A stretch of DNA of 64,000 nt, from the NCBI GenBank assembly GCA_022592445.1, contig JABYQR010000185.1:24510-88509 (forward strand), read 5' to 3'. This DNA is from Cytidiella melzeri (Eukaryota; Basidiomycota; Agaricomycetes; Polyporales; Irpicaceae). Both the position numbers and the translations under genes were made by a program. Positions within the stretch are counted from its first letter, which is position 1. Every line of letters starts with the position of its first letter. Positions 1 through 64,000 of this stretch are shown here, piece by piece. Under the pieces are notes generated by a model, which saw nothing but the letters and a program-made list of their open reading frames with translations, was not told where the DNA came from and searched no databases.

Positions 1-1232
1 CGGCTCGATCTGCATCTCATACAGGTTACCAGATTTAGTTCTGTGTCCAATAGTACGGGTGCCGTCTTTGATGATCAGCGTTTTGTTGCGTCCCTCGTAT
101 GATAGTCCAGCCGCGGTAAGTCGCCCAAGAGAAACAAGATTGTATTTCATCGACGGAGCAAAGATTGCATCCCTAAGGGTGACGGCCACAGGTCCCTTTT
201 CGGCGATGAAGTTCACGCGGACGTTACCACGTCCGAGTGTGGGACAATTCCCGACACCGTGGATGAAACTAGCGCCTGGAGTGAAGTTTGTGAACAATGA
301 TCGATCATTCACTACATGTGAAGTTGATCCGGTATCACCAATCCAGGCAGCTTGGGAGACGAGTAAACACTCTTCTTCCTCCATTAGGAAGTTGTACTCA
401 TCAGGTTCTCCCTTTGGAGTTTCCTCGGCGGCAACGTTGGAATGTTCCTTCCGTCCATGCCCTTTCCCATGCTTCTTTCCATTACCGTCCTTCTTTTCCT
501 TCTTTCCGGACTTCTGACCGTTTCCCTTCTTTTCCTCGTCCCGACACTCGGGCTTGATATGACCTTCTCGGCCACAGCCGTGGCAGAACACACCTTTCCT
601 AAATTTAGATTTCTTCGGCCTGTTGGCGTATAACGCCGTATCAGAGGTTACGCGATCCTTTCGTCGTTCCTCTTCCTGTAGAATACGTCCTGTAAGATTT
701 GCCGATGTAAGATTATTATCGAGCGTAATAGATGAGACAAGGGGGTCCCAAGATGATGGTAGCGCCGTCAAAATGACGGATGCTAATTCGTTATCGGAGA
801 TCTTGGTCTTCTGAATGAGGTTAATTTCCTGCCAGAGACCCTTGATCTTGCGAATTTCCTCTTCGAGACTTGCACCATCAGCTATGATGTATCTAAAAAA
901 GCGGCGGCGTAGAGTAATGAGAGCAACAGCTCCCTCGTTATTGAAAACATTGGACAGCGCATCAAACGCGTCCTTGGAAGTCTCGGCGGAGACGACGTGC
1001 GCCATCATATTGTTTGATACTCGAAGGCGAATAATGGTAAGCGCCTTGTGATCCTTCTTTGTCCAATCGGCTTGCAAGGCTTTATCAGCCGGTTGTGTAT
1101 TCTCACCATTGACGTACTCTAATAGTCCCATATCAGTGGTAATATTTGGACGCGCCATGTAATATAATTATCGGCGCCTCGAAGTGGATCAATACGATAG
1201 GATCCAGAGCCTTCGGTGGTAGAGGTTGACAT
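1..1232 (-). pseudogene. Ty1/Copia Gag-protease fragment, frameshifted, cut by window edge
   Basis: Reading leftwards from an ATG at 1232, the first ~37 codons look like the start of a Copia Gag (a Y-x-I-x-P-L-x-G-x-x-N-Y-x-x-W pattern) and then hit a stop near 1120. The continuation is in another frame, open from the ATG at 1158 to the window edge. It holds the Gag body, a CCHC zinc knuckle (C-HG-C-GREG-H-IKPE-C, about 560-590), a basic linker and the start of the aspartic protease (WIGDTGSTSH, about 330-350). Copia elements encode Gag, protease, integrase and RT in one polyprotein; the rest lies left of the window. Because the N-terminal and body frames disagree around 1138-1152, this copy is probably inactive. 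The order is that of a normal Copia element transcribed right to left, so a 5' LTR is expected to the right. Family call is firm; the frameshift is an inference from two frames. Confidence 0.85.
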
Positions 1233-1362
1233 AATGTCGGAGTGGGAAAATTTATGATGGGATGCGGCCTAAGGGTGTAATGCCGACGTATTGTCGCCTG
1301 AATTCGAGAACGAGTGATCAAGTCAAGATCTTGAAGAGATAGAGTGTGCATTTCAGAGCTCG

Positions 1363-1675
1363 GGGCTCATAACCTATTGTAATGAGCAGGGCGAGTGCAC
1401 ACGAGATTGAGCGAATGAGATGATAAAATTGAAACTGAAACTATACATGATTTTTATATATTTTACCAAAAGCGGAAAGACAGAATAAAGTAATAAGTAG
1501 AAAGGTGGTGATTAAGTCATTATGAGCGGGTCTGCAGAATGAAGTGGAGAGCGGGATAATAGAAAGAAACTTATGCGCGTAGAATATAGGAATACCGTAA
1601 CGGAACGTACCAATACAAATAGAAATGAAGAAACGGAAGCATACGGCGTTAGACGGAAAGCGCGGCCAATCGTTG
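1363..1675 (-). repeat. Probable Copia primer-binding site and start of its 5' LTR
   Basis: On the minus strand GGTTATGAGCCC (1374-1363) lies about 130 nt upstream of the Gag start and resembles the initiator-methionine tRNA primer-binding site used by many Copia elements. A TGTAATG at 1378 (plus strand) would be the matching LTR terminus (TTACA on the element strand). The remainder up to the LINE insertion at 1675 has no convincing gene and may be LTR sequence. The outer LTR boundary could not be found; the LINE may have landed in it. Confidence 0.4.
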
Positions 1676-1688
1676 ATGAGCGCATTGG
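1675..1688 (+). repeat. LINE target-site duplication, left copy
   Basis: GATGAGCGCATTGG is repeated exactly directly after the LINE poly-A tail. A 14-bp duplication is in the usual range for target-primed reverse transcription. The left copy contains an ATG that is in frame with ORF1. Confidence 0.85.
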
Positions 1689-2647
1689 GGGTACCGCGGC
1701 ATGCCCCGCGCAACGCATCAAAAGTCATCACGGTAAAACTGTCGAGTGGTACAGTTAATGTCTCTGAGATACCCAACGACCAACAGCTTCTCAGTACGTT
1801 CTCAATCGTCTACGAAGAGGCTAAGATGACAGGTCAACTCCCTCAAGACGCTCCTGGCGTCCTCTTTGTGCGGTGGATCAATAATGCCCTGCAACTACAA
1901 TTCCGCTCTTCGCCCTGCGAAGGAACAGAGGCGGTCGTCGAATCGTTTTGGAGAGCATGTGTGGGCCTGAGCGGAGCCACCCCAATATGCTCCAAGTTCC
2001 GCTTCCGCAACGGTATACTTTACCGTCGCGTTCCATTCCCTGATCCGGCTAAAGCATCTTCGGACGAGTCTGTCCAACAGATCAAAAACGCCCTTTTGAG
2101 CCAATACGCTTGGGAGGGAGTCACTATGATTGGTAACCCCCGCATTCAGATTACCGAAGGGTCATCCTACGGAACTGTCTTTGCTGACTTCTACGATAGC
2201 TCGACTTCACGTTATATGCGACAGATAATGCGCCAGGTGGTGTACCTAAACGGGGCCACTTGCCGGGCTATCCAGGCGCACAACTTCCGACCAGCAACCC
2301 CGCGCTGCGCGATCTGCCAGCGTTGGGGCCATCCGGCCGACATATGCCGCTCACAGGTAGTGAGATGCCCCATATGCGCACAGCCTCATGACGAGCGCAA
2401 TCACGAGCACCTGGCGCCCCTTGCGCCCACCAAGTGCTTCAACTGCGGTGAGCCGCACCGAGCTGACTCTGCTGATTGCTCCTTCTTCCAGCACCGCCGC
2501 GACCGCGAGTGGATTCAGAACCACCAACCCGCCACGCAGACGGCCCGTCAAGTACCACACATCGACTCCCGCCAGGTCCCACAGACCAGGCGAACTACCC
2601 GCATTGGCATGGGGCGACAAGGCCCCAGCCTCGGTAGAATGATATAG
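1676..2647 (+). CDS. LINE ORF1 protein (nucleic-acid-binding, zinc knuckles), probably 5' truncated
   Basis: The frame is open from 1625, but the only ATGs ahead of the conserved part are at 1625 (in flanking DNA) and 1676 (inside the target-site duplication). From 1676 it gives about 323 residues. The middle is a compact alpha/beta region like the RRM-type part of LINE ORF1 proteins. The C-terminal third carries CCHC-type zinc knuckles: CAICQRWGHPADIC, a CPIC..H..H cluster and CFNCGEPHRADSADC. ORF1 proteins coat the element RNA and act as chaperones in the RNP. The start codon would come from duplicated host DNA; whether any ORF1 protein is made is unknown. Next in-frame Met is at 1826. Confidence 0.8.
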   Translation: MSALGVPRHAPRNASKVITVKLSSGTVNVSEIPNDQQLLSTFSIVYEEAKMTGQLPQDAPGVLFVRWINNALQLQFRSSPCEGTEAVVESFWRACVGLSGATPICSKFRFRNGILYRRVPFPDPAKASSDESVQQIKNALLSQYAWEGVTMIGNPRIQITEGSSYGTVFADFYDSSTSRYMRQIMRQVVYLNGATCRAIQAHNFRPATPRCAICQRWGHPADICRSQVVRCPICAQPHDERNHEHLAPLAPTKCFNCGEPHRADSADCSFFQHRRDREWIQNHQPATQTARQVPHIDSRQVPQTRRTTRIGMGRQGPSLGRMI

Positions 2648-5600
2648 TACTCCCAACATGACCACAGAAACACAGAACACTTTCAAGGTAATCTCTTTTA
2701 ATGCAAACCACACAGCTAATAATACTGCAGCGGTGCTGCAGCACTTTGTTCGAGCTGACGCCATTCTCATTCAAGAACCTTCGTACTCGGTTCTGAAACG
2801 AACCCCTTTTACTACCAACCCCCAGGGTGACGAATACTTTGGGACGCAAGCGCAGTCCGCGGACTGGCTTCTCCTCGAAGTCACTGACATCCGACAGGCT
2901 AGGGTAGCCTGCTATGTTAACCGCAGGTGGGCGGGATCCAACCCGCGCACACGTCACGATATAATTTCACATCCCCACCTTCTATGCTTCTCCCTCACCT
3001 TCAGCCACGAGGAACGTTTCTTTCTCAACATCTACAGCCATCCCGACACCCATGATGCCACTCACACTCTTCTCGCCACACACCGCCTCCCCGCATTTAC
3101 TCTGGTAGCAGGCGACTTCAACCTTCATCACATGCTTTGGGAAACAGGACGCCGAGATGAGCGCCACGCACAAGACCTCATTGACTTCATGCCGGATATT
3201 GGTGTGTCCCTGCTGAACGCACCAGACATCCACACACACTTTCCGCATCGGCGCGGATTTGCGCCCTCGGTTATTGACCTCGCGTGGATTGACTCTGCAA
3301 TGATCAACCACCCACTCACGGCTCTTACAGTTGATGCCGACATGCGCATGGGGTCGGATCATGCCATCCTGGCCATTGACATCCCCACCGTTCCAGAGCA
3401 CATTGCTTTCCCGCGCATCACTCCCAACTCGGACGCTGAGACTGAGTTCATCCTTAATATCCTGGACGCTGCACATTCGCGCGTCGATGACTCTCTCTCC
3501 TCTTCCGAAGATCTCGAACAGTCGCTGACCCTCTTTTTCAATTCTATACAGGAAGCTTTTGATAAGCATGCAATCAAACCGCGCATCTCGAGCCACTCAA
3601 AACCATGGTGGAATGAGGAGTGTCGCGAAGCACTCAGGGTGTTCCGCCATTCGGGTTTACAGGAGGACCGTTGGGCCTTCTTTCGAGCAGTACGAAAGGC
3701 CAAACGTCAGCATTTCGATAGTGTCATTGCTGACATGGCGGCGAAGAAACGCGTGTGGGACCTCACTGCCTGGACCAAACCACGTCCCATCTCGACGATG
3801 TCCCACATCAAGGGAAGCGACGGAACCACTTTCTCATCCTTTGACGAGTTCGTTACGGGGTGCTCTAATCAGTTCTACTCGGCTCAAGATCGCCCTGTCG
3901 ACTTGTCCATTGTCGAAGTCCTCGAACAGCGGGACGAGCAACCCTTCCCCCCCTTCTCTCGACAGGAATTGAAGGAGTGCCTTGCAACAACCTCTTCGCG
4001 CTCGGCACCAGGCCCAGACCACCTTACTTGGTCAATGATCAAGACCCTCGTGGCTGATCATGAAATTGAAGCGTATATCCTATCCGTATTCAATGCATGC
4101 ATCACTAACAGTTTTTGGCCTTCACAGTTCAAATCGTCAATCACCGTCGTCATCCCGAAGCCCAAGAAGACGGACTACTCGGTGTTGAAGGCGTATCGCC
4201 CAATTGTCCTCCTGAGCTGCATGGGCAAGCTCATGGAAAAGATGATTGCCAATCGCATGCAATACGATTGCGTGCGTTTCCAACTCCTGCACCCCTCGCA
4301 ATGTGGAGGTGTCCGTCATCACTCAACAGACGACGCGGGCCTTCTCCTCGTGCATCACCTTCGGGCTGCTCGAGCGGCTGGCCTGCACTCATCATGCCTC
4401 GCCATGGACATCGCGCAATTTTTCCCTTCTATAAACCATCAGTTACTGGTTGCCATTCTTCGACGACTAGGGTTCCACTCTTCGCTATGCGAATTTGTGG
4501 CCGCCTACCTCTCCAACCGCACCACCCAGTTTCGATGGGCAGAGAGACTGTCTGGCCCGGTGAATTGCACCGTTGGCGTAGGCCAGGGCTCATGCCTTTC
4601 CCCCCCTTTCTCGGCGTTAGCTATTACACCCGCGCTCTTTGCCATCTCCAAACTTTTGCCCACTCCAAGTTCCATCCTCCGCCTTTTGCTCTTATTTTTC
4701 GTCGACGACGGCACCCTCGCCATTTCTTCCGACTCGCTTGGCACAAATGTTTTTATTCTAAAAAACCTTTACCTCCACATTACCAAAATCTTCGCTCGTA
4801 TAGGCATTATTCTTGAATTAGACAAGCTCGAACTTGCCCACTTTCCCCTTCCCAGATACCATGGGCCTTTACCCTCCCTTTCCGTTTCCATTGATAATTC
4901 TTCGGTAACTCTCCCTCCCAAACACGTTTGGCGTTACCTCGGCTTTTTCTTCGATTCTCAATTGAACTTCAAGTATCATGTACGCTTCTATGCCACAAAG
5001 GCCCTCAGCACGGTACGAGGATACCCCATGCTGGGAAACTCCAACCGCGGCATCGCTCCGGCGCAAAAGCGCCTCCTGTACATCTCCTGCGTCCGCCCCA
5101 TCCTCACATACGGCTTTCGTCTGTGGTTCAACCCCCGCAAACCCCAAAAGACTCTCATTTCATCCCTCTCACAAGCCCAGTCAGCTGCCGCAAGGTGGAT
5201 CCTGGGCGCATTCCGCACATCCCCCACTGGTGGGATGGAGATCCTCGCCGGCCTCCTTCCGATTCGCCTCCACCTCCGAAAGATTTTCGACATATCCGTC
5301 CTTCGCACTCAATGCCTCCCCCCAAGTCATCTCGTCACCATCGCTGCCACTCCCAAATCGAACCGCAACACATCCCACTCCATCGGATTCCCCGTCCATA
5401 ATGTTCTTCCTCACTCACACCTACCCCTCCAAATTCACCATCAAGCCGCCACACCCAACCTCGAACCTATCAGCCATTCGCACCCTGAACTACAACCCGG
5501 AAATAGAGTAATAGATATTTTTGAGTCACGCATTTCTTTTAATCTTGACCATCCTAAGAAATCTTCTGACGCTTTCAAATCTTGGCTAGAAAATAAACAG

Positions 5601-6661
5601 TCATTCATAAGTCGTTTATCCACCTCCCCCTTAACCACTTTCGCCTTCTCGGATGGGTCAGCACGCACAGGAACTCCGGACGTTGCCGCCGCCGCATACC
5701 GCTTGTACGTTGGAAGGGCTCTTGTAGCTTCTATGGCATTCACGTACTCCAACGCCACGTCTTTCGACGCCGAACTCCTAGCCCTCGCCGCCTGCATCGC
5801 GCGTGGCATCAACATCACCACCACCGACCTCCACATTTTCTGCGATAGCGAATCTGCCATAACCACTCTCCTCAAAGTCGAACCGCACTCCGCGCAAGCC
5901 ATATCCATCAGCATCACCAGCCGATTGCGCGCATGGTTCTCTCTGAATTCCGCAGCGCATCTTCATATTCATTGGTGCCCAGGACACGTGGGCATCGAGC
6001 AAAACGAGTCGGTGGACCAGCAGGCCCGAGCAGCACTGGCAAACCCCAACCCTATACCATTCACCTCGGTCGCATGGACCAGGAAAACAGCCAAGATTCG
6101 CGCAGCTGCGGCGTGGGCGAACATGTGCCAACAACCCGCATACCGCGGCCACAATTTCCTATGCGGACGACGACCGATCGCTCCCAACACCCACAAGGGT
6201 GGGAAGTTTCTCACTCGCTTCACCACCAACGCGTTGGTCGCTCGAGCAGCTCGAGCCATTCTAAATCACGCACCCACTGGAGAATACCGGTCTCGATTCT
6301 TTCCTACCGAAGCCACTCGCTGCGACCAATGCAACGTCTTACAATCGCGCATGCACATCCTAAACCAATGTACTCGGTATCGCCGGCCGCGACGCAACTT
6401 CCTGGAGTTCCTCAAGAACTCCGCTGACCCTGACCCTGCTCTTTATTCCTTCTTACTTGAAAACCCTCTTGCATTTACATTCGAACACGCTCCCACCAAT
6501 AATGAGCAGTCAATGATGTGGTAGTGTACATTCCTTGCGCGTTTCGCGCGTCTTGACATCTAAGTCTTCCTGTTACGCGTACGTTATTATGTGTATAGTT
6601 CTACGTTTTGTACCGTCCCTGGCTTCGCCGACGTTTAATATCATTGATTTAAAAAAAAAAA
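1689..6661 (+). mobile_element. LINE (non-LTR) retrotransposon with RNase H, Tad/I-like
   Basis: About 4.97 kb, bounded by a 14-bp duplication and ending in an A11 tail. It has two ORFs: an ORF1 with zinc knuckles and an ORF2 with endonuclease, reverse transcriptase, RNase H and a terminal Cys motif, separated by about 10 nt. This is the layout of fungal Tad-like and I-like LINEs. ORF1 is short for the group and begins right at the duplication, so the element is probably 5' truncated. Both ORFs are uninterrupted, which suggests a recent insertion. It sits next to, perhaps inside, an older Copia LTR. Confidence 0.92.
2658..6524 (+). CDS. LINE ORF2: endonuclease-reverse transcriptase-RNase H polyprotein
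   Basis: A 1288-residue uninterrupted ORF. Residues ~8-245 form an APE-type endonuclease (FNAN near the N-terminus, ILIQEPSY, GDFNLHHMLW, SVIDLAW, GSDHAIL). Residues ~430-760 are reverse transcriptase with a YRPIVLLS block and the catalytic FFVDDG box near residue 680 (FVDD instead of the commoner FADD/YADD). Residues ~995-1120 are RNase H (AFSDGSAR, DAELLALAA, CDSESAI, HWCPGHVG). The tail has a CDQC...H...C motif near 1221. The enzyme nicks the target and primes cDNA synthesis from the 3' end. All recognisable catalytic residues are present, so the protein may be functional. Confidence 0.95.
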   Translation: MTTETQNTFKVISFNANHTANNTAAVLQHFVRADAILIQEPSYSVLKRTPFTTNPQGDEYFGTQAQSADWLLLEVTDIRQARVACYVNRRWAGSNPRTRHDIISHPHLLCFSLTFSHEERFFLNIYSHPDTHDATHTLLATHRLPAFTLVAGDFNLHHMLWETGRRDERHAQDLIDFMPDIGVSLLNAPDIHTHFPHRRGFAPSVIDLAWIDSAMINHPLTALTVDADMRMGSDHAILAIDIPTVPEHIAFPRITPNSDAETEFILNILDAAHSRVDDSLSSSEDLEQSLTLFFNSIQEAFDKHAIKPRISSHSKPWWNEECREALRVFRHSGLQEDRWAFFRAVRKAKRQHFDSVIADMAAKKRVWDLTAWTKPRPISTMSHIKGSDGTTFSSFDEFVTGCSNQFYSAQDRPVDLSIVEVLEQRDEQPFPPFSRQELKECLATTSSRSAPGPDHLTWSMIKTLVADHEIEAYILSVFNACITNSFWPSQFKSSITVVIPKPKKTDYSVLKAYRPIVLLSCMGKLMEKMIANRMQYDCVRFQLLHPSQCGGVRHHSTDDAGLLLVHHLRAARAAGLHSSCLAMDIAQFFPSINHQLLVAILRRLGFHSSLCEFVAAYLSNRTTQFRWAERLSGPVNCTVGVGQGSCLSPPFSALAITPALFAISKLLPTPSSILRLLLLFFVDDGTLAISSDSLGTNVFILKNLYLHITKIFARIGIILELDKLELAHFPLPRYHGPLPSLSVSIDNSSVTLPPKHVWRYLGFFFDSQLNFKYHVRFYATKALSTVRGYPMLGNSNRGIAPAQKRLLYISCVRPILTYGFRLWFNPRKPQKTLISSLSQAQSAAARWILGAFRTSPTGGMEILAGLLPIRLHLRKIFDISVLRTQCLPPSHLVTIAATPKSNRNTSHSIGFPVHNVLPHSHLPLQIHHQAATPNLEPISHSHPELQPGNRVIDIFESRISFNLDHPKKSSDAFKSWLENKQSFISRLSTSPLTTFAFSDGSARTGTPDVAAAAYRLYVGRALVASMAFTYSNATSFDAELLALAACIARGINITTTDLHIFCDSESAITTLLKVEPHSAQAISISITSRLRAWFSLNSAAHLHIHWCPGHVGIEQNESVDQQARAALANPNPIPFTSVAWTRKTAKIRAAAAWANMCQQPAYRGHNFLCGRRPIAPNTHKGGKFLTRFTTNALVARAARAILNHAPTGEYRSRFFPTEATRCDQCNVLQSRMHILNQCTRYRRPRRNFLEFLKNSADPDPALYSFLLENPLAFTFEHAPTNNEQSMMW

Positions 6662-6675
6662 GATGAGCGCATTGG
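6662..6675 (+). repeat. LINE target-site duplication, right copy
   Basis: GATGAGCGCATTGG follows the A-tail directly and matches 1675-1688 in all 14 positions. Confidence 0.85.
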
Positions 6676-7426
6676 CGCATCACTCGGTGGACCTTGGATT
6701 AACAACAAGCGCCACAATATTTGTTGAGTTTGGTTGTCCGCGACTGTAGGAGGTCCAGGTGCGCTCATATCCGCCCGACATCGAATTCGCTTGGGAGTGT
6801 AGGTGTAACTATCTACAACCTGCCCAGACTTAATGAACTGGCTGTAATATTGTCACCGGCGCGTTCATACAGCGACTGGCCTCCAGCAACCGTGATTTGG
6901 AGGGACAGAGTACAGGAGAACAAACCGATCTCCATCGCTCTGTTTCCGCTGCAGCCTTCAGACCCATCAACGAGTTGTATTAAGTACTCATGCTTCTTAT
7001 TGTATTGTGCATGAAAGGTGTCTCTGACACCCTACCACCGCGGCCTATCGTTATTGGGATAGCTGTAAGGAAACAGCGAAAGAGCACGATTTACGCAGAA
7101 CGCAGGTTGGAACAGATAATGTAGATGCTTTGAGAAGGTGGAAGGAGGAGGGGCATCATTAGAAGAACTGATCCAATTGCGCAGGGGATATGTGGGTAAC
7201 TCGTCGATATAGAGAATTGTGTGACTAAAACGCTAACCAAAGCTCATGTGCAGTTGCCAACAAAGTCCAGGTGCTACTGGTAGAAGTATATCAATACCGT
7301 CCATAATGCGGAAAAGAGCTCATAATTGGTTAGGGCAGCAGACTCCAGAATCTGACAGTGTAGTTAGAGGTTTTGGGATGACGATATGAGAGCAGGCACC
7401 TACAAAAATAATCCTTACTGATTACT
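6676..7426. other. Spacer without a recognisable gene
   Basis: About 750 bases between the LINE and the next gene. Short open frames exist but none has family resemblance or a convincing start and splice pattern. The left part should be the continuation of whatever sequence the LINE interrupted (possibly Copia LTR). The right part contains the 3' end of the minus-strand membrane protein gene. Confidence 0.5.
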
Positions 7427-9158
7427 TTACGCAACGGCATCCGCTTGTGTATTGGCGGTCGCAGGGTGACTCGTTAATGTCGCCGTAGGTGCTCCCTGCC
7501 CTTCATCTGCTACTTTTGCTCCACCGCGAAGATTGGTATATGCAGGCGGCAACTCAATTGTCTCACTCGGTCCAGCGTCGTCGTGCTGAATGATGTTGAC
7601 AGGTCGGAAACTAGAAGGTGCAGGAGACTTGCGCATGCCGGTGGAACCAGTCACCGCCGATTGGTCAGGTGTAGAAGACCTTTCGCCGGATAGGTTTGAG
7701 TAATGGGACTGACGGTTGTCAATGCTTGGTCGGAGTGCACCGGGTACTGTGCTCGTGATGGTGGAGCTGGCTGTGGGCTCCGGCACGATGAAGGGCTCGG
7801 GCTGATAATAGTGTGGGGGGTGTCCATCTTGATCTTCCCCATCGTTGAGTAGATCAACTGGACGCTTTTGTTGTTGCTTATGGAAGCGACGACGCCTCCA
7901 GAAAAAGAGAGCAATCAGAAGGAGAGCTATGAGTCCAACCACGCCTCCAACGACACCACCTAACAATGGAACTTAGACAGACTATTGGTCGTCAGGAAGA
8001 TGAGTGGTTGCTCACCAACTATTGAACCTGTGTTGTCGTGTTTAGAACTACCGCTGCTGCCTGTACCTGCTCCTGAGGTACTCGTCGGATAACTGCCACC
8101 AGCAGGGGAGCCAGGGGTCGAAGATGGCGAGTTCGAGTCTAGACAGCTACTATCGCCGTTGTTGTTGTTATTGATGAAATAGGTTGAGCTTCCTCCGCTG
8201 CCTAGGCCTCGATCGTCACCAGCAATAATAACAATGGTGGTCCCTGCTCGCACCGACGGTGTCCAGTTGTAGCCGGTTCCTTGCTCTGCTACCTGCGTGA
8301 TTTGACCCGCAGGTATCATCAGAGATTGTCCACCCGGAATGACGCCAGCAAAGAAGGGAGTCCTACGTGAAGCAGGCATCTGTTTAGGAGTACTGACAGT
8401 AGAACAGATTATCGCCATCTTACCCTTCCACGCCTGCCGTAGGATCCCACCAGAAGCGAGTAGGGGAGCATTGCGAAAGACTGTTCGGCACCAAACTATA
8501 GAAGAAGCCCGGCTGAACCTGCTGATTGGGATCGAAACAGCTTGCATCGGAGTTATCTAAAACCGTGACTGCTGCAGTTGCACCACCGGATCCGAAGCCA
8601 GACTTGTCAGACACCTGCAGAACGAGGGTATGAGCCTATGCGTGAGTGGGTGTAACCGTTGATGTTTCATGACTAGCAGTGCCACCGGCTTGCCCTCTCG
8701 ACGATGACCTCACAAGCCGCCTGAATCTAACCAGCATGTCGCAACACGGGTACAGGGGAGCTCTGGGGCAGCGAAGTAACACAGCAGCTGACCCAGGAGG
8801 CCTCGTACATATTTCGTGAAGGCCACCGCGGTGGCCCCACCACCAATCATGCATACCGCCGCCATAATTGAAGAGGAGAAGGGACAAGTACCTGGACGAT
8901 AAACTGAGAGTTGGTCGGATAAGTCAATTGGAAGGTCACAGAGCTGCTAGTGAAGTTCTGCTCTATGATCTTTCGAACCTCCTTTCCAGTGGAGAGGGGT
9001 GTTGGTCCAAAAGGAATGACAAGAAGATTATATGGTGGCTGACCGGAGCCTGCGATGTTGACGGTAAGATTACCGCATTGACGGGGCGTGTCCTCGAGGT
9101 CGAAGCTGTAGGCGGCCACCAGGGAAGGGAGGAGCAGAAGAGGGAGATATCGCGACAT
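7427..9158 (-). CDS. Secreted-type single-pass membrane protein with cytoplasmic tail
   Basis: Four exons on the minus strand (9158-8892, 8614-8424, 8362-8016, 7959-7427) join in frame to about 445 residues. An N-terminal signal peptide (MSRYLPLLLLPSLVAAYS) is followed by an ectodomain starting with a Cys and a motif on binding/averaging of physical properties common in mushroom surface proteins (CGNLTVNIAGSG, GFGSGGATAAVTVL, GVIPGGQSL). A Ser/Gly/Thr-rich stalk, one transmembrane helix (VVGGVVGLIALLLIALFFW, split by the last intron) and a basic, proline-rich cytoplasmic tail follow. The topology is type I. Families like this are abundant and functionally uncharacterised in Agaricomycetes; a cell-surface sensor is a guess only. 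Confidence 0.8.
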
Positions 9159-9428
9159 CGTGTTCAAGAAGCTGCGCGCCGTCTTGAGGGGCGAGACAGT
9201 CGCACGAAGGCCGCTGACCGTGGTGGTAGACGAAAGAAAGCAGGAGATTGTTCGGGATCCACAGCGAACGGTGACCATCATCCCGTCACGTCATAGGCGC
9301 CGGTGCCGACGGGCGTTTTGTTATCTCCGACATACATATATATACTTCTTATGTCTTATCCACTGCCGCAAAATGACAACAAGCGGGCTCATCATGACCA
9401 TCTAAGTACTACATCATACAGAGTTGCT

Positions 9429-11182
9429 TCAGTAGCCTTCACCAATTCCAGGTTCGTCATCAAAACCGCCCCCGTCTTCTCCAGCCTGTCTCAGATACTC
9501 TGCTTCCCGCTGTCGAGCAGCTTCTGCAGCGTCCAGCTCCTTTCGATGTGCATTCAGAGGATATCGCATAGCCTGAAAAACTATTCGTCAACGGCACTCG
9601 GATATGTACATTATGAATACGTACCTTGACACTTTGGTTGTGCAGCTCCAAACAGTAAGAGATACGACGCATGAAGACGTCGCTGACCTCAAACCCGTAC
9701 CCGCTCTTCTGCAGGCCACACTCCAGCCAGCCTTGCTCGTGTAAGATGCGACCCTCTATCACGCCATCACGTATCGCTTTTCCGACGATATACTCCGCAT
9801 CTTCCTCCGAGTCAAGGTGCAACTTGACGCAAATATCGCGAAGGGAAATGCGTGAATAGGAGAGCGATAGTCGACGAATGCCTGCCTTGATAACATTCTG
9901 ACGTAGGCGGACGATAAGGCTGTAGGTTTTGTCGGCTTCGAATTGCGCGGCATTTTTCGAAAGAGTTGCTTGAAACTGTGACAGCGACCCTCCGCGTACG
10001 GCTATGCAAGATAATTAGCCCACTGAAAAATTAGCGAGACAGCGAAACCTCACCTTGCACGATCTCGAAATAGCCGGTCAAGGCCTTCTCGAGGACGGGA
10101 TGTCTAAAAAGACCACGCTCCGGAATATCGCCCATCAATAGTTCGACAACGACAGACAACTTGTGCACAGCTTGGTAGAAGCCAGGAGCTGTCGTCGCTG
10201 GCGGGGCGCGGCGAATCGCTTGTTGCAGGTTGGTGTGCGCAGCACTATAGTTGAGCTGGACGGCCCTAATCCGACCGAGGAAATAATGATAGCGCGCATG
10301 TTGCGCATTTGCAGCAGAAATTGGAAAAGTTGTCTTCAAAACTAATTTATCAGCTTGGTCGTAAAGGCTGTAGTAAAGGTAGTTGCGGAGAAGGCGGTTG
10401 ATCAAGGAGGCTTGCGTTTCATCATCATGGCGTAATGAGGCGGTACGCTGGGCTGCCAGAAATAGTCTAAGGAAAGAAGATCCAGCAATTCGCATGGTAC
10501 ATGGATTCACAGACGACACTTACGGGCGAGCTTCTGCTAATTCTCCTGCCAATTCGTACGTTCGTTCGACGGCAAACCAAATTTTGGCGGCCAGAGGATC
10601 CATGGTTCTTCTGCTAAGACTCTGCATCTTGTCTACAGTCTCCCCAGCAAGCTTAAAAGCTTGTGTGTGCGTGCTGGAGGACGCGAGAAGGTGGTGCAAG
10701 ATCAACAACCTGATGTATATCTCGCACTCCGGGACTGGGTCCTGCTTAGGTCTCAGCGTGGCAGTGGGAGCGGGAGCTACAGCAGACACATCGACGTCCA
10801 TAGTCTGCTGTGCAGGTGCGGGTTTAGGAAGCCAGTTCAGTAAGGTAGCCTTGGTGGATGAATCTAACCCGAGATGAGTTCTACGAGAATGACGCGCCAT
10901 GTTATGCACCTACTTACTGGAAGGGTATACTAGCTCAATAGCTTCCACCAACAGTTTATCATTCAGCCTCTTCCGCAAAGCAGCCAGCGTACGCAAAACG
11001 CGTAGCGTGAACCTGGGTTCGAATGTCGATACAGCGCGTTCAATGAGTGTAACATTGGTCTTAATCTCCTCCGGTACTGTGGGTGGTTGTTTCTTAGCTT
11101 CCTGCTTGGCGGCGTCAGCTTTCTCGTCGTTGTTCTCGCCATTCTTCGGTTCGTCAGTCTTTTTCATCTCAACGTCGGCCAT
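9429..11182 (-). CDS. RPN3: 26S proteasome regulatory subunit Rpn3 (PSMD3)
   Basis: Five minus-strand exons (11182-10918, 10863-10524, 10466-10054, 10001-9625, 9572-9429) give about 512 residues, the usual length. Rpn3 is a scaffold subunit of the proteasome lid. Visible features: an acidic/charged N-terminus, helical repeats in the middle (YLYYSLYDQADKLV, ARYHYFLGRIRAVQLNY), and the PCI region with VRGGSLSQF, TYSLIVRLRQNVIKAG, SYSRISLRDI and EDAEYIVGKAIRDGVIEG. It ends in the typical acidic tail FDDEPGIGEGY. Introns are 51-57 nt. The gene is divergent from the Swi3-like gene with a 228-bp shared upstream region. Codon use and splice signals look like those of other host genes. Confidence 0.95.
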
Positions 11183-11410
11183 GGTGAATATGTAAGTGAG
11201 AGCGAAAGACAAAGTGAGCCGCGTAAGCCACTAGACGCGTCCCGGGCGCTCTAATATCACATATAAGACTGTAAGCTGTCAGTAAGCAGAAATGTATAGG
11301 CTATCAATCAGTAAGTGATGAACTAATGACTAACCGTTAGCAAACGTTACAAACGCGCTCCCTAGCTCTTCATCTTTCGGCCACCAACTGCAGATACACC
11401 CAGGGCGAAC
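11183..11410. promoter_or_regulatory. Shared divergent promoter region, Rpn3 / Swi3-like gene
   Basis: A 228-bp gap separates the two start codons of divergently transcribed housekeeping genes, so both promoters must lie here or overlap the 5' ends. No clear TATA box is seen on either strand. Confidence 0.55.
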
Positions 11411-13667
11411 ATGTCCTCGCCAAAACGGAGCGCGTCGCCAACACCGTCGTCGTCAGACCCGAAGCGTATAAAACTCACTGTACCTCTGCAAAACCAAGGC
11501 GTGACTGCTGTCGACCCCGACAATGCCCCTGGCAAACGCAACGAGCTCGATCCAATCCCGAATGGTGACATCGCAAATTTGCCACCGGACAATACCACCG
11601 GGGCTGGTGGGTCTACCGAGCAGCCCAACCCACAGATAACTGTAAGCCAGCTAAAGGCCGATGAGGGGGAGGATGGTGGGGATGTCTATATGGCAGAAGG
11701 TGGAGACGCTGCAGACGAAGAAGTAGACTCGGGAGATGAGAATGAAGAAGAAGACACCGCTCAACTAGAGGCTACAAGGCAAAAACTGGATGAACAGGCT
11801 CGGAAGTATCTCGCAGAACAAGCCCACGAGGTTATTGTGCCGTCTTATGCGGCGTGGTTCGACATGTCGAAGATTCACCCTGTGGAAAGACGCGCTCTTC
11901 CAGAGTTCTTTAACTCTCGCAACCGTTCCAAAACCCCTGCTATATACAAGGACTACCGGGACTTTATGATCAACACGTACAGACTCCGCCCTTCGGAGTA
12001 CCTTACTGTCACAGCTTGTCGGCGTAATTTGGCTGGAGATGTTTGCGCTATTATGCGGGTGCACGCGTTCCTTGAACAATGGGGACTTATCAACTACCAG
12101 GTACGCGTTTTGTCGCAGGATATGAAAGACACCGTACTTAAAGCATTTACTCTACAACATTCAGATTGACCCTGAACAACGTCCTGCCGCTCTTGCCCCT
12201 CCTTTCACCGGCCACTTCAGAATAATCCTCGATACCCCCAGAGGCCTGCAGTCTCTTCATACTGGGACTCGTCCAACTAATCACCCCAATGCGTCTGGGG
12301 CATCCGGAGCCACGAAGTCTGCGTCTTCCTCAACTCCTGCGTCCCTCGAACTTCGCTCCTCGATCTATCAAACAACCGCCAAGGCCGCCCGTCAAATCAG
12401 CTCTGAAGATGCTGCTGTATTGACGAATGGATCGACAATGGGACATCATAGCGGTCGAGACGTAAAGCACCAATGCGACACGTGCGGCGTAGATTGTACT
12501 CCCGTTCGCTACTACTCTCTCAAAGTCAAAGACTTCGAGCTATGCCCTCCCTGTTACCTCGATGGACGGTTCCCTAGCTCCATGTTCAGCGGTGATTTCG
12601 TCAAGCTCACGCAAGCACCTGGTTCGAACGGTGTTCACCACGGCACTGGTGCCGAAATGGAGGCGGACTGGTCAGACCAAGAGGTCCTTAGGCTCTTGGA
12701 GGGCGTGGAGATGTATGACGACGACTGGTCAGAGATTGAGCGACATGTTGGCTCGCGATCCGCTCAACAGTGTATTCGCAAGTTCTTGGAACTGCCTATC
12801 GAGGATCCTTATATAGCTACAGAAGGCAGCTTGGGCCCTCTACGGTATGCCAGACTTCCTTTCGAACAGGCGGACAACCCTGTTATGAGCGTCGTCGCGT
12901 TTTTGGCTGGTGTAGTGGGTCCCGGTGTAGCCGCAGAGGCCGCAAAGACGGCGCTGCGCGAGCTCACTGACGGCGACAAAACGGAAGGAGAGACTAAGGC
13001 TGATGCGGACCCAGAGGAAGGTGTTCAGATTCCGAGTGACACAGCAGAAGGCGGGAGGCAAGAGGACAAAATGGATGAAGATGCACCGAAGGAGTCGTCT
13101 GCACCGGAGACCACCGCAGGCCCTTCGAGCAAGCTAGCTACACCTCAACCTGGCACATTGGAGGCTATGGCCGTAGATCATGAGGGTGGCGCTTCTGCGA
13201 AAGAGTTCAAAGCGACCCTTTCTCACTCCAAAGTCGTCCGCGCGGCGAACCTCGCACTCAAATCCTCTGCGAAAGCAGCGCAGGAGTTAGTTGACACCGA
13301 AGACCAGCGCATCCGGTCAACCCTGGCGACTCTTATCAAGTTAACGCTCACGAAATTGGAGTTGAAGATGTCTCAGTTCGAGGAGCTAGAAGAGCTGCTA
13401 GAGGAGGAGCGCAAGGGGCTTGAGAGCACGCGGATGTCTCTCGTCAACGAGCGGCTTGGCCTGAAGAAAATGCTCGAGAACGTAAAGCGTGAGTTGGCGG
13501 CGAGTGCGGAAGGGATGAGTGGCCCGGGTGCCTTGTCTGAGATAGTCAGTCAGGCCCATAGCGTGTTGGCAACTCATGGAACATCAGTGACTCAGGTTTC
13601 GTCTGGTACGCCCTTGGAGGGTGACATGGGTCCAGTGGGTCCTGCGAGTATTGCCAGCTTGGGATGA
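11411..13667 (+). CDS. SWI/SNF-RSC chromatin remodelling subunit, Swi3/Rsc8 type
   Basis: Two exons (11411-12100, 12165-13667; 64-nt intron) give about 730 residues. Order: Ser/acidic N-terminus; SWIRM domain around residues 140-255 ([31 protein letters not shown] then a VDP-like IDPEQRP after the intron); ZZ-type zinc finger ([30 protein letters not shown]); SANT/Myb domain ([41 protein letters not shown]); then an acidic linker and a long Leu/Glu-rich coiled coil ([17 protein letters not shown]). Swi3 and Rsc8 are dimerising core subunits of nuclear remodelling complexes. Many Agaricomycetes have one gene serving this role. Confidence 0.95.
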
Positions 13668-13922
13668 GTTGGTCTGGTTGACGTATTTGTCATCTCTGTA
13701 TTAATTGCTGTCCTTATAGAATGAGTTTTTATTATATCGTACTTTGTTTGTTTGTTGAACTCTGTTGAGTCATGAACTTCGAGTGCTGAGTGCGGCGCGC
13801 TTCGGTACCCGCACCTCCGGGCGCCCGGCGGAGTTCAGTTGACCGCCTTGAAAAGGCCATCGAACCGTCGCTGACACTCAGCAATCTCATACAATCATTC
13901 AGGCCGCGACTTGTCATCAACC

Positions 13923-16518
13923 ATGAGCAAACCTAGGCAGAGCTCTCTCACCACCGGACTGCCTTTCAATAGGAAACGCAAGTCTCGCGCGAAGGAGGGG
14001 AAAGCTACGCTAAAGCATTGTCACATCGACGACCTTCCGGTTGAAATCCTCGCAGAAATCCTTTCGTACTGTCGAATTAATGACATCCTTTCTATGGCTC
14101 GCACGAGCAAACGCTATTGTGCCACGCTTGCGGTCAACCCTGCGTCCACGTACATCTGGAAACGAGCAAGGGCTGCCTTTACGCCAATGCCTATACCAGA
14201 TCCCACGCCCAACTTCACCGAATCGTCATATGCAGCGTTCCTGTTTGACAAAGGGCCATGCGAGGTACGGAAGTACTTTCCTTCAGCAATCCATGTGCTT
14301 AGTAGTATTTCTCCTGTTCAGATGTGTAATAAAAAGGCTAAAGAACCGCTAGAGTCGTACTCTCTTCGCCTTCGTCTGTGCTCGGTGCGCATATGTGCTT
14401 AGAGGTGTTGAACACCATGCTGACCCCAAACTGTAGCCGGCTTGTCAAATTGCATGGAGGTACATTCCATACTTGTAGAAGAAAGGCGTTTACGTATTCT
14501 ATCTGACAACAGGACAAAGATGATGAAAACCGTACATTTGCATCTCGAGTCTGCTGCAGAGGTTGCAGGACCTCTTCCTTTCTTGGAGCAGAAGCCAACC
14601 AGTAAGCCTTCACCACCATCGATAACGACCCTACTGACGGAGGACGATCTTAGTAAGAAACGGTCGCATTAGTAAGCTAAATCATTCATAGAATGGGAGG
14701 CATTTCTCATCCGCATCTCGTCAGCTTATCCTACATACAGAGAGTACAGATTACGGGATTGGCTCGAGGAAAAGGATGCTCGAAATAGAAGTACGGCTCT
14801 TCCTTCGACGAAAACACGTTATTTGGAGGAAAGACTAGTAAGAATCAGACAAATGGGTATTGTGTGGGTTGTGAGTCCTTGCAGAACCTGCAACAGCTTT
14901 TTCCTCAGCCGACTTTCCCTCGCAGCTTAGCAACAAGCTGATAGATTGGCGGGACTCTTACAAGAAGTCATCTGAGGATCTCAGGGCTGCAAACAGTAAA
15001 TTGTAGGTGCTTATGAGATATTCGCTCGCATGACAATGAATTCCTTTGCAGAGCCATCGATATCGCCAAAACAGAAGGCTGGAAGGTCGTTGACCTCCAT
15101 CACTGTCCTAGTTTTTCGCAGTTGTATCTCGCAAAAACATCCAGCCTAGAGGAGCTTACGCGTGACGGTAAGAATTAGGATTGCTAACGGACAAGCGACT
15201 ACTAACATGAAACCGAGCCTAGACTTCAAGCGTATATTCGAAAGAGTCAAACGTGAAATCGACGACATATATGCGCATGAAAGGAGGCGTGAGGCTGAAC
15301 AAGCCAATCAAGAGCAGCGTGAAGCTGTTAAGAGTATCTACAGTCGTCTCAAATCGAAGCCTGATGCTGTCATGCCTTCGCTGGCCGCGTTCCGCCGGCT
15401 TCCCTTTGTCTCTCGAATACAAGCATGTGCCAGCACGCCGGACGCTGTAAAAGAGATTCAACAGTCGACTTTGGTGGCCGGCCTTGTTCAAGACGACCTG
15501 GCACGCTGGCGGGCAGAAGCGAGGGCGTCGTTGAATGCCGTCCTTGGGTTCAAGCCGCTCACAGAGTCAAGCCCTACGACATTGGAGGCAGTCGATCGGC
15601 TCACTGCACGTTTCAGGTGTCAGCGATGCAACTCGCAGTCGAAATCTTTCCCAGGAGATGGTGGGATGAGCTTCACCGAGGCATGTGCGCACCAGTGCGA
15701 GTATTTGAGTAAGCGAGCCAGTGCGCAAACCCGTTGGAATGCGGAGTTGTTTACACCTGACCACAAGGTGAGTTTTGCTCTCGGATGTAGTCAATTGTTC
15801 GCTGACCTACCGAGATAAGGCCATTGATGCAGTTCAACAAGTGCTTATGTGGTGTGGGTACACTGCCGACGATAGGCTATCACTGGAGGCCCCGGACGAG
15901 GTCGGGCACAGAATTCAATGCATGACATGTCCCTCGCGAATTGTGATGACCTATAATAACCTGGTCCGTAGGCTTCTTTTCGCGGCCATTAATATGATTT
16001 TGAATACGCTTTATAGATGAGCCATTGCCACCGGCACGACTCGATACAGATCAGAATTGTATCTGTAGAGGATGCCAACAGCATCTTACAGTATCCGAGC
16101 GAGCAGTGCCGACGTACTCAGCTGACAGGACGCTCAGCAGTTGCTGAACGTCAAAAGCGAATCTACGGTTGCCGGCATTGTCAGCAGATACGCTCAGTTC
16201 CATCGGAAAGCGACTCTTCTTCAACATGTGAGACAGACATTACAGCCGGACCGTTGCATCTCAGCACTACTGCATCAACGAAGCTCGAAGACGTGGCACG
16301 AGGATCTCATGCGGGAAATCCAGCTAAAAGGATGGGCAAGCCACCCCAATTATATCAGTTTGACGGTTTGCGGTCACATGCGAAGGAGAAGTAAGTGCAC
16401 CGCGTGTTGCGAGAACCTGTACTCACCTTCTTCGTTGTTCGGCATGCACAGACATGGTATCCTCTGGCTTGGAGACGAAGATTTCTACAAACAGCTGCAG
16501 GACGAAATCATACCTTGA
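13923..16518 (+). CDS. F-box protein with C-terminal zinc-finger-like region, many short introns
   Basis: Exon 1 is 13923-14264 and exon 2 14322-14384; another coding block is 15162-15780, and the last exon ends at 16518. Intermediate exons were not fully resolved. The N-terminus has a basic stretch and an F-box (IDDLPVEILAEILSYCRIND). Cys pairs follow (PCEMCNKK, RLCSPAC). A charged helical stretch (FERVKREIDDIYAHERRREA) and CxxC motifs (RFRCQRCNSQSK, YGCRHCQQI) come later. The end reads as a C2H2-like motif split by an intron (FDGLRSHAKEK joined to HGILW). F-box proteins recruit substrates to SCF ubiquitin ligases; this subfamily is large and uncharacterised in Agaricomycetes. Confidence 0.75.
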
Positions 16519-17196
16519 ACCCCGCATGTCATCTCTTTGGCTCTTTTACGTATTTATCCCACATACCCTTGTGCAACAAATTCGGGTTGTGACCAGCTCG
16601 TCTTATCGTCGCTAAAAGGCCTCCGCCTGATCGTGAACGCCTCTCAACCAGCGACGAAACAAAACACCATGCGAATGTGGATAGATCTTCCCACAGTGTC
16701 TCGCATTCCCTCGGATTCACTCTGACTTATTTCTGACCTGCCACAGGCGCTTAGTGCGACGTCGCTCACCAAGATGGTTCTCAATCGTTCTACAGCACGC
16801 ACTCGCGCCAGTCTCGGGCGGGCTCAGTTGAGAGCAAACATAGTCTAACCATCCGAAATTCCCCCGTCTTTGAAGTCTCGATATGATATCTCGGACTGCC
16901 CAAAGCTCTGCCTTTCGACGATGCACCAGCATGTACAACGAGTGGCCATCTACGATAGTCAGACATCAGAAGGAGGTCGACTGTCGCATGGACCCTTATA
17001 GCACGTGGATACCCTTGTGCTTGATGCTGCTTCCCGTTCTTTCGCTCTGCAGAGGCACGATTGGTCTACTGACCATCGAAACAGGTGACGCAATGTACGG
17101 TGCGGAGTGCACGCGGAAAGTTTTACAGACATCTCGCGCCAGCTATCTCTGCTCGAAAAAGGCGCAAGATCCAACCGGCTAGACTCTGAGCTTGGG
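16519..17196. other. Intergenic, no gene seen
   Basis: Around 680 bases between the F-box gene and the mannosidase promoter. Open frames here are short and lack family resemblance or splice support. Confidence 0.5.
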
Positions 17197-17203
17197 TATA
17201 AAT
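17197..17203 (+). promoter_or_regulatory. TATA box of the GH47 mannosidase gene
   Basis: TATAAAT lies 57 bp ahead of the mannosidase start codon at 17260, a normal distance for a fungal TATA promoter with a short leader. Confidence 0.6.
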
Positions 17204-17259
17204 GAAGCTTCGTCCTCCTCAGGTCATATACTATCCGGCTTCATCTGCACTCACACGCC

Positions 17260-19706
17260 ATGACCCGGACTATGTTCAGCATGCTCGTCGTAGCTGCTTG
17301 CTCCCTCAATGCGGCGAACGTGTTGGGAGCTCTCATACAGAATCCCATCCTTATCCTTCCTCCCAGCGCAGCGTCCCACCAACAGGCTGTCAAGAACATG
17401 TTCTTGACCTCTTACAACGCTTACAAGTACGTCTTTGGCTTAAGCCCAACGAAGTACCATTCTAATTGTCCATAGAAAGTTCGCTTGGGGGCATGACGAT
17501 CTTACCCCCGTCTCAAAATCATTCACAGATTCTCGCAATGGATGGGGTGCGACTATCGTCGACTCCCTTTCGACACTTGTACGTCTTTTTTGACCTCGGC
17601 GTGAAGGCAAATGCTGATGTCTCCACCAAGTACATCATGGGTGAAACTGTATGTTGTACAGGACGTAGTCGTCAAATTGTCTTGCATGACTTATACAACT
17701 CAACAGGAACTATTTGAGGAGGCCGTCAACTTCACCAGTCAAATCGACTACAATATCGACCATACTGGTAGCACCACTAGGTACATTTCCTTTGCAGAAT
17801 TCATCAGCAACACACTAATGTGTTCTCCAGCGTGTTCGAGACTACTATTCGCTACCTCGGCGCTGCGCTCAGCGCGTATGAACTTAGTGGCAAGAAGTAT
17901 CCCGTTCTCATCACAAAGTCGAAGGAGGTTGCCGACAAGATGTCAGTCGCATGGGTTGGGGTAAGGGGAACCTTGATGCAGTGTCACCGAGATGTTGACG
18001 GCGACTTATTTTTAGGCTAACAAGATGCCCTTCGGTGAGGTCGATTTCAATACAAGTACGCCCCAGATAGCCACAGTAAGTCCGCAAAGAAGCAATTCGG
18101 TTTATCTATCTGATGGAATGTGGAGTCCAATGTAGCGGAAGCTGGGACTGTAAGTACCCGTCTATACCCTCTATAGGCAGTACTGTTAACGGTGCATGTG
18201 TAGCTAACGCTTGAGTGGTCCCGGTTGGCGTAAGTACCAGTGGCCTCTGCACCTTGCCATAAGCTGATGTCGGTCTCACAGACTATACACTGGCAATGAC
18301 ACGTATCGCCAATTGGCCGAAAATTCCGTTCGTGAAATTGCCAGCTTGGTGAGTTTGATCATTTTGCAAGCAGTCTTTGTACCACTAACGCTGCATCTCA
18401 TGCTAGCCCGCTCCGCTTCCCGGTCTTCCTGGCCAAGGTATAGATCCTGCCACCTCCACCACTGTGGATTCATACGTGGTACGAAAGCTTCGCTATCTAC
18501 ATTATTGGGTCGTTTCGTGACACGATATTTTTGCCCGTAGACATGGGGCGGTGGCACCGATAGTTACCTCGAATATTTGATCAAGTACGCTCGCATCACA
18601 AATACCAACGACAATTTCTTTGCGGACACGTGGGCCACAGCTGTGGATTCGTCCATCCGGACTCTCGAAGTTGTATGCGCTTTATGATCAAACTAGGCTG
18701 CCATGCCTCTGATTCCCGCTCTGCATAGACATCAATTGTTGGCAATCATCTTTATCTCGCTGACCAGGACGAATCCGGCAACATCGTCAACGTTGGCTCT
18801 CACTTGGCGTGCTTCATGGCTGGCAACTGGCTTATGGGTGAGTGGCTCAGTCCAGCGGTGTCTAACGTGAGCTCACGCCCGAGTGATCCGACAGGCGGAA
18901 GGCTCTTGAACAATGCAACCATTGTCAATAAAGCCCTTCAATTGAATGATGCGTGCTGGAATACGTACGCTAGTACTGCGTAAGCCGATCAATGCTGGTA
19001 ATGTAGTTAGTATACCTGACTATCTTTGTACCAGCACTGGAATCGGCCCTGAGGCTTTCGCGTACTTCTCGAACAAGGGCAACAACACCGGTCAAGATCC
19101 CACTGCAGCAGACCTTGCTTTCCTTCAGCAGCATGGATTCTGGGTTGAAGATGGAGCCCCCTACTACTACATACGTCCAGAAGTCTTAGAGTCCAACTTC
19201 TACGCGTGGCGTTTCACCGGTGATACCAAATATCTTGATCGTGCTGCTTCAGCAATCGCTAGTTTCCAGAAGTACCTGGCTGCGCCCGTCGCCTTTGCTG
19301 GTATCTGGGATGTTCGCAACACTACCAGGTCTAACGATAATTTCATCGACGACCTCGAGAGCTTCTGGTACGCAGAGGTGATGAAGTACTTGTAAGTTAT
19401 TCGTTCTCCTCAGAACCTTGCCAGTCTGATATGATGCGGTGACGTAGATATTTGACCTTCGACGACCCTCTTCACATCAGCCTTGACCAATGTGAGTTGC
19501 ATCCAATGTTCAAACCAACAACCCCTAATCGATTGGCTGCAGGGGTCTTCAACACGGAATGTCATCCCTACATTGCGCCTCCGCCGAAAGCGTCGTATGG
19601 CAGCGGAAAGTTGACTAGTGGGCCGAAGCTTCACCTGCCTTTCCAATCTACCGGCCCTTTGCCTCAAGTCAGCCCTGCGCCTCTGATTCACGGGGCGCCG
19701 CATTAG
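17260..19706 (+). CDS. Secreted GH47 mannosyl-oligosaccharide alpha-1,2-mannosidase
   Basis: A gene of roughly a dozen exons with short introns; the first two exons are about 17260-17426 and 17476-17578. The N-terminus is a signal peptide (FSMLVVAACSLNAANVLG), so the enzyme enters the secretory pathway. GH47 landmarks in order: FAWGHDDLTPVS; GGGTDSYLEYLIK; an HL-A-CFMAGNWLMGG region; YYIRPEVLESNFYAWRFTGD; DDLESFWYAEVMKYLYL; and FNTECHP near the end, the usual place of the calcium-binding threonine (commonly FNTEAHP). The family trims alpha-1,2-linked mannose from N-glycans in the ER/Golgi or outside the cell. Length fits a classical secreted type of about 550 residues. All acidic landmarks that I can check are present. 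Confidence 0.93.
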
Positions 19707-20627
19707 GAATTTCGGAGAAAATAGCTCATGATAGACTAGAGCTGCAGCTACGAGTCAAGGAATCTATATATAACGCCAATCTCCCTTGTTTTCCTAGTAC
19801 CTAGATCTGGCCCGACGTATTCTCTGCCGCATTGCGGTTTGTGACAATTCAATATATATTCCTATGATCTCAGCCACTGCTATATCACGTTCGGTGTCTG
19901 GTAAGAATCCCTGTAACTTTGTCAGCTGGCAGCCCCACATGATGAACACAGAGAAAGACGTGCATCTGCCCGGTATCCCCTAACCTTCGGCAGTTCGTCT
20001 AACAAACCATAGCTCAAATAGACGAGTTCGATGCGATTTTGCAGCTTGGTCAGCGCGGTTCTGTTTGCTTCCACAACCTGAACGAGATCCTTGCGAATTT
20101 GGAAACAGAAGCGCAACCGGACAGGTGCTGGTAGGGAGTCGAGAAGATCTAGCACCTGATCCCAAGGATGCATCATTGTGACTTGTACTCGATGCCGCAG
20201 TTTCACCATGCCTACTGGGAGCAGGGGGAAAGACTTCGACCGCAGCGACATGTGTCGGCGCACTTCGGCTGTGTCCACAATGCGTTAAAGATTCACATCT
20301 TGAATTGAGCCTATCCTCCAATGAGAAATGCGATGATAGTGGTTGGTACACATATAGCCTGCAGATAGGATCTTCACAAAATCCGGACCTGTGTGTTTTT
20401 GCGAAACTAATTACTCACCGTATGGTGCCAGCTCAACAATTGAGACTACTCCGGTGGAGATCACTTTTTCCGTCGACCTGGCTGTGACTACGCTTAAGGA
20501 AAAGCTCTGTTGCATTCTATTCAAAATTCCATAGATAGCTCGTTGATCTGACCGATGGAGAAAAATAATGGTGCCGGGGTGGGTGCTAGATTTTGAGCAG
20601 AGCCAAGGAGAATAACCAGACTGGTAG
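19707..20627. other. Intergenic, no confident gene
   Basis: About 920 bases. A 118-codon minus-strand open frame (19922-20278) looks mildly protein-like but has no recognisable family and no splice partners, so it is not called. Confidence 0.4.
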
Positions 20628-21322
20628 TACTATGGGTTAGGGGGTGTTCGTAAGACTTCGGCGCTCAGCACATTGCGCTGGGAACACTCAACAAAATTTG
20701 TTTAAAAGTACATAAACCTGTGCGTGTGCATCTTGAAGATACACCGTAATTTATTCAAGCGTTTTGAAGAGGAAGAGCGAGCTGCGGCAGGATGCCGGCG
20801 AGGGATACAAAAGAGAGGGAGTGTTCGTAAAAACGTCACGGTTGGTCACACCGGCATCAGTCGGCAAATTTTCACTCTGACGCCAGACACAACGCGCAAA
20901 CGCGCCGTTGCGACGAGGCTACAATATGCGTCCTGGCGGAGTTTGAACCGTGCTTGGTCTCAAAGTCACGCAAGTCTCGACAATGCTCGTAAACACTACT
21001 TTACGCATCTACTCAGACATATCGGGCTGCTGGAGCAGGTTGCATGGCAATATTTGTTACTATGCTCCCGCGAGACGGATTCAGAATATGCACTAGATCA
21101 CCCCGAATCTCTCCCCATCAGTCCAAGTAGAGTGCAGAAACCCACCGCTTCGTCTCTAACGACCTCACACCTCATGTTTAAAATATATTTTTTACACCAA
21201 AAGAATTCTATAGTAGTCCTCTATTGCTCACAGCAGACTTGTAATATTTGGAGGTGCGGAATTATCGAACGTGGTAGTGTTCGTAAAAACAGGCGTTTAC
21301 GAACACCCCCTAACCCATAGTA
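20628..21322. mobile_element. Non-autonomous DNA transposon with perfect 26-bp terminal inverted repeats
   Basis: The 26 bases at 20628-20653 (beginning TACTATGGGTTAGG, ending TTCGTAA) recur as an exact reverse complement at 21297-21322. If the outermost TA is a target duplication, the element is 20630-21320 (~691 bp) with a 24-bp repeat and TA target. Inside, GTGTTCGTAAAAAC occurs at about 20820 and 21277; the latter forms a second inverted pair with the right terminus. No transposase domain is encoded. A Tc1/mariner-like relationship is suggested only by the TA duplication. Confidence 0.8.
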
Positions 21323-21344
21323 TATAGTTGGGAGATACTGTACA

Positions 21345-21357
21345 CACTGCACGTTAG
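21345..21357 (+). repeat. CACTA element left terminal inverted repeat
   Basis: CACTGCACGTTAG, exact inverse of 35301-35313, directly preceded by ACA. Confidence 0.88.
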
Positions 21358-21369
21358 CCCTGAATTCCC

Positions 21370-21475
21370 ATCGTGGATATCGCGTGTATATTAGTGATAT
21401 CCATCCGATATCCACCCTATATCCATTCACACTTATTTCCATGCAATAAAAATGAATGTAATATCCATATAAGCG
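21370..21475. repeat. CACTA element left subterminal repeats (ATATCCA motifs)
   Basis: At least six variants of GATATCC, TATATCCA, ATTTCCA and AATATCCA in about 100 bases, in both orientations. CACTA transposases and their helper proteins bind short subterminal repeats of this kind; the function here is inferred by analogy. Confidence 0.7.
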
Positions 21476-21701
21476 CCCATAACTATAATCCAGACCCGCA
21501 AGGAGCGCCCGTCGGCAGTACTCGTAAGCACAATTATATCCTGCGGCCGACTCATCAGCAATTGGCGCATCAGGAGCGTCCAAATCGAGCAGGCGTCGGC
21601 CGCTTCTGATTACATTACACTTCGGTGATGGCAACTGAACCGGATGGCGCAGCTGAGAACAACGGCTGCATTGCTTTCAACATCGCACCAAGACACTCAC
21701 A

Positions 21702-22213
21702 ATGTCAGAAGAACCACTGGAATCTCGGCTCGCTTGGAACAAGGTCGAGCCAGTCATTCAGGGCGATCCGGACTCGCACGCTGCCCTTAAGCAAGTGATT
21801 TCGTTGGCGGAATCTTTCGTCGCGCTCAAAGACGGCTTCAATGGCGACGATAACATGTCCGCCAACATTGTCGATTTCGCCTGCACGGTAGAGATGTGTA
21901 TCACTCAGGCATGCATGATAACCAGTGCGCAAGAGCTTTCCTTTGCATGCCGGAAGCTTGTGAAGTCTGTCGAGCTTCTTTGGCAGCGGCGCACCGAGCA
22001 TATATGCATGCAATCGTAAGTACAAATGTATCTGCAGTTAACGAAATAACTGATGTTCGTGTTGTTAATGTCAAGAACCTCCCTGACTCTGCCGGAAACT
22101 GTCAATATCTGTGGTTCGCCTGCGCAGCGCTCTCTCGCTCGCTACAAGTGAGTATCATGAATTTGGTATGCGCTCTCATGTCTGAAGATCAACAGACAAA
22201 CTACTCTCGATGA
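21702..22213 (+). CDS. Small passenger gene of unknown function in the CACTA element
   Basis: An ATG at 21702 opens a frame of about 105 codons (starting MSEEPLESRLAWNKV), mostly helical and acidic with scattered Cys residues. A GTAAGT near 22017 is a likely donor and ...CTGCAG near 22036 a likely acceptor, after which a second open stretch continues (SAVNEITDVRVVNVKN). The 3' end is not resolved, and coding could extend to about 22490. No family is recognised. It is the first gene inside the left end of the transposon, upstream of and convergent with the large minus-strand gene. Composition resembles the host genes more than a random frame, but the model is uncertain. Confidence 0.4.
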
Positions 22214-22824
22214 CTACTTCACTGTGACACAAAAACTGCCACATAATCAGTGCCGTGCCATTTATCCGCAGGCTCAACGGTCAGTGTCTTACCTCCAAAA
22301 CTGCACGGTATGAACAGCTCTCACACATTCATTCACAGACTCCCCTCGTATCGCCAACTCCCAATTGACATTTACTTTTACATTGTCGCTCCAGTTTCGA
22401 GATCCAAGTATCCGGCATTGGACGTGTTGTCGGCGCCGTCTGGATATCATACGAGCAAGCGAGCTGGAATGTATGATCTCAAATCACTGTAATAGACATT
22501 ATACGCACAACAAAGTATATAGCATGATTATGAGTGCACTCTGTTGCGGCGGAGGACTTGGAAATTGGCTCACCAGGCATCGAATAAGTTCCATTTTACG
22601 TATACACTCTGCGCGTGACTGGATAGAATGGGCACGTACCAATAGCGACAGTCAGCAAAGACCATATTGCCATGTCTGTACAGAGTGCGAAGCCCCACTG
22701 CACTCAGCGTACCAGCGCGCAATCCTGACATTCCAGTCTACTGATTAGCATACGTTTCCGAAATATATGACAGTCCCAGCGTAGAAAAGAGACAACATGG
22801 AGGACATGACGATGAAGCGCGAAG

Positions 22825-25800
22825 TTACATTGCAGCGGGTAAGGCACGACCTGAGAGTTCACCAATGTTCGTCAGCACGTTCGTCTTTGCAGCCTTCCTA
22901 TGAGGCAACGTCCGGCGCCATTCTTGAGCGGTTTTGGGCTGGACTTTACCGTCCAGTATCGCCTTGCGATGGTTCACGAAGAACTGCTCATTCCTGGCAC
23001 TCCAGTAGTCGAGGTCCACCCCCGATTGCGACCATGTCGTTACAGTTGGCCACCACGACCGATACGCAGTACCCGAAGGGCCATTCTCGGGGTGTTCTGA
23101 GATATAATCAGCATTGTGATTTGTCCAAGAAACATGGTACTTACCCGGCATGACCCTGTACACTCCGCAGATCACATCCTCTTGATGTGGCGATAATACA
23201 TCGTCCACATAGTCCAAGCCGTCTAGTATACGATGGTTACACTGTGTTTGGAACCCACTCGGACCGTCGTATACCGCTGAATTGTCTGCATAGGCGTCAC
23301 GGGCCAGTCGCCACAGCAAGCCGCCCCGTAACAAGGCAGCGCGACCCTGAACACTTTTGATGACCTCCTCTCGATATTCGAGGTAGTCCTCATAGTCCGC
23401 AATCGTGAACTTGTGACGATGCTCAATGAGTCCGAGCCCTAACGGTACCAGGTTGAAATTAGAGGGCATCGGGGGAGTTGGCTGAAGCACCGTTGGGTCC
23501 GCGATTGACTGCAGTGTGTTGAAGGGCACTCCCCATCTGAGCAATGCGCCAGTCACATCATCCAACGAGGGACCAACCCCGGATCGTAGGAGGTGGTTCA
23601 CGGTGACAGGGTCGGCCAGGCAAAGGGAGAATGATACATCGTTGGCCTGTGGATCCCGAGCGTACACAAAGTAGCAAGGGTGTTGCTTGTTGTCCAGTAC
23701 AGTCCGAACAATGAGGTCATTTCGACGGTGCAGCGGATGTCCTAGGGCAGTACCGGGCACAAGATCCGTGAGCGTGGGTGGCGGCATTACAAAGTTGCGC
23801 GGGTTGGCCTCGAGGTATGAAAAGAGTTCACACATTGGTGTGCGATACCCAGGACCAACCTTCTCATTGATGACCCCCATAAACTTGTATATCTCTTTTT
23901 CTCGCGACGTTGCCTCTTCATCCACGTCGACCGTCACCGCTGCGGATGTGAGTATGCCGTAGCGATAGCTCAGAGCCTGGTCGAATGCAATGCCTTTCCT
24001 CTGCAACAACTCGGGTGCACCAGACTGGGGCATTTGAGTGGATGAGGATGTACTTCCACTGGTGGAAGCAATCGGCTGCGGAGCCAGGGGAGGGGTGCGA
24101 GGTTGACGTCGAGGCGAGCGAGAACGACGTCGAGGAGAGGGAGGGCGACCAGGGGGAGAACGAGAACGACGTCGAGGAGAGGGAGGGCGACGAGGAGGAG
24201 AACGAGAGCGACGTCGAGGAGAGCGAGGGCGACGAGGAGGAGAACAAGAGCGACGAGGAGGAGAGCGAGGGCGACGAGGAGGAGAGCGAGGGCGACGAGG
24301 AGGAGAGGGAGAAGAAGGCGACTCAGGCGATGTCTCAGCCTGAGGACTCGCAGCCATGGGCGGATTCTGTAATCGCGGTGCGTCGTCAAAGTAGTCCTAA
24401 CTTTCCACCAATTCCTGATCCTCGGTCGTAGCAGATGGGTCCAGCTCCTCCCAAATGTCGAATTCGTTGAACACCGCATTGTACCTGCGTTGCGACCGAG
24501 CAGTGTCGGCCCACAAGTCGCGCCAGCGAGGCTTTCCGACAAGAACTCTGTTCCAGGCGCCGCTGCTGTCGTCTGACTCTTCCCATCTGAAGACTTGGCA
24601 GTTGTGGCTCTTGTTTGGGAGTTCGAGATTGGCATGCAGCACCTCCCTTGCTTGCACACGAGCCTTCTGCGCCAGATTCATTTGGGCGAGTTTCGCTGCA
24701 CTAACCTTCTCTCTCCTCGCAAAGAACTGCTGGGGTGTTTCACCCGGTGCCTGACCAGTGGTCGAACTTTGTCCTCGCGTGGCGACATAAAGAGGGCCAG
24801 GTGGGCGTGTCACGTTGCTCACTTGCGACGAGGTGGCAGGGGGCACATGGACAATGTTTGTGCCTTCAACTGAGGACGGCCAATGAGTTTCAAGTGAGCC
24901 CCAAGCAGAAGACGAGGATGGTGCTGAAGACGGCCAATGAGTATCAAGTGAGCCCCAAGCAGAAGACGAGGATGGTGCTGAAGACGATGAGGGGCCGCCC
25001 ATGGACTCCACGCCTACAACATCACGAGCCTCTGCGACTTCTTCGTCCCATTTGTCCCAAGCGAAACGCGTTGCAGGCTGTCGAAGTGAGGCTTCCAACT
25101 CAACTGCTGAGGGCAGATACTCGTTGGACCAAGGGTGCTCAGAAACTGCTGGGCGCGGTCCAAAGTACAGCCAGACAGGCAATTGAAAGTGGTTTATGAG
25201 ATCCTTGAGGTTCTCAAGTGTTGACCCCATTGCTCCGACGGTGACGTCGACGACAAGCCCCAATCTATCAGTGGTTGACTGGTCAGCCTTGTCGCCGACC
25301 AGGCAAATTGTAGACCTGCGCAACATGCGTGCCTCGTGTTCCGAAACCAGCTTCCTATGTTGCAATGTGTCCAACCAATGTTTAGGCAATACATGTCCCG
25401 CGTATGTCACCTTCGAAACGTTAATCCTGAAGACTCCTCGCACAAGGCCCAGGAACGATTTGGCTTGTTTTTTTGTTGGCCAACTGCGATCGTAGTTATA
25501 ATCTTGTGGCCAGGGAAACGTGTTACGATCTATCTGGACGAGGAGAGGCGTATACGATCCTAAGGGGAAAGTTCACTTCATCGCGTCGAGGACTCTGCGC
25601 AGGAAAGCCTCCAAGTCGCGCCACTCTTGTACATTCTCCAGCCTCCACTGGTTGTCGTTGCCTTGGACTACCTTGATTCCCGCCAGCGGTTGCAGCAGAC
25701 CGGTATACTGTGTCTCTCTCGGCGTGACCGCGGTCCAATAGTGTAATTGGTTGGCCAGTTCCGTGTAGAGCCATGGCCAGGGCAGCGGAAGGCGACCAAT

Positions 25801-25941
25801 GTTTTTTGTGAGGTTTTCCGGCGCAAGCTTCGGGAGAGTGGACATGTTGGGAGAGACATAGAGGCCAGGGTAGCGGGGGATATCGGTCTCAGAAGCCCAC
25901 AATACCGAGGGCTTGGGCAGGGTTTGGGGGAGGGTCGACAT
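22825..25941 (-). CDS. Large passenger gene of unknown function with SPPRR-repeat linker
   Basis: Three open stretches in order on the minus strand: 25941-25573 (starts MSTLPQTLPKPS), ~25500-24397 and 24357-22825. The second and third share one reading frame and are separated by a single TAG at 24399-24397. A 42-nt segment from GTGGAA to TTACAG around this stop could be spliced out in frame. The join between the first and second stretches needs a frame change I could not explain with a clean intron, so a frameshift is possible. The protein would have a Trp/Pro-rich N-terminus, a Ser-rich linker with a duplicated SSSSAWGSL..THWPSS unit, a Lys/Arg-rich helix, an SPPRR/SPRRR repeat tract (SR-like) and a ~400-residue C-terminal globular part (GVGPSLDDVTGALLRWGVPF). 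No enzymatic family is recognised. It could be a helper protein or cargo. Confidence 0.6.
24095..24312. repeat. In-gene minisatellite coding for SPPRR/SPRRR repeats
   Basis: Degenerate tandem units of 12-15 bases and 42-base higher-order units (GAGAACGAGAACGACGTCGA-like) give Ser-Pro-Arg repeats in the minus-strand frame. The array is a whole number of codons in each unit and so keeps the frame open. Confidence 0.75.
24855..24985. repeat. 57-bp tandem duplication in the passenger gene
   Basis: Two nearly identical ~57-bp units (GTATCAAGTGAGCCCCAAGC in one, GTTTCAAGTGAGCCCCAAGC in the other, followed by AGAAGACGAGGATGGTGCTG) encode a repeated Ser-rich segment. Confidence 0.7.
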
Positions 25942-26144
25942 ATCAGCGCTGCAGGGATATTAGTTTGGAGGCACAATCTGATCAGGGTAGGACACTTACG
26001 ACTTGTGATGGGGTCGGTGAGTAGCGAGTGTCTACGGCACAAGATGTAGGGAGAACTTGGCGACTATCAGCAACGAGCGAAAGCGTAGCGAAAATTTGTA
26101 CTTACGAGCAGAACAGTTTAGGCAAAGAAGGTGACGAGTTACTT

Positions 26145-26514
26145 GGACAGACAGATGCTCCGCTGTCGAGACAGTCAACGGTGAAGACTCCGGTAGCAGA
26201 TACTCCGCTAGCGTGAGTGTATGGAGGGGAGGAGGAGGTACTGCTGGCGGTGGAGGACTCCGGTGGCAGATTCTCCGCTACCGTGTCTGAGGATGTGTGT
26301 CGAAGGTCGTCGTCGAGATGTAGGTGCTGGGCGAGGACTACGGTGGCAGATTCTCCGCTACCGTGTCTGAGGACGTGTGTCAAAGGTCGTTGTCGAGATG
26401 TAGGTGCTGGGCGAGGACTACGGTAGCAGATTCTCCGCTACCGTGAGTGTATGGAGGGGAGGAGGAGGTACAGCTGGCGGTGGAGGACTCCGGTAGCAGA
26501 TGCTCCGCTACCGA
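26145..26514 (-). repeat. Left hairpin array: six stem-loops with loop AGATNCTCC
   Basis: Loops lie at 26153-26161, 26198-26206, 26268-26276, 26348-26356, 26428-26436 and 26498-26506. Flanking stems: GACAG/CTGTC (first), CGGTAGC/GCTAGCG (second, imperfect), then CGGTGGC or CGGTAGC with GCTACCG. Copies 3-5 are part of ~80-bp tandem units (GTGCTGGGCGAGGACTACGG). In the sense of the adjacent minus-strand gene the loop reads GGAGNATCT. Confidence 0.85.
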
Positions 26515-26790
26515 AAGTTGGAATGTGGGTGGTGGTTGTGGTGGTGAAGGAGGAAGACGTGTGGGTGGTGTTGATATTGGTGGTGGTGATATTGACGGTG
26601 GTGAGATTGACGGTGGTGAGAGCAAATGAGGAGGAGGAGGAGGTGGTGGTGGTGGAGGAGGAGGAGGAGGTGGTGGTGGTGGTGATGGTGGTGGTGGAGG
26701 TGGTGGTGGTGGTGGGAGGGCGTTGCAGGAGGAGGAGGTGGTGTGGTCGTCGTGGTACGTGGTGGTGGCAGTGAGAGTGGTTTGGGCGCC
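26515..26790. repeat. G/T-rich low-complexity tract (GGT, GGA, GGTGAT repeats)
   Basis: Almost pyrimidine-C-free plus strand, with runs of GGAGGA and GGTGGT between 26626 and 26760. The plus strand has many G-runs spaced for G-quadruplex formation. Open frames through this tract are low-complexity by-products. Confidence 0.85.
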
Positions 26791-26879
26791 TGAGATTGAA
26801 CCTTGTTCTATGGGCGCTCCGCGTTATAGATTACATTACCGACAACTTGCCAGCGCATTGTCGGGTTGCTTTTGCGCCC

Positions 26880-27690
26880 TCTACCTCCGACCACGACTAC
26901 GACGACATCCACTACCACAACCACAACCACCGCCTCGTACACCATCGCAGCGGAGCATCTGCTGCGATGGGTCGTATGATCACCACCTTCTTTTCCGCAC
27001 CACACAACCACTACCACTACCACTACCACTACCACTACCACTACCACGTCGACCACAACCACCGCCTCGTCCACCATCGCAGCGGAGCATCTGCTGCGAT
27101 GGGTCGTATGATTGCCACCTTCTTTTCCACATCACACGACCACAACCGCTACCACTACCACTACCACTACCACTACCACTACCACGTCGACCACAACCGC
27201 CGCCTCGTCCACCATCGCAGCGGAGCATCTGCTGCGATGGGTCGTTGTCCTCTACCTGCGACCACGACCACCACCACGACGTCCACTACCACCACCACAA
27301 CCACCGCCTCGTCCACCATCGCAGCGGAGCATCTGCTGCGATGTGTCGTATGATCACCACCTTCTTTTCCTCACCACATACCTGCGACCACGCCCACATC
27401 CACGACGTCCACTACCACCACCACAACCACCGCCTCCTACACTGTCGCAGCGGAGCATCTGCTGCGATGGGTCGTTGTCCTCTACCTGCGACCACCACCA
27501 CCACCACCACCACCACCACAACCACGACGTCCACTACCACCACCACAACCACCGCCTCCTACACTGTCGCAGCGGAGCATCTGCTGCGATGGGTCGTTGT
27601 CCTCTACCTGCGACCACCACCACCACCACCACCACCACCACCACGACATCCACTACTACGACTACAACCACCGCCCTATACACTGTCGCA
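26880..27690. repeat. C/A-rich low-complexity tract (CCA, CCACTA repeats)
   Basis: Plus strand dominated by CCACCA, CACTAC and CCACAA, with two clean CCACTA runs at about 27009-27047 and 27150-27184. It is the strand-mirror of the tract at 26515-26790 and interleaves with the right hairpin array. The 379-codon open frame across it (26723-27862) is a low-complexity by-product. Confidence 0.85.
26941..27592 (+). repeat. Right hairpin array: six stem-loops with loop GGAGCATCT
   Basis: Loops at 26952-26960, 27084-27092, 27222-27230, 27326-27334, 27452-27460 and 27574-27582. Three or four copies have a perfect 10-bp stem CCATCGCAGC/GCTGCGATGG; the last two have CTGTCGCAGC on the 5' side, leaving a shorter paired core. 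The loop is the reverse complement of the left-array loop, so the sequence reads the same in the sense of each divergent gene. Confidence 0.87.
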
Positions 27691-28150
27691 TGAACTGCTC
27701 TCTTCACGGATCTGCATGCCCTCGAGCACATTGCTACAAGACACTCCCCGAAGCTGCTTACTGGGACCCTTCGTTTCCTACCGGCAACAACGCCAGGATC
27801 GATATCCTGTCGGCTTAACCGTCGACGGATATCGGACACTGCCCTGTCGGCTTGACCGTTGATGGATTTTGGCTGAGCACTCACGGACGTCTGAAGGGGG
27901 CGAGCTGCAAAACACTCCTTCTCCCCTGTACACTCTCCACCCTCTCTCTCTCTCTCAAAACTCGCATTCATTTGCAGATTCTCGGATTTGTACTGGAGGG
28001 TGTTACTCCGATCACGCTTTGTCGCGCGAGCGCTTCTATGTCACGTGTCTCCTGCCTTGTTAGGAAAGTCAGCCTAGACGTTGCGCAAGTCAAGACGTCT
28101 CATTGACTGTATGCTGCCACCACTCGCCGCCATTGATCACATTTTCTCTG

Positions 28151-31100
28151 ATGCCACACAAGACTCTCTGCCCATGTCAGGAATGTCAGATTGCAGGTGG
28201 CCAATTTCACACCACCGAGCAGATTCGACGACATCTCAAGCGTGAGCAGCTCTTGCAGCGAGAGATTGAGCAATCTTTGGATGAGGAACCCAAGAGAAAA
28301 GCCAAGACAGCCCATGCTGTCGTCTCCGAAGCGCATACGCAACCTGCAGATCATATGACGCAGCAGAGAGAGTGGGAGGACATGGGCAATCCCGCAGGGG
28401 ACTATGAACCACCGCCTGTGAGTTACCATCATTTGTTGTGCAGCAAACTCAATGTACTCAATGCAAGTAGACTTGTTCAGACTCAAATGAAGCTGATGGT
28501 GAAGATCCGTACCTGGATGAATTGTACCTGGATCCATCTAGGGCTTCTGGTAATGTCAATCCCCATGATCACTGTGCGCAATGTTTCTGATGCTTCCAAT
28601 CTGGCAGATTCCAATCGCTGGAATGACCATGAGCATTTCTCTCGATCGCCTTCTCTTCCGGACTGGCAGTCCTCTCGAAGCCAGTCCCTTGAGACAGAAC
28701 AAGATGATGAAGACGACACCACCTCTGACAATGCTGGGCTCAACCTAGAGCAGGACCCTCTCTATGTCGACCTTGAAAATATTTTTGACGAGTTACACCA
28801 ACCGCCGGATGACATGTTTGCCCGGGGGGTCGATCAGGATTTACCGTCAGCTTTCTACGAGGATCCCATCATTCGCAATATCTACCTTCGCGTCTTTCTG
28901 GACGCAACATTCAACCACGCCACCCACGAATCTGTTCAATCTCAGCTCGACGCTCACCACCAGACACTTAAAGCCTGTCAGGAACGCGGTTTGGTCATTG
29001 CGGGGCTCGACACAATGGCGCGAACCATTCGCACTGTTGAACGACGACTAGGCGTTGACCCTGATTGTTATCTGGTATACTATTTTGTCTGCGATGTTTG
29101 CTGGGATCGTCACCACCCTGATGAACTCAGCACACTAGCCTCACCAGCATGCCAACGAGACGACTGCGATGGCCGTCTCTATACCGTCAAGCATCTTGAG
29201 AAACAAGTGAAACGCGTGCCCAATAAAGTCCTAGCCACTTGCCCCATCATTCCACAAATCCAACGCATGATGCTGCGTCCAGGAAAGTACGAAGAATTTC
29301 AACACTGGCGTACCGCAGACGATGAGCCAGGACCGTGTGCACCGGATCGCCGAGAGGGATTGGATGCTTTTCCCGATCCAGATGCACCTCTGCGAGACAT
29401 CTACGATGGATGGGCTTGGCGTGCTGCGCAAGCAGGGCTATCACGTAGGCAAGGTGGTGAATGGGGCGTTCAGGACGTGGACACCACACAAATCAACCAG
29501 CGGTTTGTCTCGTTGCCCAATGGGCTACTCATCATGATCAACATTGACTGGTATGCCACCTCTTGCTGCGCTCTATGGTGGTCAATTTTAATTGATGCCA
29601 CAGGTTTACTCCCATGAAGACCAACAATTTTGCGAGCAAGTACTCGTGCGGGGCCATGTACGCTACCATCTTAAACAATCCAAGGCAAAAGCGGTTTCAT
29701 CGCGATGAAACCATGCTCCTTTGCGTCATACCAGGACCTGGCGAGCCCTCACTCGAGCAGCTTAATGCTGTCATTGAGCCATTCGTGGCTGACATGTTAC
29801 AGCTTGGTGATGGTACGCCCTTCATCTCAGTCTCATTTGCAGCCATCTGATTGAATGGCAGGTGTTCCGCTGAGAGCCCACAGTGTAAACGAGCGCGTGC
29901 TTACTCACGCGTCCGTGTTCATAAATTCTTCAGATTTACCTGCAAGTCGCAAGGTAACCGGGCTCCGATCGTGTACCAGCAAATACTTCATGTGTCCGTG
30001 GTGCTGTCAAACGGTGGCATCGCTCACACACGAGGACTGTTTCACTCCACAAAGTGAGTCAATCTATAAATTGATTGACCTTTGTCAGATGTACATTTGC
30101 GGCCTATAGAGTTTCAACCGCGTAAGGACTGGCGATACCTGAAATACGCATTCTTAGCTCGAAACAAGGACGCTGCAGAGCGCGAGGAGATTGCTCGAAT
30201 GAAAGGTATACGATGGTCAGCACTTGACGAGCTGCCCGGTTGGCTGCCAGCACGAAACTCTCCACTAGAGTTCATGCAAGCCACGTTTCTTGGTAAGATG
30301 TTTGTATTCGTGGATGCAGGCTTACCGTACTTACTCTTCGCTACAGGGGAGGTGCATCACGTCATGCAGGAAATTATAGTGGGTGGAGGAATGCTCAATG
30401 CACGCAATCGCCACGATAAGCCAAAGGAGAAGTTCACTGCTTTTTTGGCATCAATAGAGTGGCCTGGGTCCATTGGCCGGATACCTGCCAAGGTGAGTCA
30501 CCGGGATGTAATCATATCAGCATTTAATCGACCCATTGTGTAATGAGGTCGATGAGGGAACCCTGAAAGCAGATCAGTGGCGAAATTTTGCCAATGTTCT
30601 GCCTGTGGCTCTGTATTGTGCCTGGCAGATTGACGGCAAGATTCCAAACACTGATGCACCCAGGTCCAAAGCGTCAACAAAGGCAGGCCAAGCTGAAGCC
30701 CGAAAAGAATCTCTACTTGCAGGCTGCCGCCGCGAAGTGCGTGCACTTGATCAGAATGTAACAGTCGAAGACTTGCAAGACAGCGACGACGAGGGGGCCC
30801 TACGTGAGGATCAAATCAAGATGAGTTGTAGCTACAGTGACCATTACGAGAACATCCTCAACCACTGCACTGCTGTACGGATCTACGCGTCTCGGTCTAT
30901 TACACCGAGAGAGGTAATGCGCGCTGGCAAAAACCACAGTCGCGCGTGTGCCTCGTGGGCACGAATGGGGTGTCATTTGACACCCAACTTTCACCTTTCT
31001 GAACACAATCCTGACTTTCTACTAGCATACGGCCCTCCATACGGATACTGGGGCTATCCAATGGAGCAGCACAACGGGTTTCTCAAGCAGTTTCGCCACA

Positions 31101-32154
31101 ACGGACATTCTGGTGGAGAGCTCGAAGCAACCCTGATGCGTGGCTGGATCAAATATGGCCTCATCTCTGATCTGGTTACACACCCCTGCCTACGTGTATA
31201 CATGTGTCTGATGATTTATAGGTGAACCACCTTCGATCGCTAGAAGACCCGACAGACTGCGACCGCCAAATGATCCAAATGCTGGAGAATTACCAGGGGG
31301 GGGGCATAAAGGCACGCGACGCAACACGCTCATGAATGCGATGGCTGCCAGAGTAAACACAGCTGAGGGTAAGATTGAATGCATTTGAGGGTATCTTGCT
31401 CAGTTGATTGGATGTAGGTTCTATCGAATATCCGTCCCGCTCTCACGCCATCAACCTCAAAACTGATGTTGCCGTGGCGCCAGGCCACAATCTCTATGCC
31501 CTCATGCTAATTTATTTGCAGAACCTTTGGCATGCCGAGTTAGCCCTTGTGCCAGACACGGCACCTGCAAACATGGGCGAACCCTTTGTTTGTTCTTCCG
31601 TTAGGATGTACAGTCATGTCTCATTCAACGGCATAAAGTATGGCTCTGGTGCCAAGCACGGGGGTAAAGCATATCGCCATGCGTACATTGACGGACGACA
31701 GCCAGTTTGCATCGCAGCTGTACTGCATGTGAAGCATCTCCGAGCAGATGCCCGTTTAGCACCACTGGAACATACTTGCGCGGTAGTGCAGCGATTCATA
31801 TCAGATCCTCATACACCTGGCATGCCCTGGGATTTACAGTGAGTATGTCTTCCCTTTAATATACGGATCTCACTCGTCATTGCTAGTGCGATAGATCTAG
31901 GTCTGTCCATATGGAAGGCCAACTGTTTAGCCCCCCCCGAGCTCGTGCCAATCACTCGAATGTGTGCACAATTTGCGTGTGGAACACTCACTTACAGGAC
32001 ACAGCGTGAGTTTTGGGTCACAATGTCTGTATGTCATGTAGGTCAATTCATGCTACGTACTTGACAATTGGTTATCACAAACTTGCTATTACTACAGGAC
32101 GCACAAGAGCCGGATCTCGCTCTTGGAGGAGACGCAGAAGACAATCTTGACTAA
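28151..32154 (+). CDS. Tnp2-family (CACTA/EnSpm-like) transposase
   Basis: A multi-exon gene; start at the ATG 28151 (MPHKTLCPCQECQ). N-terminal Cys/His motifs (CPCQEC; CDVCWDRHHPDE...CQRDDCDG) look like zinc binding. The core shows blocks shared by fungal Tnp2/plavaka-type transposases: IYDGWAWRAAQ, MINIDWFTP (joined across an intron at ~29552-29603), GAMYATILNNPRQKRFHRDE, LLCVIPGPGEPSLEQLNAV, DLPASRKVTGL, CPWCCQT, GPPYGYWGYPMEQHNGFLK and EATLMRGW. The C-terminal part around 31400-31840 (HVSFNGIKYGSGAKHGGK) completes the usual architecture. Every interruption I checked is bridged by a plausible short intron in the right phase, so the gene looks intact. The stop at 32152-32154 overlaps the stop of the convergent gene. 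The enzyme is expected to bind the subterminal repeats and cut the element ends. Confidence 0.85.
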
Positions 32155-34822
32155 GCTGACGCGTACATGTCATCGTCTTGACTGCCATCCTGAGAGTATG
32201 TGTAGCGCGGACTACCTTCGTCGACGTCACGATCGGCGTGCAAGTTGTCACCTAGGCCTCTGTCCCACACTCCCGTATGCTGGCCACTTCTGAAGTGCGC
32301 TCTCTCATCAGCCCAATTACCTTCACTGTGCCTGTCGCCAAACTCCTCTCTGTCTCTCGCTCTGTCGTCACCAAATTCCTCGTGCTCGTTACCCATGGCT
32401 CCACCAAACTGACTCTCCATGCCACTTCTGAAGTGCGCTCTCCCATCAGCCCAATTACCTTCACTGTGCCTGTCGCCAAACTCCTCTCTGTCTCTCGCTC
32501 TGTCGTCACCAAATGCCTCGTGCTCGTTACCCATGGCTCCACCAGACTGACTTTCCATGTGTTGACCTCGAAGGTCATCCACGTGCGTACCATTTTGTTC
32601 TTCATTGTAAACAACAGGCTGGTTCGATGGATGCGTCGAGCCTCGCATCTCATTGGCTGCGACGCTTGCTAATCGTGGACGGATGTAGGTATCGTTGTCC
32701 TGGTTGGAATTCTCACGTTGCGCTAGCCAAGCAGCATCAATGTGAGTACGATCAATGCTATCTGCCGCGTTTGCTCGACCTCGCTTTGGCAGCGGAATGT
32801 CGATTGGTTCGCCCAAGATGTGTGCATGTCTACTACCTGAGTGTGAGTGCAAATCCAGCTTGTTGAAGAGTGCATTGATCTGACAGAGAAGTTAGAGTCG
32901 GCTTGAATGCATGGTTGTGTGTTTGCTCACCTCTTGCGTACAGTACGTAGGCTGCCTTCTGACCCACGGTTGGGAAGAAGGCTTCTTCTTTGATCCAGTG
33001 TTCCGGATACAACCAGCAACTGCCTGCGATGCTTGAGGATCATCACTATCAGGCGACAGCCGGTTGTTGTTGCCACGGGTAGGTGAATCATCTTCTGCTG
33101 CTGAGTACTCATCTGACTGGTATTTGGCTAGGAACATCCAGTTGTAATCCGGTCCCGCAATCTCTGGAACCTTGTCGCGGTTTTGAATCCTAGCTTTGAC
33201 TTTCTACAGGTAGCTTGACTTGTCAAACACGGTGTATATGGAAAAGCTGAGTACACACCGTCACCCTGCGCTGTTTCACGCGAGCCTCGCCAGCTAATTT
33301 CTCTTTCTCCTGTGCAGATTTGCAATCCTTGAGCCATTTGTGGTGCAGACTCGTCCAATAAGTCTGGGTTGCATTCTGCAATTCTACTACGGTGAGAGAT
33401 GCAAAGAATTGCTCGGCGTCAACCCCGCGTGGTACCATGTACAGCTGCTTCCCTTGATTCTTGGCTTTTTCAACAACCTCATCTCGCCAGGATATCTCAT
33501 TTGGCAACCAGGCAGACCAGATTGGACGCAGGCGGCGAGAGTGATCAAGAGGATCATCGCTGGTCCAGACTCTTCCATCAGGAAGATGCGGCGTTGTTTC
33601 ATTCGAGCTGATGACGGTTCCCATCAATGTCCTCATGACAGCGCGAATGAGTCCCTGCAGCAGACGTAAGACACGGTACGTCTGCAGATGGCATTGGCGA
33701 TTACATGGTACTCACATTTATCATTGGCTCTCTAGTTCTCACTACTCCTCCTGACACAGATGCCGCAGAACCAGACGCAGACATTGCACTACCGTCCCCA
33801 CCGGCCGCAATGTAGGCACGTATCTCATTCATTTCACAGCGTAACGAGGTGAGCTCTTGCCGTGTCAACTCCTCCGTCTCTCTTGAGCCTTGATAGAAAG
33901 CATACAATTCATTTGTGGTACGCCGGAGCTCTGCCAAGTCCAACGAGGTCTCCCTACACTGCTTTGCAAGCTTGCCAATATCTGTCGTGTTGAGATTTCC
34001 TGTTGTTTGTAAGTGTCTCAACGAATCCTCGAGGGACTTCATTCTATCACTGATAGCTTTCACGGTATTGGCCGTATTGGCAGAGCTAGACAGTGGGCGA
34101 GGTTGCATATCTACGGCTCCGAAGGTCATGGCCATGGGCTGTCGGCTGCTGGCACGTGCGCGAGAAGACATAGGTGAGTTATTAGGCAATGCCATCGCGG
34201 AAACAACGAGACCAGACGGCTCAATCGAGGGAGTGCGCGAACGAGAAGGTGTTATTGACAAGGGACGGCGAGAATATGAGGAGGGATGACCAGGCCCTAG
34301 GGAATATGGACTGCTGGACATGCCAGGTGGGTTATCAGTCGCGGTATGCGCTTGTTGCTGATTGGGTGGCAGGGTAGACAAAGGTTGAGCAATGCGGGAA
34401 AATGGATCGTTGGATGGAGGGTATATTCGGTTGGGATGCGTGTCTGCCGAGGCATGCATATAATCTTGCGCATGAAGCTGAGCAGGAATAGACGAGGCGC
34501 GATGCGAATGGGAGAATGGAAATTGGAAACCGGAGAGTGGCTGCGACAAGGAGGTACAAGCTATGGGCTCTGATGAAATACTTGCAGAGCCTGGACTTAT
34601 AGGGCGTTGTAGGGCAGGATATCGATTAGAAGGAACTTCAGCTCCGGAGGCTGACGAGGGTGGACGAGTCTTTCTTTTGCCGAGAGGGCTGGTAGCGGGA
34701 TTCGTCTGAGACATAGTGAGACGACGCGCGGGGAGCAAAGTTGTGGGACTGGACGGCGCAGACCAAGCTGGGGGTGGGAGCAAGGTGAGCTCAATGTTCG
34801 AATTCGCAGCAGCTGTGTGCAT
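32151..34822 (-). CDS. CACTA accessory protein with coiled coil, convergent with transposase
   Basis: Minus-strand exons around 34822-33710, ~33660-33245, ~33205-32930 and ~32880-32151 join in frame by short introns. The N-terminal ~200 residues are Pro/Ser/Arg-rich and disordered. A coiled coil follows (SDRMKSLEDSLRHLQ, LAELRRTTNELYAF). The next exon has a compact segment (GRVWTSDDPLDHSRRLRPIW, VELQNATQTYWTSLHHKW) and a basic helix. The C-terminus is acidic with a 46-residue tandem duplication. A second start candidate is the Met at 34714. It pairs with the transposase tail-to-tail, as the second gene of a two-gene CACTA element would; a DNA-binding helper role like plant TNPA is an inference. 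No catalytic domain is seen. Confidence 0.7.
32283..32558. repeat. 138-bp tandem duplication inside the accessory gene
   Basis: Units 32558-32421 and 32420-32283 encode two 46-residue copies (MESQSGGAMGNEHEAF... and MESQFGGAMGNEHEEF...) that differ at three residues. The unit is divisible by three and keeps the frame. Confidence 0.9.
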
Positions 34823-34864
34823 TACTGATCAGGATAAATCCAAATTACTAGTTGTGTTCATGTT

Positions 34865-35060
34865 GCACGCGCGCGAATCACATTCATCATGCGTCGTCGT
34901 ACGCACGCGTACTGTACAGTTAAGTTTGATATCGATGTCGACGTCGACGTCGCGCATGCAGCACAATCCTCACGGTCGCGAGTATACGTATACGTATACT
35001 AGCTATAGCTATAGGTACATGTACATTAGTATTACAGGTCAATGTATCCTGTACATGCAT
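34865..35060. repeat. Cluster of short perfect palindromes at the accessory gene promoter
   Basis: Within 200 bases upstream of the minus-strand accessory gene: GTCGACGTCGAC (around 34937), a perfect 20-bp palindrome AGTATACGTATACGTATACT (34981-35000), AGCTATAGCT (35001-35010), GTACATGTAC (around 35014) and GCGCGCG stretches. Possible binding sites of a dimeric factor or cruciform-prone DNA. Confidence 0.75.
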
Positions 35061-35164
35061 GGTCAGCTCGCGCGTGGTGTGCAATGGCATAGTGGCCAAA
35101 AATCAATTAAATTCTGAATATTAATATACTGCCCGATTATAATTATCGCTGATCAGGCGTCTAC

Positions 35165-35300
35165 GTGGATATTGAATGGATACAGCATGGAAATTCCAAC
35201 TATTCTTGGCTCTATCCACGCAATATCCATTCTGAGAAGTGCATGGATATTGCGTGGAAATTTTCCATATCCACGAAATATCCATCGTTGATATTCACGT
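35165..35300. repeat. CACTA element right subterminal repeats, with 16-bp-arm hairpin
   Basis: Multiple TGGATAT and ATATCCA variants in both orientations. A perfect 16-bp inverted pair (35215-35230 TCCACGCAATATCCAT and 35243-35258) surrounds a 12-base loop. The reverse complement of 35140-35185 resembles 21410-21480 at the left end (shared TATCCATTCA, ATATCCA and ATAAYTATAATC words). Confidence 0.75.
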
Positions 35301-35313
35301 CTAACGTGCAGTG
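35301..35313 (-). repeat. CACTA element right terminal inverted repeat
   Basis: CTAACGTGCAGTG, exact inverse of 21345-21357, followed by the target duplication ACA. Confidence 0.88.
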
Positions 35314-35471
35314 ACAGCTGAGTATGACTCAACAGTCAAGACATGGACTTCAAAATTCAAATTTGAGCTTAGGCGGCTGAACGCCACGATGTTTCCGGAA
35401 CGACCGGCCCGCCCAGCTATAGGATTATTGCACTGCGCAGCGACGATGACTTACACTCAACTTCAACCACT

Positions 35472-36462
35472 ATGGGCGTTCTCTCGCTTTGCCTCTTGTC
35501 GCTGCTCACATTGACGAGCGTTGATGCCGCTATATTAACTCTGCAGTCCCCTCGTTTTACAATCACGTCAGCGGCGGCCTCGCAGCTCCGCTCAGAACCG
35601 TACGTCGTACTGCAGTGTATGCGCGCCAAATGACACGTATCTAAGTCCTACCTTAGAATATCGTTGAAAGAAAAGCCATCACCTCTGACACTTGGAGCCG
35701 CCGATGTTCTGAAGTTATCGTTCCAAGTAGTTGAGAAGGATGGGGAGAAAGGTGTGCAACCGCACCAGACTTTCTTACGTTTCTACGACCCGGTGACGGG
35801 TGAGGAGGGTATACAGCCTGTACGAGTTTCATCGACAGGAAAGGCAAAGTTTGAACTGGTGCGCCATCCGCTGTTTTCCGATTGAGCAACGAGGATTGAC
35901 TTCTCTCCCAGAACATGGCGAAGCCGCCTGCTAGCATCCCCCCTACCACCGCTACAAATCTCCTCAGCGTCTCTCTCTTGCTGGGCTCATTCGAGCACTC
36001 TCCTGCAAAATACGAGCTTTTCGATCTCGTTCTACCCGAGTCTCAATCAGTACCGCTCCATGAACTGGAACATACGTTCCACCCGCAGCCGCCAATCCAC
36101 CACACCTTCCGTGCTGAACAGAAGGTCCCCCCTCGAATTATTTCAGCAGCCGGTGCAGCCTTAGTTCTTGCTCCTTGGGTTGCTCTGCTCGGACTCGTAC
36201 GTATCCATAGCACGTTGTTCTTTCATTTATTCACTAGTGCATCGCACAGTTGGCGCACCTCCAGCCAAGCGTGCCGTATCTGTTCTCCATCAACATAATT
36301 CCATTCATTGCTACGCTCGCTGCATTTGAAGGACTGTTGCTCTGGTACTGGGTAGACCTCAAGCTCGGACAAGTCTTGTTGTACGGGAGTATCCTGGGGG
36401 TCTTCACTGCTGCAGCGGGCAAGCAGGCTCTGGCAACGAAGTCCGATTTACGTCGAAAGTAG
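35472..36462 (+). CDS. SWP1: Oligosaccharyltransferase subunit Swp1 / ribophorin II
   Basis: Four exons (35472-35599, 35657-35858, 35912-36196, 36250-36462) join in frame to about 275 residues. A signal peptide (MGVLSLCLLSLLTLTSVDA) leads into a short lumenal domain (KEKPSPLTLGAADVLKLSFQ, QTFLRFYDPVTGEEG, YELFDLVLP), then membrane helices (ISAAGAALVLAPWVALLGL; FSINIIPFIATLAAFEGLLL; GQVLLYGSILGVFTAAAG) and a short Lys/Arg-rich C-terminus. Swp1 is a non-catalytic subunit of the ER complex that transfers the glycan to Asn. Its start codon is 159 bp beyond the CACTA right end, so the transposon sits in this gene's promoter region. Confidence 0.92.
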
Positions 36463-36907
36463 ACCCTGGTGTTTGCCAGCATCTGGTGTAGCCATTACCA
36501 GTCGTGATTCAAACGCGTCAAGTTGTCCACGTTGTTGTCGATGTGAATTTTGTGTGCCAGAGTACGTTATGCCGTATTGTCCATTGACATTTCAGTCCAA
36601 TATTCCCATTGCACCTATAGATGAGCTTTCAAGGCGATGTGTTGATTTCTTAAGTTACTTGTCCTTTCCTTTGCACTTTGGTGACAGAGTCACAAAGACC
36701 CGCCTCACGCTGGCCGCAAGGTGTGGCCTTGAAACTCGACGCGTTGATACTACGCGCGCTCATACTTGCCTAAGCGACCTCGCAAAGACTTCTTTCGCTT
36801 CGTCCACAGCACAGGCAGCAACGGCCTGCGGTTGTGTCTTCTATGCTCTCTTGTTCGCAATAAACAAATCTGTTCATACACCCATTGCAACCAAAATCTC
36901 AATAAGT
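36463..36907. other. Intergenic / 5' region of the PHD-chromodomain gene
   Basis: About 445 bases. The frame is open through much of it ahead of the ATG at 36908, but the composition is unlike the downstream protein and no start or splice site supports an extension. Confidence 0.4.
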
Positions 36908-39836
36908 ATGCAAGGTCATCACACTATCCGCAGCGCTCAGCCACATACGCAGCCCAGTGCTTTAGGAGCGGCGGTACCACCAATTGCAACCCATCCTGAA
37001 CCGTGTGGACAAACAACATCTCTTACTCTGGACCAATTCGCTGCGTTACGTCGACGAGCTGAGCAGCTAGGTGTCACTGGACGCGCCTCTCGGATGCCTC
37101 CTACAGAAATCCTGCCTGTGCCAGGGGCATTCAACGCGCAAAGCGTGACGATGCGCCCAATGACTATGCCGGCGACGCAACTCGATCCACAGGGTGTCTC
37201 TGCAAGACACCATTCGGCCGCAGCGCACGTATCACAACACTACACTACCAGCGGTCACTTAGCCCAAATTGTACCAACCCAGACAAATACCCCTGTTGCA
37301 AATGCGACTGTACATACCGAAATGCTGGCGCGGACAATCAGCACGATGAACGCCATTCAGCGGTCGATGGAAGAGAGGTTGGAGGAGTCGATTAAACAGT
37401 CAAGCACTGTCTCGGAGCGGTTGGATAGGCTGGACAAAGATGTGGCCGCGAACCGGGAGCACTCTCGCCAAGATTCCGCGCGAATTGTGGCCTACCTCGA
37501 TAACATGGCACGCATGACCTCACAGAGGCTCAAAATTGTCGGAGACCACTTACAACGCGTCGAGGGCGCGTTGAGACCCTCCTATGCTGGAAGTTCCTCG
37601 GCACCATCCGGGAATGGTCAGGGAGACGCAGAGGCGGATGGCCCAGGGAAGTCGGTAGAGGAAAGAATGGACACTGTGGAACGCTTGCTCATGGAGTTGT
37701 TGGAGAAGGTAAATGACCGTGATGCAAAAAGTGCGTATATATGCTGTTATGTCGTGTTCTGTAATGGTCTGACGCCCTCGCTGTAGATGCCCATACCATC
37801 AGACATGATGCGAGTGTCAATACGGATGCTGTGGAACGAGGTAACTTTATCGCATCACATTTGATATCATGTGACTAATATCGCACGCTCCAGTCGACGC
37901 TGACATACATAGTCTCGCCCCTCCCAAACTGCATGGAAAAGGCGTGGGCCATTCCGCAGAGTTTGTCCACTCGGGGACCTATGCCAAAGAACCCCTGGAT
38001 GATGGAGACAGCATTTCTTTCACTGCTTCATCAGATATCTCTCCCGTCTGGGACGATGGTGCACACCGTGTTGCCAGTGGCTCGCACCTTCTTGACTCCA
38101 ATTCGACACACTGCAGTACCTTCAGCACCGCACCGCGGGGTGAGTGCCCGTTGCTGCCATATTGGTTCACAGCTAATAGAGCTCCCTCATATAGTCTTGA
38201 GTTCATCAGAGGTCAGCCTTTGGCCGGCATCATGGCGCGACGAACCAATGTCGGACTTATCATCTCGGTCGACTTCACCAGGTACGTTCGACTTGCAGGC
38301 GTGTTCATTTTACTGTCGTGCTGAAAAGATGTTCCAGGGGAAACTGTATCTGACCTACGATCTTTGTTATGTGGCGGGCTACAACGATCTGCCAGCGCAC
38401 GTAGCTCTCCAGACGCGCCTCTTGCGCGCGTACTGTTGCAATGTAACGAGTCCCCGCCGCCCAAAGACGTATCTACAAACACTTCACCTACGGCAACGCG
38501 GGCTGGCGAAGTGACGCACCATGAATCGACCACGGTTGCATCTTCGCGTGCAGTTTCGCTTATGCTTCCAGAGTCGAGGAGTGGCAGCCCCCCTATCGAG
38601 TACGTTGCACTCCCCGACGGCCCCGAGTCTGAGTCTGAGACCCATGGTGGAGAGAAAATGCCGGGCTCAGCAGGAAATCCCATCGAGTTATTATCGCCCT
38701 TCACCGGTGAGACCCTCTTTCGTCGCTTCATTAACATACTCAAATTCTTTGAACTAGCTGCCAGCATCCCTCTGAGACGTCGAAGATCGTGCTCTTTGGA
38801 CTCTCTATCATCGCTCTCATCACTCTCTTCTTCCACTTCCTCCGAAGCTGCTGCCTCAACGTCGCGTCACGTAAAAACATCCATTTCGCGTCCCCGCAAG
38901 AGGAAGCGCAAGGCACCTCTATCTTCTGATGCACTAGCAACTAAAAGTCGTACAGCTCAGAATGCTGCTCGCTCGAAGAAGAGCCAACCGGCCGTGTCAC
39001 CAGTCCAGAGGAAGGCTTGGGAAGTTACGCACGGGTATGACGGTCCCTGCGAGTGGCCGAAAGTTATTGATGACGACAAGACGTGCAGCAATGTGAGTTA
39101 TACATTGTATGCTTCGCCACCCCACCCATACTGATTCTACTATTTTCAAGCTGATACAATGTGATAAGTGAGTACCGCTCTGACATTCGAGTTATTTCAC
39201 AGTCTGAAATAAAGTAGATGTGAATGCTGGTACCACTGGGGTTGCGTGGGTATTGCCGAGCAGGACCCTCACGCAAAAGAGGAAGATATTCCTTTCACAT
39301 GCCCTGCCTGTGAAGCATCGATGTACGTTGCACTCTTGCTACTCAGAATATGGACGCTACTGAATGGCGATATTTTCCTAGTCAAAAGCACGGTATAATC
39401 CCGTCAAATTTTCGGCCGTTGTGTGTGTATTCATATATAGCTTCCAGGGATCGCGCGCAATGTACGCGGAATTGACATGGATCGCTGCGCACGCCCCAAA
39501 TGTAGCCTAAAATTAGCATTTGAAGAATGCTACCTTGAATACTTGATCGGGCGAAAGCTTGACATCACACAGGTCAAACCACTCCAGTTCGTCTGGCTGG
39601 TCAAATGGGCAAAGTGAGTGATTGTGATAACCTCTTCGGCATCCTTGACTTGACCGAACTGTCGATTTAACAGCTATCCAGCCACGGAGGCGACCTGGGA
39701 GCCTGACGACGCATTTCCCCACGGACGAGAGAGGTACATAGCGGAATTCGAGGAGGCTGCAATCCGGGAAGGGCTCCGGATAGATAATCCTAGCAAACCC
39801 GTTTTATTGCGTGAGGCTAAGGCTGGGCGGCATTGA
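36908..39836 (+). CDS. PHD finger-chromodomain nuclear protein
   Basis: Multi-exon gene starting at ATG 36908 (MQGHHTIRSAQPH) and ending at TGA 39834-39836. N-terminal third: Pro/Thr-rich then a coiled coil (MEERLEESIKQSSTVSERLD, QRLKIVGDHLQRVEGAL). The middle is Ser-rich and disordered with a strong nuclear localisation signal (RPRKRKRKAP). C-terminal: a PHD finger (NLIQCDKCECWYHWGCVGI ... FTCPACEAS), a Cys-containing linker, and a chromodomain (FVWLVKWANYPATEATWEPD) followed by a short basic end. Both modules read histone tails, so a chromatin-reader role is expected. Chromodomain proteins with a PHD finger just ahead occur in basidiomycetes, but I cannot name an orthologue. The final exons are short and separated by ~50-60-nt introns. 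Confidence 0.85.
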
Positions 39837-40154
39837 GATTTTTCCCTTTAATCCATTACATATCGTGTCAGCTGAAATTTACAGCTTTATAATCGTTGAC
39901 TCTATCATCATATATATAGTACTAGTGCGGTAGTATAACCTGCTCTGCTTCGTTGTACCACAGGCGGTGAGAGCTCTTGCTCTCTCGTAGTGATAGCTTG
40001 ATCGTCGTAGTTGCTTTGCTCTTATGACTGTTGATACTTCGAGAAACGTCTTATGTGTAACACGTGATTGTTGACGCCGAAATCCGACTTACAAGCGCAG
40101 CATTACTCATCCGATTGCTCACACTTACTGCCATCTCGAGGGAGCAGGCTAACG
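39837..40154. other. Intergenic between co-directional genes
   Basis: About 320 bases with 3' end of the PHD-chromodomain gene and promoter of the E3 ligase gene. A run ATCATATATATAG near 39908 could be a TATA element but lies ~245 bp upstream of the start. Confidence 0.35.
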
Positions 40155-42033
40155 ATGTCGGCAAGGAGAGGTATGCCTTTGCTCAGTGGCCCTCCGCCTC
40201 CAGCTATCACGCAGGAGCAATCATGCCGCAAGTGTAACAAAGAGTTCAACATGCTCTTCGCAAGATCGCGCAGGTGTAATCATTGCGGTGCGGACACATT
40301 CACTGCTTCATACGTATTTATCTGCTCATTCGGATTTTGACATTTTGAAACGGCAGGGTACTCATATTGTCACTCATGCAGCGATTACCAGGCATTGATG
40401 CCTCGTGGCGATAATTCAGGCTACGATCCTATGCCCGTCTGTGCTTATTGCATCGAAAGCATTAACAGTAAGCACGACCTCCTCAATTCGAGCCAAAAGC
40501 GAGCCTGGTCCTTGACAAAAATCTGATGAGGGAAGTGTACAGTTACAGCTGCCGGGAAAGGTCAACTACGTGGACTTTCGTTGGCTAAGCTCAAGAAGTA
40601 CGCCAAAGACTATGGCATCGATGTCCACAATGTTGTCGAAAAGGATGATCTGATTGATAGAATAATTGGTGCACGAGTAAGATGAAGCGACCGACTGTTG
40701 ATTTGCATGGTTGACGCGCTCGCCAGGCACCCAACGGATGTCTTCCACCTGCCCGAGAGGTCAGTGTCACTAATGTTGCATGCAATTGCACATATCTTGA
40801 TTACTTTACTATTGCAGAGATATTACAGGATGAATGCCATACCGGACAGGAGCTCAGAGAGACCACGAGGTATTCTTTCTCGCGCAATGCAAGCTATGAA
40901 CGCAGAATTTCAGTCCGGTTCAGCATCCCCACAGCAGAATTCATCGCAACAACAGCGACCACAAGCTCAGCCTCGCCCTCGTACAACATCCCAACCGAGC
41001 AGCTTTCCTCGCCCTGATCTTGAGCCTGACCGCCCATACTATCCACCGCCATTTTCCCCGCCACCTGGCACAGCGTATCGTAACATGAACATGCCGCGTC
41101 CTGAAACCTCCTATCCCCCGCCACAAGGCCCACCGCCTAATTCTACGTACCAATATAACACGAATATGCCGCAGCCATCCTTCCCTCGAAGTAATCCACA
41201 GCCCAACATACCTCCGCGACGCTCTACGCCTACAGGCCAGCAAGCCCGCTCCCCGTCTCATCTCAATGTACCGCCGACAAGCACTCGGCCCCGTTCAGCA
41301 TCTGCACCTCGTACACCCACGAATGCATCCCGCGCTAGCTCACCCGCTCGTGCACCGCTCCCGTCTCTAGATGAACTTCTTTCACTGCCTCGGAGTGAGG
41401 TCCAGACTCTTCCTATCTCGACACTAAAGGCCGTACTTTTCCGGAATCATGTGAATGCCAGCATGGTTGTGGAAAAAAGCGAGCTTGTGTCCAAGGTGCA
41501 GGCCTTGATTGACGACGAGCGCGCTGAGCGAGAAGCACACGCGAGACGAGAAGAGGAAGAGGAGAGGGAGATGCAAGAAGCTCTTGAGCGATCGAGAAGG
41601 GAACATGAGCAGCACGAACAGGCCCAGGCACGCGAGCGAGAGGAGCAACAGGTGCAGGCGGCAGAGCAAGATAGTCCGTCCGACGACGCATCTACTCAGC
41701 CACCACCGTCTTCCCCATCTCCTGAGCCGAATGCTGAGGCACCCCGAGGGAAGTTATCGGCCAAGGCACAGACTATGGCATCGCACCTTGAGCGTACAGG
41801 CCTTTGCGTCATATGTCAGGATGAGGAGGCCAATATCGCAATCGTGGACTGCGGGTACGGTCAATCTTTGTTCGATTGCCATGTACGCTCAGCTGACTTG
41901 TTCTCTTCTGTGAAGCCATCTTTGCATGTGTCGCCCATGTTCAGATCTCATCATGAACAGTACTAGAGAGTGCCCCCTTTGCCGGACAAGAATCATCACT
42001 GAGGCTCGACTGCTACGGATTTTCAAGTCGTGA
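40155..42033 (+). CDS. RING-type E3 ubiquitin ligase with FYVE-like and SAP-like domains
   Basis: Six exons (40155-40287, 40357-40467, 40543-40676, 40727-40759, 40818-41854, 41916-42033) give about 521 residues in one frame. N-terminus: FYVE-like zinc finger (CRKCNKEFNMLF, RRCNHCGYSYCHSCS, PVCAYC). Then a SAP-like helical motif (LSLAKLKKYAKDYGIDVHNV). A long Pro/Gln/Ser-rich linker, a second SAP-like motif (LPISTLKAVLFRNHVNASMV) and a charged coiled coil follow. The C-terminus is a C3HC4 RING (CVICQDEEANIAIVDCGHLC, CPLCRTRI). This order matches animal RNF34/RFFL and loosely yeast Pib1, endosomal ubiquitin ligases. The FYVE basic patch is poor, so lipid binding is uncertain. Confidence 0.9.
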
Positions 42034-42494
42034 TATTGACAACAAGGAGTATGCTGTGATCAGGTTGTGCTGTTGTTGGCCCACGGGGATTGTTATTTGG
42101 TCCGTTTCCACCGTTGCGACATCGATGATGTCTTTGCATGCAATGTATACTAGACGAGCTGTTCCTGTCAGCTGGATCCTGGAAGGTCACTCTGAATTGG
42201 CGTTGTATACTGAGCGTCCAGGAAATTGCAGTCATTGCTTTCAAATGCTTGGAAAGTGCGCGTTCACCGGTCTTGAGCACGGCTTGCAAAATTGGTCTGG
42301 ATTGCAACGAAGATCGCCTCCGTTCTGAGCACAACATGTCAACTTGGCTAACAGTGGCTGTCTGCATGGTTGCTGACCGTACGTTCTGCCAGCCTCTGCA
42401 GGTATAACGCGATGCACGAGTGTGCGTCAAGTCCCCACCATTAGCTGCCCTACGCCATCTTCTGCTATCTCGCTTTGTTTATTTCGTTTCGGCC

Positions 42495-44267
42495 ATGCCG
42501 TCTACCACTGTCTTTACTGGCGTTATCGCAGCTTTCTACGCTCTCTTGCGCTATATCGAATTGCTCTTTGCTATTTTCCCCGGAGGTCGTGGGGACCTCG
42601 AGTCGGGGCCGCACCCGGATGGCGTCGCTACCTCCGACTCGCAGGGTACAGATTCTTCCTCATTCCACTGCCAAGGCCTGGATGAAAGCTTTGTTTACAC
42701 CGGCCCCTTCTGTGAGTTGTCAACAGCACCTATTATTTATTGTGCTGACGTCAAGCAAGTGCCGTCTCCCCAGGCAACTTCATCTCCTCGGCGGGCTAAT
42801 CCTGACCCGCTATTATCAAGTCACCGCGGCCTAAGAATGGACGATGATCAAGAGACTGGGGACATTGGTCAATGTGAGCCTTCTACTATTCACCTGCAGC
42901 GTCGTTTTGCTGACGAACAACGGTCTTGGTATCAGTGTTCCTGGTTTCCATTGAGCCACAAACTTGCAGCCCTGTAATATGGTATGTCCGAGCATTGTAA
43001 ATGTGGTATTCAGCGTCCATTCTGACTTTCGTCGTATAGCGATTCACCAAAGGAGGTCGCTACCGTTCTTGGTCCGAACGCTCGCACCAGTACGTCCTGC
43101 AGCTCAGCAGTACATTTGCTCGATGAGACTGACACCTTCCTTCTAGCCGTGCTGCGCGCAACGAATCCAGATGAATATGACGGCACACCTCCAGCGGGAG
43201 AAGAATACATACAGTCTATCAACGGCGGTAGCATCATAGCCTCCCCTTGTCCTTCTCTTCTAGATACGCCAGCCTCATCTTCGACTGCCTGGACTGGACC
43301 CCCAACGCCGCACCTCGCACAGGAGATCGAATCCATACAGTCTCAGCCAGTCACCAAGTCGACGAGCCTCGCAGAGAAGCGCGGCTACACCAAGTTCATC
43401 AAGCTGAATAGTATAGCCATGAATGCGGGCACTCACTCGTCGACAGTGAAATGCCGCAACGGCAACGACGCGACATCGGGACGCGACACTCCTTTTTCTG
43501 AAATTGGGACGTCGACTCCTTTACCTCGGTACACGCCAACCGATACCGAGTTCCAACCTCCGAACAACATGCGCATGCATGGCCGCTCGGCATCCAGTCA
43601 AGCCCAAGCTCGTGCTCCCAGCTACTTCAGGTCAAGGCCAACTCCATCTCGCGCGGTCAGACGCAACGTGGTATTCTGCTACGTCACAGCTCAGACGGCA
43701 ACGACGAGCACCTGCGAGCCTCTCATGTCTACATTAGGGAGCTTGACATTGAATGCCGAGGAGCTGGTAGAATCTCAGCCGAGTTCTTCTCCAACGGCAC
43801 TAGAACCCGTCGACGCACTTGTGGCCGAGGTTCTTTCGAGGTTGAGAATTGAGGTACCGATGTTGGGTAATACTGCTGGAGTCGCTTTGCGTCCTCTGAT
43901 TCTTCCACGCGAATTGGAGAACAGAACAACATCTGATCCGACGAATACGCAAGCTACCGCGACACGTCCACTTCTTCTGCCTCGGCAGGTCGCAGATCGT
44001 ATTGCTCTCGGAAGCTCTACGGATCAGCAGCCCGACGGGGGTGTGACAACGCCTACCCAATGTGGATCGTCTGCAGACGACATGAGTATATACTCCCAGG
44101 CGTCCTGGCAAGAAGGCAGCCCGTGCACGGTCCGCAACAAACGCAACTTTGAGGCGTTCGAAGAGGCAGGCTTACATGTGGCTCTGGGCTCGCAAGGAGT
44201 TTCGTCGCGATCGCATAAACGCAGGGCGATCTGCATGCCGAACGTCAACGTACCACAACGATCTTGA
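42495..44267 (+). CDS. Hypothetical Ser/Pro-rich protein with N-terminal hydrophobic helix
   Basis: Start at ATG 42495 (MPSTTVFTGVIAAFYALLRY), which encodes a hydrophobic helix that may be a membrane anchor or signal. The rest is mostly disordered. The last large exon runs from about 43040 to the stop at 44265-44267 and includes a leucine-rich stretch (SLTLNAEELVE, ALVAEVLSRLRIEV) and two copies of an LPR motif (RPLILPRELENR and RPLLLPRQVADR). Introns at ~42710-42770 and ~42980-43038 are plausible, but the middle is not certain. No known family is recognised. Confidence 0.55.
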
Positions 44268-44363
44268 ACGCCCCTGCTCCATTTTCCCGCGAGAGATATC
44301 AACTTAATCTATATTCGACGTATATTAGTCTATATGCATGTCTGCAGATGTACTTCCCGTGTA

Positions 44364-45670
44364 TCAATTATTTTTAATGAAGTCTGTTACAAGCTTCTTG
44401 AATTCATTCGGCCTGAGGAAAGGATGTCAACCAAATGTTTATGAGAAATGCATTTGCGCACTTACTTCTCCGCGTGTACTGTAGAGCCGCAATCAGGCTT
44501 AGCGAAAGACAGAGCAGATGGTAGGGAATATACTCACCCCAGTGACCTGTGTCGAGTGTTTCTAGTTTCATGTTCGGGAAGAATTGCTTCGCGAGCGATA
44601 TATTGTTATGGTTAATGTACCTTTCAGCAGCAATTCATGGGTAGGCGCACATGAGACTGTAGCCAAGAGTACTCACTTGCTTCTCGTACCCTTGATAAAC
44701 AGGGTAGGACCTTGCCATGTGTTTTCACCTGGCTCGAAAGGGAAACTGCCGATATCCGGTATAGCGTCTCCAATAACTTCCAGCGGTACACGGAATTTCA
44801 ATGCATGGTGGGGATGGTCGTGAACCGCAGGAAGGAGGTTAGTAAGCAAAAAGGCTCTTGTCATATTATCCTGCGAGTGTCGTCAATGGAGGTAGTCACT
44901 TCACAAGGCCGGAGCAATCCATACCGATTCATACGGAGTCATGATATCCTGAGCTTCCTTGCGTGTAGACACTTTGCTGTCTTCAATCTTCTTCATCGCC
45001 TCGACGTATCTCTGAAATTCTGGGGAGAGCGCGCCTTTCGAGGGGGCGATGTCTGCGACTAAAAGATGGGCAAGCAGATCGTGTGGAAGCTCAGAGTCCA
45101 GGGCAACGGACATGGCTACTTTTCCTCCCCTATATCGGTACATGTTGACGATATGGCATTTGATGACTGAAGAGACCTACATGGAATGGCCAAGCAGGGA
45201 GATGTTTCGAAGAGAATGCTTGTGGCAAAAGTCGAGCACGTCTACCGCCATGGCGGAGTACGTCATGGGCTCAGCGTGTGGTGCTTCACCGTGGTTCCTA
45301 AGGTCCTTTCTACGGTATGAACTACCTTGACTGGTAAGGGTGAGGTTGAATGCTCACCAATGTGTAAACAGGACGCTCCAACTCCCGGGAAAAGGCTTTC
45401 GCCAGAGAAGTCCAGTTACGTTTCATCCCGCTTTACAATAATTATCAGTAGCTGCAGAATAAAATAAGTGTTTGAATGCGTTTGAACGTACAACAAGCCG
45501 TGAAGGATGACCAGTGGGTTGTTGGTCTCGTTGCCGTTAAAGGGCACATATTTATCGTATGGGAGGTCAACAGAGCGTATCGTCGATATACATCTTCGCG
45601 GCAGCAGAGAAGACGATGGTTTGAGAGCTCTTGCCGTCGAGGCTCGCACGTATCTACCCAGCGCACTCAT
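44364..45670 (-). CDS. Alpha/beta hydrolase, ABHD11/Imo32-like, probably mitochondrial
   Basis: Minus-strand multi-exon gene from ATG 45670 to TGA 44366-44364. The first ~30 residues are Arg/Ser/Ala-rich without acids (MSALGRYVRASTARAL...), typical of a mitochondrial targeting peptide. Core motifs: NPLVILHGLFGMKRNW (joined over an intron; oxyanion-hole side), DLRNHGEAPH, GHSMGGKVAMSVAL with the nucleophile Ser, a TRAFLLTNLL region, and a GHW near the end for the catalytic His. The end is KPNEFKKLVTDFIKNN. Introns are about 50-65 nt. ABHD11-type enzymes act on acyl groups in mitochondria; the natural substrate is unclear in fungi. Confidence 0.88.
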
Positions 45671-45909
45671 GGCAAGCTGTATAGGTCCGGTTCAAGCACG
45701 TCGGCTGCCGAAACGGGACTCGAGCTTCCGAGCCGGCAAGACCCGAGCTTGCCCTAAAGTTGACCGCTCAAAATTTCTTTTTGTGCGCGCCAGAGGTTGA
45801 GGTCGACGTGCATGGTGGTGAGTGTCTTTCATTGTTTTCGCGTCTTTTTTCGAAGAGATGATACTTGTTTTGTCTTGAGTACGTGGACACTTTACCAGTG
45901 CCTCATACG

Positions 45910-46885
45910 ATGCTATCGAATTTTGTCATAGTTACACTGATCGGTTCTCTAGTGCTCTTCAAGTTGAACTCTTTGCTGATGCCGCCCTCTCTTTACAGAT
46001 CCTCGCTAGGTGTTCGTGTATATGTAGAAGATGAGCGGATGACATGGCGGTATTGGCATACGTACAGTGAGTATCCTCCCATCCCTTTGAACGTCCTTCT
46101 ACGGTTTGCAGTGATGATATACAATCATTCAAACTAGAGTATCTGAGAGCTCACAAGGCTCGATGCTTTTATTATATCTGTCAATCCCCTGATGCACTCT
46201 CTCATTCATGTTCATGCCCTCTCGCAACATGCATACTTACTCCTTTGCTTCGTAGACCCCAAAGGTTAGTCTCACAGTTCTGGACCCAACGACTGCCACG
46301 ATGATACACACGGAATTACCGCCTGACCTCTAAACTTAACGAGGATCCCCGTGACGACAATTCCAAGGCTGTATTTTATACTTTCTGAGCTCTCTGGTCC
46401 TTACCTTCTTGGACAAGCTGCTCACTCTGGCTTCTCAATAGGCATATGGCTGGTGGAGGTATCAGGCATTGAGCTTGTTCTGGGTGTATGTGAGTATTGT
46501 GGCCGTTCTTCATTCTGAATGATGCATACATCACGACGGTCTTCGTACAATTCGTGCCGAAAGGGCCCGCACAGCTCAATTTTCTTCGGGCACCCCATTC
46601 TGACTCATCCTTTGGCGTTGACATGTCACATCATGCTCACCCGCCCTCTTCCCAGGTTTTTGCTTCGCTCAAGACAATATCAACGCCGCGAACACCTGTT
46701 AGAAGTGTGAGTATCTCCATTCACTTGCGTTTAGGATGAATATCTTCAAATCAATCAACTAGAAGCTGTTGCTTAGCTTCGGCAATGATTAGTTTTCTTT
46801 ACCACATTCTGAACCTCTCATGCTGGTATTAACTTACAGTTGAACTAACCTCATCTTCACAGATCGCATCTGGTATGCGTACATA
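45910..46885 (+). CDS. Possible small Trp/Tyr-rich membrane protein gene
   Basis: From an ATG at 45910 a frame encodes a hydrophobic helix (FVIVTLIGSLVLFKLNSLLM) and SSLGVRVYVEDERMTWRYWHTY, then meets GTGAGT. Further short segments bounded by AG and GT (ACCCCAAAG near 46259; KAYGWWRYQALSLFWVY near 46445; VFASLKTISTPRTPVRS near 46660; a last bit ending near 46880) could continue it to about 100 residues. Splice phase between the small exons did not fully agree, so the structure is doubtful. No family is recognised. Confidence 0.3.
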
Positions 46886-47065
46886 ACTGCGTGTGGTGAA
46901 CGTGCATATGTGACTGTACTAAGACGAAATATAACAATACAAGTGTGTGTGAGAGATGTATGAAAAAATGCGGTGATATGAAGGGGATGTCCGAAAGAAA
47001 GGCACTGGGTATGTAATATTATGACCGCATGTGTGATAATTTCTGCGTGTGGTCAAGTGGCCCTC

Positions 47066-48294
47066 TTAGACAGGGTTGTTGTTCGGATACCCACTACCAT
47101 TCGTGTTCGATAAATCTTGTTCCAGAATCCCGTTCGAGCGAGTCTCCTGGCTGTTGCGCGTCCTCGAACCCCTAGACTGCGAGCGGCGACTGGCAACTTT
47201 GGAAACCGGGTTAGGAGGCGATTGCATGACGTCTGTCTCGTCTGCACCTGGGTTGAGCGTCCAATATTTGTATCTGCAAGACGAAGAAAAAGCACATGAG
47301 TATGAATACAGAGGTTGTGACTACAAAGTGTTTGACGTACTGCTTGAGGGCGACGTAGAACGTAGACGCGACAAGAGATCCGATACCAGGGCCGACCCAG
47401 TACTAGAGCAACGACTCAGTTTCATTGAACCAAAATATTTAATGTGACTTACGATCCACTGTGTCCCGTACGGAAAGCCCGTGACAGCCGCAGGACCGAA
47501 CGACCGAGCGGTGTTCATGCCTGCGCCGGTAAAGTTCACAGCGAACAAGTGGCACGCGAGAAGCGTCAAACCGATTCCGACCTAGAACGTTGATAGAATT
47601 CAGTTTCTTGCCATGCACAATAGATAGAGACGGAGGGAACACGACAAGTGCACTTACGGGAGCAAAAGGCGTGGCGTTGTGCTTTTCTGCTGCTAGCATC
47701 AGCACCGCAAGGCAGAGTGCGGCGGTTATGAACGCCTCAATAAATACGGCCTGGGCGGGGTTAACGCCTGGACCAGGATACGTACTGGTAAGAAAAGCAG
47801 ACTGGTCAACTACCGCGCTCGATAGAGAGAGGGCGGGTACGGGCTCACTTTGATTGCAAGCTTCCTGGCGTCAATGCCAAGACGAGAGCGGCGGCGACGA
47901 TGCCGCCTACTAACTGAGCAATGCAATAGAGCACAAATCGTAGGGGACCAATGACGCCTGTGATAAGCAAGGCAAGGGAGACGTTGGGGTTGAATAGGCC
48001 ACCGGTGACTCGGAAGAAGAGCCAAGTTGACACGAGGAGACTGAGTCCGAAGGACAAGGAGATGTACATGACGCGGTCGACGGAGAAACTCGGTATGCCC
48101 TGTGCTCTCGCCTCGAATGCGGACGCTTGCACACCACCAAAGGCGAGGGTGAGGAATGTAACTGTGCCAAAGAACTCGAGGATGGCCGCCTGGAGATCCT
48201 GCGCGGCGTTCGCGACCAAGCCACTGCGGCCGACTTGTTTGGACGCCATGGGTTCGCTGGACTCTCTGTTACTCCGTGGTGACCTGAACGGCAT
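47066..48294 (-). CDS. Aquaporin (MIP family) with altered NPA motifs
   Basis: Minus-strand exons beginning 48294-47849, then about 47784-47660, ~47580-47456, ~47420-47340 and ~47275-47066. The protein has six predicted membrane helices: ILEFFGTVTFLTLAFGG; MYISLSFGLSLLVSTWLFF; FVLYCIAQLVGGIVAAALV; VFIEAFITAALCLAVLML; VGIGLTLLACHLFAVNFTG; YWVGPGIGSLVASTFYVAL. The first pore box reads NPN (LFNPNVSLAL) and the second NTA (GMNTARSFGP) in place of NPA and NPA; the Arg of the selectivity filter (AR-S) is present. The C-terminal tail is hydrophilic. Aquaporins pass water or small solutes; selectivity here cannot be inferred with confidence because of the altered boxes. Confidence 0.9.
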
Positions 48295-48694
48295 TTTGAG
48301 TCTTTGGTGTGCGAGGGACGTGCACGAGGTAGAGGGAGTAGGGTGAGCGGCGGGTGGGTGTCAAAATCAACGGTGTTAGGGAAGATATACTGGGACTACT
48401 TGGAGCGGCTGGCAGTCTAAACGACAGGAGCCGATCAATTATCAGTGCGCGAAAAACGTCAGAGTGGGGGGATACATACATGGTGGAACCAGAATTGAAT
48501 GATCGACTGACTGAATCCCAATGTTCCGCTGGGTTTACCGGGACAGAGCTGGAGCGTGCAGTGCCCAGGCAAGGGTTGAAACACCAGGCATAGCTTGAAC
48601 CACTTGCCATATGCGGAAGGCTCCACTACCAGCTATAGCACGACACGACCTAGTATCAATCACGTGCACTCTCAAGCTCAAGCTTCGACCATCG

Positions 48695-49532
48695 CTAGTC
48701 CCAGTCAGCCCTCGACCGTCCCCGTTTCACAGCGCTTCTGCTCTCCTTCAGTTGCCTCCGCCGCACCTTCTCCACACTCTCCAGTCTACGAACCTTCTCT
48801 TTCTGCTCTTCCGACGCTTCATTCACCACGGACGCACTAGAGGCTGCCAAGACAATCGTATGGAGCTACAAAACACCGTCCAGAATAAAATGTTTCGATC
48901 AGGACCGTTCCACACTGCACGGCGGCAAGACAGGATTGGGCAGTCGGGCCCCTGAGCGGTGCGACGTCACCCATGAGCACAATACAAAGTCACCCACCTT
49001 GGATAGACAGTCTGCCAGGTTCTGCGACTGGGATCGAGAAGCGGTGGAGGTTACCAGCAACGATTGGCTTGAAGCGACGTAGTGCGGCTGTCAAAAGCTG
49101 GGTTACATCCCGAAGAGGTAGACTGTCCGAACGGCTGACGTACCGATTGTCTCAGAGCCTGGTGGGCCCACAGCGGTATCCAAGACGCACCGAGCAAGCA
49201 TCGTACCGTGGCTTTTGTGTTGACTTTATTCACATTCTGTCGACGACTGGGTCAATGACTTTTAACGAGTGGCTGTAGAGGGACTGGTGAGGCACCTGTC
49301 CGCCAGGCCCCGAGCTTCGTGCGAAGGACAACTCTACAAGTTCTTTCGGCACCGCTTGCGTCCTAAACTGGGCTATCCAGCTCCGTGCTTGGGCGTTGTC
49401 GGAAGGTGTGTGGAGGTGAGGCAGCTTTGGCGGGTCGGGTAGGCTCCAAGTGGCCATTGTCCTGGCAGGGAATGTGAATGGAGTCAGCGTCCTTGGAAGT
49501 CTTGTGAGGAATGTAGCCATCTTGTAGTACAT
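48695..49532 (-). CDS. Mitochondrial class-I release-factor-like protein (ICT1/Pth4 type)
   Basis: Minus-strand gene; ATG at 49532 with a second Met at 49520. The N-terminus is basic and Ser/Thr-rich (MATFLTRLPRTLTPFTFPAR), fitting a mitochondrial import signal. The GGQ motif occurs in LSFARSSGPGGQ, split from NVNKVNTKATVRC by an intron at ~49296-49240. Further exons encode SRSQSQNLADCLSKL-type sequence and a basic C-terminal helix (EEQKEKVRRLESVEKVRRRQ), ending at 48697-48695 (ADWD). The length is short, without the codon-recognition domain of full release factors, so it matches ICT1-like peptidyl-tRNA hydrolases that rescue stalled mitochondrial ribosomes. Exons 3 and 4 are approximate. Confidence 0.85.
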
Positions 49533-50422
49533 TCACGCAACGTCTGCAGGTATGTAGAGAGACATCACCGTTGGTTTACAACAGTGAGCGCTCTCTTCAA
49601 ATCGGACTTTGAACTGGACGTTTATACTTGAAGTATGTCCACCACGAGCTCTATCGATAGCTATGTCAGCGACATGGGTTCTCGGAGGGAGTGCGATATC
49701 TGACAGAGTATTCCAACGCGTCATCAAACTAGTTCTGCACCACTTTCTGAACAAACTTTCTGAACAAGATAGCATTCACATGCTTCGTCCTCGAGCTCGG
49801 CTTGTCAGAGAAATGAGTGTTCTCTACCGCAGAGTTCCGACGCTCCATAACCACAACTCATGCTGCAACTGCACAGCTCATATCCTCTACTGCTCTCTCT
49901 TCTGCACAGCCGTGTGTGCAGTCTTGCACAACTCATGACATCAGGTCTTTCGCCTCTCAAACACAACGAGGCCCTGATCGCTCGTCGACTTCGTCACCGT
50001 TGCGGGGTTCTAATGCGCAGGGCCCTCGCACACCCGCAATGCGCGCACCAGTCCATTCGTCCCTCTCGTCCGTATTTATAGACAACACTGCCAGTTCCTC
50101 AACTCGTCCCCTACCGTCGCTTTCCGACAGAACACCCTCGCGATATCCTAGTCCGCTCATGCAGCAGGTCTGATTATAAAAAGGTACTTGTCCTACCCGA
50201 CCTCGGTGGCGGTGATCCCCTCCGAGGACGTCCTCCAACGAGGCACCCGGCGCCCCTTCTCTGTTCTCTTTCAAACACCACTCACACCATATCCGATACG
50301 CGTGTATTGTCCCCAAATGCGCTTCCTGCTCTTTCACCCTCCAACTCTTTGTCCTTGGTGCTATATCACAGCGCTGATTCCGCCTGCGATCTAGACACGA
50401 TCTCCAACGTACCCACCCTCTG
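49533..50422. promoter_or_regulatory. Divergent promoter region, release factor / small DUF-like gene
   Basis: About 890 bases between divergently transcribed genes. No further coding gene is recognised, although plus-strand frames of around 110 codons occur. No clear TATA box is assigned. Confidence 0.4.
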
Positions 50423-50916
50423 ATGACAAACCATCTCTGGCTGGTATGGTACCGAGCTCAAACTCCCTTGGGCCCAAAGCACTGGTCGCTGTTCGTCACG
50501 TACGATACGGACGAACAGGCGTTGGGAACCATCTACCACGTCCGTTCAATCTCTTTGTCCGTGGATTTTTTGTGGCAATCTACAGCTCACTCTCTCTCGC
50601 CCAGGTCGAAGGCAACGGCTGGGGCACAGGTCAATTCACGTTCATACTCCGTCGAGGTGCGCAGCTCAAAGGCGCACGGGGGAGCCAGGCGTACGAGGGG
50701 AGACTGTACCTGGGAGAGATCCGGGACGGGGTGAACGAGATGATGCAAGAGTATTGCGAGGCCGCGACGGAGATGATCAACGAACACAATGACGCGCACG
50801 TCGTGGGCGAGTCGAATTGTCAGGACTGGTGTTTGTTGGTGATCAAGTGTTTGGAGGACGGGAAGCTCATACCGGGGGGTATAAAGTCAAGGGCAAAGGC
50901 GTGTCCGAGGCGGTGA
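50423..50916 (+). CDS. Small conserved fungal protein of unknown function
   Basis: Two exons (50423-50539, 50605-50916) give 142 residues. The start MTNHLWLVWYRAQTPLGPKHW with SLFVTYDTDEQALGTIYH and a later GNGWGTGQFTF, LGEIRDGVNEMMQEYC and SNCQDWCLLVIKCLEDGKLI is a pattern I recall from widespread Agaricomycete hypothetical proteins (often annotated as a DUF). The HW ... N.QDWC arrangement is reminiscent of a cysteine-protease-like or NlpC-like fold, but that is only a resemblance. The divergent neighbour is the release factor gene. Confidence 0.8.
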
Positions 50917-52009
50917 TGGTGGTCGGAAGGGTTTGGTTTTGGGATCATAATGTGCAGGATTCACATTAGCCTAGACGGGCAACACGGGCGATGGGGTATA
51001 CCCTTGGAACTTTTAGGAGCATTGAAGTATACCTTAATTGAACAATGTATCGATAGCTTATAGCCTAGGGCACATTGTGTGTATGTTATCTTGTCGTAAT
51101 CTATTGGAGAGTACTATTGTTCTGCAGTGCATGGAGTATAGTAGTGTTCGCGGGCGGCTGCATGTAGGGCTGTGCGAGATGGAGAGCCCACGGGAAGCTT
51201 GCCAGTGTGATGATTGCCAGGATACATCGGACTACAGGTGAGATTATGTGATCCTTGGCTGCGCACACGTCACGAGAATGTCGCACAGTTCACTCTGATA
51301 CATTCTCGCAAGGACTATGGTGTCCGTGTGGGATCTCTGGCTATGTAGAATTGCTCAGGCGCAGTCCGTCGCTGCGCGAGTGAGCGTGAGGAGTTCCGGT
51401 TGTGAGTAGTACGTGTCCAAAGTCACTCGCACGCTGGGTCGTACTCATGTCAAAGACTTTGTGGCGTCACCGTGACGGTAAACTATCCGTCGTAAGCAGA
51501 AACTCCACGTGAAAATGTCGGTGAAAGCTCGGGGGCGCGATCATACACAGCGGCGGAGGGCCGCTCATAGCTCTTGCTTTCGTTCCTGCACTGGCTATTT
51601 TTCGAGCGAGATCGAGCTGTGTAGTAGTCTTACGAGCTGTGGGAATCGCTCGCACGTGGACTGCCGCGCATGGAGCAGCTGCGGCATCATTACTCTGCGG
51701 ACTCCCAGGACATGGCTTTTTGAATTCTCACTTCCATCTATCCACGCTCCACCATAGTTGACCGCGGACTACCACCTCCTCTATTTACCGCATTGCCGAA
51801 ATGTATCCAACAGATAAGCTGGCCATGACGCACCCGGACCGCCGCCACTACCGCTGAAACCTTGTGGAATTAGCGTTGATTAAAGGTGCGCTAACATATA
51901 TAATATATCACTCCCTCTACCGCCTCCCCCCTTCCACACAAAGCAAACGACCTCTCCCCCTCCCCTCCGACTCCCCAGCGAGCTCTCCCCATATGCGACG
52001 AGCGCGACG
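50917..52009. other. Intergenic, no gene seen
   Basis: About 1.1 kb without a recognisable coding gene. Around 51896-51905 ATATATAATATA sits ~105 bp ahead of the next start codon and may act as its TATA-like element. Confidence 0.45.
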
Positions 52010-52597
52010 ATGGTCAACCCTGGCGTCATCCCTCTCGCCTTGCTCAGCGCCGCCCTCGTCATCGGCGGTCTGTCCATGTTCTATTTGACGCGACGGATCG
52101 CACGCGTGCGCCTCGAGCAGGAAATCGAGAGAACGCTCCAGGCGCGGTTAGAGGCAGAGAGAGTGGAGAGAGACAGACCGCCCCTCGTGGATGTGTACAT
52201 CCAGCAGCCGGATAAAGGACTTGTGGTCGATTTCGACGGGTTGTTGTGGACGGACGTTCTGGTATGTTCTCTTTCGAGAGGGATCCGTGTTAACGCCCCC
52301 CTTGTGTACTGATTGAGGTGTGGGGGGTTTTAGCCTTTAGGTGTGCGACTGAACGAAGGAAGGTGTTGTCCACATCCTCATCGCGTCGTCGAAAATCGTC
52401 CCGGTTACGACAAGCGATCGCTCGTCGATGGGAACGTGTTGGAGGTGTCGGTTGGCATTGCTATGCCCCGGCCTTCGTCGCAGGCAGATCTCGACATGAT
52501 CGCACCTCTGGCATCTTTCGAGTACTGCATCGGAACGTCAGAGACGGTTGTTTGCACTCTGCTCGGAGCAAGACAACGTTTGGTGGGAATCAACTAA
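52010..52597 (+). CDS. Small single-pass membrane protein, function unknown
   Basis: Two exons (52010-52261, 52334-52597; 72-nt intron) give 171 residues. An N-terminal hydrophobic helix (VIPLALLSAALVIGGLSMFYL) is followed by RRIARV and a charged helix (EQEIERTLQARLEAERVERD), so it is likely a signal-anchored protein with the bulk facing the cytosol. The C-terminal half is compact (VDVYIQQPDKGLVVDFDGLL, EVSVGIAMPRPSS, FEYCIGTSETVVC) without a known family signature. Confidence 0.8.
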
Positions 52598-53317
52598 GGA
52601 TTGGATGTGTGCCCGAAGGGGGATTTGGTGGAAGGTGGAGGTGATACAGTACATGCACGGTGCTGCCCCCTCAGCATAGTCCTTTCGTTTTGATTACACG
52701 AATGCTGAACCATCTTGAACTATCTATTGTAGAGTTTTTAACGTTTATAGCATATGTACCACGTATTTGTCCAACATCCCTGCAATCATCCGATTTGTAT
52801 GTATGGGGACGACTTGGAGATGTTGCTCGATACGACTCCGTCTCTCCTTCGCGGTATGTGCGGTGATCGGGAAGCGTTGCACACCACCACCGCACCCGCG
52901 ACCGATGGGGACATTGCAGTTAGCTTTGAATCCAAGGACTCGTGACCTGGCCGTAACCAGAGAATTATGAGCCCGCGAGTACTGAGAGCAGCTCGTTTGT
53001 AACTTTACTTGGCGCGCTATATACGTACATGACTCTCGATTGTCTGTACAGTAGTGGCGTAATCAAATTCATTTACCAATGGACGCGCGTCTAGGCACGT
53101 TGTTTCTATTGGCGTCGACAACAGAATGGGAGATCGTAGCGTTTCAGGTTCAGCGAAGATGGCGACTTTCGCCTATGATCTTATTCAACTAAAGCTCGCG
53201 ACAGCTGATACCAGCTGATCGATGTGCTGGAGCAACAAAGTTATTAGCACTGTACACATAATCTGATTATTGATGCTTCCCCCCCTTATTGAAGGCCTGA
53301 GAACTTCATGATCCGTG
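52598..53317. other. Intergenic, start of a gene-poor repeat region
   Basis: About 720 bases with no recognised gene or repeat; the last gene to the left is the small membrane protein. Confidence 0.4.
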
Positions 53318-53520
53318 TGTAACAGTAAAGGTTACACTCACCAGATAAGTGGTTAACTTGAAGGGGAGTTGGTGAGATAGAGAGTTGGAGTGGTGGTGAG
53401 CAAAGTACTTGTGGGTACTGAGTAGTCCTCAATCAACAGAGTGGATAAGACTGAGGGGATATGCCCTCAGGAGTGCCTCTATATATACATGAAGGGGAGG
53501 ACCCCAGGTACTACCCTACA
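53318..53520 (+). repeat. LTR-like dispersed repeat, copy 1
   Basis: Starts TGTAACAG and ends CCCTACA, giving TGTA...TACA termini as in an LTR. Contains a TATA-like CTATATATAC and a small hairpin (TGAGGG/CCCTCA). It matches 54263-54478 along nearly its whole length, with scattered differences and short indels. No matching 5-bp flank was found. Confidence 0.75.
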
Positions 53521-54262
53521 TCGGGTAAATGAACAAAATGTTATCGCACTTTATATTGCGTCCCAGGGGTTTATCGCGCGCGCTTGACATTATAATGATG
53601 TCCGCATAAGGCAGGTCCTTTAGATTGCATTGTAAAGGCCAAGTGGCATGCAGTAAAAATTTTAAACTAATGTAAAGGCCCAGCACTCGATGTAAAGCAG
53701 TAGTGGCAGTAATAAATTACATTGTTAACCATTATAACAGCTGTCACATCATGTCACACCGCGTCTGGGACCAGATGCAAGGTGCTGGCGACCACAACAT
53801 CCTCTGAGTCTGAGAACATCCATTACAACAGACAGACCTACGTGAATATAGGTTGTATACGTCTCGGCTCAGACCTTTCGTCTACAGGATGGCGACCCTC
53901 AAGCCTGGTACCAAAACTATCCGCTTTCGCCGTCCCACAAACCAGCCTTCAGGAGACAAGCCCTCTGCGCCTTCAATTCAAAAGAACAGACATGCAGGTC
54001 TCCTGCAAGACCAACTGCGACGGTCGCAGAAGGCCGCCACCCATGTGTGCAAGCTTCTCACTCGTCTTCCGTATATTTCTGCTTGTGAGGGTGATAGGTG
54101 CGATGTATTCTGGACTGAGTGATTGTGATGAAGGTATGTACTCGTTCTCTCCAGCACATACGTGGGTACTTAGTGACGTCTAACTAGTGTTCAAATTTTG
54201 GGAACCTCTGCACTACCTTGATCGTGGACATGCACTCCAAACGTGGAAGACGTCGCCCAACT
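53521..54262. other. Spacer between two LTR-like copies, possible gene remnant
   Basis: From 53889 a 78-codon frame (MATLKPGTKTIRFRRPTNQP ...) looks coding-like, being basic with good codon texture. It has no complete gene around it and no recognised family, so it is best seen as a fragment. Confidence 0.35.
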
Positions 54263-54478
54263 TGTAACAGTTAAGGTTACACTCACCAGATAGTTGATAT
54301 CGAGGGGAAGATAGTGAGATAGAGAGTAGAGTGTAGGTGAGAGTGTGTACTGGGGAGTACGAAGTAGTCCTTGATCAACAGAGTGGATAAGACTGAGGGG
54401 ATATGCCCTCAGGAGTGCCTCTATATATACATGAAGGGGAGGACCCCAGGTACTACCCTAAGACCCCTAATACCTACA
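54263..54478 (+). repeat. LTR-like dispersed repeat, copy 2
   Basis: Starts TGTAACAG and can be ended at CCTACA (54478), again TGTA...TACA. The last ~110 bases (from GTCCTTGATCAACAG to CAGGTACTACCCTA) are almost identical to copy 1. Copies 1 and 2 are in the same orientation, 742 bases apart. Confidence 0.75.
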
Positions 54479-54756
54479 TGAGTAAGCGAAGTAATCTACC
54501 TTACTAAGCATGCCCTATGCCCTAGTGGTGCCACTTCAATAATCAACCAATAGCAATTGTCCCCATGACCTGACCCCATGACCCAGCTCCAAGGCTAGAC
54601 TTGTTCTAGCTTGTTCTAAGACAAGGCTAGACTTTTCCAAAAGGTTCTAAGAACTATGACATCATCTAATGGAATGTTCTATACTATGACATCATAGTTC
54701 CAGCATGTTCCACAAGGTTCCAGAGAGTTCTATCATGTGATACACAGATAAGGAAA

Positions 54757-54912
54757 GGAGCGCATCAGCGCATCAGAGACAGGAGGCGCATCAGCGCATC
54801 AATTGATAGGCACTGAGAATAAGCGCCAGAATAAGCGCCTGATAAGCGCCAGATAAGCGCTGGATAAGCGCCTAAATAGACGCCGGATAAGCGCTGGATA
54901 AGCGCTTAAATA
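54757..54912. repeat. Tandem arrays of GCGCATCA and ATAAGCGCC
   Basis: Four GCGCATCA units (54758-54802) are followed by eight or nine degenerate 11-12-base units of the type ATAAGCGCCTG or ATAAGCGCTGG (54818-54910). Confidence 0.85.
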
Positions 54913-55735
54913 TTCCCAATAATACCGTTGCCTAGTAAGGCAAGTCTTGTAGAAACATTGAAAATCTGTGACACAACTATTCCATCCGGAGTTGGGCGTG
55001 CGTCCTGGTTCACCTCTTCCCAGCGAAAGTGGTTACCTTTATGTTTGGTCCAGAAAAGGTGTGCTGGAGTATACGTCTATCTGCTCATACCAGAGCTTAC
55101 TGTCACATCTACTCAGCGCCCAGTGTTACAATTCCTGAAGAATGAAGAAGAATTGTTCCAGTGTGCTCCAGCACATTGATGCCTTTTCAGATGTGACCTT
55201 TTTGTGCCCCAAAGTGTGGGAATCTGATGGCAGAATACAGAAATTAACAGTGTCAATAACAAAACAATGAATACAGCTGATGGCATCACACTGGCCTTGT
55301 TATCAGCCCTTTGTAACTTTGTATCAGATCACACTTGCAATCAAAATGCAGTTTTTGATTTTTACAGACTGCACATGGGTACAAATCTGTACATATTATA
55401 CACCATTGGATAGCCCTATCTTGTGGCAACATCTTGGTACAAACATCCTGTCAGTTGAAGTGGAATTGAGCAAGTTATGGCCAATCTACTGAAAAAGGTC
55501 ACTCAGACTCAGATTCAAACTGCACTCTTGCTATGATGTCAGATTCTGGTCAGGTACATGTGCAGCAGTCTACAGATATTGCTTGCTCTCTGAACAAGGA
55601 ATACAATTAGAAGACATGCCACACATAGTATTGGCTCTGAGCAAGAGTTACCAGTACTTTGGAAGCTAACTACCAAACCCAATCCCTACATTCTTGGACA
55701 ATGTAAATTTGTGGCTGCATTAGTAGTGAGTACTG
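54913..55735. other. A/T-richer sequence without recognised gene
   Basis: About 820 bases; no open frame with family resemblance. Possibly the decayed body of a repeat element linked to the neighbouring satellite. Confidence 0.4.
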
Positions 55736-56440
55736 TATCTGATTGTTTCACAAAGTTTCACAACTGTTAGTTGCTCTTTAAGCAGGAATTACAATCAGAA
55801 CACAGCCTGTGGCAGTTCCAATGGGGTGAGGCAGTTCAGACATCAACAGTACATGGCTGCATCAGCAGCAAGCACTGCGCTGGATTGTTGCACAAAGTTT
55901 TACAACCATTAGTTGCTCTCTAAGGAGGAGTTAAAATCAGAACATAGCCTGTGGCAGTTCTGATGGGGCTGAGGCAGTCCAGACATCAACAGGCCGTGGT
56001 TGCATCACCATAGAGCACTGCCTTTGATTCTTCCACACAGTTTCACAACCACCAGTTGCTCTATAAGCAGGAGCTACAATCAGAACATAGCCTGTGGCAG
56101 CTCTCATGGGGGTGAGGCAATGCAGACATCAGCTAGACATGGTTTCATCAGCAGCCAGCGCTGCATTCAATTGGTCCACAAGATTTCACAACCATTAGTT
56201 GCTCCCTAAGGAGGAGTTACAATCAGAGCACAGCCTGTGGCAGTTTCAATGGAGATGAGGCAGTTCTAGTGGGGCTGAGGCAGTTCAGACATTAACAGGA
56301 CACATTTGCATCACCACAGAGCACTGCCTTTGATTCTTTCACACAGTTTCACAACCACTAGTGGCTCTATAAGCAGGAGTTACAATCAGAACACAGCCTG
56401 TGGCAGTTTCAATGGAGATGAGGCAGTTCATACCTCAACA
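55736..56440. repeat. ~143-bp satellite, about five tandem copies
   Basis: The words TTTCACAACCA, AGTTGCTCT, TACAATCAGAACA and AGCCTGTGGCAG recur with the last at about 55803, 55945, 56088, 56231 and 56394. Spacing is ~143 bases three times and ~163 the last time, where a ~20-base partial duplication (GTGGGGCTGAGGCAGTTCAG) is inserted. Copies differ by roughly 10-20 percent by eye. Confidence 0.85.
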
Positions 56441-57844
56441 GGATATCAAGCCCTTCATTTCTTAAGCAAGCAATTTTCTGTCATCAGCAGTGAACACTGC
56501 ACAAGATTCATGATAAGATATATGAAGCCCCTTGCCACCATTGGTGACTACCCTCATCAATGTATGGCTTGTTTTCCTGCAACCAAACTTATCATTTGCA
56601 GTACATTCACTTTATCCCAGATCAAGTTGCGTATCAACGGTGTCACCAATAGAAAATGCCCGTAATACAGTCAATATTCATGACCAGATGGCTTGGCAAG
56701 GTACTTACCAGGAACAGAGTTGTTTACTCAGGTTCCTTTTGGTAACAAAGTCACAGGTGCAATTAACTGACTCATGCTAGATGATTTATTCAATTTGCTA
56801 TCAATAACATAATCACTTGCAACCCTGCTCCTGCAGTTTACCAAATTGTATCTAGAATATTTAACATAGTTCAACACCATCAAGAAGAAGACGCATGTCA
56901 AACAATCTTTATCTCCATGCTCTACTCCATAAACTTGCACATGTTTTAATTATGTACTCACACCCATTGTTGCACTTCAAAAAATGCAACACAGTCCCTC
57001 TTCTTTCATGAATAATTGTGTGTTCCAGTGGAGACAAACCACCAAATTACTATACATTAATCATTGAAGAAGCTATTCCCAACAGAATTACTTGTTCAGG
57101 CTGCTACATGCACCAAGTTTACTGACAAATCTGGCTTAAAAAGTAATATTTCATTCAATCTTCAGGAATTGTACTTGCCGCTTGCCGGCCTTGCTAACGC
57201 TAGTTTGTTGCTGTACGCGTGGTTCTTGCACTGGTATCTGCAACATGCGAAGCATTCTTCTACAGAACGGTGAAACACTGAGGTACGCTCCAAAACTAAT
57301 TACAACCCTAAAGACAACACTACCAACCACGAAGTGGCAATAGAAGTGTAAGGACGTGGGAGTGCGGAAGTGTTAAAGTGTGCGAGGTGGTCTTAGAGTC
57401 CTAGTTTACCTGTGCTGCAAAGAGTGACAAGGTTTGTGATATAGGTTTTGTGTGAATTGAGCTAAGCGGGCAAAATACCACGTGTATTGCGGGCAAAAGG
57501 GATAGTCGGCGCGGTGAAAGCGAAAGAGTTTTAGCGCGGCTCGAAGAGAACGCGCGCGAGATGTCAAGGCTTGTAGTAAAGGCGGCACGCAGAAAGACGC
57601 AGATGGTAAAAGCAGGCGCGGTACGAATCTCAAACACAAAACGCGGTCGCTGATGAAGATGAAAGTGGTTGCTGTAAAACGCGGGCACAGTGAAAGTGAA
57701 CGCAGTAAACTCAACGCAGTGAAGGTGAAACGCAGACGCAATAACACAGTAAAATAACGCAGGTAAGAAGTAGACGCAGTGCAACAAAACCAAAAGAGCC
57801 GCAAACAAAGGATGAACTATTGTAGCGCAAGACACAGCGTAAGG
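56441..57844. other. Gene-poor sequence with ACGCAG-rich purine tract
   Basis: 56441-57350 is A/T-richer with no recognised gene. From 57460 to 57800 the plus strand is purine-rich and has the words ACGCAG or GCGCAG about ten times. Minus-strand frames through it (57401-57835) are compositional by-products. Confidence 0.45.
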
Positions 57845-58384
57845 CTATATAAGACTGCAGTCAATTTGACTTGATAGACTGTTCGGGGGGCAATAGTGCA
57901 GAACCACACCTCCCAAGCGGCGATGCGTATTGCAAGCAAATGCGTGGCCAACGACGTCGTTGGTAGAGCTCGTGAGATTGAACTGTACAAGTTTGTACTT
58001 GTGGTTCTCGCATTCAAAGTCCGGTGAAAGCCAACAATCTGGGTGCGGCGCGCGCGGGCGATTGCAGTCAAGCGGAACGAAAGGTCCTGAGCGCAGGGGA
58101 ATTGGGTGGTTGCTCTGAGTGTCGCAATAAGAGCAATTGTCAAGCGAGTCCGCAACGGAGGCGACGGACGACGCTGGCGAGGGTGATTTAGGAGTGGACC
58201 TCTCAGGGGAGACAGTGGGCGCTACTGAGGGTTCGGGCAGCGGCGTGGGCGTGGGGATGATAGGGTAGCGGCGAAGAACCTTGCGGCGAGGGCGGTATGG
58301 GTAGCGACCGTCTGGTAAGTGGAGAACTGTTGGGCAATAACGGCAAACACGAGGCGGGTTGTCGATGGTAGGCGCAGCGGACAT
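57845..58384 (-). CDS. Hypothetical protein with CxxC motifs
   Basis: A 179-codon minus-strand frame, start ATG 58384. It has an N-terminal CRYCPTVLHLP, a Pro/Ser-rich middle (PEPSVAPTVSPERSTPKSPS), a second CSYCDTQ motif and several Cys/His in the C-terminal part (PDCWLSPDFECENH, FACNTHRR). The Cys pattern could bind zinc. A TATA box lies ~150 bp upstream. No family is recognised and the setting is repeat-rich, so a transposon-derived gene is possible. Confidence 0.45.
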   Translation of the reverse strand: MSAAPTIDNPPRVCRYCPTVLHLPDGRYPYRPRRKVLRRYPIIPTPTPLPEPSVAPTVSPERSTPKSPSPASSVASVADSLDNCSYCDTQSNHPIPLRSGPFVPLDCNRPRAPHPDCWLSPDFECENHKYKLVQFNLTSSTNDVVGHAFACNTHRRLGGVVLHYCPPNSLSSQIDCSLI

Positions 58385-58532
58385 AAACGTGGAGAAAGAC
58401 GCAATGAAGCAACGCAGGAGAGGCTACAGATATTGGTGCAAAGAGACTCCCTCAACGCGAGCGCAAAGCATAAATGAACTCTGAGAACTGGGGCGGGGAT
58501 TGATTGATTTTCTACGCAGTACAGGCAACACG

Positions 58533-58541
58533 TTTTATATA
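58533..58541 (-). promoter_or_regulatory. TATA box ahead of the CxxC hypothetical gene
   Basis: On the minus strand TATATAAAA, 150 bases upstream of the ATG at 58384. Confidence 0.5.
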
Positions 58542-58559
58542 CCTGAAACCCCTCTCCTA

Positions 58560-59790
58560 AACCTTTCCTTCTTTGTCCCAAACCCAAACACGAGAGCGAG
58601 GAAACATGGTGGCAGAGTACTTCCGTCCACGGAGGCAAACTGACCAGCGAGTCGACGCCCGGCAGGACACAGCGTTGGTCGACGCGGAGAAGCGGTGCGC
58701 GCCCTTGCGCTGAAGGGGCGCCAACCGTCGCGAGCAGGTGATGAGGCGCCGTTCAAGAGTCGCACAGCGTGGCATGATAGGAGTCTTCCTGAAACGGGGT
58801 CCGCGAGTCAATTTTCTTCTATCGTTGGTCTGACCCGCGTCCGAAACACTTGGTGGCTGGCCAGCCCATGCTCCGACGCAAAAGGGGCATGTCTGCGAGT
58901 TAGAGTTCAGTGCAAAGGCTCGGCCTCGGATGTTTCCGGCGGGTTGCTGCCTCTTGCCAAGTCCTTGGATCCTCGGCGAACTCCTCGTGACCTCGGTGAA
59001 CTCCTCGTGCCCGCGACGCTGGGAAAGTGGAGGGATTGGCCGCTCAGGAGGATGCGGGCCGCGCAAATGGCGGGCTGCTGCCGTGTCTCCGCGCCTAGCC
59101 GTTTTCTGGGCGTATCAACGGTTGTCGACAAGATCAACTACTGTGTTGGTCGATACCTCTAGGTGAGCAATGTCACCCAGTTGAAACGTGTACCATACAC
59201 TAAGCATTCTCAGCCTTCCTCCCCTCCCCGTTTGCAATGTATTTCAATTGCATTGGGTTTGCCTATTTCATCAAGCCCACTACCTCTACAAACATGTGCC
59301 AAACACTTTTTGCAACGATGGCCTTTGCGACTGGAGCTCTCATCGGATGGCCGTTCTCCATAGCGGTCGCACTGCTGTTTGTATTTGAAGAACTGTTCTT
59401 GTGTGCTAAAATAGTTCATTGATTCCTTACCCGCCGTGGTTAACGACTGTTATACATCAGAGCGCACATGACGAGCAAGCTACGCCATATGTCCTGCCTC
59501 TCAGCAGCACAATGTTAAGTTGTGGCAGGCATTGGACGGGGGTGACTTGAATGTGAGAAAGTTAGGGCTTTGTAGGTTAGGAAGCCTCTAATTTCAACCC
59601 CGCCGCAGAACACCACAGGGTGATGTTGTGCAGCGAACACGGTGAGAGTTGCGCCTTTTGTCTCGCAATGAATGGCGGCCTGACGAGGTGTGCTGGTAGC
59701 TGTCACGGAGACGGAGCTCGACGTAACAACTAGGGACACGGAGTGGAAGACGACGACGAGGTGGTGGCAGGCGTATAGCACAATGCTCTC
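58560..59790. other. No confident gene
   Basis: About 1.2 kb. A short direct repeat (CTCGGCGAACTCCTCGTGA and CTCGGTGAACTCCTCGTGC near 58974-59011) is visible. Open frames up to 169 codons on the minus strand have no recognisable family. Confidence 0.4.
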
Positions 59791-59903
59791 ACCAGCTATA
59801 AACCTTATACAGATATCTAGCCCAGTAAAGACCAAGTTAGTATTGTGACTACCAGCTATGTAGTACAAGAGGGGGTTGCTTACCTAGCCCAGTAAAGACC
59901 AAG
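59791..59903. repeat. 67-bp direct repeat at the outer edge of the Gypsy LTR
   Basis: ACCAGCTAT ... CTAGCCCAGTAAAGACCAAG occurs twice; the second half matches exactly at 59817-59836 and 59884-59903. Confidence 0.8.
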
Positions 59904-60456
59904 AGGTCGAGATGGGGGCTAGGAGCGTACATGCAGCAGTATATATAGACTTCAGGGACCTGCGCACAGACCATGTTGAGGGCAGGCTTTGCAAGAAGCC
60001 GTGTGAACGAAGAACAAAAGAACTACCTAAAGGAGAACAATAGCTATTGTCTAGACCTTGCCAAGAACTCTTCCCGTGAGAGAATCTATCTAAAAGGAGA
60101 CCAACTATTGTATTCCATTCCCACACCTGTGAGAACATCCTTCCATAAAGAGAACAATAGGGAAAGAACAATAAGGAGCCCATGTGGACGGTATCTATGA
60201 CGTCAAACCCTAGCTATGGGCTGAGCCATGTGCTTGTAGCCATGTGGTCTTACTTAAGCTAAGTCACATGCCAGTGTGACGTAGTAGCAAGTAATGTGAC
60301 CGTGTGGAGCGTCTAAGCCACGTGATACGGGCGCTTAATAGACGTGCAAAGGAGTTTATGCAGAGATAATTGAAACTAGGTTGTAGCTCGGAGTTTTACA
60401 GATAAAAACAAGAGGTAAATTGCGAAAATTAAGGGCTAGTCAGGCCATCCATGACA
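59844..60456 (-). repeat. Probable 3' LTR of the Gypsy element
   Basis: On the minus strand it begins TGTCATGG directly after a polypurine tract, the usual arrangement for a chromovirus 3' LTR. A candidate end ...AGTCACA gives a 613-bp LTR with TG...CA termini. The outer boundary is uncertain because the 67-bp repeat crosses it and the other LTR lies outside the window. Confidence 0.6.
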
Positions 60457-60459
60457 TTA

Positions 60460-60469
60460 CCCCCCTCCT
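60460..60469 (-). other. Polypurine tract of the Gypsy element
   Basis: AGGAGGGGGG on the minus strand, three bases ahead of the putative LTR start, between the pol stop and the LTR; the expected primer for plus-strand DNA. Confidence 0.7.
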
Positions 60470-60621
60470 AAAATCGAGCGTCCTCGCGAAGCATCACTGT
60501 GCTGTGGTGATAGAGGTCTTCTACCCGTCTACAGGGATTCAGCAGAATTGCCCTGATTGTCTAGTCAGAAGGATGCTAGGAAGTTTCTCCCCTTCTGGTG
60601 TCGTTGACTCGACGTTACCCG

Positions 60622-63600
60622 TCAGTGTGATGTTCTTGAGATATCCAGACCGATGTGTTTGCCTTCATCCCAGCTAAGATCGTATGTAGATGGATAGATC
60701 GTGCAAAGGAAAGCGGGGTCGGTCTGGGTATTGAATTCCCGAAAGTGCGAGCGGAGATCCACGAAGAGTGAAGCTTTGATGACCCGGGGCGCTCCGGGGT
60801 TCGCTTTGTAGAAGTTGTCAATTGCTTCTTGGCTATTCTCGAGGTTTTCTGCTGGTTCCCAGCTATTGTGTCCGTCTGAATACCCTTCCCATTTGACAAG
60901 GAATTGCAATTTCTTCCAACGTCCGTGTAGCCTGCTGTCTAGCACTTTTTCGACGACGTACTGTTCTTCTCCTTCTATGACGATAGGATCAGGAGGTGGA
61001 GGTACATCTTTGCCATTGTCGTGCCAGGGACTTAGACGGTTGATGTGGAAGACGGGGTGGATTCGGAGATAGCTGGGTAGATCGAGTTTGTAATCGAGAT
61101 CGCCAATGCGTTCGATGACCTTGTACGGGCCGAGCTGTCGAGGACCGAGTTTAGGGGTAGCCTGATGAATCTGGACGTTCTTAGCGTTTAGCCAGACCAT
61201 GTCCCCTACTTGGAAGACGCGTGGAGAACACTTCTCAGACTCGTAAAGTTGCTTCATCTTTTCTTTGCTTAGACGAAGAGCTGCTTCGGTCTCCTTTCGT
61301 ACTCGAGCCATATTATCAAGGCGCTCATCGAGTGAAGGGATATTGCTTCGCTTGCCAACTGGTATAGTGAAGTCGGGGCGATATCCGTAGATGACTTCAA
61401 ACGGTGTTTGTGAGTTACCCGCATGTACTCGCGAGTTGAGTGCAAACTCAGCCGCCGGCAGATGATCGACCCAGTCGTCTTGTCGTTGCTGACAGAATAG
61501 ACGCAGATACTGTTCGATATCCTGGTTTTTGCGTTCGACTTTGCCATTTCCTTGCGGATGATAGGCGGTCGTAAAACCAGTCTCTATGCCTAGGCGGTGA
61601 TAGAGCGCACGCATGAAGCGTGCTGCAAACTGGGGTCCTCGGTCAGAGAACACCTTCTTGGGAATGCCGTGAAGTCGGAATACTTCTTTGTAGTGTAGAT
61701 CGGCAATCCCCTCAGCGTTAACCTTAGTGGTAGTAGGGATGATGTGCGTTTGATCGGAGTAATGGTCGACGTAGACCGCGATCGAATCAAATCCCTTAGA
61801 GGTGGCAGCTGAGTGATGAGATCTACTCCGACGTGTTCCCAAGGTCCGGCCGGAGTTTCCTGAGGCTGTAGTACTGCTTTAGGGTGCGGAGCTGACTTAT
61901 AGCGTTGACAGCGATCACAACCTAGTACGTAAGTCTCGACGAAGGCATTCATCTTTGGCCACCAATAGTGTCGTGAGACTAGCTCTATGGTGCCATGTTT
62001 GCCTGGATGACCAGCCGTGGGTGCGTCATGGCAAGATTTGACGATTTCGTGACGGAGCTCTTTGTTGTTAGGGATGTAGAGTTTTCCCTTGTAATAGATG
62101 AGCCCGTCACTCTCTTCCCATTTGAGTAAACCGCCGACAAGTTTGCGAGGACCCTTCTTTCGAAGGGTAGCGAGAGCTTGCGCGACTTCTGCTTCTTGTT
62201 CCGTGCATTCTCGGATCTTTGATTGAGCGGAGAAGCGGTGGCAAGTGCACTGGTGGCGAGGATGCGGAAGTGTTCCGGTTTCAGTACCACCTGATCCTTG
62301 TTGTCTTCTTCGTCCGTGACAGCGTGAGAGTGAAGACGAGAGAGAGGATCAGCGTGTATCATGGTACTACCGGGCTTGTGTACCAACACAAAGTCGAAGT
62401 CAGCCAAAAGTAATGACCAACGTGCTTGACGTCGAGTGAGGCGTTGCGCAGTCTTCCAGTACTGCAGGTTTGCGTGATCTGTCCAGATCTCAAACGGTTC
62501 CTTGAGCCCCTCAAGGTAGTGGCGCCAATCTTTGAGAGCTTCGGTGATGGCTAACATCTCTCGATCAAAGATTTCGTAGTTACGTTCTGCTTCAGTCATA
62601 GATGCGGACCGGTAGGCGATAGGGTGGTAGAATCCATCTTCCTTCGATTTCTGGGAGATGATTCCACCGGTCGCATAGCCCGAGGCATCAACTTCTAGAC
62701 GTGTAGGGAGTTCAGGGTCCCAGACTGCCAAGATAGGCTTAGTGGTAAAGGCCTTCTTTAGCAACGTGAAGGCAGTCTCTTGTGCTGGACCCCAGACGAA
62801 CGGTACGTCCTTCTTAGTCAGGTCGTGCAGAGGCCGTGCGTGCTTTGAGAAGTCTTGAATGAAGCGGCGGTAGAAGTTGGCGAACCCGATGAATCCTCTG
62901 ACTTCTTTGAGGTTCTTGGGTGTGGGCCACGTAGAAACTGCTTGGACTTTGACAGGGTCCATAGCTACTTCGCCGGCGCGAATGATCAATCCAAGATACT
63001 CGATCTCAGATTTCTCAAACTCGCACTTTTCCGGCGAAGATACAGATCGTGCTGCTGAAGTCGCTCGAGGACTTCATGAACAACCTTGCGGTGCTCTGTC
63101 AGGTTGTTACTCCAGATCAAGATGTCATCTAGATAGACAGCCACCTTGCCCTCGGCCACGAGGTCGGCGAAGATGTTGTCCATCAGAGCTTGGAAGGTAG
63201 CGGGTGAGTTCGTGAGACCGAAGAACATGACTTTAGGTTCGAAGAGTCCTCGATTGGTAACGAAAGCCGCTTTGTACTCGTCTCCTTCTTTGATGCGGAC
63301 ATTGTGATATCCCCAACGAACATCGAATTTGGTGAAGATCTTTGCACCCTTGAGCTTGTTGATGATGTCGGTGGCAAGCGGTAGAGGGTAGCGGTTCTTC
63401 ACAGTGATGTCGTTGAGTTTTCGATAGTCCTGAATAAGTCGGAGTTTGTTATCCTTCTTTTTGATGAAGAAGACTGGAGAAGCCATCGGAGATTTAGAAG
63501 GCGTGATGTAACCTTTTGCTAGGTTCTCCTGAATGAACTTGTCAAGCTCGGCTTGTTCGTTCAGGGGCATAGGATAAACTTTCGATTTGATAGTCTCAGG

Positions 63601-64000
63601 AGCGTCTGGTTTGAGATCAATCGAATGGTCCCAGGGCTGATGCTGGGGTAGCCGATTAGACTCTTCCTCAGAGAAGACTTTAGCGTGTCTATGGTACTCT
63701 GAGGGAACAATGTCTTCGAAGGAGCAATGAGCTTTAGCTTCGTTTGCTTCGGCAGCAAGCTTAGTAGAGTAGGTGAAGCCGGCCATACACCAGACTTCGT
63801 CAGTGGTGTCTTGGATAATACCGGCTTTGACCCACTGCCTACGTTCTTTGCGATTACCGTCAACCTTCTGGAAAGGTTCACAGGAGATTCTTCCGAGCCG
63901 CTCGGAATTGTCATTTCTCCTTTTTCCCAGTTGACGGTAGGGTTTACGCGCTTGAGCCATGGTAGCCCAAGGATGACGTCTTCTGGACCTAAGTCCGTGA
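60622..64000 (-). pseudogene. Gypsy pol polyprotein broken by several frameshifts
   Basis: From the right edge leftwards: protease end (VILGLPWLKRVNP), reverse transcriptase (KLRLIQDYRKLNDITVKNRY, FDVRWGYHNVRI, catalytic VYLDDILIWS near 63130), connection and RNase H (LEVDASGYATGG, DREMLAI), integrase zinc domain (HDAPTAGHPGKHG, CDRCQRYK), integrase core (GVDLI; SDRGPQFA; QGNGKVERKNQ) and chromodomain (LQFLVKWEGYSDGHNSWEP). The frames change at ~63900, ~63033, ~62240 and ~61802. Each change has the same sign and fits loss of one base. The stop is at 60622. All catalytic blocks remain recognisable, so the damage is recent or partly a sequencing artefact. Confidence 0.9.

What the first reader, a model, noticed from the sequence alone, without database searches (positions are those of the whole stretch)
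21345..35313. A complete ~14-kb CACTA transposon with passenger genes, defined base by base
Seen directly: 13-bp perfect inverted repeats (CACTGCACGTTAG) at 21345 and 35313, identical ACA flanks, similar subterminal motif arrays, and a Tnp2-family transposase inside. Known: CACTA/EnSpm elements make 3-bp duplications and start CACT(A/G). Inferred: this is one mobile unit carrying at least two genes (21702 and 22825-25941) besides transposase and helper, unusually large and gene-rich. It lies 159 bp ahead of the Swp1 gene's start codon.
Basis: partly seen in the sequence, partly recalled or inferred. Interest (0 to 1): 0.88.

Follow-up and report, generated by a model that had tools for sequence, protein, structure and literature searches.

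The report
Fungal jumping gene with swappable cargo
A 14-kb jumping DNA element in a wood-decay fungus really is one mobile unit, and a 6.5-kb block of its extra genes is shared almost unchanged with a different family of jumping elements, which suggests that such elements trade cargo.

Summary
The finding holds. 21345-35313 is a CACTA (EnSpm) transposon: perfect 13-bp ends, ACA/ACA duplication, Tnp2 transposase, ATATCCA arrays at both ends. The genome (inferred: Cytidiella melzeri) has 35 exact end sites; 12 of 13 end pairs carry exact 3-bp duplications, mostly different ones. Two more full-length copies are collinear; ten shorter pairs share mainly the ends. An empty site for a related copy lies in this very window.

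Corrections: this copy is damaged. Passenger gene B has two in-frame stops here but is open (1038 aa) in copy C501. The "helper" is one spliced gene, 32151-34714. 14 kb is not exceptional.

New: block 21680-28141 (gene A, gene B, B-transposase spacer) is 95-98% identical to element C207, which has different ends and a transposase only 59% identical in DNA. Synonymous divergence is 0.016 in B, saturated in the transposase. The B tree mixes both families (AU p<1e-4). B relatives (54-60%) lie head-to-head with a Plavaka transposase at five loci. Best reading: B and its divergent promoter form a module traded between transposon lineages, as known for TET/JBP genes. B's function is unknown; mobility was not tested.

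The parts
21342..21344 (.). left target-site duplication ACA
21345..21357 (+). left 13-bp TIR CACTGCACGTTAG
   Evidence: 35 exact sites in the genome
21345..21504 (.). left subterminal array, 5 ATATCCA motifs on either strand
21680..28141 (.). cassette shared at 95-98% (C207) and 92-97% (C690) with family-2 CACTA elements: gene A, gene B and the B-transposase spacer
21702..22016 (+). gene A, first exon (105 aa); later exons uncertain
   Evidence: 21 matches in the genome
22825..25943 (-). gene B (passenger), broken here by TGA 25573-25575 and TAG 24397-24399; open for 1038 aa in C501
25944..28150 (.). repeat-rich spacer between the divergent starts of B and the transposase
28151..31842 (+). 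transposase T (Tnp2); exons 28151-29550, 29604-29812, 29862-30053, 30089-30292, 30347-30492, 30548-31174, 31222-31297 and later ones uncertain after the G-run near 31298
   Evidence: hand model, no RNA data
32151..34714 (-). gene E (second gene, possible helper, 798 aa); exons 34714-33716, 33654-33259, 33203-32931, 32879-32151
   Evidence: hand model, no RNA data
35124..35313 (.). right subterminal array, 5 ATATCCA motifs on either strand
35301..35313 (-). right 13-bp TIR
35314..35316 (.). right target-site duplication ACA

Best explanation
The interval is a CACTA/EnSpm cut-and-paste transposon. Its Tnp2 transposase, probably with the second gene E, would act on the 13-bp ends and the ATATCCA arrays and insert with a 3-bp duplication (ends, duplications and copies are shown; the mechanism is inferred from the known family). 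The element is a mosaic (shown): the block 21680-28141, with gene A, gene B and the spacer from which B and the transposase are divergently transcribed, is shared almost unchanged with a second CACTA family that has other ends, another transposase and another helper. Exchange most likely happens when the gap left by excision is repaired by copying a related element and the copying switches template, or by gene conversion inside the shared block (inferred). Because B is under long-term purifying selection and keeps its head-to-head place beside several transposases, Plavaka included, B is most likely an accessory gene of the transposons that is expressed together with the transposase, and not a stray host fragment (inferred, about 0.6). 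The step it serves is unknown; a regulatory or anti-silencing role is a guess. The window copy is probably no longer autonomous.
For: Ends and duplications: 35 exact sites, 13 pairs, 12 with exact 3-bp duplications. Full-length collinear copies C178 and C501. Empty site for C210. Tnp2 domain. Second family: TIR CACTGCACATCAG, 18 sites (control 1), three pairs with duplications CGT, ATA, TCA. Mosaic: W-C207 identity 98.45% in A-B, 95.4% in the spacer, 58.6% in T, 46.8% in E; dS 0.016 in B, saturated in T. B tree rejects each family as a clade, p 7.7e-5 and 4.6e-8. B near Plavaka at 5 loci. dN/dS of B between subfamilies 0.20-0.34.
Against: No transposition was observed. By my hand models none of the three full-length copies is intact in all genes. 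Among recent copies B shows weak or no constraint: dN/dS 0.54-0.68 against C178 and above 1 on very few changes between W and C501, as expected if B is not needed in each copy. The TIRs of the Plavaka elements were not read, so B is not shown to lie inside them. C21 lacks an exact duplication. B has no known domain.
Confidence: 0.85

Rival explanations
1. An ordinary CACTA element that once captured host gene pieces; the passengers have no role in its life.
For: No known domain in B; B broken in the window copy and in C178; weak constraint among recent copies; short copies with foreign interiors show that these ends do pick up other DNA.
Against: B is multi-copy (about 38 loci), open in several copies, and shows dN/dS 0.20-0.34 between subfamilies. 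It keeps its head-to-head place beside the transposase in family 1, family 2, C731 and at five Plavaka loci.
Confidence: 0.3
2. The cassette is alike in both families only because it is strongly conserved, without exchange.
For: B is conserved between subfamilies.
Against: Synonymous sites of B are nearly identical (dS 0.016) while those of T are saturated; the non-coding A-B stretch is 514 of 523 identical; the B tree contradicts the families.
Confidence: 0.02
3. The cassette is itself a small transposon nested in elements of both families.
For: It has the same two edges in C207 and C690.
Against: I see no inverted repeat or duplication at 21680 and 28141 by eye; the block sits in the same place relative to A and T in both families.
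Confidence: 0.05
4. The mosaics are assembly errors that join repeats.
For: 731 contigs; several contigs share flanks and look like allelic or duplicate copies.
Against: The family-2 end lies 214 bp from gene A on 7 of 8 contigs where both were found and 220 bp on the eighth (C4, C207, C328, C436, C587, C638, C725; C33). C4, C33 and C207 have matching duplications.
Confidence: 0.03

Closest known systems
CACTA / EnSpm transposons (maize En/Spm, recalled; soybean Tgmt*, 20.5 kb, PMC2613891)
   Same: CACT-type ends, 3-bp duplications, subterminal arrays, Tnp2 transposase with introns, short derivatives that keep the ends
   Different: Two extra genes in a block shared with another family; the second gene E has no detected likeness to a known helper
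TET/JBP-carrying fungal DNA transposons (PMC12730594)
   Same: An extra gene moves between transposon lineages of fungi; edges of the shared stretch have no signature
   Different: Other gene, no dioxygenase match; 6.5 kb including the control region; 95-98% identity here, where the paper reports one case above 70%
Plavaka transposons (PF18759; PMC12730594)
   Same: Relatives of B lie head-to-head with a Plavaka transposase at 5 loci of this genome
   Different: The window transposase matches PF02992 and gave no PF18759 match at E up to 1; its ends are not TGT or CATCA

Membership tests
CACTA / EnSpm | Terminal inverted repeats that begin CACT(A/G) | tested here: met
   CACTGCACGTTAG at both ends
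CACTA / EnSpm | 3-bp target-site duplication | tested here: met
   ACA/ACA here; 12 of 13 pairs exact; empty site for C210 with one trinucleotide, AAG for GAG
CACTA / EnSpm | Tnp2-type transposase | tested here: met
   PF02992 E 1.3e-9, above the cut-off
CACTA / EnSpm | Repeated subterminal motifs | tested here: met
   10 ATATCCA in 350 terminal bases, shuffle maximum 2
CACTA / EnSpm | Second, TnpA-like DNA-binding gene | tested here: inconclusive
   Gene E is present and follows T in other copies but has no family match above cut-off
CACTA / EnSpm | C(2)C and H(3-4)H motifs between catalytic residues | tested here: inconclusive
   CPWC and HLSEH are seen in the T protein by eye; catalytic residues were not mapped
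CACTA / EnSpm | Excision and insertion | not testable with these tools
   Only copies and sites were compared
Plavaka | Plavaka transposase domain and TGT or CATCA termini | tested here: not met
   No PF18759 match for T at E up to 1; ends are CACTG
TET/JBP-carrying transposon | A TET/JBP dioxygenase gene inside the element | tested here: not met
   No Pfam family for B at E up to 5; no dioxygenase match for the other proteins scanned

The most novel reading that the evidence does not exclude
Gene B with its divergent promoter is a previously undescribed accessory module that fungal DNA transposons of different lineages (CACTA and Plavaka) trade and keep under selection, so that B and whichever transposase is present are driven from one exchangeable control region. 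Transposons within one genome would then evolve like phages, by module exchange.
Probability: 0.45. Interest if true: 0.75.

Novelty: new variant of a known kind. Interest (0 to 1): 0.6.

Why it matters
Passenger genes are usually read as accidents of capture. Here one genome holds two CACTA families with different ends and transposases at synonymous saturation that share a 6.5-kb block at up to 98% identity. That makes the exchange of parts between transposons directly traceable. It also names a gene, B, that selection has kept beside transposases of at least two kinds, so its role in transposition or in escape from silencing can be tested.

Tried and rejected
Structure of B: AlphaFold2 on a 6-sequence alignment gave mean pLDDT 34.7, too poor to use, so no fold search was run. 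Wider relatives of B: two protein searches gave 4 proteins of C. melzeri, 1 of Irpex rosettiformis and 1 unnamed; both scored only the candidates that share most words, so absence elsewhere is not shown. Relatives of E (residues 200-640): 1, same species. PDB sequence search with B: 10 weak matches, mostly arginine-rich capsid tails aligned to the SR-rich stretch, not meaningful. Empty allele of this insertion: none; the right flank matched only this contig, and the left flank lies in a repeat with 38 other scored matches. Empty sites for 13 joined flanks were sought in held DNA only; 1 of 13 found. The PF02992 and PF18759 genome scans miss intron-split genes, including the window's own, so their counts are not used.

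Papers, by search listing: Cytidiella melzeri with transposable element, 0; Plavaka, 11; EnSpm with 2 of 3 further terms, 3; passenger genes in CACTA or basidiomycete transposons, 49, of which 20 were listed; chimeric CACTA, 22, of which 15 were listed; cargo moved between superfamilies, 8. No listed title or abstract start describes this element or gene B; most papers were not opened. Of PMC12730594 I saw the abstract, passages and sections 3.4 and 4.1; of PMC2613891 the abstract and outline.

B tree: 5 family-1 and 7 family-2 copies were used with 2 outgroup rows; C49, C579 and C431 were in the first tree but left out of the AU test because their family is unknown. C690 and C31 were assigned to family 2 by transposase alone (no exact family-2 TIR was found in the held C690 stretch), C587, C725 and C328 by left TIR alone, C166 by transposase and E. 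C587, C725 and C328 share a left flank and may be copies of one insertion.
Full report
Where it is. The window is C96:24510-88509 of a 49.7-Mb genome in 731 contigs. Three database proteins of Cytidiella melzeri come from contigs of 58091, 161694 and 174475 bases, the lengths of C216, C579 and C501 here. I infer that the fungus is C. melzeri (Irpicaceae, Polyporales).

The element. The 13-bp ends and ACA flanks are as described. The exact 13-mer has 35 sites in the genome and 0 for the reversed control. They make 11 exact pairs, 2 more pairs whose second end has 2 mismatches (C39, C210), and 11 sites left unpaired in the stretches fetched, some near contig ends. Of the 13 pairs, 12 have an exact 3-bp duplication: ACA (window), CTC (C178), ATG (C501), CAT (C11), AAC (C38), TAC (C80), CTA (C190), TCA (C232), CAA (C401), CAT (C715), AAA (C39), GAG (C210); the exception is C21 with GTT and TGT. 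Chance per pair is about 1 in 64. C178 (13,620 bp) and C501 (13,619 bp) are full-length and collinear with the window copy. The other ten pairs, 0.56 to 7.8 kb, share mainly the ends, with a few internal repeat matches in C210; C232 (565 bp) is a derivative that keeps the left end and part of gene A. C38 and C715 carry elements of the same length with different duplications. The joined flanks of C210 match the window at 55271-56071 at 89% straight through the insertion point, with the trinucleotide once (AAG there, GAG twice around C210). This is a copy of a repeat that was never hit, and it supports the 3-bp duplication directly. No empty allele of the window insertion was found.

Genes. T, the transposase, begins at 28151; my hand model is open for 951 aa and matches tnp2. 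A G-run near 31298 has 9, 12 and 14 Gs in the window, C501 and C178, and the window model meets a stop soon after it, so the last exons are uncertain or out of frame. E is one gene, 32151-34714, with 4 exons; the ORF at 32151-32891 is its last exon. A starts at 21702. B runs from 25943 down to 22825. In the window copy B has two in-frame stops; in C178 it lacks a piece and has stops; in C501 it is open for 1038 aa. In turn C501 has a 1-bp gap in T and a shifted end of E, and C178 a TAG in T and one in E. By these models none of the three full-length copies is intact in all genes.

The cassette. Genome searches gave 67 matches for B (about 38 loci), 71 for T, 38 for E and 21 for A; the tool calls such counts lower bounds. 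C207, C690, C31 and C4 have A and B at 91-98% identity but T at about 57-63% in the longer pieces and E at 24-38%. C207 and C690 were fetched in part. The stretch shared with the window is 21680-28141, abrupt on both sides: it starts 22 bp before the ATG of A and stops about 10 bp before the ATG of T. C207 has other ends, CACTGCACATCAG, with 18 sites in the genome against 1 for the reversed control. Three pairs, on C4, C33 and C207 (10.0, 9.3 and 18.5 kb), have duplications CGT, ATA and TCA. This is a second CACTA family. On 7 of 8 contigs where both were found its end lies 214 bp from gene A, on the eighth 220 bp.

Numbers for the mosaic. Window against C207: A-B part 4189 of 4255 (98.45%), spacer 1884 of 1975 (95.4%), T 2002 of 3415 (58.6%), E 966 of 2065 (46.8%). 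Against C690: 96.9, 92.5, 58.6 and 47.9%. Against C178 of its own family: 94.9, 92.5, 97.3 and 97.8%. dS against C207 is 0.016 in B and beyond correction in T; against C178 it is 0.079 in B and 0.040 in T. In two stretches of the cassette (21702-23600 and 24345-25943) 119 sites group the window with C207, 22 with C178, and 25 group C178 with C207; in 28151-34714 the counts are 64, 2560 and 49. The B tree of 12 copies of assigned family rejects each family as one clade (p 7.7e-5 and 4.6e-8). The window copy and C501 join C207 and C4 at 100/99. Well-supported branches force at least 2 changes of family, the best tree has 4, and the family label is no more clustered than in shuffles. So exchange happened more than once, or one transfer was followed by gene conversion. 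Beside C501, 7 bp beyond its duplication, lies a family-2-like end: elements of both families do land side by side.

B beyond these two families. By main pieces, 16 B loci are 44-60% identical. On C216 a divergent gene about 2 kb from B matches Plavaka (PF18759, E 6.5e-10). That transposase piece finds 8 loci at 75% identity or more: C216, C301, C579, C395, C557, C549, C153 and C222. Of these 8, 5 have B head-to-head at 1.9-2.4 kb (C216, C549, C579, C557, C153). C216 and C549 are 95% alike over the 5.8 kb held and may stem from recent copying. C731 has B at 52% beside a divergent Tnp2 gene (PF02992, 8e-18). The other 10 of the 16 were not resolved. Between the window's B and T starts lie 2.2 kb. 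Between subfamilies B has dN/dS 0.20-0.34 at dS 0.84-1.44; among recent copies the ratio is higher, 0.54-0.68 against C178 and above 1 on very few changes for the window against C501. So B was kept by selection in the long run, while single recent copies decay.

How it most likely works. Shown: ends, duplications, copies, mosaic, shared neighbours. Inferred: cut-and-paste by T with E; exchange by template switching in gap repair or by gene conversion in the block; B as an accessory protein made together with T. Gap repair with template switching is recalled from other transposons and was not looked up; it would also explain short copies with foreign interiors.

Against what is known. Membership in CACTA is met on ends, duplication, transposase and subterminal arrays; the helper and the motif placement are inconclusive; mobility is untested. 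Transfer of an extra gene between fungal transposon lineages is known for TET/JBP genes (PMC12730594, sections 3.4 and 4.1 read): there too the edges lack a signature, and one case exceeds 70% DNA identity. The present case differs in gene, size, recency and in including the control region. I call it a new variant of a known kind.

Noticed in passing
window 21085-21322: The left flank lies in another repeat with 38 other scored matches in the genome (72-100% identity in most); its shared part ends about 22 bp before the TIR.
   Followed up: partly
window 55271-56071: A copy of another repeat; on C210 the same repeat is interrupted by a 2139-bp relative of the element, so the window shows the empty site.
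   Followed up: yes
L019 1517-3757: The 7.8-kb element on C190 has the window element's ends but carries a DDE_3 gene (PF13358, E 2.6e-10), perhaps a nested or captured transposon of another kind.
   Followed up: partly
L030, just beyond the right TIR: 7 bp beyond the duplication of the C501 element stands a family-2-like end, CACCGCACATCAG.
   Followed up: no
G000 contig C98, about 15.4-38.3 kb (not fetched): Signs of a third family: A at 83%, T pieces at 49-80%, E at 47% identity, no B match listed.
   Followed up: no
C725, C436, C587, C328 (L062, L063, L037, L052): Four contigs have the same flank beside the family-2 end, so the assembly probably holds allelic or duplicate copies.
   Followed up: partly
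window 24090-24312: Gene B has an arginine-serine-proline-rich repeat stretch whose length differs between copies.
   Followed up: no
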